Positions 1 to 38,278 of a DNA stretch of 38,278 bases are shown here, in pieces. Within the stretch, counting starts at the first letter, position 1; every line of letters begins with the position of its first letter. Position numbers and translations under genes: made by a program. The stretch is from Bacteroidota bacterium (lineage in GTDB: Bacteria; Bacteroidota; Bacteroidia; 2-12-FULL-35-15). The notes beneath the pieces were generated by a model. That model made no database searches. It was given only the letters and a program-made list of their open reading frames with translations, and had not been told where the DNA came from. The stretch is taken from the NCBI GenBank assembly GCA_023251835.1, contig JAHEXZ010000030.1, positions 1 to 38,278 on the forward strand, read 5' to 3'.

Positions 1-1059
1 TGATGGACACTTAATTGTTCCATAAGAACAAAAGACGCAGCAATCGCCCTGCTTAGGTTTTATAACTTTTTTACAATTTTCACATTCATAAAAAAACTGG
101 CAAGCATCAGTTGGCATTATTTCAGATTTCTTATGACCACAATAAGGACAGGTAATAACAGATTGAAATTTAACAGGCTTTTCTTCAACAATTGAGTTAG
201 CAATTAATTCTGTTATATCAATTCCATTTGAAGGATGTGGAATAGTATTGCAGGTAATAATTCTACCGGCTCCGGATTTCTGTAGCTTTTCAAAAGCATT
301 TCCGGCAAATACACCATGTACCCCCACACATACAGGAGGTTTCATTCCGGACTTTTTGAGATGAGTAATTGTTTCTATCATGGTTTGTGCAGTAGAAATT
401 ATATCATCCACCAATACAGGAGTATGATTCTTGTATTTTTCAACCTGCGGAACAGCAATTTTCACTTCTTTATCACCTAACCTTGTTTTTTCAAGTACGA
501 TAAAAGGAGCATTTGCATTTTTTGCTACTTCTGAAACCCATTGTTCGCTTTCCGCATCCGGCCCTATTAATAGGGGGTTACTTATATGTTCACTTATATA
601 TGATGAAATAAGACGCGAGGCATGAAGCACCTTACAAGGAATTGAATAAATTTCACCCATGGAATGTCTTCGGTGCAAATGTGGATCAATGGTAATGAGC
701 GTATCTGCAAATTCTGGAATAAGGGAAGCGAAGTATTCGGAGGTTATTCCTTCTCCCTGATTAAAAACTTTATCCTGGCGCATATAAGCAAGATAAGATG
801 CAACAAGGCAGGTAGAATCTGCCCCCAGCGATTTCAATGTTTTAGATAAAAAGTACAGAGGCAATAATTTCTCATCAGGATAAGCCAGCGTACACACCAT
901 AATGGTTTTCCTGCTTTCTACTTCGCTTAGGACACGCACGTATGTTTCTCCATCGGGGAAATGCCGTATTACGGCTTCTCCTATATCAGCCTTTATAGCT
1001 GTTGCAATACTTTTTGCAAGCATTTCATTTCCGGGTAATGCAAATACAACAGGTTTCAT
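1..1059 (-). CDS. PRPP synthetase-like protein with C-terminal GDCCVxCSYG Cys-rich domain (partial)
   Basis: I translated this gene by hand. It starts at ATG 1059 and stays open for 353 codons to the window edge, so the stop lies outside. Residues 1-300 look like ribose-phosphate pyrophosphokinase, which makes PRPP from ribose 5-phosphate and ATP: FPDGETYVRV, YLAYMRQDKVF, TIDPHLHRRHS and the PRPP loop VLVDDIISTAQTM. From about residue 305 a second unit follows without a stop: CPYCGH, MPTDACQFFYEC, CENCKK, GDCCVFCSYGTIKCPS. That unit matches a small Cys-rich family (GDCCVxC domain, some members selenoproteins) that I know as free-standing proteins of about 70 residues. The spaced CxxC pairs suggest metal binding, which is inference. 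The start overlaps the stop of the upstream phosphorylase gene by ATGA, implying translational coupling. The catalytic N-half is somewhat divergent, so it may be a paralogue rather than the housekeeping prs. Confidence 0.85.
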   Translation of the reverse strand, partial: MKPVVFALPGNEMLAKSIATAIKADIGEAVIRHFPDGETYVRVLSEVESRKTIMVCTLAYPDEKLLPLYFLSKTLKSLGADSTCLVASYLAYMRQDKVFNQGEGITSEYFASLIPEFADTLITIDPHLHRRHSMGEIYSIPCKVLHASRLISSYISEHISNPLLIGPDAESEQWVSEVAKNANAPFIVLEKTRLGDKEVKIAVPQVEKYKNHTPVLVDDIISTAQTMIETITHLKKSGMKPPVCVGVHGVFAGNAFEKLQKSGAGRIITCNTIPHPSNGIDITELIANSIVEEKPVKFQSVITCPYCGHKKSEIMPTDACQFFYECENCKKVIKPKQGDCCVFCSYGTIKCPS

Positions 1060-2570
1060 TTTTCTATACTTATAATACCGTTATCACTTTTCATATAATT
1101 TATGGCGTAATCCAACTCTCCTTTGGCTTCGGCATAAACAGTAAATAATACTTCACCCACGTTAACTTTTTTACCAAGCGGGGACAAAAATAAAATGCCT
1201 GCTGATGAAAATTTAGGAGCACCGGCAAGCTTTGCCACACGTGCCAGTTTGCGATTATCAATAGCTTTTATAAGTCCTTCCTTATCTGATAATACATCAT
1301 ATTTATATTTTGCATATACAGGTTCTCTGAATCCTCCCTGTCTTTCACAAATAGATTGAAATTTTGCCCAGGCCTTGCCGTTTTCAAGAAATTCTTTTGC
1401 AACACTGTTTCCGGTTCCTGTCGGATATTTGCCAGATAACTCCAATAATGCACCTGCCAATGTAACAGCTCTGTCTTTTAAGTCCTGCGGAGCGTTTTTT
1501 TCATTTTTTAGCACAGACAAAATATCCATTGCTTCCAATGAAGGACCTATACCTCTTCCAACCGGTTGCGAACCATCCGTTATTATTACTTTCACATGCA
1601 AATCAACTAGTTTTCCAACAGTTTCAAAATCATTCTGAAGTTTTTTAGCATCGCTGACAGATCTGACTTTAGCTGTTTCCCCAACCGGGATATCAATCAC
1701 TACATGAGTTGCACCTGCTGCGGCTTTTTTTGAAAGAACAGATGCAATCATTTGTCCTTTGCTATCCACATCCAATGATTTTTCGACTGAAATGAGAATA
1801 TCATCAGCAGGACTGAGATTTACAGCACCTCCCCAAACAATACAACCATTTTCCTTCCCCACTATTTGTTTTATTTCATTCAGCTCAAATTCCACAGAGG
1901 TCATTGTCTCCATAGTATCAGCCGTTCCGGCAGGAGAGGTAATAGCTCTTGAAGATGTTTTGGGAATGGTTAATCCTGCTGCTGAAACAATACTCACAAC
2001 AATGGGAGTTGTGCGATTGCCCGGTAATCCGCCAACACAGTGTTTATCCAAAATCATGGCGTTGTGCCATTTTATTTTTTTTCCGGCATTTATCATTGCT
2101 TTGGTTAATCCTATTATTTCATTTAACGAAAGATTTTCGCCTGAACATGCGGAAATAAAGGCTGCTAATTCAATGTTGGAGTATTTACCAGCTACCACAT
2201 CCGTTATAATGCTCTGAAAATGCAGTTCGTTTAGCTCTTTTCGATACATTTTTGCCCGTACATAGCGTAACGAATCAATGTGTTCTAAATGTGAAAAGGC
2301 TATACAGTCTCCATCCTTTACTGTTAGTCTTTTCATGGCTTCCATTGACAGGCCGGCTTCATCGTGATGTAGTAAATCTGAATGAACAACATTCAATGTT
2401 GCGATGATACTTCTGCCATTGTAATGAATTACTATCCGCGTTAATGCAGTAAACCCTTCAGATTGGCACACATGGCAATCCGAGCGCATAAAAACAATAT
2501 TTTCCCTGTAGGTGTCAATTCCTATATTTTTTACTTTTAATGTATTACTTGTATTTGAGCACTTATTCAT
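1056..2570 (-). CDS. AMP phosphorylase / thymidine phosphorylase family protein
   Basis: Member of the nucleoside phosphorylase II superfamily. The signature around DKHCVGGLPGNRTTPIVV followed by TSSRAITSPAGTADTME fits the AMP-phosphorylase-like branch (archaeal DeoA type, about 500 residues) better than the 440-residue bacterial thymidine phosphorylases. AMP phosphorylases convert NMP plus phosphate to base plus ribose 1,5-bisphosphate; the substrate here is inferred. I chose ATG 2570 (MNKCSNTSNT, 504 aa). The longer frame from 2675 adds 35 residues that lie inside the metallo-hydrolase gene and do not resemble the family. The chosen start overlaps the upstream gene by 8 bases and the stop overlaps the next gene by ATGA. 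It shares an operon with a PRPP-synthetase-like enzyme and a nuclease-type metallo-hydrolase, which suggests ribose-phosphate recycling from nucleotides. Confidence 0.85.
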   Translation of the reverse strand: MNKCSNTSNTLKVKNIGIDTYRENIVFMRSDCHVCQSEGFTALTRIVIHYNGRSIIATLNVVHSDLLHHDEAGLSMEAMKRLTVKDGDCIAFSHLEHIDSLRYVRAKMYRKELNELHFQSIITDVVAGKYSNIELAAFISACSGENLSLNEIIGLTKAMINAGKKIKWHNAMILDKHCVGGLPGNRTTPIVVSIVSAAGLTIPKTSSRAITSPAGTADTMETMTSVEFELNEIKQIVGKENGCIVWGGAVNLSPADDILISVEKSLDVDSKGQMIASVLSKKAAAGATHVVIDIPVGETAKVRSVSDAKKLQNDFETVGKLVDLHVKVIITDGSQPVGRGIGPSLEAMDILSVLKNEKNAPQDLKDRAVTLAGALLELSGKYPTGTGNSVAKEFLENGKAWAKFQSICERQGGFREPVYAKYKYDVLSDKEGLIKAIDNRKLARVAKLAGAPKFSSAGILFLSPLGKKVNVGEVLFTVYAEAKGELDYAINYMKSDNGIISIEK

Positions 2571-3945
2571 GGATCTCAACTTTTTCATTAAGTACGGGGA
2601 TCTCGCAGTCCCAACCATACACATCTTTAATTTTAACCCTGAGTGCGTCTGCTGACTGAGGTTCACCATGCACAATAAAAATTTTCTCCGGACTTTTTTT
2701 TAAATGACTCAACCAATTGATTAATTCTTTTTGATCCGCATGAGCAGATAAACCTTGTACATTTTCAATATTGGCTTTAACGTTATAATACTGTCCGTAA
2801 AGTTTGATTTCTTTAACTCCATCCAGCAGTTGTCTTCCTCTGGTACCTTCGGCCTGGTAGCCTGCAAGCAATATGGTTGCAGAATCATCTCCAAGATACT
2901 TCCGGAAATAAGCAAGCACCCGTCCACCGGAAGCCATACCGCTGCCTGCAATAACTATTTTAGCACTTTTATCAGCAATAAGCCTTATCGTTTCTTCAAT
3001 GGTTTGTATATATCTTATGTCCTTGCACATCTGGCTGCATTGGTCAGCCGGAAGTTTATGCCATTCTGTATAATGCTGAAAAATATCCAGTACATTTTTC
3101 CCCATAGGACTATCCATATATACCGGGATCTCAGGAATTTCCCCTTTTTTTCTTAACTGCCAGAGCAGATACATCAGCATTTGCGTACGTTCCACTGCAA
3201 AACTGGGTATGATAATAATGCCTTGCTTTTTTGCAGCATTATTAATTATCTCTATCAGCTGTTCTTCCGGGCGATCAGGGTGCAGGCGATCCCCGTAAGT
3301 GGATTCAATTATTAAAATATCTGCCGCTTCCGGTTTTTGTGGAGGATACATTAGTAAATCATTCTCTCGTCCTACGTCACCGGAGAAAACGATTAACTTA
3401 TTACCAATTTTCAATTCAATAAATGTTGCCCCTATAATGTGGCTATTGTACCTGAAACGAAAATAAATTTTGTCTCCTATTTCTACCCATTTATCAAGTG
3501 GCTGGGCAAAAAAATGTGGTAAAGTTTTTTCTACATCTTTTAAATCATACAAAGGCAGGGCAGGTTTGTGTTTTGAATACCCTTTTGCATTGGCTCTCTC
3601 GGCATCTTCTTCCTGAATTTTTGCACTGTCGCGTAAGATAATTTTTGTAACTTCAATCGTTGGGGAAGTTCCATAAATTAATCCCTGAAACCCTTGTTTT
3701 ACGAAACGTGGCAGATATCCAACATGATCAAGATGGCCATGTGTAAGCAAAACCAAATCTATCTTAGCAGGCTCAGCAGCAAGGGCTTCCCAATTTAATA
3801 ACCGAAGTTTTTTTAAGCCCTGAAACAAACCGCAATCAATAAGAATATTTTTTGCGGAAGTTTGAACTAGGTACTTCGAGCCAGTGACAGTTCCTGCAGC
3901 ACCTAAAAACTGAATTTTTATGTTGTTGTTTTTTGACATAATCAT
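2563..3945 (-). CDS. beta-CASP metallo-beta-lactamase fold hydrolase (RNase J/CPSF-like)
   Basis: 460 residues, a typical length for bacterial MBL-fold beta-CASP proteins of the YSH1/CPSF73 type. The metal site THGHLDHVG is at residues 68-76 (H69, H71, D73, H74). A further SGDVGRENDLL supplies the motif-III-like Asp region. The beta-CASP cap is around SFAVERTQMLMYLLW and MDSPMG, and the C-terminal RMMBL part carries GLSAHADQKEL and FIVHGEPQSA. Proteins of this group act as endo/exoribonucleases in the cytoplasm; this member's substrate is unknown. The start overlaps the ATPase stop as ATGA (3945-3942), so the two are translationally coupled. Its place between a cation pump and a nucleotide phosphorylase suggests RNA turnover feeding nucleotide salvage, which is inference. 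Confidence 0.9.
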   Translation of the reverse strand: MIMSKNNNIKIQFLGAAGTVTGSKYLVQTSAKNILIDCGLFQGLKKLRLLNWEALAAEPAKIDLVLLTHGHLDHVGYLPRFVKQGFQGLIYGTSPTIEVTKIILRDSAKIQEEDAERANAKGYSKHKPALPLYDLKDVEKTLPHFFAQPLDKWVEIGDKIYFRFRYNSHIIGATFIELKIGNKLIVFSGDVGRENDLLMYPPQKPEAADILIIESTYGDRLHPDRPEEQLIEIINNAAKKQGIIIIPSFAVERTQMLMYLLWQLRKKGEIPEIPVYMDSPMGKNVLDIFQHYTEWHKLPADQCSQMCKDIRYIQTIEETIRLIADKSAKIVIAGSGMASGGRVLAYFRKYLGDDSATILLAGYQAEGTRGRQLLDGVKEIKLYGQYYNVKANIENVQGLSAHADQKELINWLSHLKKSPEKIFIVHGEPQSADALRVKIKDVYGWDCEIPVLNEKVEIHE

Positions 3946-6572
3946 TGTTTAGCAATTCCTAACCTTTTTCCTATCTGTATTATAATAAGTGATACTATAC
4001 TTGCCGCTATTGAAACTAACCAGTCATATACTGACATTTCATATAACGATAGCACTTCCCTTACAGGAATGATAAAGTATACACTTAATAAAATCAATAT
4101 AGAAAACACAATTGCTCTCCACACATATTTATTTCTGAAAACCTCAGAACGAAAAAAAGAAGATCCGCTACTTCCCATATTAAAAACATGGAGGAGCTGA
4201 GAAAAAATAAGTGTAAAGAATAAAATATTATTGCAAAGCTCCGGGTTCCATGTTTCTGTTTTATGTATTGTAAAATGGCTGATTAAGACAGCACCTACAC
4301 TCGTTGTGCCAATGATGATGGAATAGAAGGAGATAGCGATCCACCTTTTACGATCAATGATAGGTTCATTTATATTTCTTGGAGGTTGCCGCATGATGTT
4401 GCTGCTACCTCCAGTAACACCTAATGCAAGAGCTGGCAGAACATCGGTTATAAGATTAATAAAAAGTATTTGTAATGGGAATAGCTGAAAGTGAAGATTA
4501 AAGATTGAAGCAGTGGCAATCACCATTAACTCACTGAGGTTACAGGAAAGCAGAAAAATGACGAACTTTCTTATATTATCGAATATGATGCGCCCCTGTT
4601 TAATTGCGATTACTATGGATGAAAACGAATCGTCCTTCAATACCATATCAGCTACTTCCTGTGAAACCTGTGTACCCCTTAACCCCATGGCAATACCGAT
4701 GTCGGCTTTTTTTAATGCGGGAGCATCATTTACACCATCGCCCGTCATTCCCACAATATTTTTTCTTTCCTGTAAAACAGAAACCAAATCAAGTTTCTGT
4801 TTGGGACTTACCCTTGCAAATATTTTTGTGTTCAGCCAATTTGTTTTTTCTTCTTCAGAAAGTTGCTCATAATTTTTCATCTCCTTTCCCGGTACTACTT
4901 TAGCATTATTATCCCCGACTATCCCAAGTTTCAGAGCAATGTTTTTGGCTGTAGCCGGATGATCGCCCGTAATCATTATCACATTGATACCAGCCGATTT
5001 ACATTCCTCTATTGCTGCATACACCTCTTCCCTTGGGGGATCAATCATGCCGAATAATCCGGCAAATACCAGATTCTTTGACAAGTCTTCATCTGCTGAT
5101 GTGGTTGGCTTATAGGCCCCTGCAATTACTCTTAATCCTGTATCAGCAAGTTTTTCTGCTTTTTGTAACCAATGTTCTTTCTTTTCTTTATATAGTTCGG
5201 TGATACCATTTTTTTCAAGAATATGGGTACAGCGCATTAATAATTCTTCCGAAGCACCTTTTGCATAAACGGTATACTCTTTTTCTGTTTGATGCAATGT
5301 TGCCATTATTTTAGTTTCGGAAGAAAAAGGTTCTTCCTTCGTTTTTGGAAATCTGTTCCTGTATTCCTGAATATTGATATTGTTTTTTAGGGCAAACTTC
5401 AGAAGGCCGGTTTCAAGAGGATCTCCAATTTCTTTAATCGCTCCGTTACGGTTTTGTAATTCGGCAGTATTGCATAAAACCGCAATGCAGTTGATAATTT
5501 CCAAAGCCTCTGTATTTTCAGCAGGAGTGAGGATTGAATTGACTTCTATTTTATTTTGCGTAAGGGTTCCTGTTTTATCAGTACATATTACATTGGTTCC
5601 TCCCAGAGTTTCAACTGCCGACAATTTTTTTACAATCACATTATGCCTTGCCATTTTCATCATTCCCTGTGCCAATGCCATTGTGGCTACTATTGGCAAG
5701 CCTTCAGGTATAGCTGCCACTGCCAGCGCAATAGAAGTTTCGAGCATTTCAAGTATTTTTTGCCCGTTTAAAAGTCCGGCAATAAAAATTACTACAACCA
5801 GGGCTACTGTTATCCAAATAAGTTTTTTGCTGAAATCTTCCAGTTTTTTTTCAAGAGGTGTTGCGGCCTGGTCTGCCAATTGAACCATCCGGGCAATTTT
5901 TCCAAGCTCGGTATCCATACCTGTTTCAGTAATTACCACGTAGCCGTTTCCTTTGGTAGAATATGTCCCTTTATAGACCATGTTATTTCGCTCAGCAAGG
6001 GTGATATCGGCTTGCAATTTTCCGGTTTGTTTTTCAACGGGTACAGATTCACCCGTTAATGCCGATTCATCAATTTGCAGTTGGGAGGCATTGAAAATTC
6101 TTCCATCGGCAGGAACCATATCTCCGGCTTCAATATAAACCACATCGCCCGGAACAATATCTTCAGCATTTATTTCTTCGAGTTTTTTATCCCGAAGGAC
6201 TTTAGCAGGAACAGCAGATAGTTTTTTAAGCGCATTCATGGAACGTTCCGCCTGGTATTCCATGTAAAATCCGATGATGGCATTGATAAGGATCACGATA
6301 AGAATGGCTATGCCGTCCAACCATTCTCCAAAATAAAAGGATAATCCCGCAGCAAAACACAGAAACCATACAATAGGGCTTTTGAATTGGCTCAGGAAAA
6401 TAAATCCTACATTCCTGCTTTTTTGCTCCTCTATTTTATTGAATCCATATTCCTTCAAACGTTTTTCAGTTTCAATTGATGACAAGCCATTGGTAGCATC
6501 AGACTGAAGCACATTTAGCACAACCGATGCTTCTGTAGCAAAAGGAGGAGTATTTAATCTAATGCTTCCCAT
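3942..6572 (-). CDS. cation-transporting P-type ATPase (P2A, Ca2+-type)
   Basis: 876-residue integral membrane pump with all P-type landmarks. There is an N-terminal cation-ATPase domain, TGES at 173-176 in the actuator domain, PEGLP at 289-293 in M4, phosphorylated Asp332 in DKTGTLTQN, and the hinge TGDGVNDAPALKKADIGIAMG region. M5 carries the pattern LLSCNLSEL and M6 carries NLITDVLPALALG; these match the Asn/Glu and Asn/Thr/Asp ligands of SERCA/PMR1 calcium pumps. Calcium or manganese export is therefore the likely role; Na+/K+ or H+ pumps are less likely. The first 14 bases overlap the upstream nuclease gene. Cation P-ATPases of this type are often found in bacterial stress or low-oxygen gene clusters, in line with the regulator at the head of this operon. 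Confidence 0.93.
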   Translation of the reverse strand: MGSIRLNTPPFATEASVVLNVLQSDATNGLSSIETEKRLKEYGFNKIEEQKSRNVGFIFLSQFKSPIVWFLCFAAGLSFYFGEWLDGIAILIVILINAIIGFYMEYQAERSMNALKKLSAVPAKVLRDKKLEEINAEDIVPGDVVYIEAGDMVPADGRIFNASQLQIDESALTGESVPVEKQTGKLQADITLAERNNMVYKGTYSTKGNGYVVITETGMDTELGKIARMVQLADQAATPLEKKLEDFSKKLIWITVALVVVIFIAGLLNGQKILEMLETSIALAVAAIPEGLPIVATMALAQGMMKMARHNVIVKKLSAVETLGGTNVICTDKTGTLTQNKIEVNSILTPAENTEALEIINCIAVLCNTAELQNRNGAIKEIGDPLETGLLKFALKNNINIQEYRNRFPKTKEEPFSSETKIMATLHQTEKEYTVYAKGASEELLMRCTHILEKNGITELYKEKKEHWLQKAEKLADTGLRVIAGAYKPTTSADEDLSKNLVFAGLFGMIDPPREEVYAAIEECKSAGINVIMITGDHPATAKNIALKLGIVGDNNAKVVPGKEMKNYEQLSEEEKTNWLNTKIFARVSPKQKLDLVSVLQERKNIVGMTGDGVNDAPALKKADIGIAMGLRGTQVSQEVADMVLKDDSFSSIVIAIKQGRIIFDNIRKFVIFLLSCNLSELMVIATASIFNLHFQLFPLQILFINLITDVLPALALGVTGGSSNIMRQPPRNINEPIIDRKRWIAISFYSIIIGTTSVGAVLISHFTIHKTETWNPELCNNILFFTLIFSQLLHVFNMGSSGSSFFRSEVFRNKYVWRAIVFSILILLSVYFIIPVREVLSLYEMSVYDWLVSIAASIVSLIIIQIGKRLGIAKQ

Positions 6573-7419
6573 TGTTCATCAATTTACGGCATAGCTGGTT
6601 TCCTTCCTTAAGGATCGAATCAATCCGGGAAGGGCTAATTCCAATAGCACTTAGCCGATTTTTATCTTCACAAACTTCTTTACATAACACTATGTTATTT
6701 TCTAACAGCTGTTGTTTTTCTTTTTTAGAAAGTGTAGTAAGGCAGGTAACAGGATATAACCCCAGGGTATCTATCAAATCTTTTAGGCTTCCTTGTTTAG
6801 GAAAATCCCAACCCAATAAATTAAGCCCGGCACAAGTTCCATATTGAATAGCATCGCTTGTAAAACGAGTATTTGTTACAACCCATCCCTGATGAAATTT
6901 TGTACTATGCCCCGGAAGCATTACCCATGAGGCCTCAACATCTTTAAAACGTGCCTGTATGTATAAGGGGATTTTTACATCACAAACAGTTCCCGGTTGA
7001 TTGTGATATTTACATTCAATCATAAAATGATGATGGTCTTTTTCAGCAATCACATCAATTTCATGGTTTACGCATTTACCTTTTACAATTTGTCCAACCA
7101 TTATTGCATATCCCTGGTATTTAAGAATTTCACCTACGTATTTCTCAAAGGGATAGCCTGATGGCCCTAACTCCATTATACCTCTTTTCAGATTATATCT
7201 TGCAGCCAGGATACCTGAAGTTTGCCGTAATAAATTAAATGCAATACGATAGATTTTTTTAGTTGAAATACCTTCATAAAGTTCAGAACGGACTTCATTC
7301 AAGATATTGTCAATAGTATATTCACTCGCTCCTGCTCTTTGCAGGGAAGCACGTAATTTTTCCTCTGAAAATGGAACAACCATCCCTGATGCTTTCGTGA
7401 TTAATATATTCTTTTTCAT
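6559..7419 (-). CDS. ATP-cone plus Mrr-like restriction endonuclease domain protein
   Basis: 286 residues in two recognisable parts. Residues 1-90 look like an ATP-cone, the nucleotide-sensing domain of ribonucleotide reductases and NrdR (ITKASGMVVPFSEEKLRASL, then STKKIYRIAFNLLR). Residues about 100-215 form a PD-(D/E)xK nuclease core: GYPFEKYVGEIL, then HEIDVIAE, then FMIECKYH, giving D and ExK catalytic residues, with GWVVTNTRFTSDA further on as in Mrr-type domains. The C-terminal 70 residues are helical and contain a helix-hairpin-like stretch ending in ISPSRIDSIL. It overlaps the ArsR gene by ATGA, so it is the second gene of the operon. Nucleotide-controlled DNA or RNA cleavage is the simplest reading, but no target can be inferred. 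No methyltransferase partner is nearby, so it is not a classical restriction system. Confidence 0.82.
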   Translation of the reverse strand: MKKNILITKASGMVVPFSEEKLRASLQRAGASEYTIDNILNEVRSELYEGISTKKIYRIAFNLLRQTSGILAARYNLKRGIMELGPSGYPFEKYVGEILKYQGYAIMVGQIVKGKCVNHEIDVIAEKDHHHFMIECKYHNQPGTVCDVKIPLYIQARFKDVEASWVMLPGHSTKFHQGWVVTNTRFTSDAIQYGTCAGLNLLGWDFPKQGSLKDLIDTLGLYPVTCLTTLSKKEKQQLLENNIVLCKEVCEDKNRLSAIGISPSRIDSILKEGNQLCRKLMNNGKH

Positions 7420-7730
7420 TTATTAGGATTACTCTCCATGCACTTGTTTATACTGATTGCAAGGCATCTGATTAATTCATATTCATCATTTATAAAGTAA
7501 TAAGAATTGTAACCTTCTTTTTCCTGACTCAAAACAGAACAATTTTTCATCACTATTAAATGTCTTGAAGTCTGTGGCTGAGTTAATCCAAGACTTTCCT
7601 GAATTTGTTTGACAGACATTTTCAGGATTCTTTTTCCCCCTAAGAGGCTAAGAATTTTAATCCGAACAGGATGACCCAATGCCTTCATCATTTCAGAGGC
7701 TCTGATAAAGGATTCATCAATCGTTTTCAT
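7416..7730 (-). CDS. ArsR-family winged-helix repressor
   Basis: 104 residues with the ArsR/SmtB fold: an opening helix (EMMKALGHPVRIKILSLL), the recognition helix (SVKQIQESLGLTQPQTSRHLIVMKN) and the wing (SQEKEGYNSYYFI). Such repressors respond to metals, sulfur species or redox. Here three cysteines are present (C64 just after the recognition helix, C89 and C97 in the last helix), so a thiol-based sensor is possible, but the exact metal ligand set of known groups is not evident. It is the first gene of the minus-strand operon. An AT-rich palindrome begins inside its start codon (7728-7773), as expected for autoregulation. The downstream gene overlaps it by four bases. Confidence 0.88.
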   Translation of the reverse strand: MKTIDESFIRASEMMKALGHPVRIKILSLLGGKRILKMSVKQIQESLGLTQPQTSRHLIVMKNCSVLSQEKEGYNSYYFINDEYELIRCLAISINKCMESNPNK

Positions 7731-7773
7731 ATTTGAATATTTAGATATGCAAATATATATTTACTCAAATATG
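7728..7773 (-). promoter_or_regulatory. Putative ArsR operator palindrome
   Basis: Perfect 9-bp inverted arms CATATTTGA (7728-7736) and TCAAATATG (7765-7773) surround an AT-rich centre that repeats ATATTTG-like half-sites (CAAATAT at 7750-7756). It overlaps the start codon of the ArsR gene and its upstream region. ArsR proteins typically bind such AT-rich dyads, so autorepression of the whole operon is inferred. Confidence 0.55.
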
Positions 7774-7897
7774 GCACCCATGATATTGTTCATTTAATCT
7801 GATGATTGTTATCAGCTTATGTAGAAAATTATCAACGATAATCTCGAATGGGGAATTTGTTTTAATATTACCCTAAAAGTCGCAAGTTAATTAAACA

Positions 7898-7938
7898 AAA
7901 TCCCTCAAGTTGTTGATAAAACAGTGCTTGAGGGATTT
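7898..7938. terminator. Hairpin, possible terminator
   Basis: Perfect 12-bp arms AAATCCCTCAAG (7898-7909) and CTTGAGGGATTT (7927-7938) with a 17-base loop. The stem is strong, but the loop is long and only a short T-rich stretch follows. It lies between the arsR promoter region and the transposase remnant, so it may be a terminator or a leftover part of the insertion element. Confidence 0.4.
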
Positions 7939-7985
7939 GTTTATGTCACCCAAAAGGTGAATATAGTGGTATCTAACTCACTATC

Positions 7986-8455
7986 ATGGACAAAGTTATA
8001 TAATCCTCTAAAAACATCACACCTTATGGCGGACTAAATTTCATTTATCAAGCTATGAACCGCTATGGGCTTGATAAATTCATTAATGATTCGATTGGCT
8101 ATCGCAGTGTATTAGCGCAATATTCATACTTCGATATAGTTTTATCATTGTTTGGCAATGCACTTACACAAGGCAGCTATATAGCCGACTTAGAAGTATA
8201 ACAAAACACTTCAGGGCTGGTGCAGCGTCCTATCAAAAAGAAGCGATTGAATTTTACAATCAGCGGGGAGATGCGGAGAACTCCAATCGTTATATGCTCA
8301 ACGATTTTAACTTACATCATCTGCCTTTTATGGATATGGATATGGATACCAATACCGTTTATATGTACTTTATGGCCATGTGCGCAACTTTGTTTGAGTG
8401 GATGAAAAATGTGTTGGTAAAAAGACACAATACTCCATCCTTCGTATCTGAATAA
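7986..8455 (+). pseudogene. Degenerate IS1380-type transposase remnant
   Basis: Two blocks of transposase-like protein are joined across a large deletion. From ATG 7986 the frame reads MDKVI, an in-frame TAA at 8001, then SSKNITPYGGLNFIYQAM and YSYFDIVLSLFGNALTQGSY up to a stop at 8202-8204. In a new frame from about 8212 it reads FRAGAASYQKEAIEFYNQRG, ENSNRYMLNDFNLHHLPFMD and YFMAMCATLFEWMKNVL to TAA at 8453. The EFYNQRG...E block and its downstream region match the C-terminal DDE part of IS1380 transposases as I know them. Most of the catalytic middle (several hundred codons) is missing, so the element is dead. Clear terminal repeats were not identified. Confidence 0.8.
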
Positions 8456-8556
8456 TTGTTTTACGGGAATGGCTTGAAATCCTTTTGGGGAAAGGGGGGA
8501 GTGTATCTGTCCCTTGCAAAAAACACACCTAAAATACCTGTATTGACATTTTTTTT

Positions 8557-8607
8557 ACCCCAACTCCTTAAAAATTAACTTCGTATTTTTGTTTGCGAGT
8601 TTTGGGG
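8557..8607 (+). promoter_or_regulatory. Candidate hut promoter with overlapping inverted repeat
   Basis: TATTTTTG at 8583-8590 matches the Bacteroidota -7 consensus TAnnTTTG, and the hutI start is at 8666. The box lies between inverted arms ACCCCAACTC (8557-8566) and GAG(TT)TTGGGGT (8596-8607), a possible operator. A good -33 TTTG at normal spacing was not found, so the promoter is tentative. Confidence 0.4.
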
Positions 8608-8665
8608 TCAATATAAATTTTAAAATTATTGCAATAACTCCTACTTTTATAAAATATTGTTCAAG

Positions 8666-9913
8666 ATGAAAATTCTTATCAAAAATATAAAATCACTTAT
8701 TCAGACGGACGAACAGAACATAGAAAAAGTTGCTGCCGGACGAATGAAAACTTTACCTTCTATTACCGATGCCTGGCTTGCTATTGAAGATGATAAAATA
8801 GCGGGTTTTGGTAAAATGGAAGATTGGGAAGGTATTTCAGACTGGAGCAATCTGACAGTTATTGATGCAACGGATAAGCTGGTTTTTCCCTGCTGGTGCG
8901 ACAGTCATACGCATATAGTCTATGCAGGTAGCAGAGAAGGTGAGTTTGTTGACCGTATCAATGGATTAACGTATGAAGAAATATTTCAAAGGGGAGGAGG
9001 GATTTTAAATTCAGCTAAAAGGTTGCAACAGGCATCGGAAGATGAATTGGTGCAAGGTGCTCTACAGCGTTTGAATGAAATTATGCTTCAGGGTACCGGT
9101 GCTATTGAAATTAAAAGCGGATATGGTTTAAGTGTTGAAGCAGAGTTGAAAATGCTGCGTGTAATTAAAAAGCTAAAAACACTTTCACCGCTTGCAATTA
9201 AAGCTACCTTTCTGGGAGCACATGCTGTTCCGTCTGAATATAAAGAACATAAAGCGGATTATATCAAATTACTTATTAATGAAATGATGCCGATAATTGC
9301 CAGTGAGCAGTTGGCTGATTATTGTGATGTGTTTTGTGAGCAGAATTATTTTACGAAAGAAGAAACAGTTGAAATACTTATTGCTGCTAAAAAAAACGAT
9401 ATGATTCCGAAAGTACATGCAGAACAGTTGAGCAATTCGGGTGGGGTATTGGCTGGTGTTGAGGTAGGAGCTGTAAGTGTTGATCATTTGGAGTACGTTG
9501 GTGATAAAGAAATAGAAGCATTAAAAAATTCGGATACCATACCTACTATTTTGCCTGGTGCGGCTTTCTTTTTGAGCCTGCCATATCCACCAGCGCGTAA
9601 AATGATAGATGCAGGGTTGCCTGTTGCCATAGCCAGCGATTATAACCCGGGCAGCAGCCCAAGCGGTAATATGAATTTAATGATTGCTCTTGCCTGTATA
9701 CAGTATAAATTGACACCGGAGGAGGCTATTAATGCTGCAACTATTAATTCTGCCTATGCAATGGGTTTAAGCAAAACACACGGAAGTATTGCAATTGGCA
9801 AACAAGCCAATGTATTTATTACAAAAGAAATTCCAGGTTATTCATTTATACCTTATTCTTTTGGGAGTAACTTGATTGAAACGATTATTATTAATGGGAA
9901 AGTAATGAACTAA
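8666..9913 (+). CDS. hutI: Imidazolonepropionase
   Basis: 415 residues from ATG 8666. A TTG nine bases earlier would add MFK, which I consider unlikely. This amidohydrolase-fold enzyme hydrolyses 4-imidazolone-5-propionate to N-formimino-L-glutamate, the third step of histidine degradation, in the cytoplasm. Seen here: the metal motif CDSHTHIVYAGSREGEF with the substrate-binding Arg/Glu typical of HutI, GAIEIKSGYGLS, a second metal His in KVHAEQLSNSGG, the VDHLEYV motif, and the catalytic/metal Asp in ASDYNPGSSPSGNM. Length and motif order fit the family. ftcD, which handles its product, starts 18 bases downstream, so they form one operon. hutH and hutU are not in the window. Confidence 0.97.
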   Translation: MKILIKNIKSLIQTDEQNIEKVAAGRMKTLPSITDAWLAIEDDKIAGFGKMEDWEGISDWSNLTVIDATDKLVFPCWCDSHTHIVYAGSREGEFVDRINGLTYEEIFQRGGGILNSAKRLQQASEDELVQGALQRLNEIMLQGTGAIEIKSGYGLSVEAELKMLRVIKKLKTLSPLAIKATFLGAHAVPSEYKEHKADYIKLLINEMMPIIASEQLADYCDVFCEQNYFTKEETVEILIAAKKNDMIPKVHAEQLSNSGGVLAGVEVGAVSVDHLEYVGDKEIEALKNSDTIPTILPGAAFFLSLPYPPARKMIDAGLPVAIASDYNPGSSPSGNMNLMIALACIQYKLTPEEAINAATINSAYAMGLSKTHGSIAIGKQANVFITKEIPGYSFIPYSFGSNLIETIIINGKVMN

Positions 9914-9931
9914 AATATACGAAATAAAAAA

Positions 9932-11614
9932 ATGAATCAACTAATTGAATGTGTTCCTAATTTTAGTGAAGGGAACGATATGAACATCATCAAACAAATT
10001 ACAGATGAGATAGAATCGGTAGAAGGTGTAAAGCTGTTGAATATAGACCCCGGAAAAGCAACAAACCGTACGGTGGTGACATTTTTGGGAAATCCTCAGG
10101 CAGTAATAGAAGCAGCATTCCTGGCAATAAAAAAAGCAAGTGAAGTAATTGATATGTCTAAACATAAAGGGGAGCACCCTCGTATGGGAGCTACAGATGT
10201 TTGTCCGCTCATTCCTATTGCTGGTATTTCTATGGAAGAAACTGCGGAGTATGCTAAAAGGCTTGGTGCAAGGGTAGGAGAGGAGTTAGGAATTGCCGTA
10301 TACCTCTATGAAGCGGCACAGGAAAACAAACAGAGGAATAATCTGTCTGTTATTCGTGCCGGAGAATATGAAGGTTTTTTCAAGAAAATAAATTTGCTGG
10401 AATGGAAACCTGATTATGGGCCATCTGTACATTCCGTAAAATCAGGTTCTACAGTGATTGGAGCACGAGACTTTCTTGTTGCTTACAACATCAACCTGAA
10501 TACTACATCCACGCGCAGAGCCAATTCCATTGCATTTGATGTGCGTGAAGCGGGACGTGTGAAACGGGAGGGTAATTCGGTTACAGGAAAAATAGTAACC
10601 GATGAAAAGGGGAACCCTGTTAATATTCCCGGAACATTAAAATCTGTGAAGGCGATAGGCTGGTACATTGAAGAATATGGTGTTGCACAAATATCCATGA
10701 ACCTTACCAATATCAATATAACACCTGTACATATTGCTTTTGATGAAGTATGTAACAAAGCAAATGAACGTGGAATAAGGGTTACAGGCTCTGAACTGGT
10801 AGGTTTGATTCCTCTTAAAGCAATGCTGGATGCCGGTAAATATTTCTTGGAAAAACAAAACCGATCAACCGGTGTTTCGGAAAAAGAACTCATCAAAATT
10901 GCTGTAAAATCGCTTGGATTGGATGAATTAGCTCCTTTCAAACCCCAAGAACGAATTATTGAATACCTGCTAAAAGATTCATCAAAGGAAAGGCTGATAA
11001 AAATGAATCTTTCTGAATTTGCTGATGAAACAGCAAGTGAAAGTCCTGCTCCTGGTGGAGGCTCTATTTCAGCATATATTGGCTCATTAGGTATTGCACT
11101 TGGAACTATGGTGGCTAATTTATCATCACATAAACCGGGTTGGGATGAGCGTTGGAAGGAGTTCTCCGATTGGGCAGAGAAAGGGCAATATTATAAGAAC
11201 GAGCTGCTGAAACTGGTAGATGAAGATACCAATGCTTTCAATAAAATTATGGCTGCTTTTGGTTTACCAAAGGCAACGGATGAAGAAAAAAAAGCTCGTA
11301 CTGTTGCTATACAAGATGCTACCCGTTATGCAACAGAAGTACCTTTTAAAGTAATGCAGTTATGCTATGGTTCAATGGGGGTAATCAGGGCTATGGCAGA
11401 AACCGGAAACCCTAATTCTGTCACAGACGCAGGTGTTGGAGCTTTGTGTGCACGTTCTGCCGTAATGGGTGCTTTTCTGAATGTAAAAATAAATGCATCC
11501 GGATTGGCAGATAAAGCCTTTGCAGAGCAACTTATTGCCAAAGGAAACGTATTAGAGAGCAAGGCGCAAGAGGCCGAAATGGAGATTTTGAATATTGTTA
11601 ACAGCAAGTTATGA
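9932..11614 (+). CDS. ftcD: Bifunctional glutamate formimidoyltransferase / formimidoyltetrahydrofolate cyclodeaminase
   Basis: 560 residues covering both halves of the vertebrate-type FTCD enzyme. Residues 1 to about 300 are the formiminotransferase (start MNQLIECVPNFSEGND, then HKGEHPRMGATDVCPLIPI with the catalytic His region, and LNTTSTRRANSIAFDVRE). Residues about 350-560 are the cyclodeaminase (FADETASESPAPGGGSISAY and the helical tail). It transfers the formimino group from formiminoglutamate to tetrahydrofolate, then releases ammonia to give 5,10-methenyl-THF and glutamate. Directly follows hutI, completing the folate-linked branch of histidine catabolism. The stop overlaps the start of the patatin-like gene as ATGA (11611-11614). 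Confidence 0.96.
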   Translation: MNQLIECVPNFSEGNDMNIIKQITDEIESVEGVKLLNIDPGKATNRTVVTFLGNPQAVIEAAFLAIKKASEVIDMSKHKGEHPRMGATDVCPLIPIAGISMEETAEYAKRLGARVGEELGIAVYLYEAAQENKQRNNLSVIRAGEYEGFFKKINLLEWKPDYGPSVHSVKSGSTVIGARDFLVAYNINLNTTSTRRANSIAFDVREAGRVKREGNSVTGKIVTDEKGNPVNIPGTLKSVKAIGWYIEEYGVAQISMNLTNINITPVHIAFDEVCNKANERGIRVTGSELVGLIPLKAMLDAGKYFLEKQNRSTGVSEKELIKIAVKSLGLDELAPFKPQERIIEYLLKDSSKERLIKMNLSEFADETASESPAPGGGSISAYIGSLGIALGTMVANLSSHKPGWDERWKEFSDWAEKGQYYKNELLKLVDEDTNAFNKIMAAFGLPKATDEEKKARTVAIQDATRYATEVPFKVMQLCYGSMGVIRAMAETGNPNSVTDAGVGALCARSAVMGAFLNVKINASGLADKAFAEQLIAKGNVLESKAQEAEMEILNIVNSKL

Positions 11615-13884
11615 AATTCTGGCAGGCGATAGGGGTAAAAATCCGGAAAAAAAGATCTTTCCGAAGGGTTTACTATTCGTTTTTTTTTCGCCTTATCATG
11701 CTTGATTTTAAAAAAAACCTCATCCTGATATTTTTCTGGCTCTTTGTTTTTGGGATGATTACCAATAATGTTGCACCCAATTATGGAGTGGCTTATCTTT
11801 TTCTGGAGCCGGAATATTTCAATAAAATCAGCTTCATATCCTACTTTATTGTTGGTTTTTCCTGTGGTGGTTTTATTATGGCATACAACATAGCCAGCTT
11901 TATTAAAAATGCCTATCGTTTTCCTTTTTTAGCTTCTCTCAGGCATCCTTTTATGAAATACTGCCTGAATAATTTCACTTTCCCCACAATATTTGTAACT
12001 CTTTACTGTTTTCAGGTTTACTTTTTTCTGAAAGAAGAAGAAACGATGTCTGCGGTTAAGATATTTCTGATGGTTGTTGCTTTTTTATGCGGCACCTCTT
12101 TTTTCCTTTTTATTGCATTATCATACTTCTTTAAGGTTAACAAGGATATTTTTAAACTGTATGGTATACAACACCGGATGGAAATATCGCCTAAAGAGGA
12201 GAAAAAAGCCATTACCGGAGAACGGAACCCCCGGCTTATTAAGGAATCGCGCGACTGGTATGTAGAGACTTATTTCAGCACCCCTACTGCTATACGTTTA
12301 GTCCGATCGGTAAAACATTATAAAAAAGAAATGCTGAAGGATGTAATACGTCAAAACCAGCATGTTGCTTTTGTTTTTCAGATGATAACTATTGCCAGCT
12401 TATTATTATTGGGAATTCTGGGGGAGATAAGTGCTTTTGAGATACCGGCAGGGGCAAGTATTTTTCTTTTGTTCACTGTTTTTATAATGCTTTACAGCTC
12501 TTTCTATCGTTGGTGGGGCGGATGGTCCATACCTGTATTCATACTGTTTTTGATGGGTATAAACTATATACATCGTATCGACTTATTTTCTATTGACAAG
12601 GCTTTTGGTTTAAATTACAACACGTATAAGGCAGATTATAGTTATAAGGTATTAAAGAATACAGATTTACGCGATGATTGGTATGAGCAGGATGTTGCAA
12701 GAACATTAACCATTTTAAATAAATGGAAAGACAAAAATACTACAGATACAGCTCATAAACCTAAAATTATATTTATCAATACCAGCGGAGGTGGCCTGCG
12801 TTCTGCATTATGGACTTTTTATACCTTACAGTATGCTGATAGTTTGCTGAATGGTAAGTTGATGAACCAGACACAACTCATCAGCGGTTCATCAGGAGGT
12901 ATGATTGGAGCTGCTTACCTGCGTGAATTATACCTTCAGAAACAGAATAATAAAATCAACAGCTATTACGGAAAAGAATACCTGACCAATATTTCAAATG
13001 ATATACTTAACCCCATTTCATTTAAAATTGCAACCAGCGAATGGTTGTTTCCAATGCAGAGCTTTGAGCTTGACGGTGACCGGTATCCTAAAGACAGGGC
13101 TTACGCTTTCGAACACGGGCTGGAAGAAAATACAGATAACGCCTTTAATAAACGACTGGGTGATTATGAACAACCAGAAGCCAGTGCACGTGTTCCAATG
13201 ATGATATTTTCACCTTCTGTTGTGAATGATGGACGCAAATTGATGATATCACCACTGGGAATATCTTATCTTACTCAGAATATAAAAACTACCAAAACCC
13301 GCTATAATAAGCTTTATGATGCTATAGAATATTCGCGCTTTTTTGAACAGCAAAGTGCATCTAAAACTGTTTTTACCAGTGTTTTAAGGATGAGTGCTAC
13401 ATTCCCTTACATTTCACCTATTGTTTCTCTTCCCAGCGAACCTCGCATTGAGATTGTGGATGCGGGCTTACGTGATAATTTTGGCTTGGAAACCACATTA
13501 CGGTTTATAAAAACATTTAACGACTGGATTGCTGAAAATACAAGCGGTATTGTGATTATTCAGATTCGGGATAAACATAAAAATACACCCATTGAGAAAA
13601 ATCCTTCCCAAACACTTATAGAAGCCTTAACACGGCCAATGGGCAGCTTTTACAGCAATCTGTTTGATGTGCAGGATTTTAATCATAATCAGCAGATACA
13701 AGTGGCTGATTGTTGGTCTAAATCAAAAATAGAGCTGGTGGATATTCAGTTACGTAATGAAACAAATGATCATATTTCCTTAAGCTGGCACCTTACCAAC
13801 AAAGAAAAAAGGAAAGTGTTAGCTTCAATTTTTCTTCCCGAAAACCAAGCCGCTATTAAACGCATTGAGGAGTTGTTGAAATAA
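11611..13884 (+). CDS. Membrane-anchored patatin-like phospholipase
   Basis: 757 residues. The first ~350 residues contain several hydrophobic segments (about seven), for example LILIFFWLFVFGMI, IFLMVVAFLCGTSFFLFIAL and the pair around MITIASLLLLGILGEI. The C-terminal ~370 residues hold a patatin-type lipase: oxyanion loop GGGLRS (393-398), nucleophile elbow G-S-S-G-G with Ser428, and the dyad Asp617 in DAGLRDN. Patatin enzymes are Ser-Asp acyl hydrolases acting on lipids. Here the catalytic part is probably cytoplasmic beside the inner membrane. The start codon overlaps the ftcD stop, so it is translated with the histidine genes although no metabolic link is apparent. The substrate is unknown. 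Confidence 0.85.
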   Translation: MKFWQAIGVKIRKKRSFRRVYYSFFFRLIMLDFKKNLILIFFWLFVFGMITNNVAPNYGVAYLFLEPEYFNKISFISYFIVGFSCGGFIMAYNIASFIKNAYRFPFLASLRHPFMKYCLNNFTFPTIFVTLYCFQVYFFLKEEETMSAVKIFLMVVAFLCGTSFFLFIALSYFFKVNKDIFKLYGIQHRMEISPKEEKKAITGERNPRLIKESRDWYVETYFSTPTAIRLVRSVKHYKKEMLKDVIRQNQHVAFVFQMITIASLLLLGILGEISAFEIPAGASIFLLFTVFIMLYSSFYRWWGGWSIPVFILFLMGINYIHRIDLFSIDKAFGLNYNTYKADYSYKVLKNTDLRDDWYEQDVARTLTILNKWKDKNTTDTAHKPKIIFINTSGGGLRSALWTFYTLQYADSLLNGKLMNQTQLISGSSGGMIGAAYLRELYLQKQNNKINSYYGKEYLTNISNDILNPISFKIATSEWLFPMQSFELDGDRYPKDRAYAFEHGLEENTDNAFNKRLGDYEQPEASARVPMMIFSPSVVNDGRKLMISPLGISYLTQNIKTTKTRYNKLYDAIEYSRFFEQQSASKTVFTSVLRMSATFPYISPIVSLPSEPRIEIVDAGLRDNFGLETTLRFIKTFNDWIAENTSGIVIIQIRDKHKNTPIEKNPSQTLIEALTRPMGSFYSNLFDVQDFNHNQQIQVADCWSKSKIELVDIQLRNETNDHISLSWHLTNKEKRKVLASIFLPENQAAIKRIEELLK

Positions 13885-13925
13885 AAATGAAGATGCAATC
13901 CTTATTTGTTGGGCGCACATACTTT

Positions 13926-14432
13926 TTACTTTTTTGTTAATAATATAAAGGTCAAAATGTGCGATACAGTTAGCAATGGTACTACAAATGCAATGGTGTA
14001 CCATTGCGGTCCCAAGTCGGTTAATACTTGATATTTTATCCCTTTTATTGCTGCTAATATGATGTCGGATAATCCGATGATATTAAAACTCCACACTGTC
14101 GGTATAGCTATTTTCCAATTTTTATGTAAGGATAGAATTGAAAGCGTTGCCAGTGTCATGGAGATATAGTCGCCTATGGCGGTCGAAGTTGCAAAGCTCT
14201 GGTTTAAATTATCTCCAACCACTACTCCCTTTGCCAAAAGTGTCATACCAAGGTGTCGAACAAGATGAGGAAGTATCAAAATCGTTAGTGCTGTGTGTCG
14301 GGGTTTTGTCTTTAAGTATGGGAATACGAAAAGGTATGAGAGCATCAAATAAATCACGATACTCGTCAGGAATTGGATTCCAAATATTGGGTAGTAGGTC
14401 GTCATTGCCGTACTGCTTATCTTGGAGGTCAT
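13926..14432 (-). CDS. Uncharacterised multi-pass membrane protein
   Basis: 168 residues, almost entirely hydrophobic, with about five transmembrane segments (FLTSIVIYLMLSYLFVF, LTILILPHLVRHLGMTLL, YISMTLATLSILSL, VWSFNIIGLSDIILAAI, TIAFVVPLLTVSHILTFILL). I do not recognise a named family or any catalytic motif. It converges with the patatin gene, 41 bases apart, and is the last of four consecutive minus-strand genes of unknown function (13926-16569) that share little with their neighbours. This fits an inserted accessory segment. A transport or stress role cannot be assigned. Confidence 0.65.
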   Translation of the reverse strand: MTSKISSTAMTTYYPIFGIQFLTSIVIYLMLSYLFVFPYLKTKPRHTALTILILPHLVRHLGMTLLAKGVVVGDNLNQSFATSTAIGDYISMTLATLSILSLHKNWKIAIPTVWSFNIIGLSDIILAAIKGIKYQVLTDLGPQWYTIAFVVPLLTVSHILTFILLTKK

Positions 14433-14453
14433 GTTGATAAATAAACAATTTTA

Positions 14454-14921
14454 CTATATCCCTTTATTGGTCTTTTCAGTGGAAGCTATCCTAGAGTTCC
14501 TGCCTTTTAAGTCTGTTTGATGGTGAAATAATTGTCTGCTCGCAGTTACTACAATTAAAATTAATGATAACAATGCTGTCGCATTGTATATAATGTTGTC
14601 ACAGTATGGACGGGGGAATGATTGAGAAAGTAAAACAAAAAGTACGAAGTCGCACGTCAATAATGCAATTGATAATGTCCATCCATATTTATTGGTTTTG
14701 CTAAATGAATATATTGTCGTAATACAAATAAGAAAACCTGTCAGTGCACTAAGCAGCATGTACGTGTAACCAATGCCTTCATGAAAACAGCTGTCTATCA
14801 TATAGCTAAGCCCCATTAATAACACTAATGGAATTCTTACGATTAAATAAATAATTTGTAGAACAAACAAAATAGTATTTAACATTTTATTTAGTTTCGA
14901 TGTCATTTCAAAGTTACACAT
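14454..14921 (-). CDS. Uncharacterised small membrane protein
   Basis: 155 residues with about four hydrophobic helices (ILFVLQIIYLIVRIPLVLLM, YMLLSALTGFLICITTIYSF, LSIALLTCDFVLFVLL, ALLSLILIVVTASRQLF) and a short basic C-terminal tail. The start is uncertain: ATG 14921 or ATG 14906 (MTSKLNKML) are both possible. The spacing to the next gene is only 21 bases, so it is probably cotranscribed with the 168-aa membrane protein. No known family recognised. Cysteines in the loop around SCFHEG and PRPYCDN could matter for folding, but this is speculative. Confidence 0.55.
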   Translation of the reverse strand: MCNFEMTSKLNKMLNTILFVLQIIYLIVRIPLVLLMGLSYMIDSCFHEGIGYTYMLLSALTGFLICITTIYSFSKTNKYGWTLSIALLTCDFVLFVLLSQSFPRPYCDNIIYNATALLSLILIVVTASRQLFHHQTDLKGRNSRIASTEKTNKGI

Positions 14922-15018
14922 GGGTAGGTTTACTTTTCAATTTTTCATTGGCTCAACTGTTTATACTCGCACTGTCTGCTCACTAACGCAATGCCTGTGT
15001 ATATGTCGTTTTTTCTTT

Positions 15019-15528
15019 TCAAATGTCCTTAGTTTTAAATAATTCACATCCTTTTTTGGTCAAAAAATAACAGGTTAAAGAACCAATTATATTATAGGGA
15101 ATTGATAGTCCAATTACTAACCAACCTATTTCAAGCCCCCATTCAAATCCTTGACTTATCATTTTCGAAAGCCAGTTTGTCGGAAAGTAACCCGCTTTCA
15201 TATCATAAAAATGCCAAAGCATTCCGCCAAATGGAGAACTGAATATAACCGTCAGAAGGATAATCAATAGTGTTAAAAAAAATTGTCCGGTTGTTTTCTG
15301 TTTTGAAAACTTGTCTGTTAACAGAGTCGCAATAATTCCATAGAAAAAGCAAGGTATGATTATAAACATTATTGGGTGTTCCCAATGATATAAAAACATT
15401 CTGTAAAGTGCTCCAAATACATAATGGTTCGGCATTATTGTCCATAATATATAATACAAAACAGTCGCAAGAATAAAACTTGATGTCCAATAAAAAACAA
15501 GTCTTTTTGTTAGTGTTTTGAGATTCAT
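15019..15528 (-). CDS. Uncharacterised small membrane protein
   Basis: 169 residues with about four membrane helices (SSFILATVLYYILWTIMP, PIMFIIIPCFFYGIIATLL, FFLTLLIILLTVIFSSPFGG, EIGWLVIGLSIPYNIIGSL) and a charged C-terminus ending GCELFKTKDI. I cannot place it in a named family. Short intergenic stretches of about 75-97 bases separate it from its neighbours on either side, unlike the tight overlaps in the metabolic operons of this window, so each gene may be an independently acquired unit. Confidence 0.6.
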   Translation of the reverse strand: MNLKTLTKRLVFYWTSSFILATVLYYILWTIMPNHYVFGALYRMFLYHWEHPIMFIIIPCFFYGIIATLLTDKFSKQKTTGQFFLTLLIILLTVIFSSPFGGMLWHFYDMKAGYFPTNWLSKMISQGFEWGLEIGWLVIGLSIPYNIIGSLTCYFLTKKGCELFKTKDI

Positions 15529-15603
15529 CTGGGTGTTCTTTAATATATCGTCTTTAGAACACGAAACCCAACCTTCTGCGGAGCTGTTTGTGGGCAGTTA
15601 TAT

Positions 15604-16569
15604 TCATCTTGTATGTGGTTGAATTGCTAACATTGTCGATAAATTTTTATTTTTTAAAAATATATCAATACTATCGTTTTCTTTAAAGTCGTGTCTGGCA
15701 AGAAAATCATAGTATGATGAAATCACTTTTGTCGTCTGTGATTCAGGTGTTTCATTTTTAATTTTTTCGTATAGTGTTTTTATCTCTGGCAATAATGAGT
15801 TGTTGTCAAAGTCAAACACTCTTGAATTATCCATTCCCGTCATTAACGTTTCCAAGTAAGTTATGTAATATGAGTTTGCCTCTCCATAATAAACTGTGTT
15901 TGGATACTTATTAATAAAAATTTCCCACCTCTTAACCCTTAGGTACAAGTCTTCAAAACTAATAAGCATTCCAGCATCTTCGGAAAACTCTTGTTTTAGT
16001 TCATCTTTTCGGATGTTAAGATATTCTTTTACTCCGTCCGAAACTCGGCCTTTAAAGTTGTTATAGAAAAAGTTTGGTTCAACGTCCAGGTAATACATTC
16101 CCTCTGATGAAAAAATATCTAACCCGCAAGACTGCAAATTATTTTTAAAGTATTTGAGTTCGACAGTATTTGAATCCTTATCTAATTGGTCGATCAAGAA
16201 TTTATATTTTGTGTCCAATGAATTACTTAGTCTGTTTGCAATGGCATAAAACTTTACATTGAACAGCAAAAAAATAGAATCGCGGTCAATATTGCCGGAT
16301 GAAATGCAGGTGTTGATATAATCAAGAGCAAAAGGAATCGAAGTTGCGCTATCATTGTCCAGTTTGTCGAGATATATTTTAAATGATTTAAAGTCTCCTG
16401 TTTGGCTTATTAACTGTTGATGATTGGATGTCAATAATTTACTTATCGAATTATCTTCAAGTAAATAGTCTGTCGTTGCGTATGTGTCTTTGTCTGAAAT
16501 GTTACTTGACTTATTAGAGTCACAAGCGAAAAGGAAAGTCAAGGAAAGTGCAAATAATGTTTTCTTCAT
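15604..16569 (-). CDS. Uncharacterised lipoprotein
   Basis: 321 residues with a clear lipoprotein signal peptide: MKKTLFALSLTFLFACDSNK, a hydrophobic core followed by a lipobox ending in Cys16. The mature protein is hydrophilic, predicted mainly helical and rich in Asp, Asn and Ser, with no repeat or catalytic motif I can name. It would be anchored in the outer or inner membrane facing the periplasm or surface. It is the most upstream member of the four-gene orphan block on the minus strand; its own promoter would lie in 16570-16700. Function unknown. Confidence 0.65.
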   Translation of the reverse strand: MKKTLFALSLTFLFACDSNKSSNISDKDTYATTDYLLEDNSISKLLTSNHQQLISQTGDFKSFKIYLDKLDNDSATSIPFALDYINTCISSGNIDRDSIFLLFNVKFYAIANRLSNSLDTKYKFLIDQLDKDSNTVELKYFKNNLQSCGLDIFSSEGMYYLDVEPNFFYNNFKGRVSDGVKEYLNIRKDELKQEFSEDAGMLISFEDLYLRVKRWEIFINKYPNTVYYGEANSYYITYLETLMTGMDNSRVFDFDNNSLLPEIKTLYEKIKNETPESQTTKVISSYYDFLARHDFKENDSIDIFLKNKNLSTMLAIQPHTR

Positions 16570-16982
16570 TTACTTTTGTTTGCCTGTTCTGCTATTCCGC
16601 AATAATTGCCCATAATGGAATTGGCTTGTCACAGTATTTTTGGTGGGGTTTAAGAAAAACCTCCGGGTCGAATCTAAGGATAATATTTGATAATGTGAAA
16701 CACTTTGTAATCTTTCTTCTGCCCCCGCTTTATTTATTTTTCATATCATATATACTATCATATATGCACATTTTTTTTTATTATTGCACAAGCCTGCAGA
16801 ACTCAATTATACTTCAGTTGAGTAAGCCTGCATTTTTTTGCAAAACGTATTTCGGATACATTATTGAATTTAAGCAGTTTCTGATTTTATAAATCTGCCA
16901 GAATCCAATATATAAGTACTTACGTAGCGTTTTATATATGGAATTTATAAAATGAAAAACAACTTCTTGCTAAAGCCCATTC
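16570..16982. other. Intergenic region between orphan block and aldehyde dehydrogenase
   Basis: 413 bases between divergent genes, so it should hold promoters in both directions. It is AT-rich with repeated TATATA/CATATA tracts at 16740-16770 and 16905-16945. A plus-strand frame of 114 codons begins inside the lipoprotein gene at 16548, but it has no family resemblance and looks like chance. No convincing TAnnTTTG box or hairpin was found. Confidence 0.5.
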
Positions 16983-18557
16983 ATGGAAACGATAAAAGCA
17001 ACTGCAATCCCCGTAATTAATCCGGTTACGTTAAAAAAAATCTATGAAATAGAAGAAACGGAACAAGCTACAATTGATTTTGTTTTCACTAAAGCAAAGA
17101 CAGTTCAGGCTGCTATTGCTAAAATGAGCGTTTCTGAACGTATAGAAGAAGTTTTAAAAATCAGAGATTACATTATTACTAATCGTGAAACTATTCTTAC
17201 CCACCTTGTTTTAGAAACAGGTAAAGCAAGGTTAGACGGATTAACTTCCGAAATTTTTGAAATCCTTGATTTTATTCATGTTTATCAAAAACTTTCATTG
17301 AAGGTGTTACGAAATAAAAAAGTTCCTGTTCCTCTGGTCTTGATGGGAAAAAAGTCGGAAATATGGCCGGAACCACTCGGAACAGTATTGGTTATCACTC
17401 CCTGGAACTACCCTTTATTTCAGGTGTTAGCGCCTTCTATATCGGCATTTCTTGCCGGTAATGCTGTGGTGGTAAAACCATCTGAAGTTACTCCCTTAAG
17501 AAGAATATTGGAAGATATAATTGATAAAAGCGGTTTTCTTAAAAATGCCATCCAGATTGTTTATGGTTCGGCAAGCACAGCTGTTCGGCTGATTGATGCT
17601 AAACCAGATAAAATTCATTTCACCGGAAGCTGTAAAACCGGCAAAAAAATTATGGCTCAGGCATCCCAACACCTTATTTCTGTTGATTTAGAGCTTGGTG
17701 GTAAAGATGCAGCTATTGTTTTTGAGGATGTAAACATAGAACGGGCTGTAAATGGTATTATGTGGGGAGGGTACACAACTGCAGGACAGTCCTGCACATC
17801 TGTTGAACGGTGTTACGTGCATGAGAGTATCTTCGAAAAGTTTGTAGAATTATTAGTGGATAAAAGCCGGAAACTAAGAATTTCATCTGCAAACAGAAAT
17901 ATTGAAAATCCGGAAGATTGTGACATAGGTGTTATCACCACTGAATTTCAGGTGCAAATAATTGAAGAACAAATAAAAGATGCTGTAGAAAAAGGAGCAA
18001 AAATTTTGTGCGGAGGAAAACGAGAAGCTAATACCCGCGTTTTTCCGCCAACGGTTTTAATTCATGTTAACCACTCCATGAAGATAATGATGGATGAAAC
18101 ATTTGGTCCCGTTATTCCGGTAATGAAGTTTAAAACAGAGGAAGAAGCGATAGAGTTTGCTAATGACAGTCAATATGGCTTAGGGGGTAGTGTGTGGTCA
18201 AAAGATATAACTCGTGCCAGAAGGGTTGCAGCAAAAATAAAAACGGGAAACCTTTCCATTAACAATCACATGCTGAATGAAGGAAATCCTAATCTGCCCT
18301 TCGGAGGAACAAAAAAAAGTGGTTTTGGCCGTTATAAAGGAGAAGCAGGGTTACTCACCTTCTGCAATAGTAAATCAGTGTTGATTGACAAAAACAGCGC
18401 TGTAATTGATCCTAACTGGTATCCTTTTACAAAGAATAAATATTTATTACTCAACCAGATTATAGACCATTTTTTCTCACGAAAAAAAAACTGGTTAAAA
18501 TTTATTAAAGCCGGAATGACAATGGACAGTATCGGCACTAAAGAAAAAATAAAATAA
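16983..18557 (+). CDS. NAD(P)-dependent aldehyde dehydrogenase
   Basis: 524 residues, a full aldehyde dehydrogenase superfamily member. Seen: the cofactor/oxyanion region TPWNYPLFQVLAPSISAF with Asn142, GNAVVVKPSEVTP, FTGSCKTGK, the general base Glu237 in LELGGKDA, nucleophile Cys271 in TTAGQSCTSVERCYV, and late motifs ETFGPVIPV and NPNLPFGGTKKSGFGRYKG. It oxidises an aldehyde to the acid in the cytoplasm; the substrate is unknown. The last ~50 residues (FTKNKYLLLNQIIDHFFSRK onward) form a basic hydrophobic tail as in membrane-linked fatty/aromatic aldehyde dehydrogenases. The GMC flavoprotein gene begins 18 bases downstream, suggesting an alcohol-to-acid pathway. Confidence 0.93.
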   Translation: METIKATAIPVINPVTLKKIYEIEETEQATIDFVFTKAKTVQAAIAKMSVSERIEEVLKIRDYIITNRETILTHLVLETGKARLDGLTSEIFEILDFIHVYQKLSLKVLRNKKVPVPLVLMGKKSEIWPEPLGTVLVITPWNYPLFQVLAPSISAFLAGNAVVVKPSEVTPLRRILEDIIDKSGFLKNAIQIVYGSASTAVRLIDAKPDKIHFTGSCKTGKKIMAQASQHLISVDLELGGKDAAIVFEDVNIERAVNGIMWGGYTTAGQSCTSVERCYVHESIFEKFVELLVDKSRKLRISSANRNIENPEDCDIGVITTEFQVQIIEEQIKDAVEKGAKILCGGKREANTRVFPPTVLIHVNHSMKIMMDETFGPVIPVMKFKTEEEAIEFANDSQYGLGGSVWSKDITRARRVAAKIKTGNLSINNHMLNEGNPNLPFGGTKKSGFGRYKGEAGLLTFCNSKSVLIDKNSAVIDPNWYPFTKNKYLLLNQIIDHFFSRKKNWLKFIKAGMTMDSIGTKEKIK

Positions 18558-18575
18558 CATTAAAAACTACATCGC

Positions 18576-19955
18576 ATGTATGATTTTATAATCGTTGGTT
18601 CCGGTTCTTCCGGTGGTACTTTAGCCCGTAACCTGCATGAAGCAGGAGCAAAAGTGCTTTTGTTGGAAGCTGGAAAGTTTTACAGGAAAAATACATTTCC
18701 AAAAACTGAAATGGATTATTCTGCCCAATTATTCTGGGGAGGAGGTCTTGAATTTGATTCACGTTCAAGAACTGCTTATCTGCGTGCCAAATGTGTTGGC
18801 GGAACCAGCATTGTCAATCAATGCCTGATGGACAGGTTTGATGATGATTGCTTTAACGACTGGAAAAACAGATCGGGTGTAAATTTTATGAGCTTAGAAT
18901 CCATGACACCCTATTATGAAAGAGTGGAAGCAAAAATGCAATTACATACTTTTGAAAAAAAAGAATTTAGTAAAAATGCTGAACTGTTTATTTCCGGATG
19001 TGAAAAGCAAGGGTATAAATGGAAAGCATTAAGAAGAGGAATGAGCGACTGTAAGGTTGAAGAAGGCAATGATTGTATAGGCTGTTTAGGTGGCTGTTTT
19101 CGTGACTCTAAACAAAGTTCATTGGTTGTTTCCATTCAGGTAGCAGAAAAGAAAGGCCTTGAAGTTAAATCAGAATTTGAAGTAGACAGTATTGCTCATT
19201 TCACCGATCATGTTATTATTTACGGCAAACAGAGCGGAGTAAAACAGGAAATCAAATCTGCAAAAGTAATTCTTGCAGGAGGCTCCTTCGGTTCAACTCA
19301 TATTATGCTCAAATCAGGCTTTAAATCTAAACTTCCTACACTTGGCAAAGGATTCTGCCAGCATCCGCAATACATGCTTTTTGGTGTTTTTGATACACCT
19401 GTTGATGCACATAAAGGAAATTTTCAAACGGTTTGCTCCGGAGATCCAAGTTTTAGAAAAAAAGGATTCAAACTTGAAAATGTTTATGCACTACCCATTT
19501 CTGTTGGTATGTTGTTCAACACTTATGGTAAAGAACACCAGGAATTGATGCGAAAATACCGCTATATGTCCTGTATAGAAGTTGCAGTGAGAGATCAGCC
19601 CGAGGGAGGAGAAATGAACATCGGCAAAAAAGGAAAATTAATAATTACAAAAACTTTAACCGACCAGGATAAACAAAGGCGTAATGCCGGGTTGGAAACC
19701 ATCAGAAATATTTTTAGTGCACAGGGCGCGAAAAGAATAATTGATTCTCCATTTTTCTTTGGTCTGCATTTAATGGGAGGTTGCAGCATTGGCGTTGATC
19801 AGGCGACATCCGTTGTAAATCCCCAATTCCAGGCACACGGATTAAAAAATATTTATATAGCCGATACCAGCATTTTCCCTAGTGCACCCGGAATTAACCC
19901 TGCATTAAGCACTATGGCTTTTTCACAAAAATTAAGTGAAGAGTTACTAAAATAA
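18576..19955 (+). CDS. GMC-family FAD-dependent oxidoreductase with Cys cluster
   Basis: 459 residues. The N-terminal FAD-binding motif is GSGSSGG (8-14), followed by LLLEAGKF with Glu31, the GMC signature RAKCVGGTSIVNQ and, near the C-terminus, HLMGGCSIG plus PGINPALSTMAF with the expected active-site His and Asn. GMC enzymes oxidise alcohols, sugars or sterols. Four cysteines C159, C167, C170 and C174 (SDC...NDCIGCLGGCFRD) lie where some FAD dehydrogenases of this superfamily carry an iron-sulfur cluster, so electron transfer to a respiratory acceptor rather than oxygen is plausible but inferred. No signal peptide is evident. The flanking aldehyde dehydrogenase and the 132-residue gene 39 bases downstream look like one operon. 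Confidence 0.9.
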   Translation: MYDFIIVGSGSSGGTLARNLHEAGAKVLLLEAGKFYRKNTFPKTEMDYSAQLFWGGGLEFDSRSRTAYLRAKCVGGTSIVNQCLMDRFDDDCFNDWKNRSGVNFMSLESMTPYYERVEAKMQLHTFEKKEFSKNAELFISGCEKQGYKWKALRRGMSDCKVEEGNDCIGCLGGCFRDSKQSSLVVSIQVAEKKGLEVKSEFEVDSIAHFTDHVIIYGKQSGVKQEIKSAKVILAGGSFGSTHIMLKSGFKSKLPTLGKGFCQHPQYMLFGVFDTPVDAHKGNFQTVCSGDPSFRKKGFKLENVYALPISVGMLFNTYGKEHQELMRKYRYMSCIEVAVRDQPEGGEMNIGKKGKLIITKTLTDQDKQRRNAGLETIRNIFSAQGAKRIIDSPFFFGLHLMGGCSIGVDQATSVVNPQFQAHGLKNIYIADTSIFPSAPGINPALSTMAFSQKLSEELLK

Positions 19956-19994
19956 ATTGTTCAACTATACTAAACTATAAAATAGCTAATCACT

Positions 19995-20393
19995 ATGTCA
20001 GCAATATTCAGCAAATCAGCATTAAATGGCCTGAGCCGCATTGGAGATATCATGGTTCCCAAAAACGAAGAATTTCCTTCCTTCTCTGAAACCGGCTGTA
20101 TAGAACATATAGATGACGTTGTTTCTTATGCCCCGGCAAGCGATTTGAAAGATTTAAACCTTCTTTTATCTATACTCTCCTTTATGCCCGGTTTTGTATT
20201 GCGATGGTTAGTAGAAACAATGAAAAACAGTCATCATAAAGAGGGTAAGTTTTATGATATTTTCCGGATGCTTGACTTCGGTTTGAAAGGAATTATTCTT
20301 GGTACTTATTATTCAGGAAAAGTTGGTGCTCATTACAAAGGCAAATCTCCTATGCAGATAATTGGATGCAGCATAAACAGGATAGAGGTTTAA
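19995..20393 (+). CDS. Small uncharacterised protein, possible GMC dehydrogenase partner
   Basis: 132 residues following the GMC gene by 39 bases. It shows two helical amphipathic stretches (LKDLNLLLSILSFMPGFVLRWLV and YDIFRMLDFGLKGIILGTYY). The layout (short N-terminus, SETGCIEHIDDVV, then helices, ending GKSPMQIIGCSI) resembles the small subunits that accompany membrane-linked FAD dehydrogenases, such as gluconate dehydrogenase subunit 3. I infer this from context and general shape, not from a specific motif. No signal peptide or cofactor site seen. The stop is followed by a non-coding stretch with a palindromic repeat. Confidence 0.6.
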   Translation: MSAIFSKSALNGLSRIGDIMVPKNEEFPSFSETGCIEHIDDVVSYAPASDLKDLNLLLSILSFMPGFVLRWLVETMKNSHHKEGKFYDIFRMLDFGLKGIILGTYYSGKVGAHYKGKSPMQIIGCSINRIEV

Positions 20394-20446
20394 ACCAACC
20401 TAACCACAATTAATGATTTATACTGAATCTTACCGGGTTTGCGATG

Positions 20447-20631
20447 GTGTATGACAAATTGTACAATTAAGAGTTTTAGCATCTTTTCTTTTATTATTCT
20501 ATGTGCTTAACCTCACCCTATATCCCTCTCCTTTATAAGGAGAGGGACTTGTGTTCTATGATGCTTCCCCTCTCCTTTATAAGGAGAGGGGTCGGGGGTG
20601 AGGTTTATGCAGAATGGAATTTGTCATACAC
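20447..20631. repeat. Compound palindromic MITE/REP-like element
   Basis: Three nested inverted repeats. The outer 14-bp arms are GTGTATGACAAATT (20447-20460) and AATTTGTCATACAC (20618-20631). The middle 10-bp arms are AACCTCACCC (20509-20518) and GGGTGAGGTT (20596-20605). Inside lie two near-identical hairpins with arms CCCTCTCCTT and AAGGAGAGGG around TAT (20524-20546 and 20568-20590). A direct repeat with one mismatch, CGGRTTTGCGATGG, flanks it at 20434-20447 and 20633-20646, compatible with target duplication. No coding capacity. Confidence 0.8.
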
Positions 20632-20822
20632 TCGGATTTGCGATGGCAAAGCAGGTTAGAGCCTAAGTATAACCAACAAAGACAAATATTCAGGAAATAT
20701 ATTTGTTTCATTTCTATCAGAAATACTTCATTAACTTGTATTATAGATTAATCCTAACTGGAACTTACGGATTCCACATTTATTACCGACACAGCCCTTA
20801 CCGATCCTTTTTAGAGTCAAAC

Positions 20823-20836
20823 ATGATATATATCAT
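20823..20836 (+). promoter_or_regulatory. Crp/Fnr-type box before hemerythrin-moaA
   Basis: Perfect palindrome ATGATATATATCAT, that is TGAT-N4-ATCA, centred at 20829.5. TTTG at 20863-20866 is the conserved part of a possible -7 element and ends 36.5 bases past the box centre, which puts the predicted start site near 20871, 14 bases before the ATG. That geometry is typical of class II activation by Fnr/Dnr-like regulators. Confidence 0.65.
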
Positions 20837-20884
20837 TTTTTGGTTTTACATTTATAGCGTCATTTGCATAAAAACATAACGCTT

Positions 20885-21553
20885 ATGATTGACCTAAAAA
20901 AACTTGCTAAAAATGATCCCGTAAAACGAAATGTTGACAAGGGACTTGAACAGGTAGAGCATACACCTATGGATCCACCGGCTGCTTATGAACAACCCGG
21001 GAAATTGAAAGTATCATTCGAAAACATGGATCAACCGTTACGCACATTTGTAGATGAGCATGCACAGGCTCTGCTTACAATTGATGCTTTCGAGAAAGCC
21101 TTAGTACAGTTCAAAGCAAACGGATATAAAGTAGATCACCAGATAAATGAAATTTTTAGTGCATTTTTCAAATTTCTGGATGAAGAGCTACTTCCTCATA
21201 ATGATAAAGAAGAAAAAGTTTTGTTTCCTGTTTTGCAAAAGAAACTGCTTGAGGCCGGAGAACACAGTGTTGGAGAAAAGCCGATTACTGCAATAGATAT
21301 AATGGAAGATGACCATGTAAAATTTATTCAGTTAGGCGCGTTATCATTTAACCTGCTTGGGCTTGCAACGCGGCTTAAAGATGAAGGGTCAAGAACCTTT
21401 GTACTCGATACCGCTTATGAAAATGCAAGAGAACTTGTTGAATTATTAAAGCTCCATATATACCGTGAGGACTACACTCTTTTTCCGCTTGCACAAAAAT
21501 ATTTAAGCAAAGAAGAGTTTGAAGCAATAGAAATTGAAATGCGTAAACACTAA
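20885..21553 (+). CDS. Hemerythrin HHE domain protein
   Basis: 222 residues from ATG 20885 (MIDLKKLAKN). An upstream TTG at 20864 overlaps the predicted promoter and is unlikely. The four-helix hemerythrin-like core carries metal-binding His/Glu in VDEHAQALLTIDAF, FLDEELLPHNDKEEKVLFPV, MEDDHVKFIQLG and LLKLHIYREDYTLFPLA. Such di-iron proteins bind oxygen or nitric oxide or donate iron in Fe-S repair; the ligand here is not determined. Its stop overlaps the moaA start (TAATG), linking it to molybdopterin synthesis, and a Crp/Fnr-type palindrome lies upstream. That fits a role in oxygen/NO handling during anaerobic respiration. Confidence 0.88.
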   Translation: MIDLKKLAKNDPVKRNVDKGLEQVEHTPMDPPAAYEQPGKLKVSFENMDQPLRTFVDEHAQALLTIDAFEKALVQFKANGYKVDHQINEIFSAFFKFLDEELLPHNDKEEKVLFPVLQKKLLEAGEHSVGEKPITAIDIMEDDHVKFIQLGALSFNLLGLATRLKDEGSRTFVLDTAYENARELVELLKLHIYREDYTLFPLAQKYLSKEEFEAIEIEMRKH

Positions 21554-22560
21554 TGAATACTATAACTAATAATATTCTTGCCGATCAATTCGGGAGGGTT
21601 CACGACTATCTTCGCATTTCCCTCACCGAACGATGCAACCTTCGTTGTTTTTATTGTATGCCCGAAGAAGGTATTGCACTTCGCCCACGCTCGCAGTTCA
21701 TGGCTAAAAACGAAGTTATCGAAATCGCGAAAATTTTTGTAGCTCTTGGCATAAAAAAAATTCGACTTACAGGAGGCGAACCATTAGTTAGAAACGATGC
21801 CAAAGAAATTATTGAAGAACTATCAAAACTTCCTATAGAACTTGCCATTACAACCAATGGTATCTTAGTTGATAAATTTATTGATACATTCAAAGCCTGC
21901 AACCTCAATTCTGTCAATGTAAGCTTAGATTCACTGCAGGAAAAAAAGATGAATGCTATTTCCAGAAGAAACTATTTCAGTACCATCATCGCCAATATTC
22001 ATACACTGTTAAAAGAAAATTTTCACGTAAAGCTGAATGCTGTAATTATGAGAGGTGTAAATGATGATGAAATTACTGATTTCATTGAGTTTACAAGAGA
22101 AAACAATGCACACTTCCGTTTTATAGAATTTATGCCTTTTAATGGGAACAAATGGGATCGAAGCAAAGGGCTTTCCTATAAAGAAATTATGACCATAGTT
22201 AATGGGCATTTCGGAGAAAAGGTTCTAAAAATTGAAGATAAAAAAAATGATACTGCCAAAAATTACCAGATACAAGGCTACAAAGGTACTTTTGCAATAA
22301 TTTCATCTGTTACCAATCCTTTTTGTGATAACTGCAACAGGCTGCGGCTCACCGCTGATGGAAGAATGAAAAACTGCCTGTTCTCCGGCACCGAAACCAA
22401 CTTATTAACGGCACTAAGAATGAATAAGGATATATTACCCTTAATACTGGAAAGTGTATGGAATAAAAAGGAAAAACGAGGAGGAATGGTCACTGCAGAA
22501 GATTTCTCGAATCCTTTACTGAACCAGAAAAACAGGAGTATGATTGCTATTGGAGGGTAA
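21553..22560 (+). CDS. moaA: GTP 3',8-cyclase (molybdopterin biosynthesis)
   Basis: 335 residues. Radical SAM enzyme that starts molybdenum cofactor synthesis by converting GTP to 3',8-cyclo-GTP. The N-terminal cluster motif CNLRCFYC (C28, C32, C35) follows DYLRISLTER; the SAM glycine motif is LTGGEPLVR. The C-terminal second cluster is NPFCDNCNRLRLTADGRMKNC (CxxC...C), and the protein ends in Gly-Gly, required by MoaA. Length matches the family. The start overlaps the hemerythrin stop by one base, so the pair is translationally coupled and probably under the Crp/Fnr-type box at 20823. Downstream partners moaC-moaB, moaE and moeB are on the other strand at 35937-38278. Confidence 0.97.
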   Translation: MNTITNNILADQFGRVHDYLRISLTERCNLRCFYCMPEEGIALRPRSQFMAKNEVIEIAKIFVALGIKKIRLTGGEPLVRNDAKEIIEELSKLPIELAITTNGILVDKFIDTFKACNLNSVNVSLDSLQEKKMNAISRRNYFSTIIANIHTLLKENFHVKLNAVIMRGVNDDEITDFIEFTRENNAHFRFIEFMPFNGNKWDRSKGLSYKEIMTIVNGHFGEKVLKIEDKKNDTAKNYQIQGYKGTFAIISSVTNPFCDNCNRLRLTADGRMKNCLFSGTETNLLTALRMNKDILPLILESVWNKKEKRGGMVTAEDFSNPLLNQKNRSMIAIGG

Positions 22561-22740
22561 AACCCTCTCCTACCCGACAACTTATAAACTTACAATTAAG
22601 TCTTCCCCTCACAAACGGACTTAAACATTCCGCATCCGCAGCATAAGAATTGCAATTACCAAACACAAAAAACTTATGAGCATCATCATAAAATTTCTGA
22701 TCAACATTTTTGAATTTTGCGAAAATCACTTTGAATCCAA

Positions 22741-23343
22741 ATGGTAAAATTTGACATAATTAAAAAATCGTATTCATACGATGAGTATAAAAGCCTGATT
22801 TCAGAATATGCTGAAACGATGACTGCAAGCGGGCCGGAACAAAGCACAGAACGTATTGAAGCCACAAAGCTAAATGCGCAGCGTATGAAACGTATTGATA
22901 AACAGGTAGAACTTAGCAATGAAATAAAAGAAATTATAACCAATATTGGTCAAAAATGGACATGGATTATTCTTTCAGAATCGTGGTGTGGTGATGGAGC
23001 ACAGAATATACCGGTTATCGCCAAAATAGCGGCATTATCAGCAAATATCAAATTAAAAATTATATTCCGTGATGAAAACCCTGAAATCATGGATGCATTT
23101 CTTACCAACGGCTCACGCTCTGTTCCCAAACTTATTTGTATAAATTCAGAAAATAAAGTGATTGTAGGGATATGGGGCCCAAGGCCTGCTATGATTCAAC
23201 AAATGGTTAAAGAATATAAAGCACAGTACCCGGATAATTCACATGCTGAATTTGTAAAAAATCTGCACCTGTGGTATGCTAAAGATAAAGGGGAATCATT
23301 ACAAAAAGATTTTGAAATTCTATTCCGGCAATGGGTTGTTTAA
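22741..23343 (+). CDS. Thioredoxin-family protein with single Cys motif
   Basis: 200 residues. An N-terminal helical part (SEYAETMTASGPEQ) is followed by a thioredoxin fold whose active-site region reads SESWCGDGAQNIPVIAKIA. This WCGDxAQ motif belongs to a thioredoxin-like family common in Bacteroidota that keeps only the first Cys, so classical disulfide exchange with a CxxC is not possible. The cis-Pro-like GSRSVPKLICI and IWGPRPA segments agree. No signal peptide, so probably cytoplasmic. It lies 180 bases after moaA with no gene between, and a strong hairpin follows it. Confidence 0.85.
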   Translation: MVKFDIIKKSYSYDEYKSLISEYAETMTASGPEQSTERIEATKLNAQRMKRIDKQVELSNEIKEIITNIGQKWTWIILSESWCGDGAQNIPVIAKIAALSANIKLKIIFRDENPEIMDAFLTNGSRSVPKLICINSENKVIVGIWGPRPAMIQQMVKEYKAQYPDNSHAEFVKNLHLWYAKDKGESLQKDFEILFRQWVV

Positions 23344-23355
23344 TCTGTAAGTAGT

Positions 23356-23399
23356 CAGATTTCCATCCCGATTTTTATCGGGATCATTCTGGAAATCTG
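23356..23399 (+). terminator. Nested stem-loop, probable terminator
   Basis: Outer arms CAGATTTCCA (23356-23365) and TGGAAATCTG (23390-23399), and inner arms TCCCGAT (23366-23372) and ATCGGGA (23377-23383) with a TTTT loop and a six-base bulge on one side. It lies 12 bases after the thioredoxin-family gene, between convergent genes, so it may end transcription from both sides, although no long U-tract follows. Confidence 0.6.
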
Positions 23400-23466
23400 G
23401 CGTACCTACAGTTATGCTGATAGGATGAGTTTCATAAACTCAATCTGTATTGGTATAACAGCGTTT

Positions 23467-25023
23467 TTACTGTTTCACCATTTTCTTTGTTTCCACCGTT
23501 TTTCCATCAACAATTAAGGAATAGGTATAAGTGCCATTAGATAAATCATTAGCAAAAACATTGATCTGTCCTTTACCTTTTTCAGTTAAATCAACTACTT
23601 TGATTAGTTTACCGGATTGGCCTAAAAATATGATCTGGGCATGACTAACATTATCAGGTAAAAAATAACTGATAACGGTTTGTTCTGCAAAAGGATTTGG
23701 AACGTTTTGATCTAAAACGACAATATTTTTATTACTTAACTCTACATCTTTTGAATTATTACTTTGTGAATTATTCAGGTGCATTGATTTAGTCTGCTGG
23801 CAGCAGGTAGCCATGGCTGTTTGCAAGCTGTCTACTGTTTTACTTAATTCCTGAACGGCTTTTACCAGAGGTACTACAATTTCGGCATAAGCAAGTGAGT
23901 ATGGGTCAGTGTCATTTGCAGGGTGATGTACTATAGAAGAATTAAAAACAGCATCCTGGGCAGCCTGCTCTACCTCCTGCGCTATAAAACCTGAATGGAC
24001 CATGGCTGATGAACCGGCAAAGTCCATTCCTTGCTGATGCGCTGTTTTAACGCTGTCAGGCATATTCTGAATAACAAAATCATCAATGGCATTGGTATTC
24101 ATTTGATAGGTTACAGGGCGCAGCTTTTTTATAAATTCCAAACCCTTTACATTTTCCTGCACATTGGTTTTGAAACGTCCATCTGAAATGTTTGTCCAGT
24201 TGGCATAACCACCAATGGATGTAACAGCAGAGTTACCAACTCTTACCATGTTAGAGGCGCTTGTAGTTGCTCCATTTCCCAAGGCGGTAATATTACTAAT
24301 TCCTGCAGTGCTAACGGTTGCATTATAACCTACAAAAGTATTGTTGCTTCCTGTGGTATTTGAACCACCCAAGTTACCAGTTCCGGTTCCAAATGCAGTA
24401 TTGTAGCTTCCTGTGGTATTATCATTAAGTGCCCCATAACCACTGGCGGTATTGTAGCTTCCTGTAGTATTAGAATACGCTGCCTGATAACCAGTGGCGG
24501 TATTCAAGGCACCGGAAGTATTGAAACGAAGTGCCTGCATACCGGTTGCCGTATTTTGATTTCCTGTATTAGCATAAAGCGCAGTCAAACCAGTAGCCGT
24601 ATTGGCAAAACCAGTGGTATTGCTGTATAAAGCACTAGCTCCAGTGGCGCTGTTGTGATAACCGGTAGTGTTGGAATAAAGTGCCTGGCTTCCAACGGCA
24701 GTATTATTATAGCCTGTTGAATTGGTATAACCTGCATTATAACCAAACAAACAATTATTGGCACCGGTAGTGCTGGTGCCTGCGCCAATACCTATAAATA
24801 TATCCGTTGTAATATTATTATGCCAGAGTATTTTATTACCGTTTATCTTGAACGCATTAGACGTACCTATATTAATGTTGCCGACTACATCCAGAAATTC
24901 AGTTGGGGAGCTTGTTGCAACGCCTACTTTGCCATTGGAAAGTACCTCTATCTGCGCTTTTGTTATAACTGAAACAAAAAGGAAAAACAGGGCTGTAATA
25001 CTGTATTTATTGATGATTTTCAT
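23467..25023 (-). CDS. Tail-fibre-like secreted protein with S74 chaperone and type IX sorting domains
   Basis: 518 residues. Signal peptide at 1-24 (SITALFFLFVSVITKAQ). Residues about 87-236 form a string of ~17-residue repeats of the NNTAxGxxALYSNTTG kind, as in trimeric head/tail-fibre and YadA-like proteins. Residues about 280-395 (SDGRFKTNVQENVKGLEFIK, LRPVTYQMN, SGFIAQEVEQA) match the intramolecular chaperone/peptidase S74 domain, which trimerises and self-cleaves. A coiled-coil-like QELSKTVDSLQTAM follows. The last ~80 residues (NVPNPFAEQTVISYFLP ... GTYTYSLIVDGKTVETKKMV) are a type IX secretion sorting domain. A surface adhesin or fibre is the likely role. It lies 32 bases after the glycosidase-like gene, so they are probably one transcript. 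Confidence 0.88.
   Translation of the reverse strand: MKIINKYSITALFFLFVSVITKAQIEVLSNGKVGVATSSPTEFLDVVGNINIGTSNAFKINGNKILWHNNITTDIFIGIGAGTSTTGANNCLFGYNAGYTNSTGYNNTAVGSQALYSNTTGYHNSATGASALYSNTTGFANTATGLTALYANTGNQNTATGMQALRFNTSGALNTATGYQAAYSNTTGSYNTASGYGALNDNTTGSYNTAFGTGTGNLGGSNTTGSNNTFVGYNATVSTAGISNITALGNGATTSASNMVRVGNSAVTSIGGYANWTNISDGRFKTNVQENVKGLEFIKKLRPVTYQMNTNAIDDFVIQNMPDSVKTAHQQGMDFAGSSAMVHSGFIAQEVEQAAQDAVFNSSIVHHPANDTDPYSLAYAEIVVPLVKAVQELSKTVDSLQTAMATCCQQTKSMHLNNSQSNNSKDVELSNKNIVVLDQNVPNPFAEQTVISYFLPDNVSHAQIIFLGQSGKLIKVVDLTEKGKGQINVFANDLSNGTYTYSLIVDGKTVETKKMVKQ
24316..24765 (-). repeat. In-gene tandem repeat array of the fibre protein
   Basis: About nine degenerate units of roughly 51-60 bases, encoding NNTA(V/T)GxxALxxNTTGx modules. 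Repeats this similar can expand or contract by recombination, changing the length of the fibre. Confidence 0.7.
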
Positions 25024-25055
25024 AATTTTATTTTGTTTTTAAAGTTTATATTAAA

Positions 25056-26915
25056 TTAATGGCACGTAACTTCTGTTGTTGGAATAATACTTAAAGTTGT
25101 TCCCACACTTCCGGAAGAAAAAGGCCCGGTAATAGTGGTACTATTTGTAAATTGAAATACTTTATTGGATGAAGCAGTAATGGAAGTACCTGTTCCAATA
25201 TCTATATCTGTATACACGTTATTGGAATTGTGATTGTTGTACAGCGTTTGTGTACTGGTGGTAGCTGTGCTTCCACCCCAGGTACCTGGCCCTACATCAT
25301 TTGGTCTTAATGCATCCTGCAAACTATATACTTCATTGGCAGTTAAAGCTCCTGTACTTTTATTAAACGCCAGGTACATACTTGTTTCTTTCTGGATAGT
25401 ACAACTGTATGTTCCGGATGTACCAATTGCTGTATTTCCTGTGGCAAATTTGAAGAGCATATCCGCACTGCTTGGATCTACATTATTGAAATTAATTTTA
25501 AAAGTATTGGTACTGTTGTCTGCTCCCCGCGGACTTTGTTCGTTCTGATTCATTATTAAAACCCTTATTTCGGTTGCCGTTGAGCAGGCCAAGGCTTTGT
25601 AATTTGTTCCTGTACTTCCATAATTATTTGGAAAATAGGTTCCGGTAAAATTTTTCGCCAATAGTTGATAATGCCAATAGGTGGATAAAGATGTTGGTGT
25701 GATGGATGACGATGCTGTTCCCTTGGTCATACCTAAATCACTACCATTTCCATCACTTAGTCCATCTCCACCATGCTCATGAATACTCCAGGGATTCACA
25801 AATTCTACCTGAGCATTACCGGTATTCGTACCATTTTTTAAAATGGCTGAAAACATATCTGCAAAGTACTGACCTGCAAAAAACGACCTTGGTCCCAAAC
25901 CTATCGTAGAATTTGTTAATTCATCTCCTTCAATGGGTGTTGGTGGATTTTTCCAGTCAATATTCATTTCGGTGATTGCGTATGTCAGGGCATTTGCCCC
26001 TGTTCGGGAATGAGCCGTATTTGCAGTACTGAGCAAAGTTTGCAGACTATCTAAATCAGTTGTAAAGCCACCATTAGGATATGCAATGGAATTGCTGCGG
26101 TAAGTAGCATAATTGCCTGAATTTATACCACTCATATCTCCATAATTACCTCCTGCGTACGTATGAAAATCTACTGCGTCAACGTAATAATAGGTATGGC
26201 CAGGCACTTTTCCTGTGATATCATCAGTACCTCCGATTAAACTATCTAAAATAGGGTGACCAAGACTATCAACGGCAGCAAAATAAGATAATGCGGGCGC
26301 TACAATACGAATGGTAGAATCTGCAGTTTTCATTTGAACGGAATAATCTTTAATTTTATTTGCTATTTCGTAAGCAAAGTATTTTTTACTGCCCGGAGGA
26401 TGTCTGTAAAGGTCCCATTCATTGCCGATGGAATAATAGATTGTTGTACCTGGATAAGCTATCTTGACATTTGTAACAAGGGTTTTAGCATTCACTGCAG
26501 TAAAAGTAAAACCGGCAGAAGCAAATGGAACCTGAACCAAAAACTTAGCGGAGGAATTAACATTTTTTACTTTTTTGATTGCAAGTATGTAATCATTGTT
26601 TGTTGTATCGGTTCCAATGGCGGTACCGTACTTATCATAACCGTTGCCTCCAATCCTATATAACGATATACCTCCTTGCTGAACCAAGGTTTCCACATTC
26701 GGGTAATTAACAGCGCCACCGGGAATACCTGTTCCCGAATTAAGGTACTGATAAGGCATCCAGTAATTGATACCAAAAAAATTTGCCGGTATGGTTTGTG
26801 CATAAATATTTTGTGCATAAAAGCATAACATGCATATTACGAATGTAAAATGTCTTATCCATCGGCAATGATGCAACTTACGCTTTATAGTTGGTTTGTT
26901 TTCTTTTTTTATCAT
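25056..26915 (-). CDS. Secreted glycoside-hydrolase-like protein (clan GH-A type)
   Basis: 619 residues with an N-terminal signal sequence (hydrophobic FTFVICMLCFYAQNIYAQ, cleavage near 40). Residues about 45-430 resemble a TIM-barrel glycosidase: FFGINYWMP, the acid/base Glu166 in YSIGNEWDLY preceded by Asn165, VDAVDFHTYAG, and the nucleophile candidate Glu316 in YAITEMNIDW. The remainder (VLIMNQNEQSPRGADNS, NFNNVDPSSADM, TSMYLAFNKSTGALT) looks like a beta-sandwich. These features fit clan GH-A (arabinofuranosidase/xylosidase-like), but the exact family and substrate are uncertain. No type IX sorting domain is present, unlike its neighbours, and the C-terminus ends abruptly at TEVTCH, so the export tag may have been lost. 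A ~60-bp piece resembling this gene recurs at 28738. Confidence 0.72.
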   Translation of the reverse strand: MIKKENKPTIKRKLHHCRWIRHFTFVICMLCFYAQNIYAQTIPANFFGINYWMPYQYLNSGTGIPGGAVNYPNVETLVQQGGISLYRIGGNGYDKYGTAIGTDTTNNDYILAIKKVKNVNSSAKFLVQVPFASAGFTFTAVNAKTLVTNVKIAYPGTTIYYSIGNEWDLYRHPPGSKKYFAYEIANKIKDYSVQMKTADSTIRIVAPALSYFAAVDSLGHPILDSLIGGTDDITGKVPGHTYYYVDAVDFHTYAGGNYGDMSGINSGNYATYRSNSIAYPNGGFTTDLDSLQTLLSTANTAHSRTGANALTYAITEMNIDWKNPPTPIEGDELTNSTIGLGPRSFFAGQYFADMFSAILKNGTNTGNAQVEFVNPWSIHEHGGDGLSDGNGSDLGMTKGTASSSITPTSLSTYWHYQLLAKNFTGTYFPNNYGSTGTNYKALACSTATEIRVLIMNQNEQSPRGADNSTNTFKINFNNVDPSSADMLFKFATGNTAIGTSGTYSCTIQKETSMYLAFNKSTGALTANEVYSLQDALRPNDVGPGTWGGSTATTSTQTLYNNHNSNNVYTDIDIGTGTSITASSNKVFQFTNSTTITGPFSSGSVGTTLSIIPTTEVTCH

Positions 26916-27049
26916 AATTATAAAGATTTAAGATTAATTATTTTTTTTCAACATCACTGGCCATATATGTTATGGGCTTTCGCCTCGTAATTTTTTATCT
27001 ATAAACTGTTTTTAGCTATTAAAAATCCTTTCTAATCGAATATTAGCTC

Positions 27050-27077
27050 TTGAGCTTAAATACCAAAACTACCTTTG
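27050..27077 (+). promoter_or_regulatory. Bacteroidota-type promoter of the beta-propeller gene
   Basis: TACCTTTG at 27070-27077 matches the -7 consensus TAnnTTTG exactly, with TTG at 27050-27052 as a -33 element and a 17-base spacer. Predicted start near 27083, just before ATG 27096. Divergent from the glycosidase-like gene at 26915. Confidence 0.65.
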
Positions 27078-27095
27078 GAAATTAAATAGCTGATT

Positions 27096-28517
27096 ATGAA
27101 ATATTTTTTATATATTCTTTTCTGTATACAATTTTTCTTTTCTTGTTATGCACAAGCTCAATGGTCAATAGTCGGAAGTCCCAGTTTTTGTAATCTGTTT
27201 GCCGATTTTATATTCATTGCTATTGCTCCAAATGAAGAACCTTACGTAGTATATAGGGATGATTATGGACGAGGCTGGTCAAAAAAATTCAATGGAAACG
27301 ACTGGATCACATTAAGTGTTAATGGCTTCTCCGTGTCTGATGTAAGTTGCACAACCATGACATTTGATACCATGGGAACTCCTTATGTCGCCTATATGGA
27401 TGGTACTCCAGGACAAGGATATAGAGCCACCGTCAAGAAATTTGATGGAAACAATTGGATAGCCGTTGGTTCACCACTTTTTACTCTTGGTGCAGCAAGC
27501 TACGAATCAATTGCAATTGATGGTAATAATATTCCTTTTGTTGCTTTTCGCGATGTATTTTATAACTACAGAGCCTCCGTAATGAAATTTGACGGAACTA
27601 ATTGGATATATGTTGGTTCCCCGGGTTTTTCACCCCTCGGAAATGACGCGGGTGGGGCATTATACACCTCACTTGCCATTGATAAAAATACCAATACACC
27701 CTACCTTGCCTATTCCAATTTTAGCGATGGTTTCAAAGCCACCGTTTTAAAATTTGACGGAACCAATTGGGTAAATGTAGGTTCGGGAGTTGTTTCATCA
27801 GGTTCGGCAAACAACACTTGCATTGTTATTGATAGCTATGGTACACCTTATATAGCGTATGATGATGGTGCTCACAACGGAAAAGCTACCGTAATGAAGT
27901 TTGATGGAACCAATTGGATCCCAGTTGGTACTGCCGGCTTCTCACCCGGCATGGTACAATACATTTCACTTGCATTAGACAAAAACAATGTGCCTTACGT
28001 GGTTTTTGAAGACTATTCAAACGGTAACAAAGCATCTGTAATGACTTTTGATGGCAGCAACTGGGTGTTTTTAGGTAATGCCGGGTTTTCGCCAAGAAAA
28101 GCCATGTACACAACAATAGCAGTTGATAGTAACAACACAGTATATATTGCTTATGAAGGGTACGATGATAGTAGCACTCCAACTTATACTGCAACTGTTA
28201 TGAAGTTTACAGATATTCCAACCAGCATAAATAAAGTTGAAAACAAATCTTCTTTTAATGTTTATCCAAACCCCACAAGCAGAATAATTACAATTACTAT
28301 AACCACTACAACCCCCAGGCAAGAATATGTACTTAAGGTCAATGATACTTCCGGCAAAACAGTTTATACAGAGAACTTAAAAGATGTTTCCAATGCCTTT
28401 ACCAAACAAATTGATTTAAGCCAATTTCCCAAAGGAATATACTTTGTAAAGTTGCAACAGCAAGTTTCATCTGCAAAAATACCTGCAAGAGAAACAAAAA
28501 AAATAGTGCTTCAATAA
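27096..28517 (+). CDS. Secreted beta-propeller-like repeat protein with type IX sorting domain
   Basis: 473 residues. Signal peptide at 1-21 (FLYILFCIQFFFSCYAQAQ). Residues about 22-375 are roughly seven 50-residue repeats of the pattern KFDGTNW(I/V)xVGSxGF ... IAID(K/S)NNxPYVAY ... G(Y/K)(K/R)ATVMKF, which would fold as beta-propeller blades. The last ~90 residues (NKVENKSSFNVYPNPTSR ... FPKGIYFVKLQ ... KKIVLQ) are a type IX (Por) C-terminal sorting domain, so it is exported to the cell surface or medium. No catalytic residues or binding sites can be identified. It has its own promoter at 27050. A diverged copy of part of the blade region lies at 29408-29645. Confidence 0.88.
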   Translation: MKYFLYILFCIQFFFSCYAQAQWSIVGSPSFCNLFADFIFIAIAPNEEPYVVYRDDYGRGWSKKFNGNDWITLSVNGFSVSDVSCTTMTFDTMGTPYVAYMDGTPGQGYRATVKKFDGNNWIAVGSPLFTLGAASYESIAIDGNNIPFVAFRDVFYNYRASVMKFDGTNWIYVGSPGFSPLGNDAGGALYTSLAIDKNTNTPYLAYSNFSDGFKATVLKFDGTNWVNVGSGVVSSGSANNTCIVIDSYGTPYIAYDDGAHNGKATVMKFDGTNWIPVGTAGFSPGMVQYISLALDKNNVPYVVFEDYSNGNKASVMTFDGSNWVFLGNAGFSPRKAMYTTIAVDSNNTVYIAYEGYDDSSTPTYTATVMKFTDIPTSINKVENKSSFNVYPNPTSRIITITITTTTPRQEYVLKVNDTSGKTVYTENLKDVSNAFTKQIDLSQFPKGIYFVKLQQQVSSAKIPARETKKIVLQ

Positions 28518-28737
28518 TTTCAGGATGTCAAAGAACAAAAAATAAAAAATGAAAATTTAAAAATTTGAAAGTTCCTCTTAGCTTTTTTTGTGCCAAAAAT
28601 CGCATTGCAGCTAAAATTAAATAACAGCAATGGTTTCAAGGCAACCACTCGTTTTGCCTGAATGGGTATTTTTTGTCCCATTTTGGGGAATATGGGGAAC
28701 TTTTTTACCCACTGGGCACTTTGTCGTGAAAATTGAT

Positions 28738-28799
28738 GGCAAAGTTACTGTGCTGTTGTCTGCTCCCCGCGGGCTTTGTTCGTTCTGATTCATTATTAC
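28738..28799 (-). pseudogene. Fragment resembling the glycosidase-like gene
   Basis: About 60 bases strongly similar to 25501-25560, encoding on the minus strand the same MNQNEQSPRGADNST peptide as the glycosidase-like protein. Flanking protein similarity stops on both sides, and the frame continues into unrelated residues. It is directly joined at about 28800 to a fragment of another secreted protein on the opposite strand. The 220 bases before it (28518-28737) hold no gene. Confidence 0.65.
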
Positions 28800-28800
28800 G

Positions 28801-29361
28801 TATGGAAATGCCGGTAATATCTGTGCTACCAATAATGGTTATTATACCAGCAACCCAGGTTTTATCAACTGTTTTGATGGCCAAGGGAACTTACAATGGT
28901 CAAAAGTTGTTAATGGTGCTACCAACTACGCAATGGCAAGTGCTGGTACAGATGTTTATATTACCGGTAGCTATAACGGTACAATAAATTTTGATACCTG
29001 TATGCTAAGCAGTAGCACAAGCCAGATGTACATTGCAAAATTAGGGGCAACAGCCATTATAACAGGCATAAAAAAAAATGAAAGCAACAGCAGTTTATTC
29101 ATCGTTTATCCCAGCCCCGGCAACGGCCTGTTTACAATACAGTTTGTGCCGGAAAGTGAACATGCAGTTTATACCTATTGTATAACAAACACTACAGGAC
29201 AAACACTATATACCGAAACAGTAAAACCAGCAGGTGCTGTGTATAGCAAACAGCTTGATTTAAGCCATTTACCCAAAGGCAGCTATTTTGTAAACCTGTA
29301 TAATTGTTCCTCTTCCAATTCAAAGCAACCGAAAGAGTGCAGAAAATTAGTGCTTCAATAA
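28801..29361 (+). pseudogene. 5'-truncated type IX secreted protein
   Basis: From 28801 the frame reads YGNAGNICATNNGYYTS, NCFDGQGNLQWSKVVNGATN, SAGTDVYITGSYNGTINFDT and then a complete type IX sorting domain (SSLFIVYPSPGNGLFTIQFV ... LPKGSYFVNLYN ... CRKLVLQ) to the stop at 29361. The propeller-like repeats (DGQGNLQW...YITGSYNG) are those of SBBP-type beta-propeller proteins. There is no signal peptide or plausible start upstream: the region before 28801 is the glycosidase-like fragment on the other strand. An internal ATG at 28933 exists, but the product would not be exported. Confidence 0.75.
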
Positions 29362-29407
29362 TTCAATATGACAAAGAACAAATGCGCGCTGCAAATTGAA
29401 AAAATTA

Positions 29408-29645
29408 AACCAACTGGGTAAATGTAGGTTCCGGGGTAGCTTCCTCAGGTTCGGCAAACAGCACTTGTATTGTTATTGATAGCTATGGAACACCTTACGT
29501 AGGGTATGATGATGGCGCTCACAATGGAAAAACTACTGTAATGAAGTTTGACGATATCAACTGGCTGCCGGTTGGTACAGCAGGTTTCTCACCCGGTATG
29601 GTACAATACATTTCACTTGCAATAGACAAAAACAATGTGCCTTAT
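29408..29645 (+). pseudogene. Duplicated blade fragment of the beta-propeller gene
   Basis: Bases 29408-29644 align without gaps to 27761-27997 of the intact gene, at about 85% identity by eye, and still read open (TNWVNVGSGVASSGSAN ... DSYGTPYVGYDDGAHNG ... GFSPGMVQYISLAIDKNNVPY), but have no start, signal peptide or sorting domain. A decayed partial paralogue. The 116 bases after it contain nothing recognisable. Confidence 0.8.
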
Positions 29646-29761
29646 AATTCTACTCCGGCAATGGGCTGTTAATAATGGAACTGAGCAAATGAGGCAGGAT
29701 ATTGCATGAATTATACTGAACAAACTTGTTTAGCCGGTGAATAAAACAGCAAAAAACCGAA

Positions 29762-29932
29762 TCACATAGCAGTTAAAATTACTAAGAGCAGGCCAAACCC
29801 GCCAATAAAAGACAATGCAATTAATGTAAGCCCAACCCGGTAATAAAGTTTATTTTTAAAAATATTTCCCCTTATAAGTAAACCTACAGTAAGAGAAACA
29901 ACCAGCCAAACAATTCCAAAAATAAAAGGCAT
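29762..29932 (-). CDS. 56-residue small membrane protein
   Basis: Hand-found ORF, ATG at 29932 to TGA at 29762. Two transmembrane helices (IFGIVWLVVSLTVGLLI and LTLIALSFIGGFGLLLVILTA) are joined by a short basic loop (RGNIFKNKLYYR). No family recognised. It is divergent from ric, and the upstream region has a Crp/Fnr-type palindrome plus TAAATTCG, a one-mismatch -7 element, at the right distance, so it is likely expressed. Shared regulation suggests a role in NO or anaerobic physiology, for example as an accessory of a membrane enzyme; this is inference. Confidence 0.6.
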   Translation of the reverse strand: MPFIFGIVWLVVSLTVGLLIRGNIFKNKLYYRVGLTLIALSFIGGFGLLLVILTAM

Positions 29933-29954
29933 ATTTTACATTCAATTTTTTTTA

Positions 29955-29999
29955 CGAATTTATATACCATCTGTGTGCCTGTTATATGATTCATATCAT
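29955..29999 (-). promoter_or_regulatory. Crp/Fnr-type promoter of the 56-aa gene
   Basis: Palindrome ATGATTCATATCAT (29986-29999, TGAT-N4-ATCA, centre 29992.5) and, reading the minus strand, TAAATTCG (29962-29955) as a near-consensus -7. Predicted start site near 29951, about 41.5 bases from the box centre and 19 bases before the ATG. Good class II geometry. Confidence 0.6.
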
Positions 30000-30088
30000 A
30001 AATCCGGATAGAAAATAATTTTTTATAATCAATATTTTATACAAAATAAGGCAATGTAGTAATCAGAAAATCAAGAAGTTATTCTAAT

Positions 30089-30135
30089 AATATGACATGT
30101 GTCATATTTATTTTTAGTTCTTGTTCTGATCTTTG
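30089..30135 (+). promoter_or_regulatory. Crp/Fnr-type promoter of ric
   Basis: Inverted 8-bp arms AATATGAC (30089-30096) and GTCATATT (30101-30108) with spacer ATGT: a TGAC-N4-GTCA box centred at 30098.5. GATCTTTG at 30128-30135 is one mismatch from TAnnTTTG; the start would lie near 30140, 41.5 bases from the box centre. The leader to ATG 30196 is then about 56 bases. Confidence 0.65.
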
Positions 30136-30195
30136 TATAGAAAAATCAGATAATTCTTTATATCATTCTTTATAACTAATCTAAATAAAATTAAC

Positions 30196-31149
30196 ATGGA
30201 AACAGCAAATGTTCTTGATGTTACGGTAATAGAACCCCGTTTGAAACATCCCACTATTTTTCAAAAATTTGATGCGCTTGAAAAGGGCGAATCTTTTGTA
30301 ATTCATAATGACCATGATCCCAAGCCATTGTATTATCAATTATTGGCCGAGAGAGGTAATACTTTTACCTGGCAATATCTTGAAGAAGGCCCTCAATGGT
30401 GGAAAGTAAAAATCGGGAAATTAAAAGCCGGTGAAAAAGAACCCACCATTGGTGAATTAGTTACAAAAGACTTCCGCAAAGCAGAAGTATTTAAAAAATT
30501 TGGTCTTGATTTCTGTTGTGGTGGTAAAAAAACGCTGACTAAAGCCTGCGCTGAAAAAGGACTTGATGTAGTACAAATAGAAAAAGAACTTAAAGAAATA
30601 GATGAACAACCTGCTAAATCTTCACAGGATTATACAAGTTGGGATTTAGGTTTTCTTGCCGATTATATAATAAACACACACCATAAATATGTTTTACAGT
30701 CCATGCCTGTTATTTTTGAATATACTCAAAAAGTAGCTAAAGTGCATGGCGATAACCATCCGGAAGCGATAGAAATAGCCAATACCTTTTTAAAGGTTGT
30801 TGACGAACTTAACCGTCACATGATGAAAGAGGAAAATGTACTTTTTCCTTATATCAAACTATTAGCGTCAGCCAAAAAAGATGGGGAAAATATTCAACCG
30901 TCACCATTTGGAACAATAGAAAATCCTGTCAGAATGATGGAACATGAACACGACATGGTAGGTGAATGGATGGAAAATATTAATAAGTTATCTGGTGGCT
31001 ATACTCCTCCTGCTCATGCTTGTACTACATTCCGTTTATCGTATGCTAAACTAAAAGAGTTTGAAGACGATCTTCATCAGCATATACACTTAGAAAACAA
31101 TATTCTTTTCCCAAAAGCCATAGCTTTGGAAAAAGAGCTGTTAGGTTAA
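30196..31149 (+). CDS. ric: Iron-sulfur cluster repair di-iron protein, DUF2249 fused
   Basis: 317 residues in three parts. Residues about 5-75 are a DUF2249-type module (FDALEKGESFVIHNDHDPKP, FTWQYLEEGPQWWKVKI). Residues about 84-135 are the ScdA_N segment with the paired Cys107-Cys108 (TIGELVTKDFRKAEVFKK, then GLDFCCGGKKTL). Residues about 150-310 are the hemerythrin-like di-iron domain with ligands in YIINTHHKYV, LNRHMMKEENVLFPYI, MMEHEHDMVG and DLHQHIHLENNILFP. Ric/YtfE/ScdA repairs Fe-S clusters damaged by nitric oxide or peroxide. It leads a cluster with a DUF1858/DUF2249 protein, a heme-copper-like membrane protein and a SufT-like protein, and has a Crp/Fnr-type box 97 bases upstream. 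Confidence 0.93.
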   Translation: METANVLDVTVIEPRLKHPTIFQKFDALEKGESFVIHNDHDPKPLYYQLLAERGNTFTWQYLEEGPQWWKVKIGKLKAGEKEPTIGELVTKDFRKAEVFKKFGLDFCCGGKKTLTKACAEKGLDVVQIEKELKEIDEQPAKSSQDYTSWDLGFLADYIINTHHKYVLQSMPVIFEYTQKVAKVHGDNHPEAIEIANTFLKVVDELNRHMMKEENVLFPYIKLLASAKKDGENIQPSPFGTIENPVRMMEHEHDMVGEWMENINKLSGGYTPPAHACTTFRLSYAKLKEFEDDLHQHIHLENNILFPKAIALEKELLG

Positions 31150-31167
31150 TTTCTAACTTATCTAACA

Positions 31168-31992
31168 ATGGATATATCAGCAAACACCAAAATTTCAGAG
31201 CTTATTAAAGCTAATCCGGCTTCCATAGATGCCATTGTATCTATTAATAAGCACTTTGAAAAGTTACGTAACCCTATATTGAGGAAAATACTTGCCTCAA
31301 GGGTTACTATTGCTGATGCTGCTAAAATAGGAGGGTGTACAGTAAATGATTTTTTTAAAAAGCTCGCTCCGCTTGGATTTACAGTGAGTACAGATGCTAC
31401 CCCTAAAATAGATGAATCAGGCACCCTTAAAGAAAAGCCTGATTTTATGAAACAAATAAGCACAAAAAAAATTATTACACTTGATGTACGCCCGGACATA
31501 GCATCCGGCAAAGACCCATTTCAGAGAATAATGCAGAAGGTATCAGCCCTGTCACCGGATGATGTATTACTCATCATTAACACGTTTGAGCCTGTTCCTT
31601 TAATAAATATTTTGAAAAAAAAGGAATTTGAACATTACACTGAAATTGATGCAGATAAAGTTGTACATACCTATCTGAAGCCCGGTGCTGATAAGAAAAT
31701 AACTCTATCTACAGAAATTGATACGCCAACAATTCACGAAGCTAAGGTATTTGAAGAAAAGCTAAATCATTTTACCGGCCGGATAAAAGAAATAGATGTG
31801 AGAGATATGGAAATGCCAATGCCAATGATGACCATTTTGCAGGAACTGGAAACACTTCCTGAGGGGATGGCCCTATTTGTACATCACAAAAAGGTGCCTC
31901 AGTATTTATTACCCGAATTAAAAGAAAGAAATTTTTCATGGCTTATTAAAGAGGTGGAAACAGGCAACGTAAAACTTTTAATATACAGATAA
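31168..31992 (+). CDS. DUF1858 plus tandem DUF2249 protein
   Basis: 274 residues starting 18 bases after ric. Residues about 1-75 look like DUF1858 (TKISELIKANPASIDAIV, TIADAAKIGGCTVNDFFKKL), a module often found on NO- or sulfur-linked regulators and Ric neighbours. Two DUF2249 units follow, one at about 105-180 (ITLDVRPDIASGKDPFQRIM) and a second at about 205-274 (IKEIDVRDMEMPMPMMTIL, ending NVKLLIYR). The family has no proven chemistry; a TusA-like fold and a role in redox or sulfur/iron handling are assumed. Its stop overlaps the next start as TAATG, so translation is coupled with the membrane protein. Confidence 0.85.
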   Translation: MDISANTKISELIKANPASIDAIVSINKHFEKLRNPILRKILASRVTIADAAKIGGCTVNDFFKKLAPLGFTVSTDATPKIDESGTLKEKPDFMKQISTKKIITLDVRPDIASGKDPFQRIMQKVSALSPDDVLLIINTFEPVPLINILKKKEFEHYTEIDADKVVHTYLKPGADKKITLSTEIDTPTIHEAKVFEEKLNHFTGRIKEIDVRDMEMPMPMMTILQELETLPEGMALFVHHKKVPQYLLPELKERNFSWLIKEVETGNVKLLIYR

Positions 31993-33275
31993 TGCAAACC
32001 CAGGGTATAAAGAAAGCACCATCTGCCAGTGTTGTTATTCCACACTATTTGTTTGGAGCGGTTTCCTTCTTAGTTTGTTCTGTGCTCATTGTTTTTTCAA
32101 CGGATGCCTTTTCAGGGCATTATTTTCATCCCAAGCTTTTATCCATCACCCACTTAATGGCTTTAGGGTGGGGCAGCATGATTATTTTTGGAGCATTATA
32201 CCAGTTGTTACCTGTTATACTTGACACTCCGCTTTACAATGAATCACTTGCTAAAATTACTTTCGGCATTTTTGCAGCAGGTAGTATTTATCTGGCATTT
32301 TCCTTCTGGAATTTCTATGTTGGAATTCATATCCAGATTGCTTCCTGCTTAATTTTAACAGCGTTTATTCTTTTTACATTCAACATCATTCAAACAGCAA
32401 GGAACATACCTAAATGGCCAATAGAAGCTGATTTTATAGTTACTTCTACAGTATGGCTTTTACTTACGGGTATTGTTGGAATATTGATGGCATTTAATTT
32501 CCGGTATGCTTTTCTTCCAAAATCACACTTGCTATTTTTAAAGATACATGCACATTTGGGCATAGCGGGCTGGTTTGTTTTGCTTATAATTGGGGTAGCA
32601 TCCAAACTTATTCCCATGTTTCTTCTTTCACATCAGTTGAACAAAAAAAAATTAAGCTATTCATACTATTTTATAAACATTGGATTAATTGCATTGAGTG
32701 CCGATTTATTTTTTTATGAAGGCAGCCGTCTTCTTACAATATATGCAGGAAGTATCTTAACCGGAATTCTTTTTTTTATAACTTATCTTTTTGATGCCTT
32801 TAAAGAAAGGGCACGAAAAAAATTAGATGTGGGGCTCAAACATTCATTTCTGGCATTTATTATTTTTTTATTACCTCTGTTTCTGGGTGTTATTTTCAGT
32901 ATAAAATCCTCAACTAATGGTGAAACATTACAGCAGGTTTATCTGATTTATGGCATTGCAATATTTTTTGGTTTTATAACTTCATTGATTCTCGGGCAAA
33001 CCTTTAAAACGCTTCCTTTCATTGTATGGTTATATAAATACCAGAAACGTGCCGGTAAAGAAAAAATACCACTTCCTAAGGATTTATATTCGGAAAAACT
33101 TGCTACTTTGCAATTCATAGTATATATAATTGCATTAATAACAACAATAGCAGGAGTACTGCTTAACAGAATGCCTTTAGCCCGAACAGGAGCTGTATTA
33201 CTGCTGCTTACTGCTATACTTTATAATCTGAACGTTTTTAAAATAGTATTCATTCGCACAGTTCCAAAAAGTTAA
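31992..33275 (+). CDS. Heme-copper oxidase subunit I-like membrane protein
   Basis: 427 residues with about 12 transmembrane helices. Histidines sit in helix positions reminiscent of cytochrome oxidase/nitric oxide reductase subunit I: SITHLMALGWGSMIIFGALYQL early on and FLKIHAHLGIAGWFVLLIIG in the middle, with MFLLSHQLNKK next. It lacks many of the usual CcoN/NorB copper and heme ligands and is shorter, so it is a distant homologue rather than a terminal oxidase; NnrS-like NO response proteins are an alternative, though their WHAHEMLFG motif is absent. Position between DUF2249 and SufT-like genes behind an Fnr-type promoter supports NO or heme-related work in the inner membrane. Confidence 0.72.
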   Translation: MQTQGIKKAPSASVVIPHYLFGAVSFLVCSVLIVFSTDAFSGHYFHPKLLSITHLMALGWGSMIIFGALYQLLPVILDTPLYNESLAKITFGIFAAGSIYLAFSFWNFYVGIHIQIASCLILTAFILFTFNIIQTARNIPKWPIEADFIVTSTVWLLLTGIVGILMAFNFRYAFLPKSHLLFLKIHAHLGIAGWFVLLIIGVASKLIPMFLLSHQLNKKKLSYSYYFINIGLIALSADLFFYEGSRLLTIYAGSILTGILFFITYLFDAFKERARKKLDVGLKHSFLAFIIFLLPLFLGVIFSIKSSTNGETLQQVYLIYGIAIFFGFITSLILGQTFKTLPFIVWLYKYQKRAGKEKIPLPKDLYSEKLATLQFIVYIIALITTIAGVLLNRMPLARTGAVLLLLTAILYNLNVFKIVFIRTVPKS

Positions 33276-33279
33276 TTGT

Positions 33280-33609
33280 ATGGAAACATTTAATGAAGCA
33301 AATAAAATTGAAATAGAAACATACGATATTCTTAAAACCGTTATCGATCCGGAGTTGGGGATAAATATTATTGATTTAGGTCTTATTTACAAAATAGAGT
33401 ATGATAACCACAACGGAACAATAAAAATAGAAATAACTCTTTCTACAAAAGGATGTCCTATGGGTGATGTAATTATGGATAATATTCATAGTAAGATTGG
33501 AGAAAAATTCCCAACTTTAAAGCTAAATTTGTCACTTGTCTGGGAACCAGCCTGGTCACCGGATTTGGTAACTCCTGCAGGCAGAAAAGCATTAGGAATG
33601 AGTTATTAG
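33280..33609 (+). CDS. SufT/MIP18-family metal-sulfur cluster assembly factor
   Basis: 109 residues beginning just four bases after the membrane protein stop. It has the DUF59 pattern VIDPELGINIIDLGLIYKI and LSTKGCPMGDVIMDNI with the conserved Cys, followed by LSLVWEPAWSPDLVTPAGRKAL. MIP18/PaaD/SufT proteins help insert Fe-S clusters into client enzymes. Together with ric this suggests a unit devoted to building and repairing Fe-S proteins under NO stress. It is the last gene of the cluster; a palindromic element follows. Confidence 0.92.
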   Translation: METFNEANKIEIETYDILKTVIDPELGINIIDLGLIYKIEYDNHNGTIKIEITLSTKGCPMGDVIMDNIHSKIGEKFPTLKLNLSLVWEPAWSPDLVTPAGRKALGMSY

Positions 33610-33617
33610 TAAGTATC

Positions 33618-33685
33618 TATACTGAGCGAATGAGTTTGTAAGTTTTGCAAACCCGATAGCGATTAGGTCATTCAGCCGAAGTATA
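33618..33685. repeat. Imperfect inverted repeat, REP-like or terminator
   Basis: Outer arms TATACT (33618-33623) and AGTATA (33680-33685), then GAATGA (33628-33633) and TCATTC (33668-33673), then GTTTG (33634-33638) and CAAAC (33648-33652). The folded structure directly follows the SufT-like gene and may end its transcript. The segmented arms also resemble dispersed Bacteroidota repeats. Confidence 0.5.
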
Positions 33686-33695
33686 CAAGCAAATG

Positions 33696-33707
33696 TGATT
33701 TTTATCA
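33696..33707 (+). promoter_or_regulatory. Crp/Fnr-type box before the 161-aa gene
   Basis: TGATTTTTATCA, the same TGAT-N4-ATCA palindrome, centred at 33701.5 and 118 bases before ATG 33820. A possible -7 (TCATTTTG, 33727-33734) gives a somewhat shorter spacing than at the other boxes, so activation geometry is less certain. Confidence 0.45.
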
Positions 33708-33819
33708 TGCTATTTATTAAGCAGTATCATTTTGTTTTAAAAAGAATAGTAAAATATTTGTTTCAGAAATTTTTAGTTACTTATATTTATTCATTAAACA
33801 ACAACTTATTTAAATTCCT

Positions 33820-34305
33820 ATGAACCCTATTGAAATAGAAAACAAATTAAAATCACAGAGTTACATTGAGCCGGAAATGATTGAAGCAGCATTTGATTTT
33901 TGGTTTGCTGATCGTGATCACATACGTTCTCCTTTTCCTGTATATATTCGTGAAACACTTCGCCTTTCAGCTATCGACAAATTTTTAAGCTGGAGTTCTC
34001 AAATTTCCGAAAAGGCAAAAAAAGATATCAATGATGAAATACTTGCTGAAAAGTTAGAAGAAATTATATTTGAACTTGCTCTTGATATGGTGCTTACCGA
34101 AGATGAAAAACTGACTATACATTATCCGTTTTTAGCACGTGTTGGTGATGTATTAGAAGATAAAAATGCTCCGGCAGGAGCCAGCGAAAGTAAAATAATT
34201 GATCGCTGGCTGGTAAAACGGGAGGATAACACATTTATGAAAGTAAAACTTAAAAATACTTCATTGGATGAAGAGTGGGAGACCGAATTTGAATTGCCTG
34301 AATAG
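33820..34305 (+). CDS. Uncharacterised acidic protein
   Basis: 161 residues, acidic, without membrane segments, signal peptide or cysteines. Predicted mostly helical in the first 110 residues (EMIEAAFDFWFADRDH, ETLRLSAIDKFLSW, EKLEEIIFELALDMVL), with a beta-rich tail (SKIIDRWLVKREDN...TEFELPE). I do not recognise the family. It stands alone between the SufT-like gene and a convergent minus-strand operon, eight bases away from the latter. The Crp/Fnr-type box upstream suggests it belongs to the same anaerobic/NO response as ric and the hemerythrin. Confidence 0.65.
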   Translation: MNPIEIENKLKSQSYIEPEMIEAAFDFWFADRDHIRSPFPVYIRETLRLSAIDKFLSWSSQISEKAKKDINDEILAEKLEEIIFELALDMVLTEDEKLTIHYPFLARVGDVLEDKNAPAGASESKIIDRWLVKREDNTFMKVKLKNTSLDEEWETEFELPE

Positions 34306-34313
34306 GATAAACC

Positions 34314-35078
34314 TTAACTTTTAATTTCTTTTCCTTTTTTATTGAAACTGGTATTATGTGTTAATGATAACCAAAAAATATCATTTTCTTCAAAGCTGTT
34401 AACCTTTTTGGTTTGCGTAAATTGATTGGTATAATTAAGAGAAACAGATGTTTTTTTGTTTAACTGATAACTCAGTCCTGCAATAATTCTGTTATTATCA
34501 AAAAGATTATAAATTATTTCTTTCCCGAAATTGATGAAAATTTCATCGCCAATATTAACAGAGATTGTTCTCTCTTTTATGATATTATTATTCAGAGGTA
34601 TTGAAATAAAAAAGCGATAACGAAAGCGATAGTTGAAATTATAACCGCTACTAAATTCATTATTGGCAATATTTTTAAAATAGCGTTCTTCCAGCCTTAT
34701 TCGGTTACTTATATTTAGTCTTGCTATAGCTTGATTTAAAATAAATTCCTGCCATCCTCTTAATTCCATTTTACTCATCTTATCGGCACTATAAGAAAGA
34801 GTAGAAGCTATACCAATAGCGGCAGAATTATTTTCATAAAAATTATAAGAAATCCCTGTTCTTAAAAGGGCAAGGCTATAATCTTTTAGTTCGTTCTTCC
34901 ATCTGAAACTTCCATCACTTACAAGCGTATATTTTTCAGACAATTTTAATCGGTTGTAACATTGGAGCCATTGTTGGTTACTATAGGTAATATTTTTTGA
35001 ATCTACCTGCGAAAAAAGAAAGGCATATAAAAAAACAAATAAAGTTGTAAATAATTGTTTAAGAATCTCTTTCTTCAT
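34314..35078 (-). CDS. DUF2490-like outer-membrane beta-barrel protein
   Basis: 254 residues from ATG 35078 (MKKEILKQLF). That start gives a good signal peptide (LFTTLFVFLYAFLFSQ) and lies one base past the stop of the upstream MORN-like gene (TAAAATG), unlike the longer frame from 35120. The mature protein is rich in alternating aromatic/polar strands (YNRLKLSEKYTLVSDGSF, NYRFRYRFFISIPL, ISVNIGDEIFINFG, GLSYQLNKKTSVSLNY) and ends near a Phe/Trp-containing strand, as in DUF2490 barrels common in Bacteroidota. Such proteins sit in the outer membrane; function unknown. It is the last gene of the molybdopterin-containing minus-strand transcript. Confidence 0.75.
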   Translation of the reverse strand: MKKEILKQLFTTLFVFLYAFLFSQVDSKNITYSNQQWLQCYNRLKLSEKYTLVSDGSFRWKNELKDYSLALLRTGISYNFYENNSAAIGIASTLSYSADKMSKMELRGWQEFILNQAIARLNISNRIRLEERYFKNIANNEFSSGYNFNYRFRYRFFISIPLNNNIIKERTISVNIGDEIFINFGKEIIYNLFDNNRIIAGLSYQLNKKTSVSLNYTNQFTQTKKVNSFEENDIFWLSLTHNTSFNKKGKEIKS

Positions 35079-35079
35079 T

Positions 35080-35505
35080 TTACTCTTTAACAGTTCCATC
35101 CGGATTATAATAAGTTGCATTGCTTAATTTATCATCAATATAAACCCCTTCACTTTCAATTTCTCCGTTGGAATACCATCGTGTAAATTTTCCGTTTAAC
35201 TTATCATCTTTATAATTACTCTCGCTTATTTTATTTCCGTTTATATCCCATATTGTCCATATTCCATCACGTTTGCCATGCAAAAAGTTTCCCTGCATTT
35301 GTTTTTTACCATTCTCATAAAACCAGGTCCAAAGTCCTTCATCCCGTCCATTAAGGTGCTGGCCGTCAATTTTAGGCTGACCGTTTGAATAACTCCAATT
35401 GCCGGAGTTGAATTCATATTGAATCCATATAGCTGCGGCAACAATACAAATTACTATTATCCTGTGGTATCTTAAATTTCTTTTAAAAGCTGAACGATCT
35501 GCCAT
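35080..35505 (-). CDS. MORN-like repeat protein (YwqK-type)
   Basis: 141 residues. A single N-terminal membrane segment (IIVICIVAAAIWIQYEF, about 15-31) is followed by MORN_2-type repeats of about 21-22 residues: GLWTWFYENGKKQMQGNFLH, GIWTIWDINGNKISESNY, GKFTRWYSNGEIESEGVY and a final TYYNPDGT. Such repeats are called YwqK-family antitoxin in some annotation, but nothing nearby looks like a toxin, so I take it as a membrane-tethered beta-repeat protein facing the periplasm. It lies 15 bases after the 128-residue gene and one base before the DUF2490 gene, so all are likely cotranscribed. Confidence 0.75.
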   Translation of the reverse strand: MADRSAFKRNLRYHRIIVICIVAAAIWIQYEFNSGNWSYSNGQPKIDGQHLNGRDEGLWTWFYENGKKQMQGNFLHGKRDGIWTIWDINGNKISESNYKDDKLNGKFTRWYSNGEIESEGVYIDDKLSNATYYNPDGTVKE

Positions 35506-35520
35506 ATCAACAAGTCAATT

Positions 35521-35907
35521 TTAATAGGTATCATACATCTTTAAATCTTTTGTTTTATCCATCTCCAGCACATAAATATTTTTGGGATGAATAACATGAA
35601 TGTCAATCCCAAAATTTATAATTTTCTTGTCCTGCAAAAGTTTAAGTTCATTGTGATGTTTATCATTATTTGAAAAAACAAAAAAATGCTTATCTCCAAA
35701 ATGGTCAAGCAATTTTGAAATGATTATAATTTCAGAATCATTGAACTCTTTTTGCTCGCTCAACTTCTCATAAGTGAAACCATATTCTTTTTCAAATATT
35801 TCAAGTAACTGTTCGTGAGCTTTAAAAAATTCATCAAGCGATTTAACTTCCCAAATCGACATATTCTCATACATGAGATAATTTTCACTAAAATCCGTTA
35901 TAGTCAT
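35521..35907 (-). CDS. Uncharacterised 128-residue protein
   Basis: No family recognised. The sequence is hydrophilic with a basic/acidic mix (MSIWEVKSLDEFFKAHEQL, EKEYGFTYEKLSEQKEF) and a beta-rich second half (KHFFVFSNNDKHHNELKLL, INFGIDIHVIHPKNIYVLEM). No membrane segment or signal peptide is visible. It begins 29 bases after the moaC-moaB fusion gene and is followed at 15 bases by the MORN-like gene, so it rides on the molybdopterin operon. A link to cofactor synthesis cannot be shown. Confidence 0.6.
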   Translation of the reverse strand: MTITDFSENYLMYENMSIWEVKSLDEFFKAHEQLLEIFEKEYGFTYEKLSEQKEFNDSEIIIISKLLDHFGDKHFFVFSNNDKHHNELKLLQDKKIINFGIDIHVIHPKNIYVLEMDKTKDLKMYDTY

Positions 35908-35936
35908 CTTTTCCTTAATTTAATAGTATACTTAAT

Positions 35937-36848
35937 TTATTCATGCCGGGCCCCCTCAATTATTCTAAAAATATGCAATATGTATGGAAACAGAGCATCC
36001 ATTGTTTCTTTGGCACCTTTGGTAGAACCTGGCAATGCAAGAATCAGTGTATTGCCTTTCATTCCGGCAACACCTCTTGAAAGCATCGAAAAAGGAGTAC
36101 GGTCCTGACCATAATTCCTGGCTGCCTCCATTATTCCCGGAATTTCTTTGTCAAGCAACGGACGTATTGCTTCAGGAGTAACATCTCTGGGCGAAAGGCC
36201 TGTTCCCCCGGTAAAAATAATAATGTCATTCTTTAACAAATAAAGCGCTTCCACTTTGCCTTGAATATCTGTAGTTTCATCAGGGATAATTGAATAATCA
36301 GAAACGCTTACCTTACATGATTCTAATTTTTTAATAATTGCTTTGCCTGCTTTATCTTCTTTTTTCCCTGCGGAAATGCTATCAGAACAAACAATAACAG
36401 CAGCTTTTAAATCTTTTCTGAACTTATCAGTAAAATCCGATTTACCGCCTCTTTTTTCTTTCAACCGGATAGAAGAAATTTCAATACCTTTATCAATAGG
36501 CTTAAGCATGTCATACATCGTCAATGCCACAACAGAAACACCATGCATAGCTTCTACTTCCACACCTGTTTTATAAATTGTATGTACCTCCATTTCAATA
36601 TGAATTTCCATGCCTGTAATTTCGTATCGGACAGCAGTATATTCAACAGGAAGAGGGTGACAGTCAGGAATCATATCACTGGTTTTTTTAACAGCAAATA
36701 ATCCTGCAGTTTTAGCCATTTCAAACACATCTCCTTTGGGGACGGTTTTATTTTTAACAGCATCAATGGTTTCCTGCCTGCTTACTTTAACAATGGCTTT
36801 TGCAATTGCTTCCCTCAGGCTGCTCGATTTAAATGTTATATCTACCAT
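35937..36848 (-). CDS. moaCB: Bifunctional molybdenum cofactor protein MoaC-MoaB
   Basis: 303 residues joining two pathway enzymes. Residues 1 to about 143 are MoaC (cyclic pyranopterin monophosphate synthase): [20 protein letters not shown] around Lys54-55 and His64, [20 protein letters not shown], and [11 protein letters not shown] with the conserved Lys132/Lys136 region. Residues about 148-303 are MoaB/MogA (molybdopterin adenylyltransferase): [39 protein letters not shown] (TGGTG 213-217) and a late [13 protein letters not shown] motif. It takes the MoaA product to cyclic pyranopterin phosphate and later activates molybdopterin by adenylation. Such MoaC-MoaB fusions are known in some bacteria. 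It is separated from moaE by a 156-base spacer with tandem repeats. Confidence 0.95.
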
Positions 36849-36866
36849 TTATTCAGATTAAGATTT

Positions 36867-36936
36867 GAGACTTGAGACTTGAGATTTGGGATTTGGGATT
36901 TGAGTATTGAGTATTGAGTATTGAGTATTGAGATGT
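36867..36936. repeat. Tandem 7-bp repeat tract
   Basis: Ten contiguous 7-base units: GAGACTT twice, GAGATTT, GGGATTT twice, GAGTATT four times, then GAGATGT. It lies in the 156-base gap between moaE and moaCB, within the presumed transcript. TGAGATGTT (36929-36937) is partly complementary to AACATCTCA near 36979-36987, so the region can fold. Confidence 0.85.
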
Positions 36937-37004
36937 TGTGTTGAAAGCTCTGCAATATTTCTAACTTGCTTACAATCTAACATCTCATATCTCACATCAC
37001 ACAT

Positions 37005-37448
37005 CTATTTATTTTCCTTCCATACAAATGTTTCATCTTCAAAAATTTCTTTTCCCCATATAGGGACATTAGCTTTTATTTCTTCAACAATATACCTGCA
37101 GGCATCAAAAGCTGAAGCGCGGTGTTTGGATGACACAAAAACAAACAGACATATTTCACCCGCTTTTACTTTGCCTATACTATGATATATATGCATACAG
37201 GTAAGGTCAAATTTCGAAAATGCAGCTTCGCGTATTTCATGGAATTTTTCTTCAGCCATTTCTTCATAGGTTGAATAGTCAATGGCCAGTACATTTTTAT
37301 TTTCTATAACATCTGCCCTGACTTGTCCCAAAAAAATATCATGTGCTCCTATTGTTGTTTTGGTGCTGTGTTTGGCTATAGAGTCGGCAATTAATTGAGG
37401 ACTTATAGAGCCCTTTACAAATACATTGTGTCTTTTTTTTTCCTTCAT
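37005..37448 (-). CDS. moaE: Molybdopterin synthase catalytic subunit
   Basis: 147 residues from ATG 37448 (MKEKKRHNVF), two bases after the moeB-like stop; the longer frame from 37481 would overlap that gene. MoaE motifs: GAHDIFLGQVRADV, IDYSTYEEMAEEKF, HSIGKVKAGEICLFVFVSSK, and the catalytic Lys pair in IVEEIKANVPIWGKEIF. It inserts sulfur from MoaD into cyclic pyranopterin phosphate to make molybdopterin. Lies between moeB and moaCB on the minus strand. moaD, its partner, is not within the window. Confidence 0.95.
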   Translation of the reverse strand: MKEKKRHNVFVKGSISPQLIADSIAKHSTKTTIGAHDIFLGQVRADVIENKNVLAIDYSTYEEMAEEKFHEIREAAFSKFDLTCMHIYHSIGKVKAGEICLFVFVSSKHRASAFDACRYIVEEIKANVPIWGKEIFEDETFVWKENK

Positions 37449-37450
37449 TT

Positions 37451-38278
37451 TTATTTTGTTACAGATTGTAAATTTATCCATTCCATCACTCCACCCTCTA
37501 AATTATAAAGATTGGTGAACCCAAAATCTCTTTCTAATAGTTCTATCGCACGTTTGCTTCTGGCACCACTTTTACAAAAAACAACTACTTTTTTGTCTTT
37601 TGAAATCAAATGTATTTTTTCAATAAGCTTTGTCAAAGGAATCTGTATACAAGTAAAATCATCTATTTGAGGATATTCATAAGGTTCGCGAACATCTATA
37701 ATTTGAATATCAGCATTATTTTCGAGCATTAATTTAAATTCATTTACTGAAACAGTTCTGATTAAAGGCTTAAGTTCTTTATTTCCGCAAAAATATTCAT
37801 AATCGATCTTTAAAAATTCTTCTCTGTTTTGAGGAGCAGTATTCATCCAATCGTTGTTACGGCTTATTTCAATAGCAGAAAAATTCATTGCAAGTGCATC
37901 AACTAATAAAAGTTTTCCGGAAAGCGGCTTTCCGATACCGGTAATAATTTTAATTGCTTCCGTTGCCTGGAGGGTACCAATGATACCAGGTAAAACGCCC
38001 AACACACCTATTTCAGAACAGTTAGGAGTGCTTCCAGGTTTGGGTGGTTCCGGGAAAAGACACCGGTATGTGGGACCCAAATTAGCATAAGAATCAGTAT
38101 AATTAAAAACAGAAACTTGCCCTTCAAATTTATATATGGAGCCATAAACTAAGGGTTTATTCATCAATACACATGCATCATTCACCAAATACCGTGTAGC
38201 AAAATTATCTGTCCCATCAATAATAACATCATAATCGGAGATTATATCGAGTGCGTTTTGATTACTAATCTGAACAGG
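37451..38278 (-). CDS. moeB: MoeB/ThiF-family adenylyltransferase with rhodanese domain (partial)
   Basis: The gene runs off the right edge; 275 codons are visible and the N-terminal nucleotide-binding loop is missing. In-frame reading from the last base gives DVIIDGTDNFATRYLVNDAC, then GSIYKFEGQVSVFNY, a Cys-containing TYRCLFPEPPKPGSTPNC and GVLPGIIGTLQATEAIKII, all typical of MoeB/ThiF E1-like enzymes. The last ~100 residues are a rhodanese domain (IQIIDVREPYEYPQID, then VVVFCKSGARSKRAIELL with the active Cys). These enzymes adenylate the C-terminus of the MoaD or ThiS sulfur carrier; the rhodanese part can supply persulfide. Neighbouring moaE and moaCB favour the MoaD role. The internal TTG at 38188 is a coding Leu, not a start. 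Confidence 0.92.
   Translation of the reverse strand, partial: PVQISNQNALDIISDYDVIIDGTDNFATRYLVNDACVLMNKPLVYGSIYKFEGQVSVFNYTDSYANLGPTYRCLFPEPPKPGSTPNCSEIGVLGVLPGIIGTLQATEAIKIITGIGKPLSGKLLLVDALAMNFSAIEISRNNDWMNTAPQNREEFLKIDYEYFCGNKELKPLIRTVSVNEFKLMLENNADIQIIDVREPYEYPQIDDFTCIQIPLTKLIEKIHLISKDKKVVVFCKSGARSKRAIELLERDFGFTNLYNLEGGVMEWINLQSVTK

What the first reader, a model, noticed from the sequence alone, without database searches (positions are those of the whole stretch)
1..1059. PRPP-synthetase-like enzyme fused to a GDCCVxCSYG Cys-rich domain
The frame runs without stop from a PRPP-loop enzyme into CPYCGH, CENCKK and GDCCVFCSYG. That domain is normally a stand-alone ~70-residue protein, sometimes a selenoprotein. 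The fusion could give a ribose-phosphate enzyme redox or metal control, or place the Cys domain in the same stress pathway.
Basis: partly seen in the sequence, partly recalled or inferred. Interest (0 to 1): 0.75.

Follow-up and report, generated by a model that had tools for sequence, protein, structure and literature searches.

The report
Sugar-phosphate enzyme with cysteine-rich tail
A spare copy of the enzyme that makes PRPP, a building block of nucleotides, carries at its end a small cysteine-rich domain that usually sits beside mercury transporters; the joined protein is real and kept by selection in three bacterial genomes, which hints at a link between metal stress and nucleotide supply.

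Summary
Window 1-1059, read on the minus strand, is one open frame: an accessory PRPP synthetase (NF005537, aa 1-294) followed by a GDCCVxC domain (NF041374, aa 300-353). Base 1 is a contig end. A second contig of the same genome overlaps it by 119 identical bases and ends the gene after 10 more residues (363 aa). It is not a frameshift: the same junction, with the same linker length, occurs in two other genomes (same genus; another family of the class). In all three both halves are under purifying selection, while the linker drifts. The fusion is rare: most close relatives are unfused. In one Flavobacteriales lineage a stand-alone GDCCVxC gene sits inside the same operon. The enzyme is a second, accessory copy in an operon headed by an ArsR/SmtB-type regulator and next to metal pumps; a housekeeping copy lies elsewhere. 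GDCCVxC, a family without known function, usually follows mercury-transport genes or is fused to MerC or MerT. Best reading: a thiol metal-binding tail tethered to an accessory PRPP synthetase, protecting or tuning it under thiophilic-metal stress. The fusion and its conservation are shown; metal binding and regulation are inferred. New domain combination of two known parts.

The parts
1..1059 (-). Fused gene: accessory PRPP synthetase + GDCCVxC domain (353 of 363 codons; the last 10 codons and the stop lie on contig C127)
178..1059 (-). PRPP synthetase part, aa 1-294 (NF005537/PRK07199)
   Evidence: E 3e-114; fold as solved PRPP synthetases (model of the G002 fusion)
163..177 (-). Core of the linker (aa 295-299); aa 287-299 evolve freely among the three fusions
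1..162 (-). GDCCVxC domain, aa 300-353
   Evidence: NF041374, E 3e-27
139..150 (-). CPYC, first CxxC
   Evidence: sequence; Cys invariant in 18 aligned members
67..84 (-). CENCKK, second CxxC
   Evidence: sequence; Cys invariant
19..48 (-). GDCCVFCSYG signature
   Evidence: sequence; its Cys invariant
1056..2675 (-). AMP-phosphorylase-like 'thymidine phosphorylase' (NF003338) directly upstream; its stop overlaps the prs start (ATGA); its own start codon is uncertain
2563..3945 (-). Beta-CASP metallo-beta-lactamase-fold protein of the same operon
   Evidence: same gene order on plasmids
3942..6572 (-). P-type ATPase, calcium-pump type
6559..7419 (-). ATP-cone + Mrr-like endonuclease domain protein
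   Evidence: same gene order
7416..7730 (-). ArsR/SmtB-family regulator, first gene of the overlapping run
   Evidence: NF033788, 67 bits against cut-off 55

Best explanation
It is a genuine two-domain protein. The first domain is an accessory PRPP synthetase that belongs to a mobile operon (ATP-cone nuclease, beta-CASP MBL, AMP-phosphorylase-like enzyme, Prs) associated with metal pumps. The second is the GDCCVxC module, a nine-cysteine zinc-ribbon-like domain that otherwise works next to mercury and other thiophilic-metal transporters. Most likely mechanism: the module binds soft metal ions, or cycles its thiols, in the cytosol. Tethered by a free linker to the synthetase, it shields or tunes that copy of the enzyme so that PRPP supply continues or is adjusted under metal or thiol stress. 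Shown: the fusion, its conservation, its operon and the family's mercury-transport context. Inferred from the families: PRPP synthetase activity and metal binding. Speculative: that metal or redox state changes PRPP output.
For: Both domains score far over the family cut-offs in three genomes. Same junction, no gap in the linker, Ka/Ks 0.07-0.13 for the enzyme and 0.05-0.12 for the Cys domain, against 0.40-1.05 for the linker. All nine core Cys are invariant across fused and stand-alone members. The operon is headed by an ArsR/SmtB regulator and followed by CusA/CusB-type efflux genes. A stand-alone GDCCVxC gene lies inside the same operon in L069/L071. Mercury link: 25 of 28 best-scoring class loci have MerT/MerP within 50 bp on the same strand or are fused to MerC; 7 of 10 annotated plasmids read place it after merT/merP/merF and one in an arsenic operon; MerC and MerT fusions. 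A housekeeping Prs is present elsewhere (C117).
Against: No experiment shows that GDCCVxC binds any metal. The three fusion-bearing genomes show no MerT. Two close relatives, L062 and L123, are unfused with no remnant downstream, so the domain is dispensable for this Prs. The predicted structure does not place the domain confidently on the enzyme.
Confidence: 0.5

Rival explanations
1. Pure tether: the Cys domain does its own job (soft-metal sink or relay to the efflux system) and Prs is only a soluble carrier and expression partner; PRPP synthesis is not affected.
For: The linker is unconstrained; the domain also rides on MerC, MerT and long lipoprotein-like proteins that share nothing else; in L069/L071 it is a separate gene of the same operon.
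Against: The linker keeps its length in three genomes; the enzyme itself stays under strong selection.
Confidence: 0.27
2. Zinc-ribbon interaction module: the domain holds a structural Zn and binds a partner protein or nucleic acid, bringing Prs to its operon partners such as the AMP phosphorylase or the beta-CASP protein.
For: CxxC...CxxC spacing; weak sequence hits to a TFIIS-type zinc ribbon and rubredoxins (E 0.015-0.1) and a sub-threshold Pfam zinc ribbon, PF23451.
Against: The five further Cys of the domain are invariant, more than one structural Zn site needs; the genomic context is transport of mercury and arsenic.
Confidence: 0.15
3. Neutral or recent accident: two genes joined by loss of a stop, without function of the joined form.
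For: Rare; the closest unfused relative, L062, is about as close to the fused genes as they are to each other.
Against: Synonymous sites are near saturation while both halves keep Ka/Ks of 0.13 or less; three species, two families.
Confidence: 0.05
4. Assembly or sequencing artefact.
For: The window starts at a contig end close to the junction.
Against: The junction lies inside contig C101, beyond the 119-base overlap; independent assemblies show the same junction.
Confidence: 0.01

Closest known systems
NF005537 / PRK07199 ribose-phosphate diphosphokinase (accessory; closest solved relatives by sequence are archaeal, such as 1U9Y)
   Same: aa 1-294 match the model over its cut-off; core catalytic residues kept (K191, R193, D218, D219 invariant)
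   Different: The unfused relatives read here end at about 290-305 aa; here some 60-70 further residues form a linker and a second domain. The sugar-phosphate loop reads STARTM or STAQTM where M. jannaschii has STGGTM
NF041374 GDCCVxC domain (seleno)protein, 'hypothetical protein GOS_B' of the 2008 ocean selenoproteome study (PMC2398784; equated in PMC13188914)
   Same: Full-length domain match; all Cys kept
   Different: Usually a stand-alone protein of about 70 aa behind merT/merP; here a C-terminal domain of an enzyme, with Cys rather than Sec
MerC-GDCCVxC and MerT-GDCCVxC fusions (seen here in L013, L016, L018, L020, L041, L047, L048, L060, L145, L147)
   Same: GDCCVxC as a C-terminal appendage
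   Different: The partner is a mercury transport membrane protein, not a cytosolic enzyme
Plasmid operon ATP-cone / MBL / AMP-phosphorylase-like / Prs (e.g. Criblamydia sequanensis, Pontibacter actiniarum)
   Same: Gene order and orientation
   Different: Prs ends without the Cys domain; no ArsR gene next to the ATP-cone gene in those two records

Membership tests
PRPP synthetase (NF005537 subfamily) | Score over curated cut-off across the model | tested here: met
   381 bits against 322, aa 1-294
PRPP synthetase (NF005537 subfamily) | PRPP synthetase fold | tested here: met
   G002 fusion: AF2 pLDDT mostly over 90 for aa 1-290; top PDB matches are PRPP synthetases, E about 1e-24, TMt 0.8-0.9
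PRPP synthetase (NF005537 subfamily) | Catalytic Lys/Arg of the flexible loop and DD of the PRPP loop | tested here: met
   K191, R193, D218, D219 invariant in 40 sequences; aligned with 1U9Y
[quoted passage not shown]
   needs an enzyme assay; the sugar-phosphate loop differs from the usual GGT
GDCCVxC (NF041374) | Score over curated cut-off | tested here: met
   94.6 bits against 40, positions 1-54 of 58; 103 bits, positions 1-57, in G002
GDCCVxC (NF041374) | Conserved Cys set (2 CxxC, DAC, GDCCVxC, CP) | tested here: met
   invariant in alignment A2
GDCCVxC (NF041374) | mer-operon neighbourhood (usual, not defining) | tested here: not met
   no MerT in G000, G002 or G040 (the search's own control genomes did not ring either, so absence is not strictly proven)
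Zinc ribbon | Two CxxC knuckles in a beta-sheet fold with Zn | tested here: inconclusive
   CxxC pair present; weak PDB hits; domain-alone model pLDDT 56
Selenoprotein | In-frame UGA with SECIS | tested here: not met
   no in-frame stop; all positions Cys in the three fusions

The most novel reading that the evidence does not exclude
A metal- or thiol-gated PRPP synthetase: the GDCCVxC tail senses soft metal ions and switches or protects the accessory enzyme, so that nucleotide precursor supply is coupled directly to metal stress.
Probability: 0.17. Interest if true: 0.65.

Novelty: new variant of a known kind. Interest (0 to 1): 0.45.

Why it matters
GDCCVxC is a widespread family without known function: 104 of 395 genomes of this class and 348 plasmid records held a match. 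The only cytosolic enzyme partner met here, together with the family's almost fixed place behind mercury transporters, gives a concrete, testable handle: a soluble chimera whose enzyme activity can be assayed while metal binding by the tail is measured. It also draws attention to a mobile accessory PRPP synthetase operon whose role is not described in the papers searched.

Tried and rejected
Frameshift or misassembly: rejected. Simple stop loss from a gdcc gene behind prs: no relative with that order was found; in L069/L071 the stand-alone gene lies upstream of prs, and L062/L123 have no remnant downstream. Single origin of the fusion: neither shown nor rejected (the free tree interleaves unfused L062/L123; AU test p 0.157). 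AF2 of the domain alone: pLDDT 56, not used for a fold search. A mixed alignment of Prs and GDCCVxC rows misaligned the short domain and was dropped. Tree of the domain alone: too few columns to resolve. Viral contigs: no fused homologue; phage records: only Prs-type matches under 60% identity among the rows shown. Paper searches on GDCCVxC and on the operon found no functional study; a preprint on PRPS diversity does not use the words fusion or cysteine.

Full report
Observation. Window 1-1059 read on the minus strand is open from ATG at 1059 to base 1. hmmscan gives ribose-phosphate diphosphokinase NF005537 at aa 1-294 (E 3e-114) and GDCCVxC NF041374 at aa 300-353 (E 3e-27), both over cut-off. 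Pfam has only the Prs domains and a sub-threshold zinc ribbon for the tail. Base 1 is the end of contig C101. The first 119 bases recur, reverse complemented and identical, at the start of contig C127, which completes the gene...GDCCVFCSYGTIKCPSKQTQIKITCC*, 363 aa in all. C127 goes on with phosphofructokinase and CusA/CusB-type efflux genes; L123 (unfused prs, then phosphofructokinase) and G040 (fused prs, then CusA-type gene) show matching orders, which supports the join.

Not an artefact. The same fusion is complete in G002 (same genus, 361 aa; public record JAURXZ010000006, Bacteroidia bacterium MAG) and in G040 (another family of the class, 361 aa from its aligned ATG). The junction and linker align without a gap. 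Nei-Gojobori ratios are 0.07-0.13 for the enzyme, 0.05-0.12 for the Cys domain where computable (two of three pairs), and 0.40-1.05 for the 13-residue linker. Synonymous sites are near saturation, so these are old, separate lineages in which both halves are maintained.

How rare. In the genus (36 genomes searched) 8 accessory Prs loci were found, 2 fused; the housekeeping-type Prs of these genomes are only about 25% identical. The 80 best relatives among species genomes include one fused gene, G002 itself. A sample of 395 genomes of the phylum added none among the matches listed. The five closest accessory Prs (three fused, two unfused) group together (SH-aLRT 84). One origin of the fused form is not rejected (p-AU 0.157) but the best tree interleaves the unfused ones, so loss of the tail or more than one gain is possible. 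No remnant follows the two unfused genes.

Operon. In the window five genes precede the fused one on the same strand with overlapping ends: ArsR/SmtB-type regulator, ATP-cone/Mrr-like protein, calcium-type P-type ATPase, beta-CASP MBL protein, AMP-phosphorylase-like enzyme. The core ATP-cone / MBL / phosphorylase / Prs run recurs on plasmids of Chlamydiota and Bacteroidota, with CusA and P-type ATPase genes near it in one and copper-binding proteins near it in the other, and Prs relatives are found on 579 plasmid records at the threshold used, some of them through the tail alone. In two near-identical Flavobacteriales loci, L069 and L071, a stand-alone GDCCVxC gene sits between the phosphorylase and prs, with a methyltransferase-like gene following it: an independent operon link between the two parts.

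What the tail is. Within the class 104 of 395 genomes carry the domain. Of the 28 best-scoring new loci, 21 have MerT/MerP on the same strand within 50 bases, 4 are fused to MerC, 2 more have MerT/MerP within 1 kb and one has none; this set is biased to the best scores. Of ten plasmid neighbourhoods read, seven place it right after merT/merP/merF, one in an arsenic operon and two beside thioredoxin-type genes. MerC and MerT fusions are confirmed by Pfam and NCBIfam. A selenoprotein review equates NF041374 with 'hypothetical protein GOS_B', first seen with Sec in ocean metagenomes, function unknown (PMC13188914; PMC2398784). All nine core Cys are invariant. No solved structure resembles it beyond weak zinc-ribbon and rubredoxin hits.

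Structure. AF2 of the G002 fusion: the enzyme is confident and matches solved PRPP synthetases; residues 298-338 are moderate and the rest of the tail is low, so no docking can be read. The domain alone gave pLDDT 56.

Mechanism. Shown: a conserved two-domain gene in a metal-associated operon. From the families: PRPP synthesis is likely (catalytic residues kept), although the sugar-phosphate loop has Arg, Gln or Met where GGT is usual; soft-metal or thiol chemistry of the tail is likely from its mercury and arsenic neighbours. Inferred: the tail protects or tunes the accessory enzyme under metal stress. The strongest rival is a tethered metal sink with Prs as a bystander. I put about 0.5 on protection or tuning, 0.27 on the tether, 0.15 on an interaction module.

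Limits. No functional assay; the census tools sample species genomes; absence of MerT in the fused genomes rests on one family search whose controls did not ring; papers held are open-licence only.

Noticed in passing
window 373-411 (-), aa 217-229 of the fused protein, and relatives in alignment A3: The sugar-phosphate (PRPP) loop of this accessory Prs family reads DDIISTARTM/STAQTM/STGMTM instead of the usual ...TGGT; this may alter substrate use and is of interest given its pairing with an AMP-phosphorylase-like enzyme.
   Followed up: partly
L142, L143, L144 (about 315-339 aa) and L026, L029, L033, L151: GDCCVxC also ends several apparent lipoproteins, including an unnamed 250-residue N-terminal part without Pfam or NCBIfam match.
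   Followed up: partly
L209-L224: GDCCVxC genes lie on sixteen contigs of the viral collection (strong matches); whether these are phages or misclassified mobile elements was not checked.
   Followed up: no
window 35937-36848 (-): Fused MoaC/MoaB molybdenum cofactor protein (NF002947, known type) in a Mo-cofactor gene cluster with a MoeB-like gene.
   Followed up: partly
window 30196-31149 (+): Iron-sulfur cluster repair di-iron protein (RIC/YtfE) with an extra N-terminal part of about 84 residues.
   Followed up: no
window 9932-11614 (+): Glutamate formimidoyltransferase fused to a methenyltetrahydrofolate cyclohydrolase-like part, after hutI: ordinary histidine degradation genes.
   Followed up: partly

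What the first reader, a model, noticed from the sequence alone, without database searches (positions are those of the whole stretch)
1..7730. Six-gene ArsR-led operon combining nucleotide phosphorylase, PRPP enzyme, beta-CASP nuclease, ATP-cone nuclease and Ca2+ ATPase
All junctions overlap by 4-14 bases, so the genes are co-regulated. The set suggests a coordinated response that degrades nucleic acid, phosphorolyses the nucleotides and recycles ribose phosphates. An ATP-sensing cone and a cation pump are built in, and a thiol-bearing ArsR repressor controls it. I know related groupings only loosely, and this exact set may be a described stress cluster or a new one.
Basis: inference. Interest (0 to 1): 0.7.

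Follow-up and report, generated by a model that had tools for sequence, protein, structure and literature searches.

The report
Mobile nucleotide-recycling operon beside copper genes
A bacterial operon carries an archaeal-type nucleotide phosphorylase together with its own altered version of the enzyme that makes the ribose building block PRPP; the pair turns up in distant bacteria, often on plasmids and next to copper-efflux genes, and points to an unexplored way of recycling nucleotides under stress.

Summary
The six-gene operon is real: overlaps are 4, 14, 4, 8 and 4 bases, and the last gene runs off the window. A 119-base contig overlap completes that gene, then adds a phosphofructokinase and a CusA-type efflux pump. 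The fixed core is not the six-gene set but the NMP/AMP-phosphorylase-like gene (TP) plus a dedicated PRPP-synthetase-like gene (PRS). They are neighbours in 24 of 26 loci from three phyla, usually with the beta-CASP nuclease (19 of 26). This PRS subfamily occurs in 15 of 15 module-bearing genomes and 0 of 11 relatives lacking the module. TP keeps the archaeal NMP-phosphorylase signature (26 of 26). PRS keeps its catalytic residues, but its diphosphate loop changed from PDxGG to PDxES (26 of 26). Known ribose-1,5-bisphosphate (R15P) consumers (RuBisCO, R15P isomerase, PhnN) are absent from all 15. Loci are enriched for copper-efflux genes against same-genome controls. A Bradyrhizobium counterpart is published as microoxia-induced and FixK2-dependent. 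Copper(I) is published to inhibit Prs. Best reading: a mobile stress module for NMP/R15P/PRPP turnover, with a spare PRPP synthetase; chemistry untested. ArsR and the Ca2+-type ATPase are optional parts.

The parts
7803..7814 (-). TGAT-N4-ATCA palindrome (candidate CRP/FNR-family site), 84 nt before ArsR ATG
   Evidence: Exact match; 7 in window against 1.45 expected, 0 of 100 shuffles reach 7; same offset in L033 (1 mismatch) and L074. Motif chosen post hoc.
7781..7792 (-). second, one-mismatch copy of the same palindrome, 22 nt downstream
   Evidence: same offset in L071 (1 mismatch) and L074 (exact)
7729..7756 (-). imperfect palindrome ATATTTGCATATCTAAATATTCAAATAT touching the ArsR start: candidate ArsR operator
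   Evidence: 12 of 14 half-site positions pair; 1 of 600 random window stretches and 2 of 600 shuffles score as high; the block recurs before the three other head ArsRs
7416..7730 (-). ArsR-family regulator, 104 aa
   Evidence: NF033788 67 bits, cut-off 55; at the head of 4 of 26 loci
6559..7419 (-). ATP-cone + Mrr-type PD-(D/E)xK nuclease + AF1548-like C domain, 286 aa
   Evidence: PF03477, PF04471, PF22357 over cut-off; in 14 of 26 loci
3942..6572 (-). P2-type cation ATPase, Ca2+ (PMR1/SERCA)-like, 876 aa
   Evidence: best model TIGR01522 674 bits, below its 798 cut-off; close homologue (>1000 bits) in 6 of 26 loci
2563..3945 (-). beta-CASP metallo-nuclease, 460 aa, no KH domains
   Evidence: PF10996, PF07521, PF00753; 19 of 26 loci
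1056..2570 (-). TP: NMP/AMP-phosphorylase-like enzyme (PRK04350 subfamily), 504 aa
   Evidence: NF003338 682 bits, cut-off 434; TIGR03327 514, cut-off 535; PDB best hit T. kodakarensis AMPpase 4ga5; signature 26 of 26
1..1059 (-). PRS: divergent PRPP-synthetase-like enzyme (PRK07199 subfamily) fused to a C-terminal GDCCVxC domain; continues off the window to base 151 of contig C127 (L002)
   Evidence: NF005537 381 bits, cut-off 322; NF041374 95 bits, cut-off 40; loop changes 26 of 26; contig join

Best explanation
The unit is a horizontally moving stress module built on two partner enzymes. TP is an NMP phosphorylase: NMP + Pi gives a free base and ribose 1,5-bisphosphate (R15P). PRS is a dedicated second PRPP-synthetase-type enzyme on the same ribose-phosphate pool (R5P + ATP to PRPP + AMP, or the reverse), with a remodelled diphosphate loop. 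The beta-CASP nuclease, and in Bacteroidota and the chlamydial plasmid the ATP-cone nuclease, would feed NMPs from RNA or DNA; PFK, phosphoketolase/acetate kinase or GAPDH beside it in some hosts would take ribose carbon on for energy. It is switched on when energy is short, by low oxygen and perhaps by metal, and keeps PRPP and nucleotides turning over when the housekeeping Prs is limiting. Shown: anatomy, conservation, co-occurrence, residue signatures, absence of known R15P sinks, copper-gene enrichment. Published for a distant relative: microoxic, FixK2-dependent expression. Inferred: all reactions, substrates, flux direction and the trigger in this organism.
For: TP and PRS within 9 nt in 22 of 26 loci, adjacent in 24 of 26. 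PRK07199 PRS over cut-off in 15 of 15 module genomes and 0 of 11 relatives without TP, beside at least one further PRS-type hit in each. TP and PRS distances correlate (r 0.80, 0 of 2000 Mantel permutations). TP shares SSRAITSxAGTAD, GGxPGN[KR]T and other AMPpase positions in 26 of 26 (SSR as SSK in L073). PRS keeps D170, K194, R196, D220, D221, T228 equivalents 26 of 26; PDxGG became PDxES 26 of 26 (14 of 14 housekeeping have GG) and the R5P-loop glycine is never Gly (0 of 26; 14 of 14 housekeeping). Predicted fold is a PRPP synthetase. RuBisCO 0 of 26 genomes, R15P isomerase 0 of 15 module genomes, PhnN over cut-off 0 of 26. bll3117-bll3116-bll3115 (TP-PRS-MBL) induced at 0.5% O2 and FixK2-dependent. 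Copper-type genes near 6 of 16 chromosomal modules against 0 of 30 controls, and 7 of 10 plasmid modules against 3 of 19.
Against: No enzyme was assayed. TP scores below the AMP_phos equivalog cut-off (514 against 535). The fate of R15P is unexplained: no known sink in the 15 genomes. A phosphoketolase family member is absent from all 26 genomes, so the ribose-to-acetyl-phosphate route applies only to some plasmid hosts. Strict FNR boxes (TTGAT-N4-ATCAA) are not enriched upstream (1 of 25 loci within one mismatch against about 3% expected). Loci are phylogenetically related, so counts are not independent. Only 10 of 117 plasmid records were inspected. L081, a TP fragment without PRS, was dropped from the 26.
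Confidence: 0.5

Rival explanations
1. Copper target replacement. Copper(I) poisons the housekeeping Prs, so copper-resistance islands carry a spare, divergent PRPP synthetase, much as some drug-resistance plasmids carry a spare drug target; the Cys-rich GDCCVxC tail would shield or sense metal, and TP plus nuclease free ribose phosphate for it.
For: Prs inhibited by Cu(I) in vitro and in cells, PRPP falls, more prs gives more copper resistance, GapA also a target (PMC10249872). Copper-type genes beside 13 of 26 modules against 3 of 49 control stretches. PRS fused to GDCCVxC in 3 of 26, each with CusA or a CopA-type ATPase downstream. Type II GAPDH spares on 2 of 10 plasmids, 0 of 19 controls.
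Against: 13 of 26 loci have no copper-type gene within reach by this test; the Bradyrhizobium copy answers to FixK2 and oxygen; ArsR lacks a recognisable metal-binding CxC (inspection, motif recalled). Whether this PRS tolerates copper is unknown, and it keeps the active-site histidine suspected as the copper site (26 of 26). Chromosomal controls lie around housekeeping genes.
Confidence: 0.2
2. The PRS-like enzyme is no longer a PRPP synthetase but the missing R15P enzyme: it moves one phosphate instead of two (R15P + AMP to R5P + ADP, or the reverse), so that with TP two AMP and Pi give ADP, R5P and adenine.
For: Strict pairing with TP; no other R15P sink; diphosphate loop and R5P loop both changed while ATP-side and catalytic-loop residues are kept.
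Against: All R5P-contact residues named for E. coli Prs are kept (T225 as T or S); a preprint on PRPS classes argues that the PRPP reaction is preserved across classes (PMC13252144). No precedent known to me.
Confidence: 0.12
3. Anti-phage defence operon: nucleases plus nucleotide depletion.
For: Two nucleases, one with an ATP-sensing cone; mobile distribution.
Against: Only weak PADLOC hits to generic domains (best 46 bits, ArsR to Csa3); metabolic and metal neighbours; FixK2 control in Bradyrhizobium.
Confidence: 0.05
4. Ordinary spare nucleotide-salvage genes that hitch-hike on metal-resistance plasmids without joint function.
For: 117 plasmid records carry TP; plasmids gather unrelated cargo.
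Against: Four-base overlaps kept across phyla, 15 of 15 against 0 of 11 co-occurrence, congruent divergence and a subfamily-wide PRS signature.
Confidence: 0.1

Closest known systems
Thermococcus kodakarensis NMP (AMP) phosphorylase and the archaeal NMP shunt (PDB 4ga4-4ga6; PMC9700705 and PMC8376864, passages read)
   Same: It is the closest solved relative of TP, with the same active-site signature
   Different: No R15P isomerase or RuBisCO in the 15 module genomes; partnered instead by a PRS and nucleases
Bradyrhizobium diazoefficiens bll3117-bll3116-bll3115 (PMC9104804 and PMC6515984, table passages read)
   Same: TP, PRS and MBL nuclease in one predicted operon
   Different: The passages seen give expression data only and no function; no ArsR, ATP-cone nuclease, Ca2+-type ATPase or GDCCVxC tail is listed there
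PRPP synthetase classes I and III, and further bacterial classes of PMC13252144 (abstract, section 6 part 1 and passages read)
   Same: Fold and catalytic residues
   Different: PDxES diphosphate loop, non-glycine in the R5P loop, HLHR insertion; which preprint class it falls in could not be told
AF1548-like ATP-cone nuclease (PF22357)
   Same: Domains ATP-cone, Mrr, AF1548 C domain
   Different: Sits in a TP-PRS operon
beta-CASP ribonuclease aCPSF1 and type VII Cas14
   Same: Core domains
   Different: Scores far below both cut-offs (291 of 580, 396 of 800), no KH domains
E. coli PhnN, R15P kinase to PRPP
   Same: Would link the same metabolites
   Different: No PhnN over cut-off in any of 26 genomes

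Membership tests
archaeal-type NMP/AMP phosphorylase | active-site signature shared with TkAMPpase and not with conventional pyrimidine phosphorylases | tested here: met
   AITSxAGTAD, GGxPGN[KR]T 26 of 26; 13 conventional rows used, at least 1 of them a wrong ORF
archaeal-type NMP/AMP phosphorylase | over the TIGR03327 AMP_phos cut-off | tested here: not met
   514.4 against 535 bits; over the cut-offs of the sister models NF003338 and TIGR02645
archaeal-type NMP/AMP phosphorylase | phosphorolysis of NMP to R15P | not testable with these tools
   needs assay
archaeal NMP shunt (with R15P isomerase and RuBisCO) | R15P isomerase and RuBisCO in the genome | tested here: not met
   0 of 15 module genomes for both
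PRPP synthetase | catalytic and R5P/ATP residues (D170, K194, R196, D220, D221, T228, H131 equivalents) | tested here: met
   26 of 26
PRPP synthetase | Gly-containing diphosphate loop PDxG(G/A) | tested here: not met
   PDxES 26 of 26; PDxGG 14 of 14 housekeeping, PDKGA in M. jannaschii
PRPP synthetase | fold | tested here: met
   Foldseek top 50 listed hits are all PRPP synthetases, best E 2e-24
anti-phage defence system | match to known defence proteins as a set | tested here: not met
   weak single-domain hits only
type VII CRISPR Cas14 | over the NF045584 cut-off | tested here: not met
   396 against 800 bits
ArsR/SmtB metalloregulator | family profile | tested here: met
   NF033788 67 against 55 bits
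ArsR/SmtB metalloregulator | metal-binding CxC in the recognition helix (motif recalled) | tested here: not met
   sequence inspection
Ca2+ P-type ATPase, PMR1 type | over the TIGR01522 cut-off | tested here: not met
   674 against 798 bits; ion specificity not testable

The most novel reading that the evidence does not exclude
The module is a bacterial R15P cycle without RuBisCO. TP turns NMP and phosphate into R15P, and its obligate partner, a PRPP synthetase retuned in its diphosphate loop to carry one phosphate, passes it to AMP (R15P + AMP to R5P + ADP). The cell would rescue its adenylate energy charge by sacrificing part of its own RNA and nucleotides when oxygen runs out or copper blocks metabolism.
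Probability: 0.12. Interest if true: 0.85.

Novelty: new variant of a known kind. Interest (0 to 1): 0.6.

Why it matters
R15P chemistry is mainly known from archaea with RuBisCO. Here a mobile bacterial module keeps the R15P-forming type of enzyme without any known consumer, next to an enzyme changed at the loop that handles the diphosphate. Two purified proteins would settle it. If the copper reading holds, resistance islands carry replacement metabolic enzymes as well as pumps.

Tried and rejected
Phosphoketolase as general sink for the ribose: 0 of 26 genomes, kept only for some plasmid hosts. PhnN as R15P sink: only weak hits, 25-58 bits against 156, probably guanylate kinases (recalled). 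A strict FNR/FixK box upstream: no enrichment; the TGAT-N4-ATCA form was then chosen after seeing the upstream regions (exact in 5 of 18 loci against 1.6% expected; 3 of 14 without the four loci that suggested it, and two of those three had already shown), so it is a lead. Defence system: PADLOC weak. R15P as activator of phosphofructokinase: recalled from mammalian work, literature search empty; PFK is in only 3 of 26 loci, so not claimed. The first housekeeping PRS set held wrong ORFs and was redone. Literature: searches found no paper that assigns a function to the TP-PRS pair, as far as their listings and the passages I read show; subscription papers and most preprints are not in that library.
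Full report
Observation. The six minus-strand genes of window 1-7730 are as described: ArsR 7730-7416, ATP-cone/Mrr nuclease 7419-6559, P-type ATPase 6572-3942, beta-CASP nuclease 3945-2563, phosphorylase (TP) 2570-1056, PRPP-synthetase-like PRS from 1059. Overlaps are 4, 14, 4, 8 and 4 bases. PRS leaves the window. Contig C127 of the same genome starts with the 119 bases that end this contig, completes PRS to 363 aa with the sequence end (..CC) also seen in two relatives, and goes on to a 328-aa phosphofructokinase after 18 nt and a CusA-type RND gene after a further 23 nt. The genome has a second PFK elsewhere. The join is an assembly inference, strengthened by the TP-PRS-PFK order in L033.

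What is conserved. I compared 26 loci: the window, 4 named Bacteroidota loci, 11 loci from 10 further unnamed relatives and 10 of the 117 plasmid records that hold a TP match, covering Bacteroidota, a chlamydial plasmid and Proteobacteria. A 27th, L081, holds only a 289-aa TP fragment and no PRS and was dropped. TP and PRS are in all 26: within 9 nt in 22, adjacent in 24; in L036 one gene lies between, and in L046 PRS lies upstream of TP with two genes in between (L043 by its annotated start). In L070 and L073 the two are neighbours with gaps of 190 and 171 nt. Beta-CASP is in 19, the ATP-cone nuclease in 14, a close Ca2+-type ATPase in 6, a head ArsR in 4, PFK in 3. Among 26 genomes searched, the PRK07199 PRS subfamily is over cut-off in 15 of 15 with TP and 0 of 11 without, and every module genome has at least one further PRS-type hit. 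TP over its cut-off is rare: 1 of 148 genomes drawn across the phylum and 11 of 198 relatives, patchy within the genus. Pairwise distances of TP, PRS and beta-CASP correlate (r 0.80-0.85, 0 of 2000 permutations each); PRS with the cone protein less so (r 0.44, 17 of 2000). This fits joint horizontal movement.

TP. The closest solved structure is T. kodakarensis AMP phosphorylase (4ga5, 362 bits), which the literature reports to turn NMPs and phosphate into base and R15P (PMC8376864, PMC9700705, passages). All 26 TPs share its AITSxAGTAD and GGxPGN[KR]T motifs, which most conventional phosphorylases of the phylum lack (at least one of the 13 conventional rows was a wrong ORF). It scores slightly below the AMP_phos equivalog cut-off, so membership in that exact equivalog is not claimed.

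PRS. Equivalents of E. coli D170, D220, D221, T228 and human K194, R196 (contacts as given in PMC9232217 and PMC12238573) are kept in 26 of 26, T225 as T or S. But PDxGG, present in 14 of 14 housekeeping relatives, is PDxES in 26 of 26, and the glycine before T228 is Gly in 14 of 14 housekeeping and in 0 of 26 module proteins. That this stretch is the diphosphate (PP) loop is recalled from the B. subtilis structure; the paper passage names the loop but not its residues. The AlphaFold model (mean pLDDT 80; the tail is poorly predicted) matches PRPP synthetases. A 2026 preprint defines many bacterial PRPS classes and holds no mention of thymidine phosphorylase or 'genomic context' (find in main text). 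Fusion to the GDCCVxC domain occurs in 3 of 26.

Missing sink. RuBisCO is in 0 of 26 genomes, R15P isomerase in 0 of 15 module genomes (4 of 11 others have sub-cut-off hits), PhnN over cut-off in 0 of 26, phosphoketolase in 0 of 26. If TP makes R15P, PRS is the obvious candidate to receive it directly or indirectly.

Context. With queries from other loci only, copper-type genes (CopA-like, CusA/B, multicopper oxidase, four-helix copper protein) lie near 6 of 16 chromosomal modules against 0 of 30 stretches around housekeeping genes of the same genomes (Fisher p 0.0009), and 7 of 10 plasmid modules against 3 of 19 other stretches of the same plasmids (p 0.006). Relatedness makes these p-values optimistic. 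Some control stretches were short (6-15 kb). In B. diazoefficiens bll3117-bll3116-bll3115 are TP, PRS and MBL nuclease: induced at 0.5% oxygen at transcript level 5.1, 7.7 and 15.4-fold and protein level log2 2.1, 4.4 and 2.9 (PMC6515984 table). bll3117 and bll3115 fall 6.6 and 30.6-fold without FixK2, with a FixK2-type motif before bll3117 (PMC9104804 table). The older direct-regulon column of PMC6515984 marks them as not included. Phosphoketolase, acetate kinase, oleate hydratase and universal stress proteins, which I met beside plasmid modules, are in the same FixK2 table.

Copper. In S. aureus Cu(I) abolishes Prs activity in vitro at 5 uM, PRPP falls by about half in copper-treated cells and prs dosage sets copper resistance (PMC10249872, abstract, sections 12 and 14). 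A second, divergent PRS in copper islands, sometimes with a Cys-rich tail, is what target replacement would look like. But its active-site histidine is kept, and its copper tolerance is unknown.

Control region. Upstream of ArsR lie a 28-base imperfect palindrome at the start codon, recurring in part before all four head ArsRs, and one exact plus one near TGAT-N4-ATCA site at -84 and -62. The window holds 7 such sites against 1.45 expected, two of them before hemerythrin and DUF2249-ScdA-hemerythrin genes. I read this as possible dual control, by ArsR and by a CRP/FNR-type regulator of low oxygen or nitric oxide; the motif was picked post hoc and the strict FNR form was not enriched.

Verdict. 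A real, conserved, mobile module whose core is TP-PRS with a nuclease. Its chemistry is likely NMP/R15P/PRPP turnover under low oxygen and metal stress, the direction and the PRS reaction being open. Confidence 0.5 in the whole explanation; higher, about 0.85, that TP and PRS work together.

Noticed in passing
L082 1180-4372 (contig C127), L034 12396-15550, L035 12369-15524: The CusA-type RND pump behind the module is split into two ORFs (421+631, 422+627, 422+627 aa) at the same place, after DAGIVMVENAMK, in three genomes, but intact (1055 aa) in L073. Possibly a two-piece CusA.
   Followed up: partly
window 20824, 29987, 33696, 7803: TGAT-N4-ATCA palindromes before hemerythrin, DUF2249-ScdA-hemerythrin and other genes of a region with molybdopterin genes: possible local CRP/FNR-type regulon.
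   Followed up: partly
L071 7903-8562, L073 9292-9957, L034 8961-10022: A related-looking protein with no Pfam hit for the L071 and L034 copies (L073 not scanned) between the ATPase and beta-CASP or TP in several modules.
   Followed up: partly
L081 9997-10866: TP reduced to 289 aa with no PRS in genome G002: likely decaying copy.
   Followed up: no
L035 15575-17343: Stand-alone GDCCVxC protein beside a MerT-like/HMA protein (label recalled) and an ArsR; GDCCVxC proteins were found in 9 of 15 module-bearing genomes or plasmids searched.
   Followed up: partly
window 7895-7940: Inverted repeat CCCTCAAG..CTTGAGGG upstream of the operon, possibly a terminator of neighbouring transcription.
   Followed up: no
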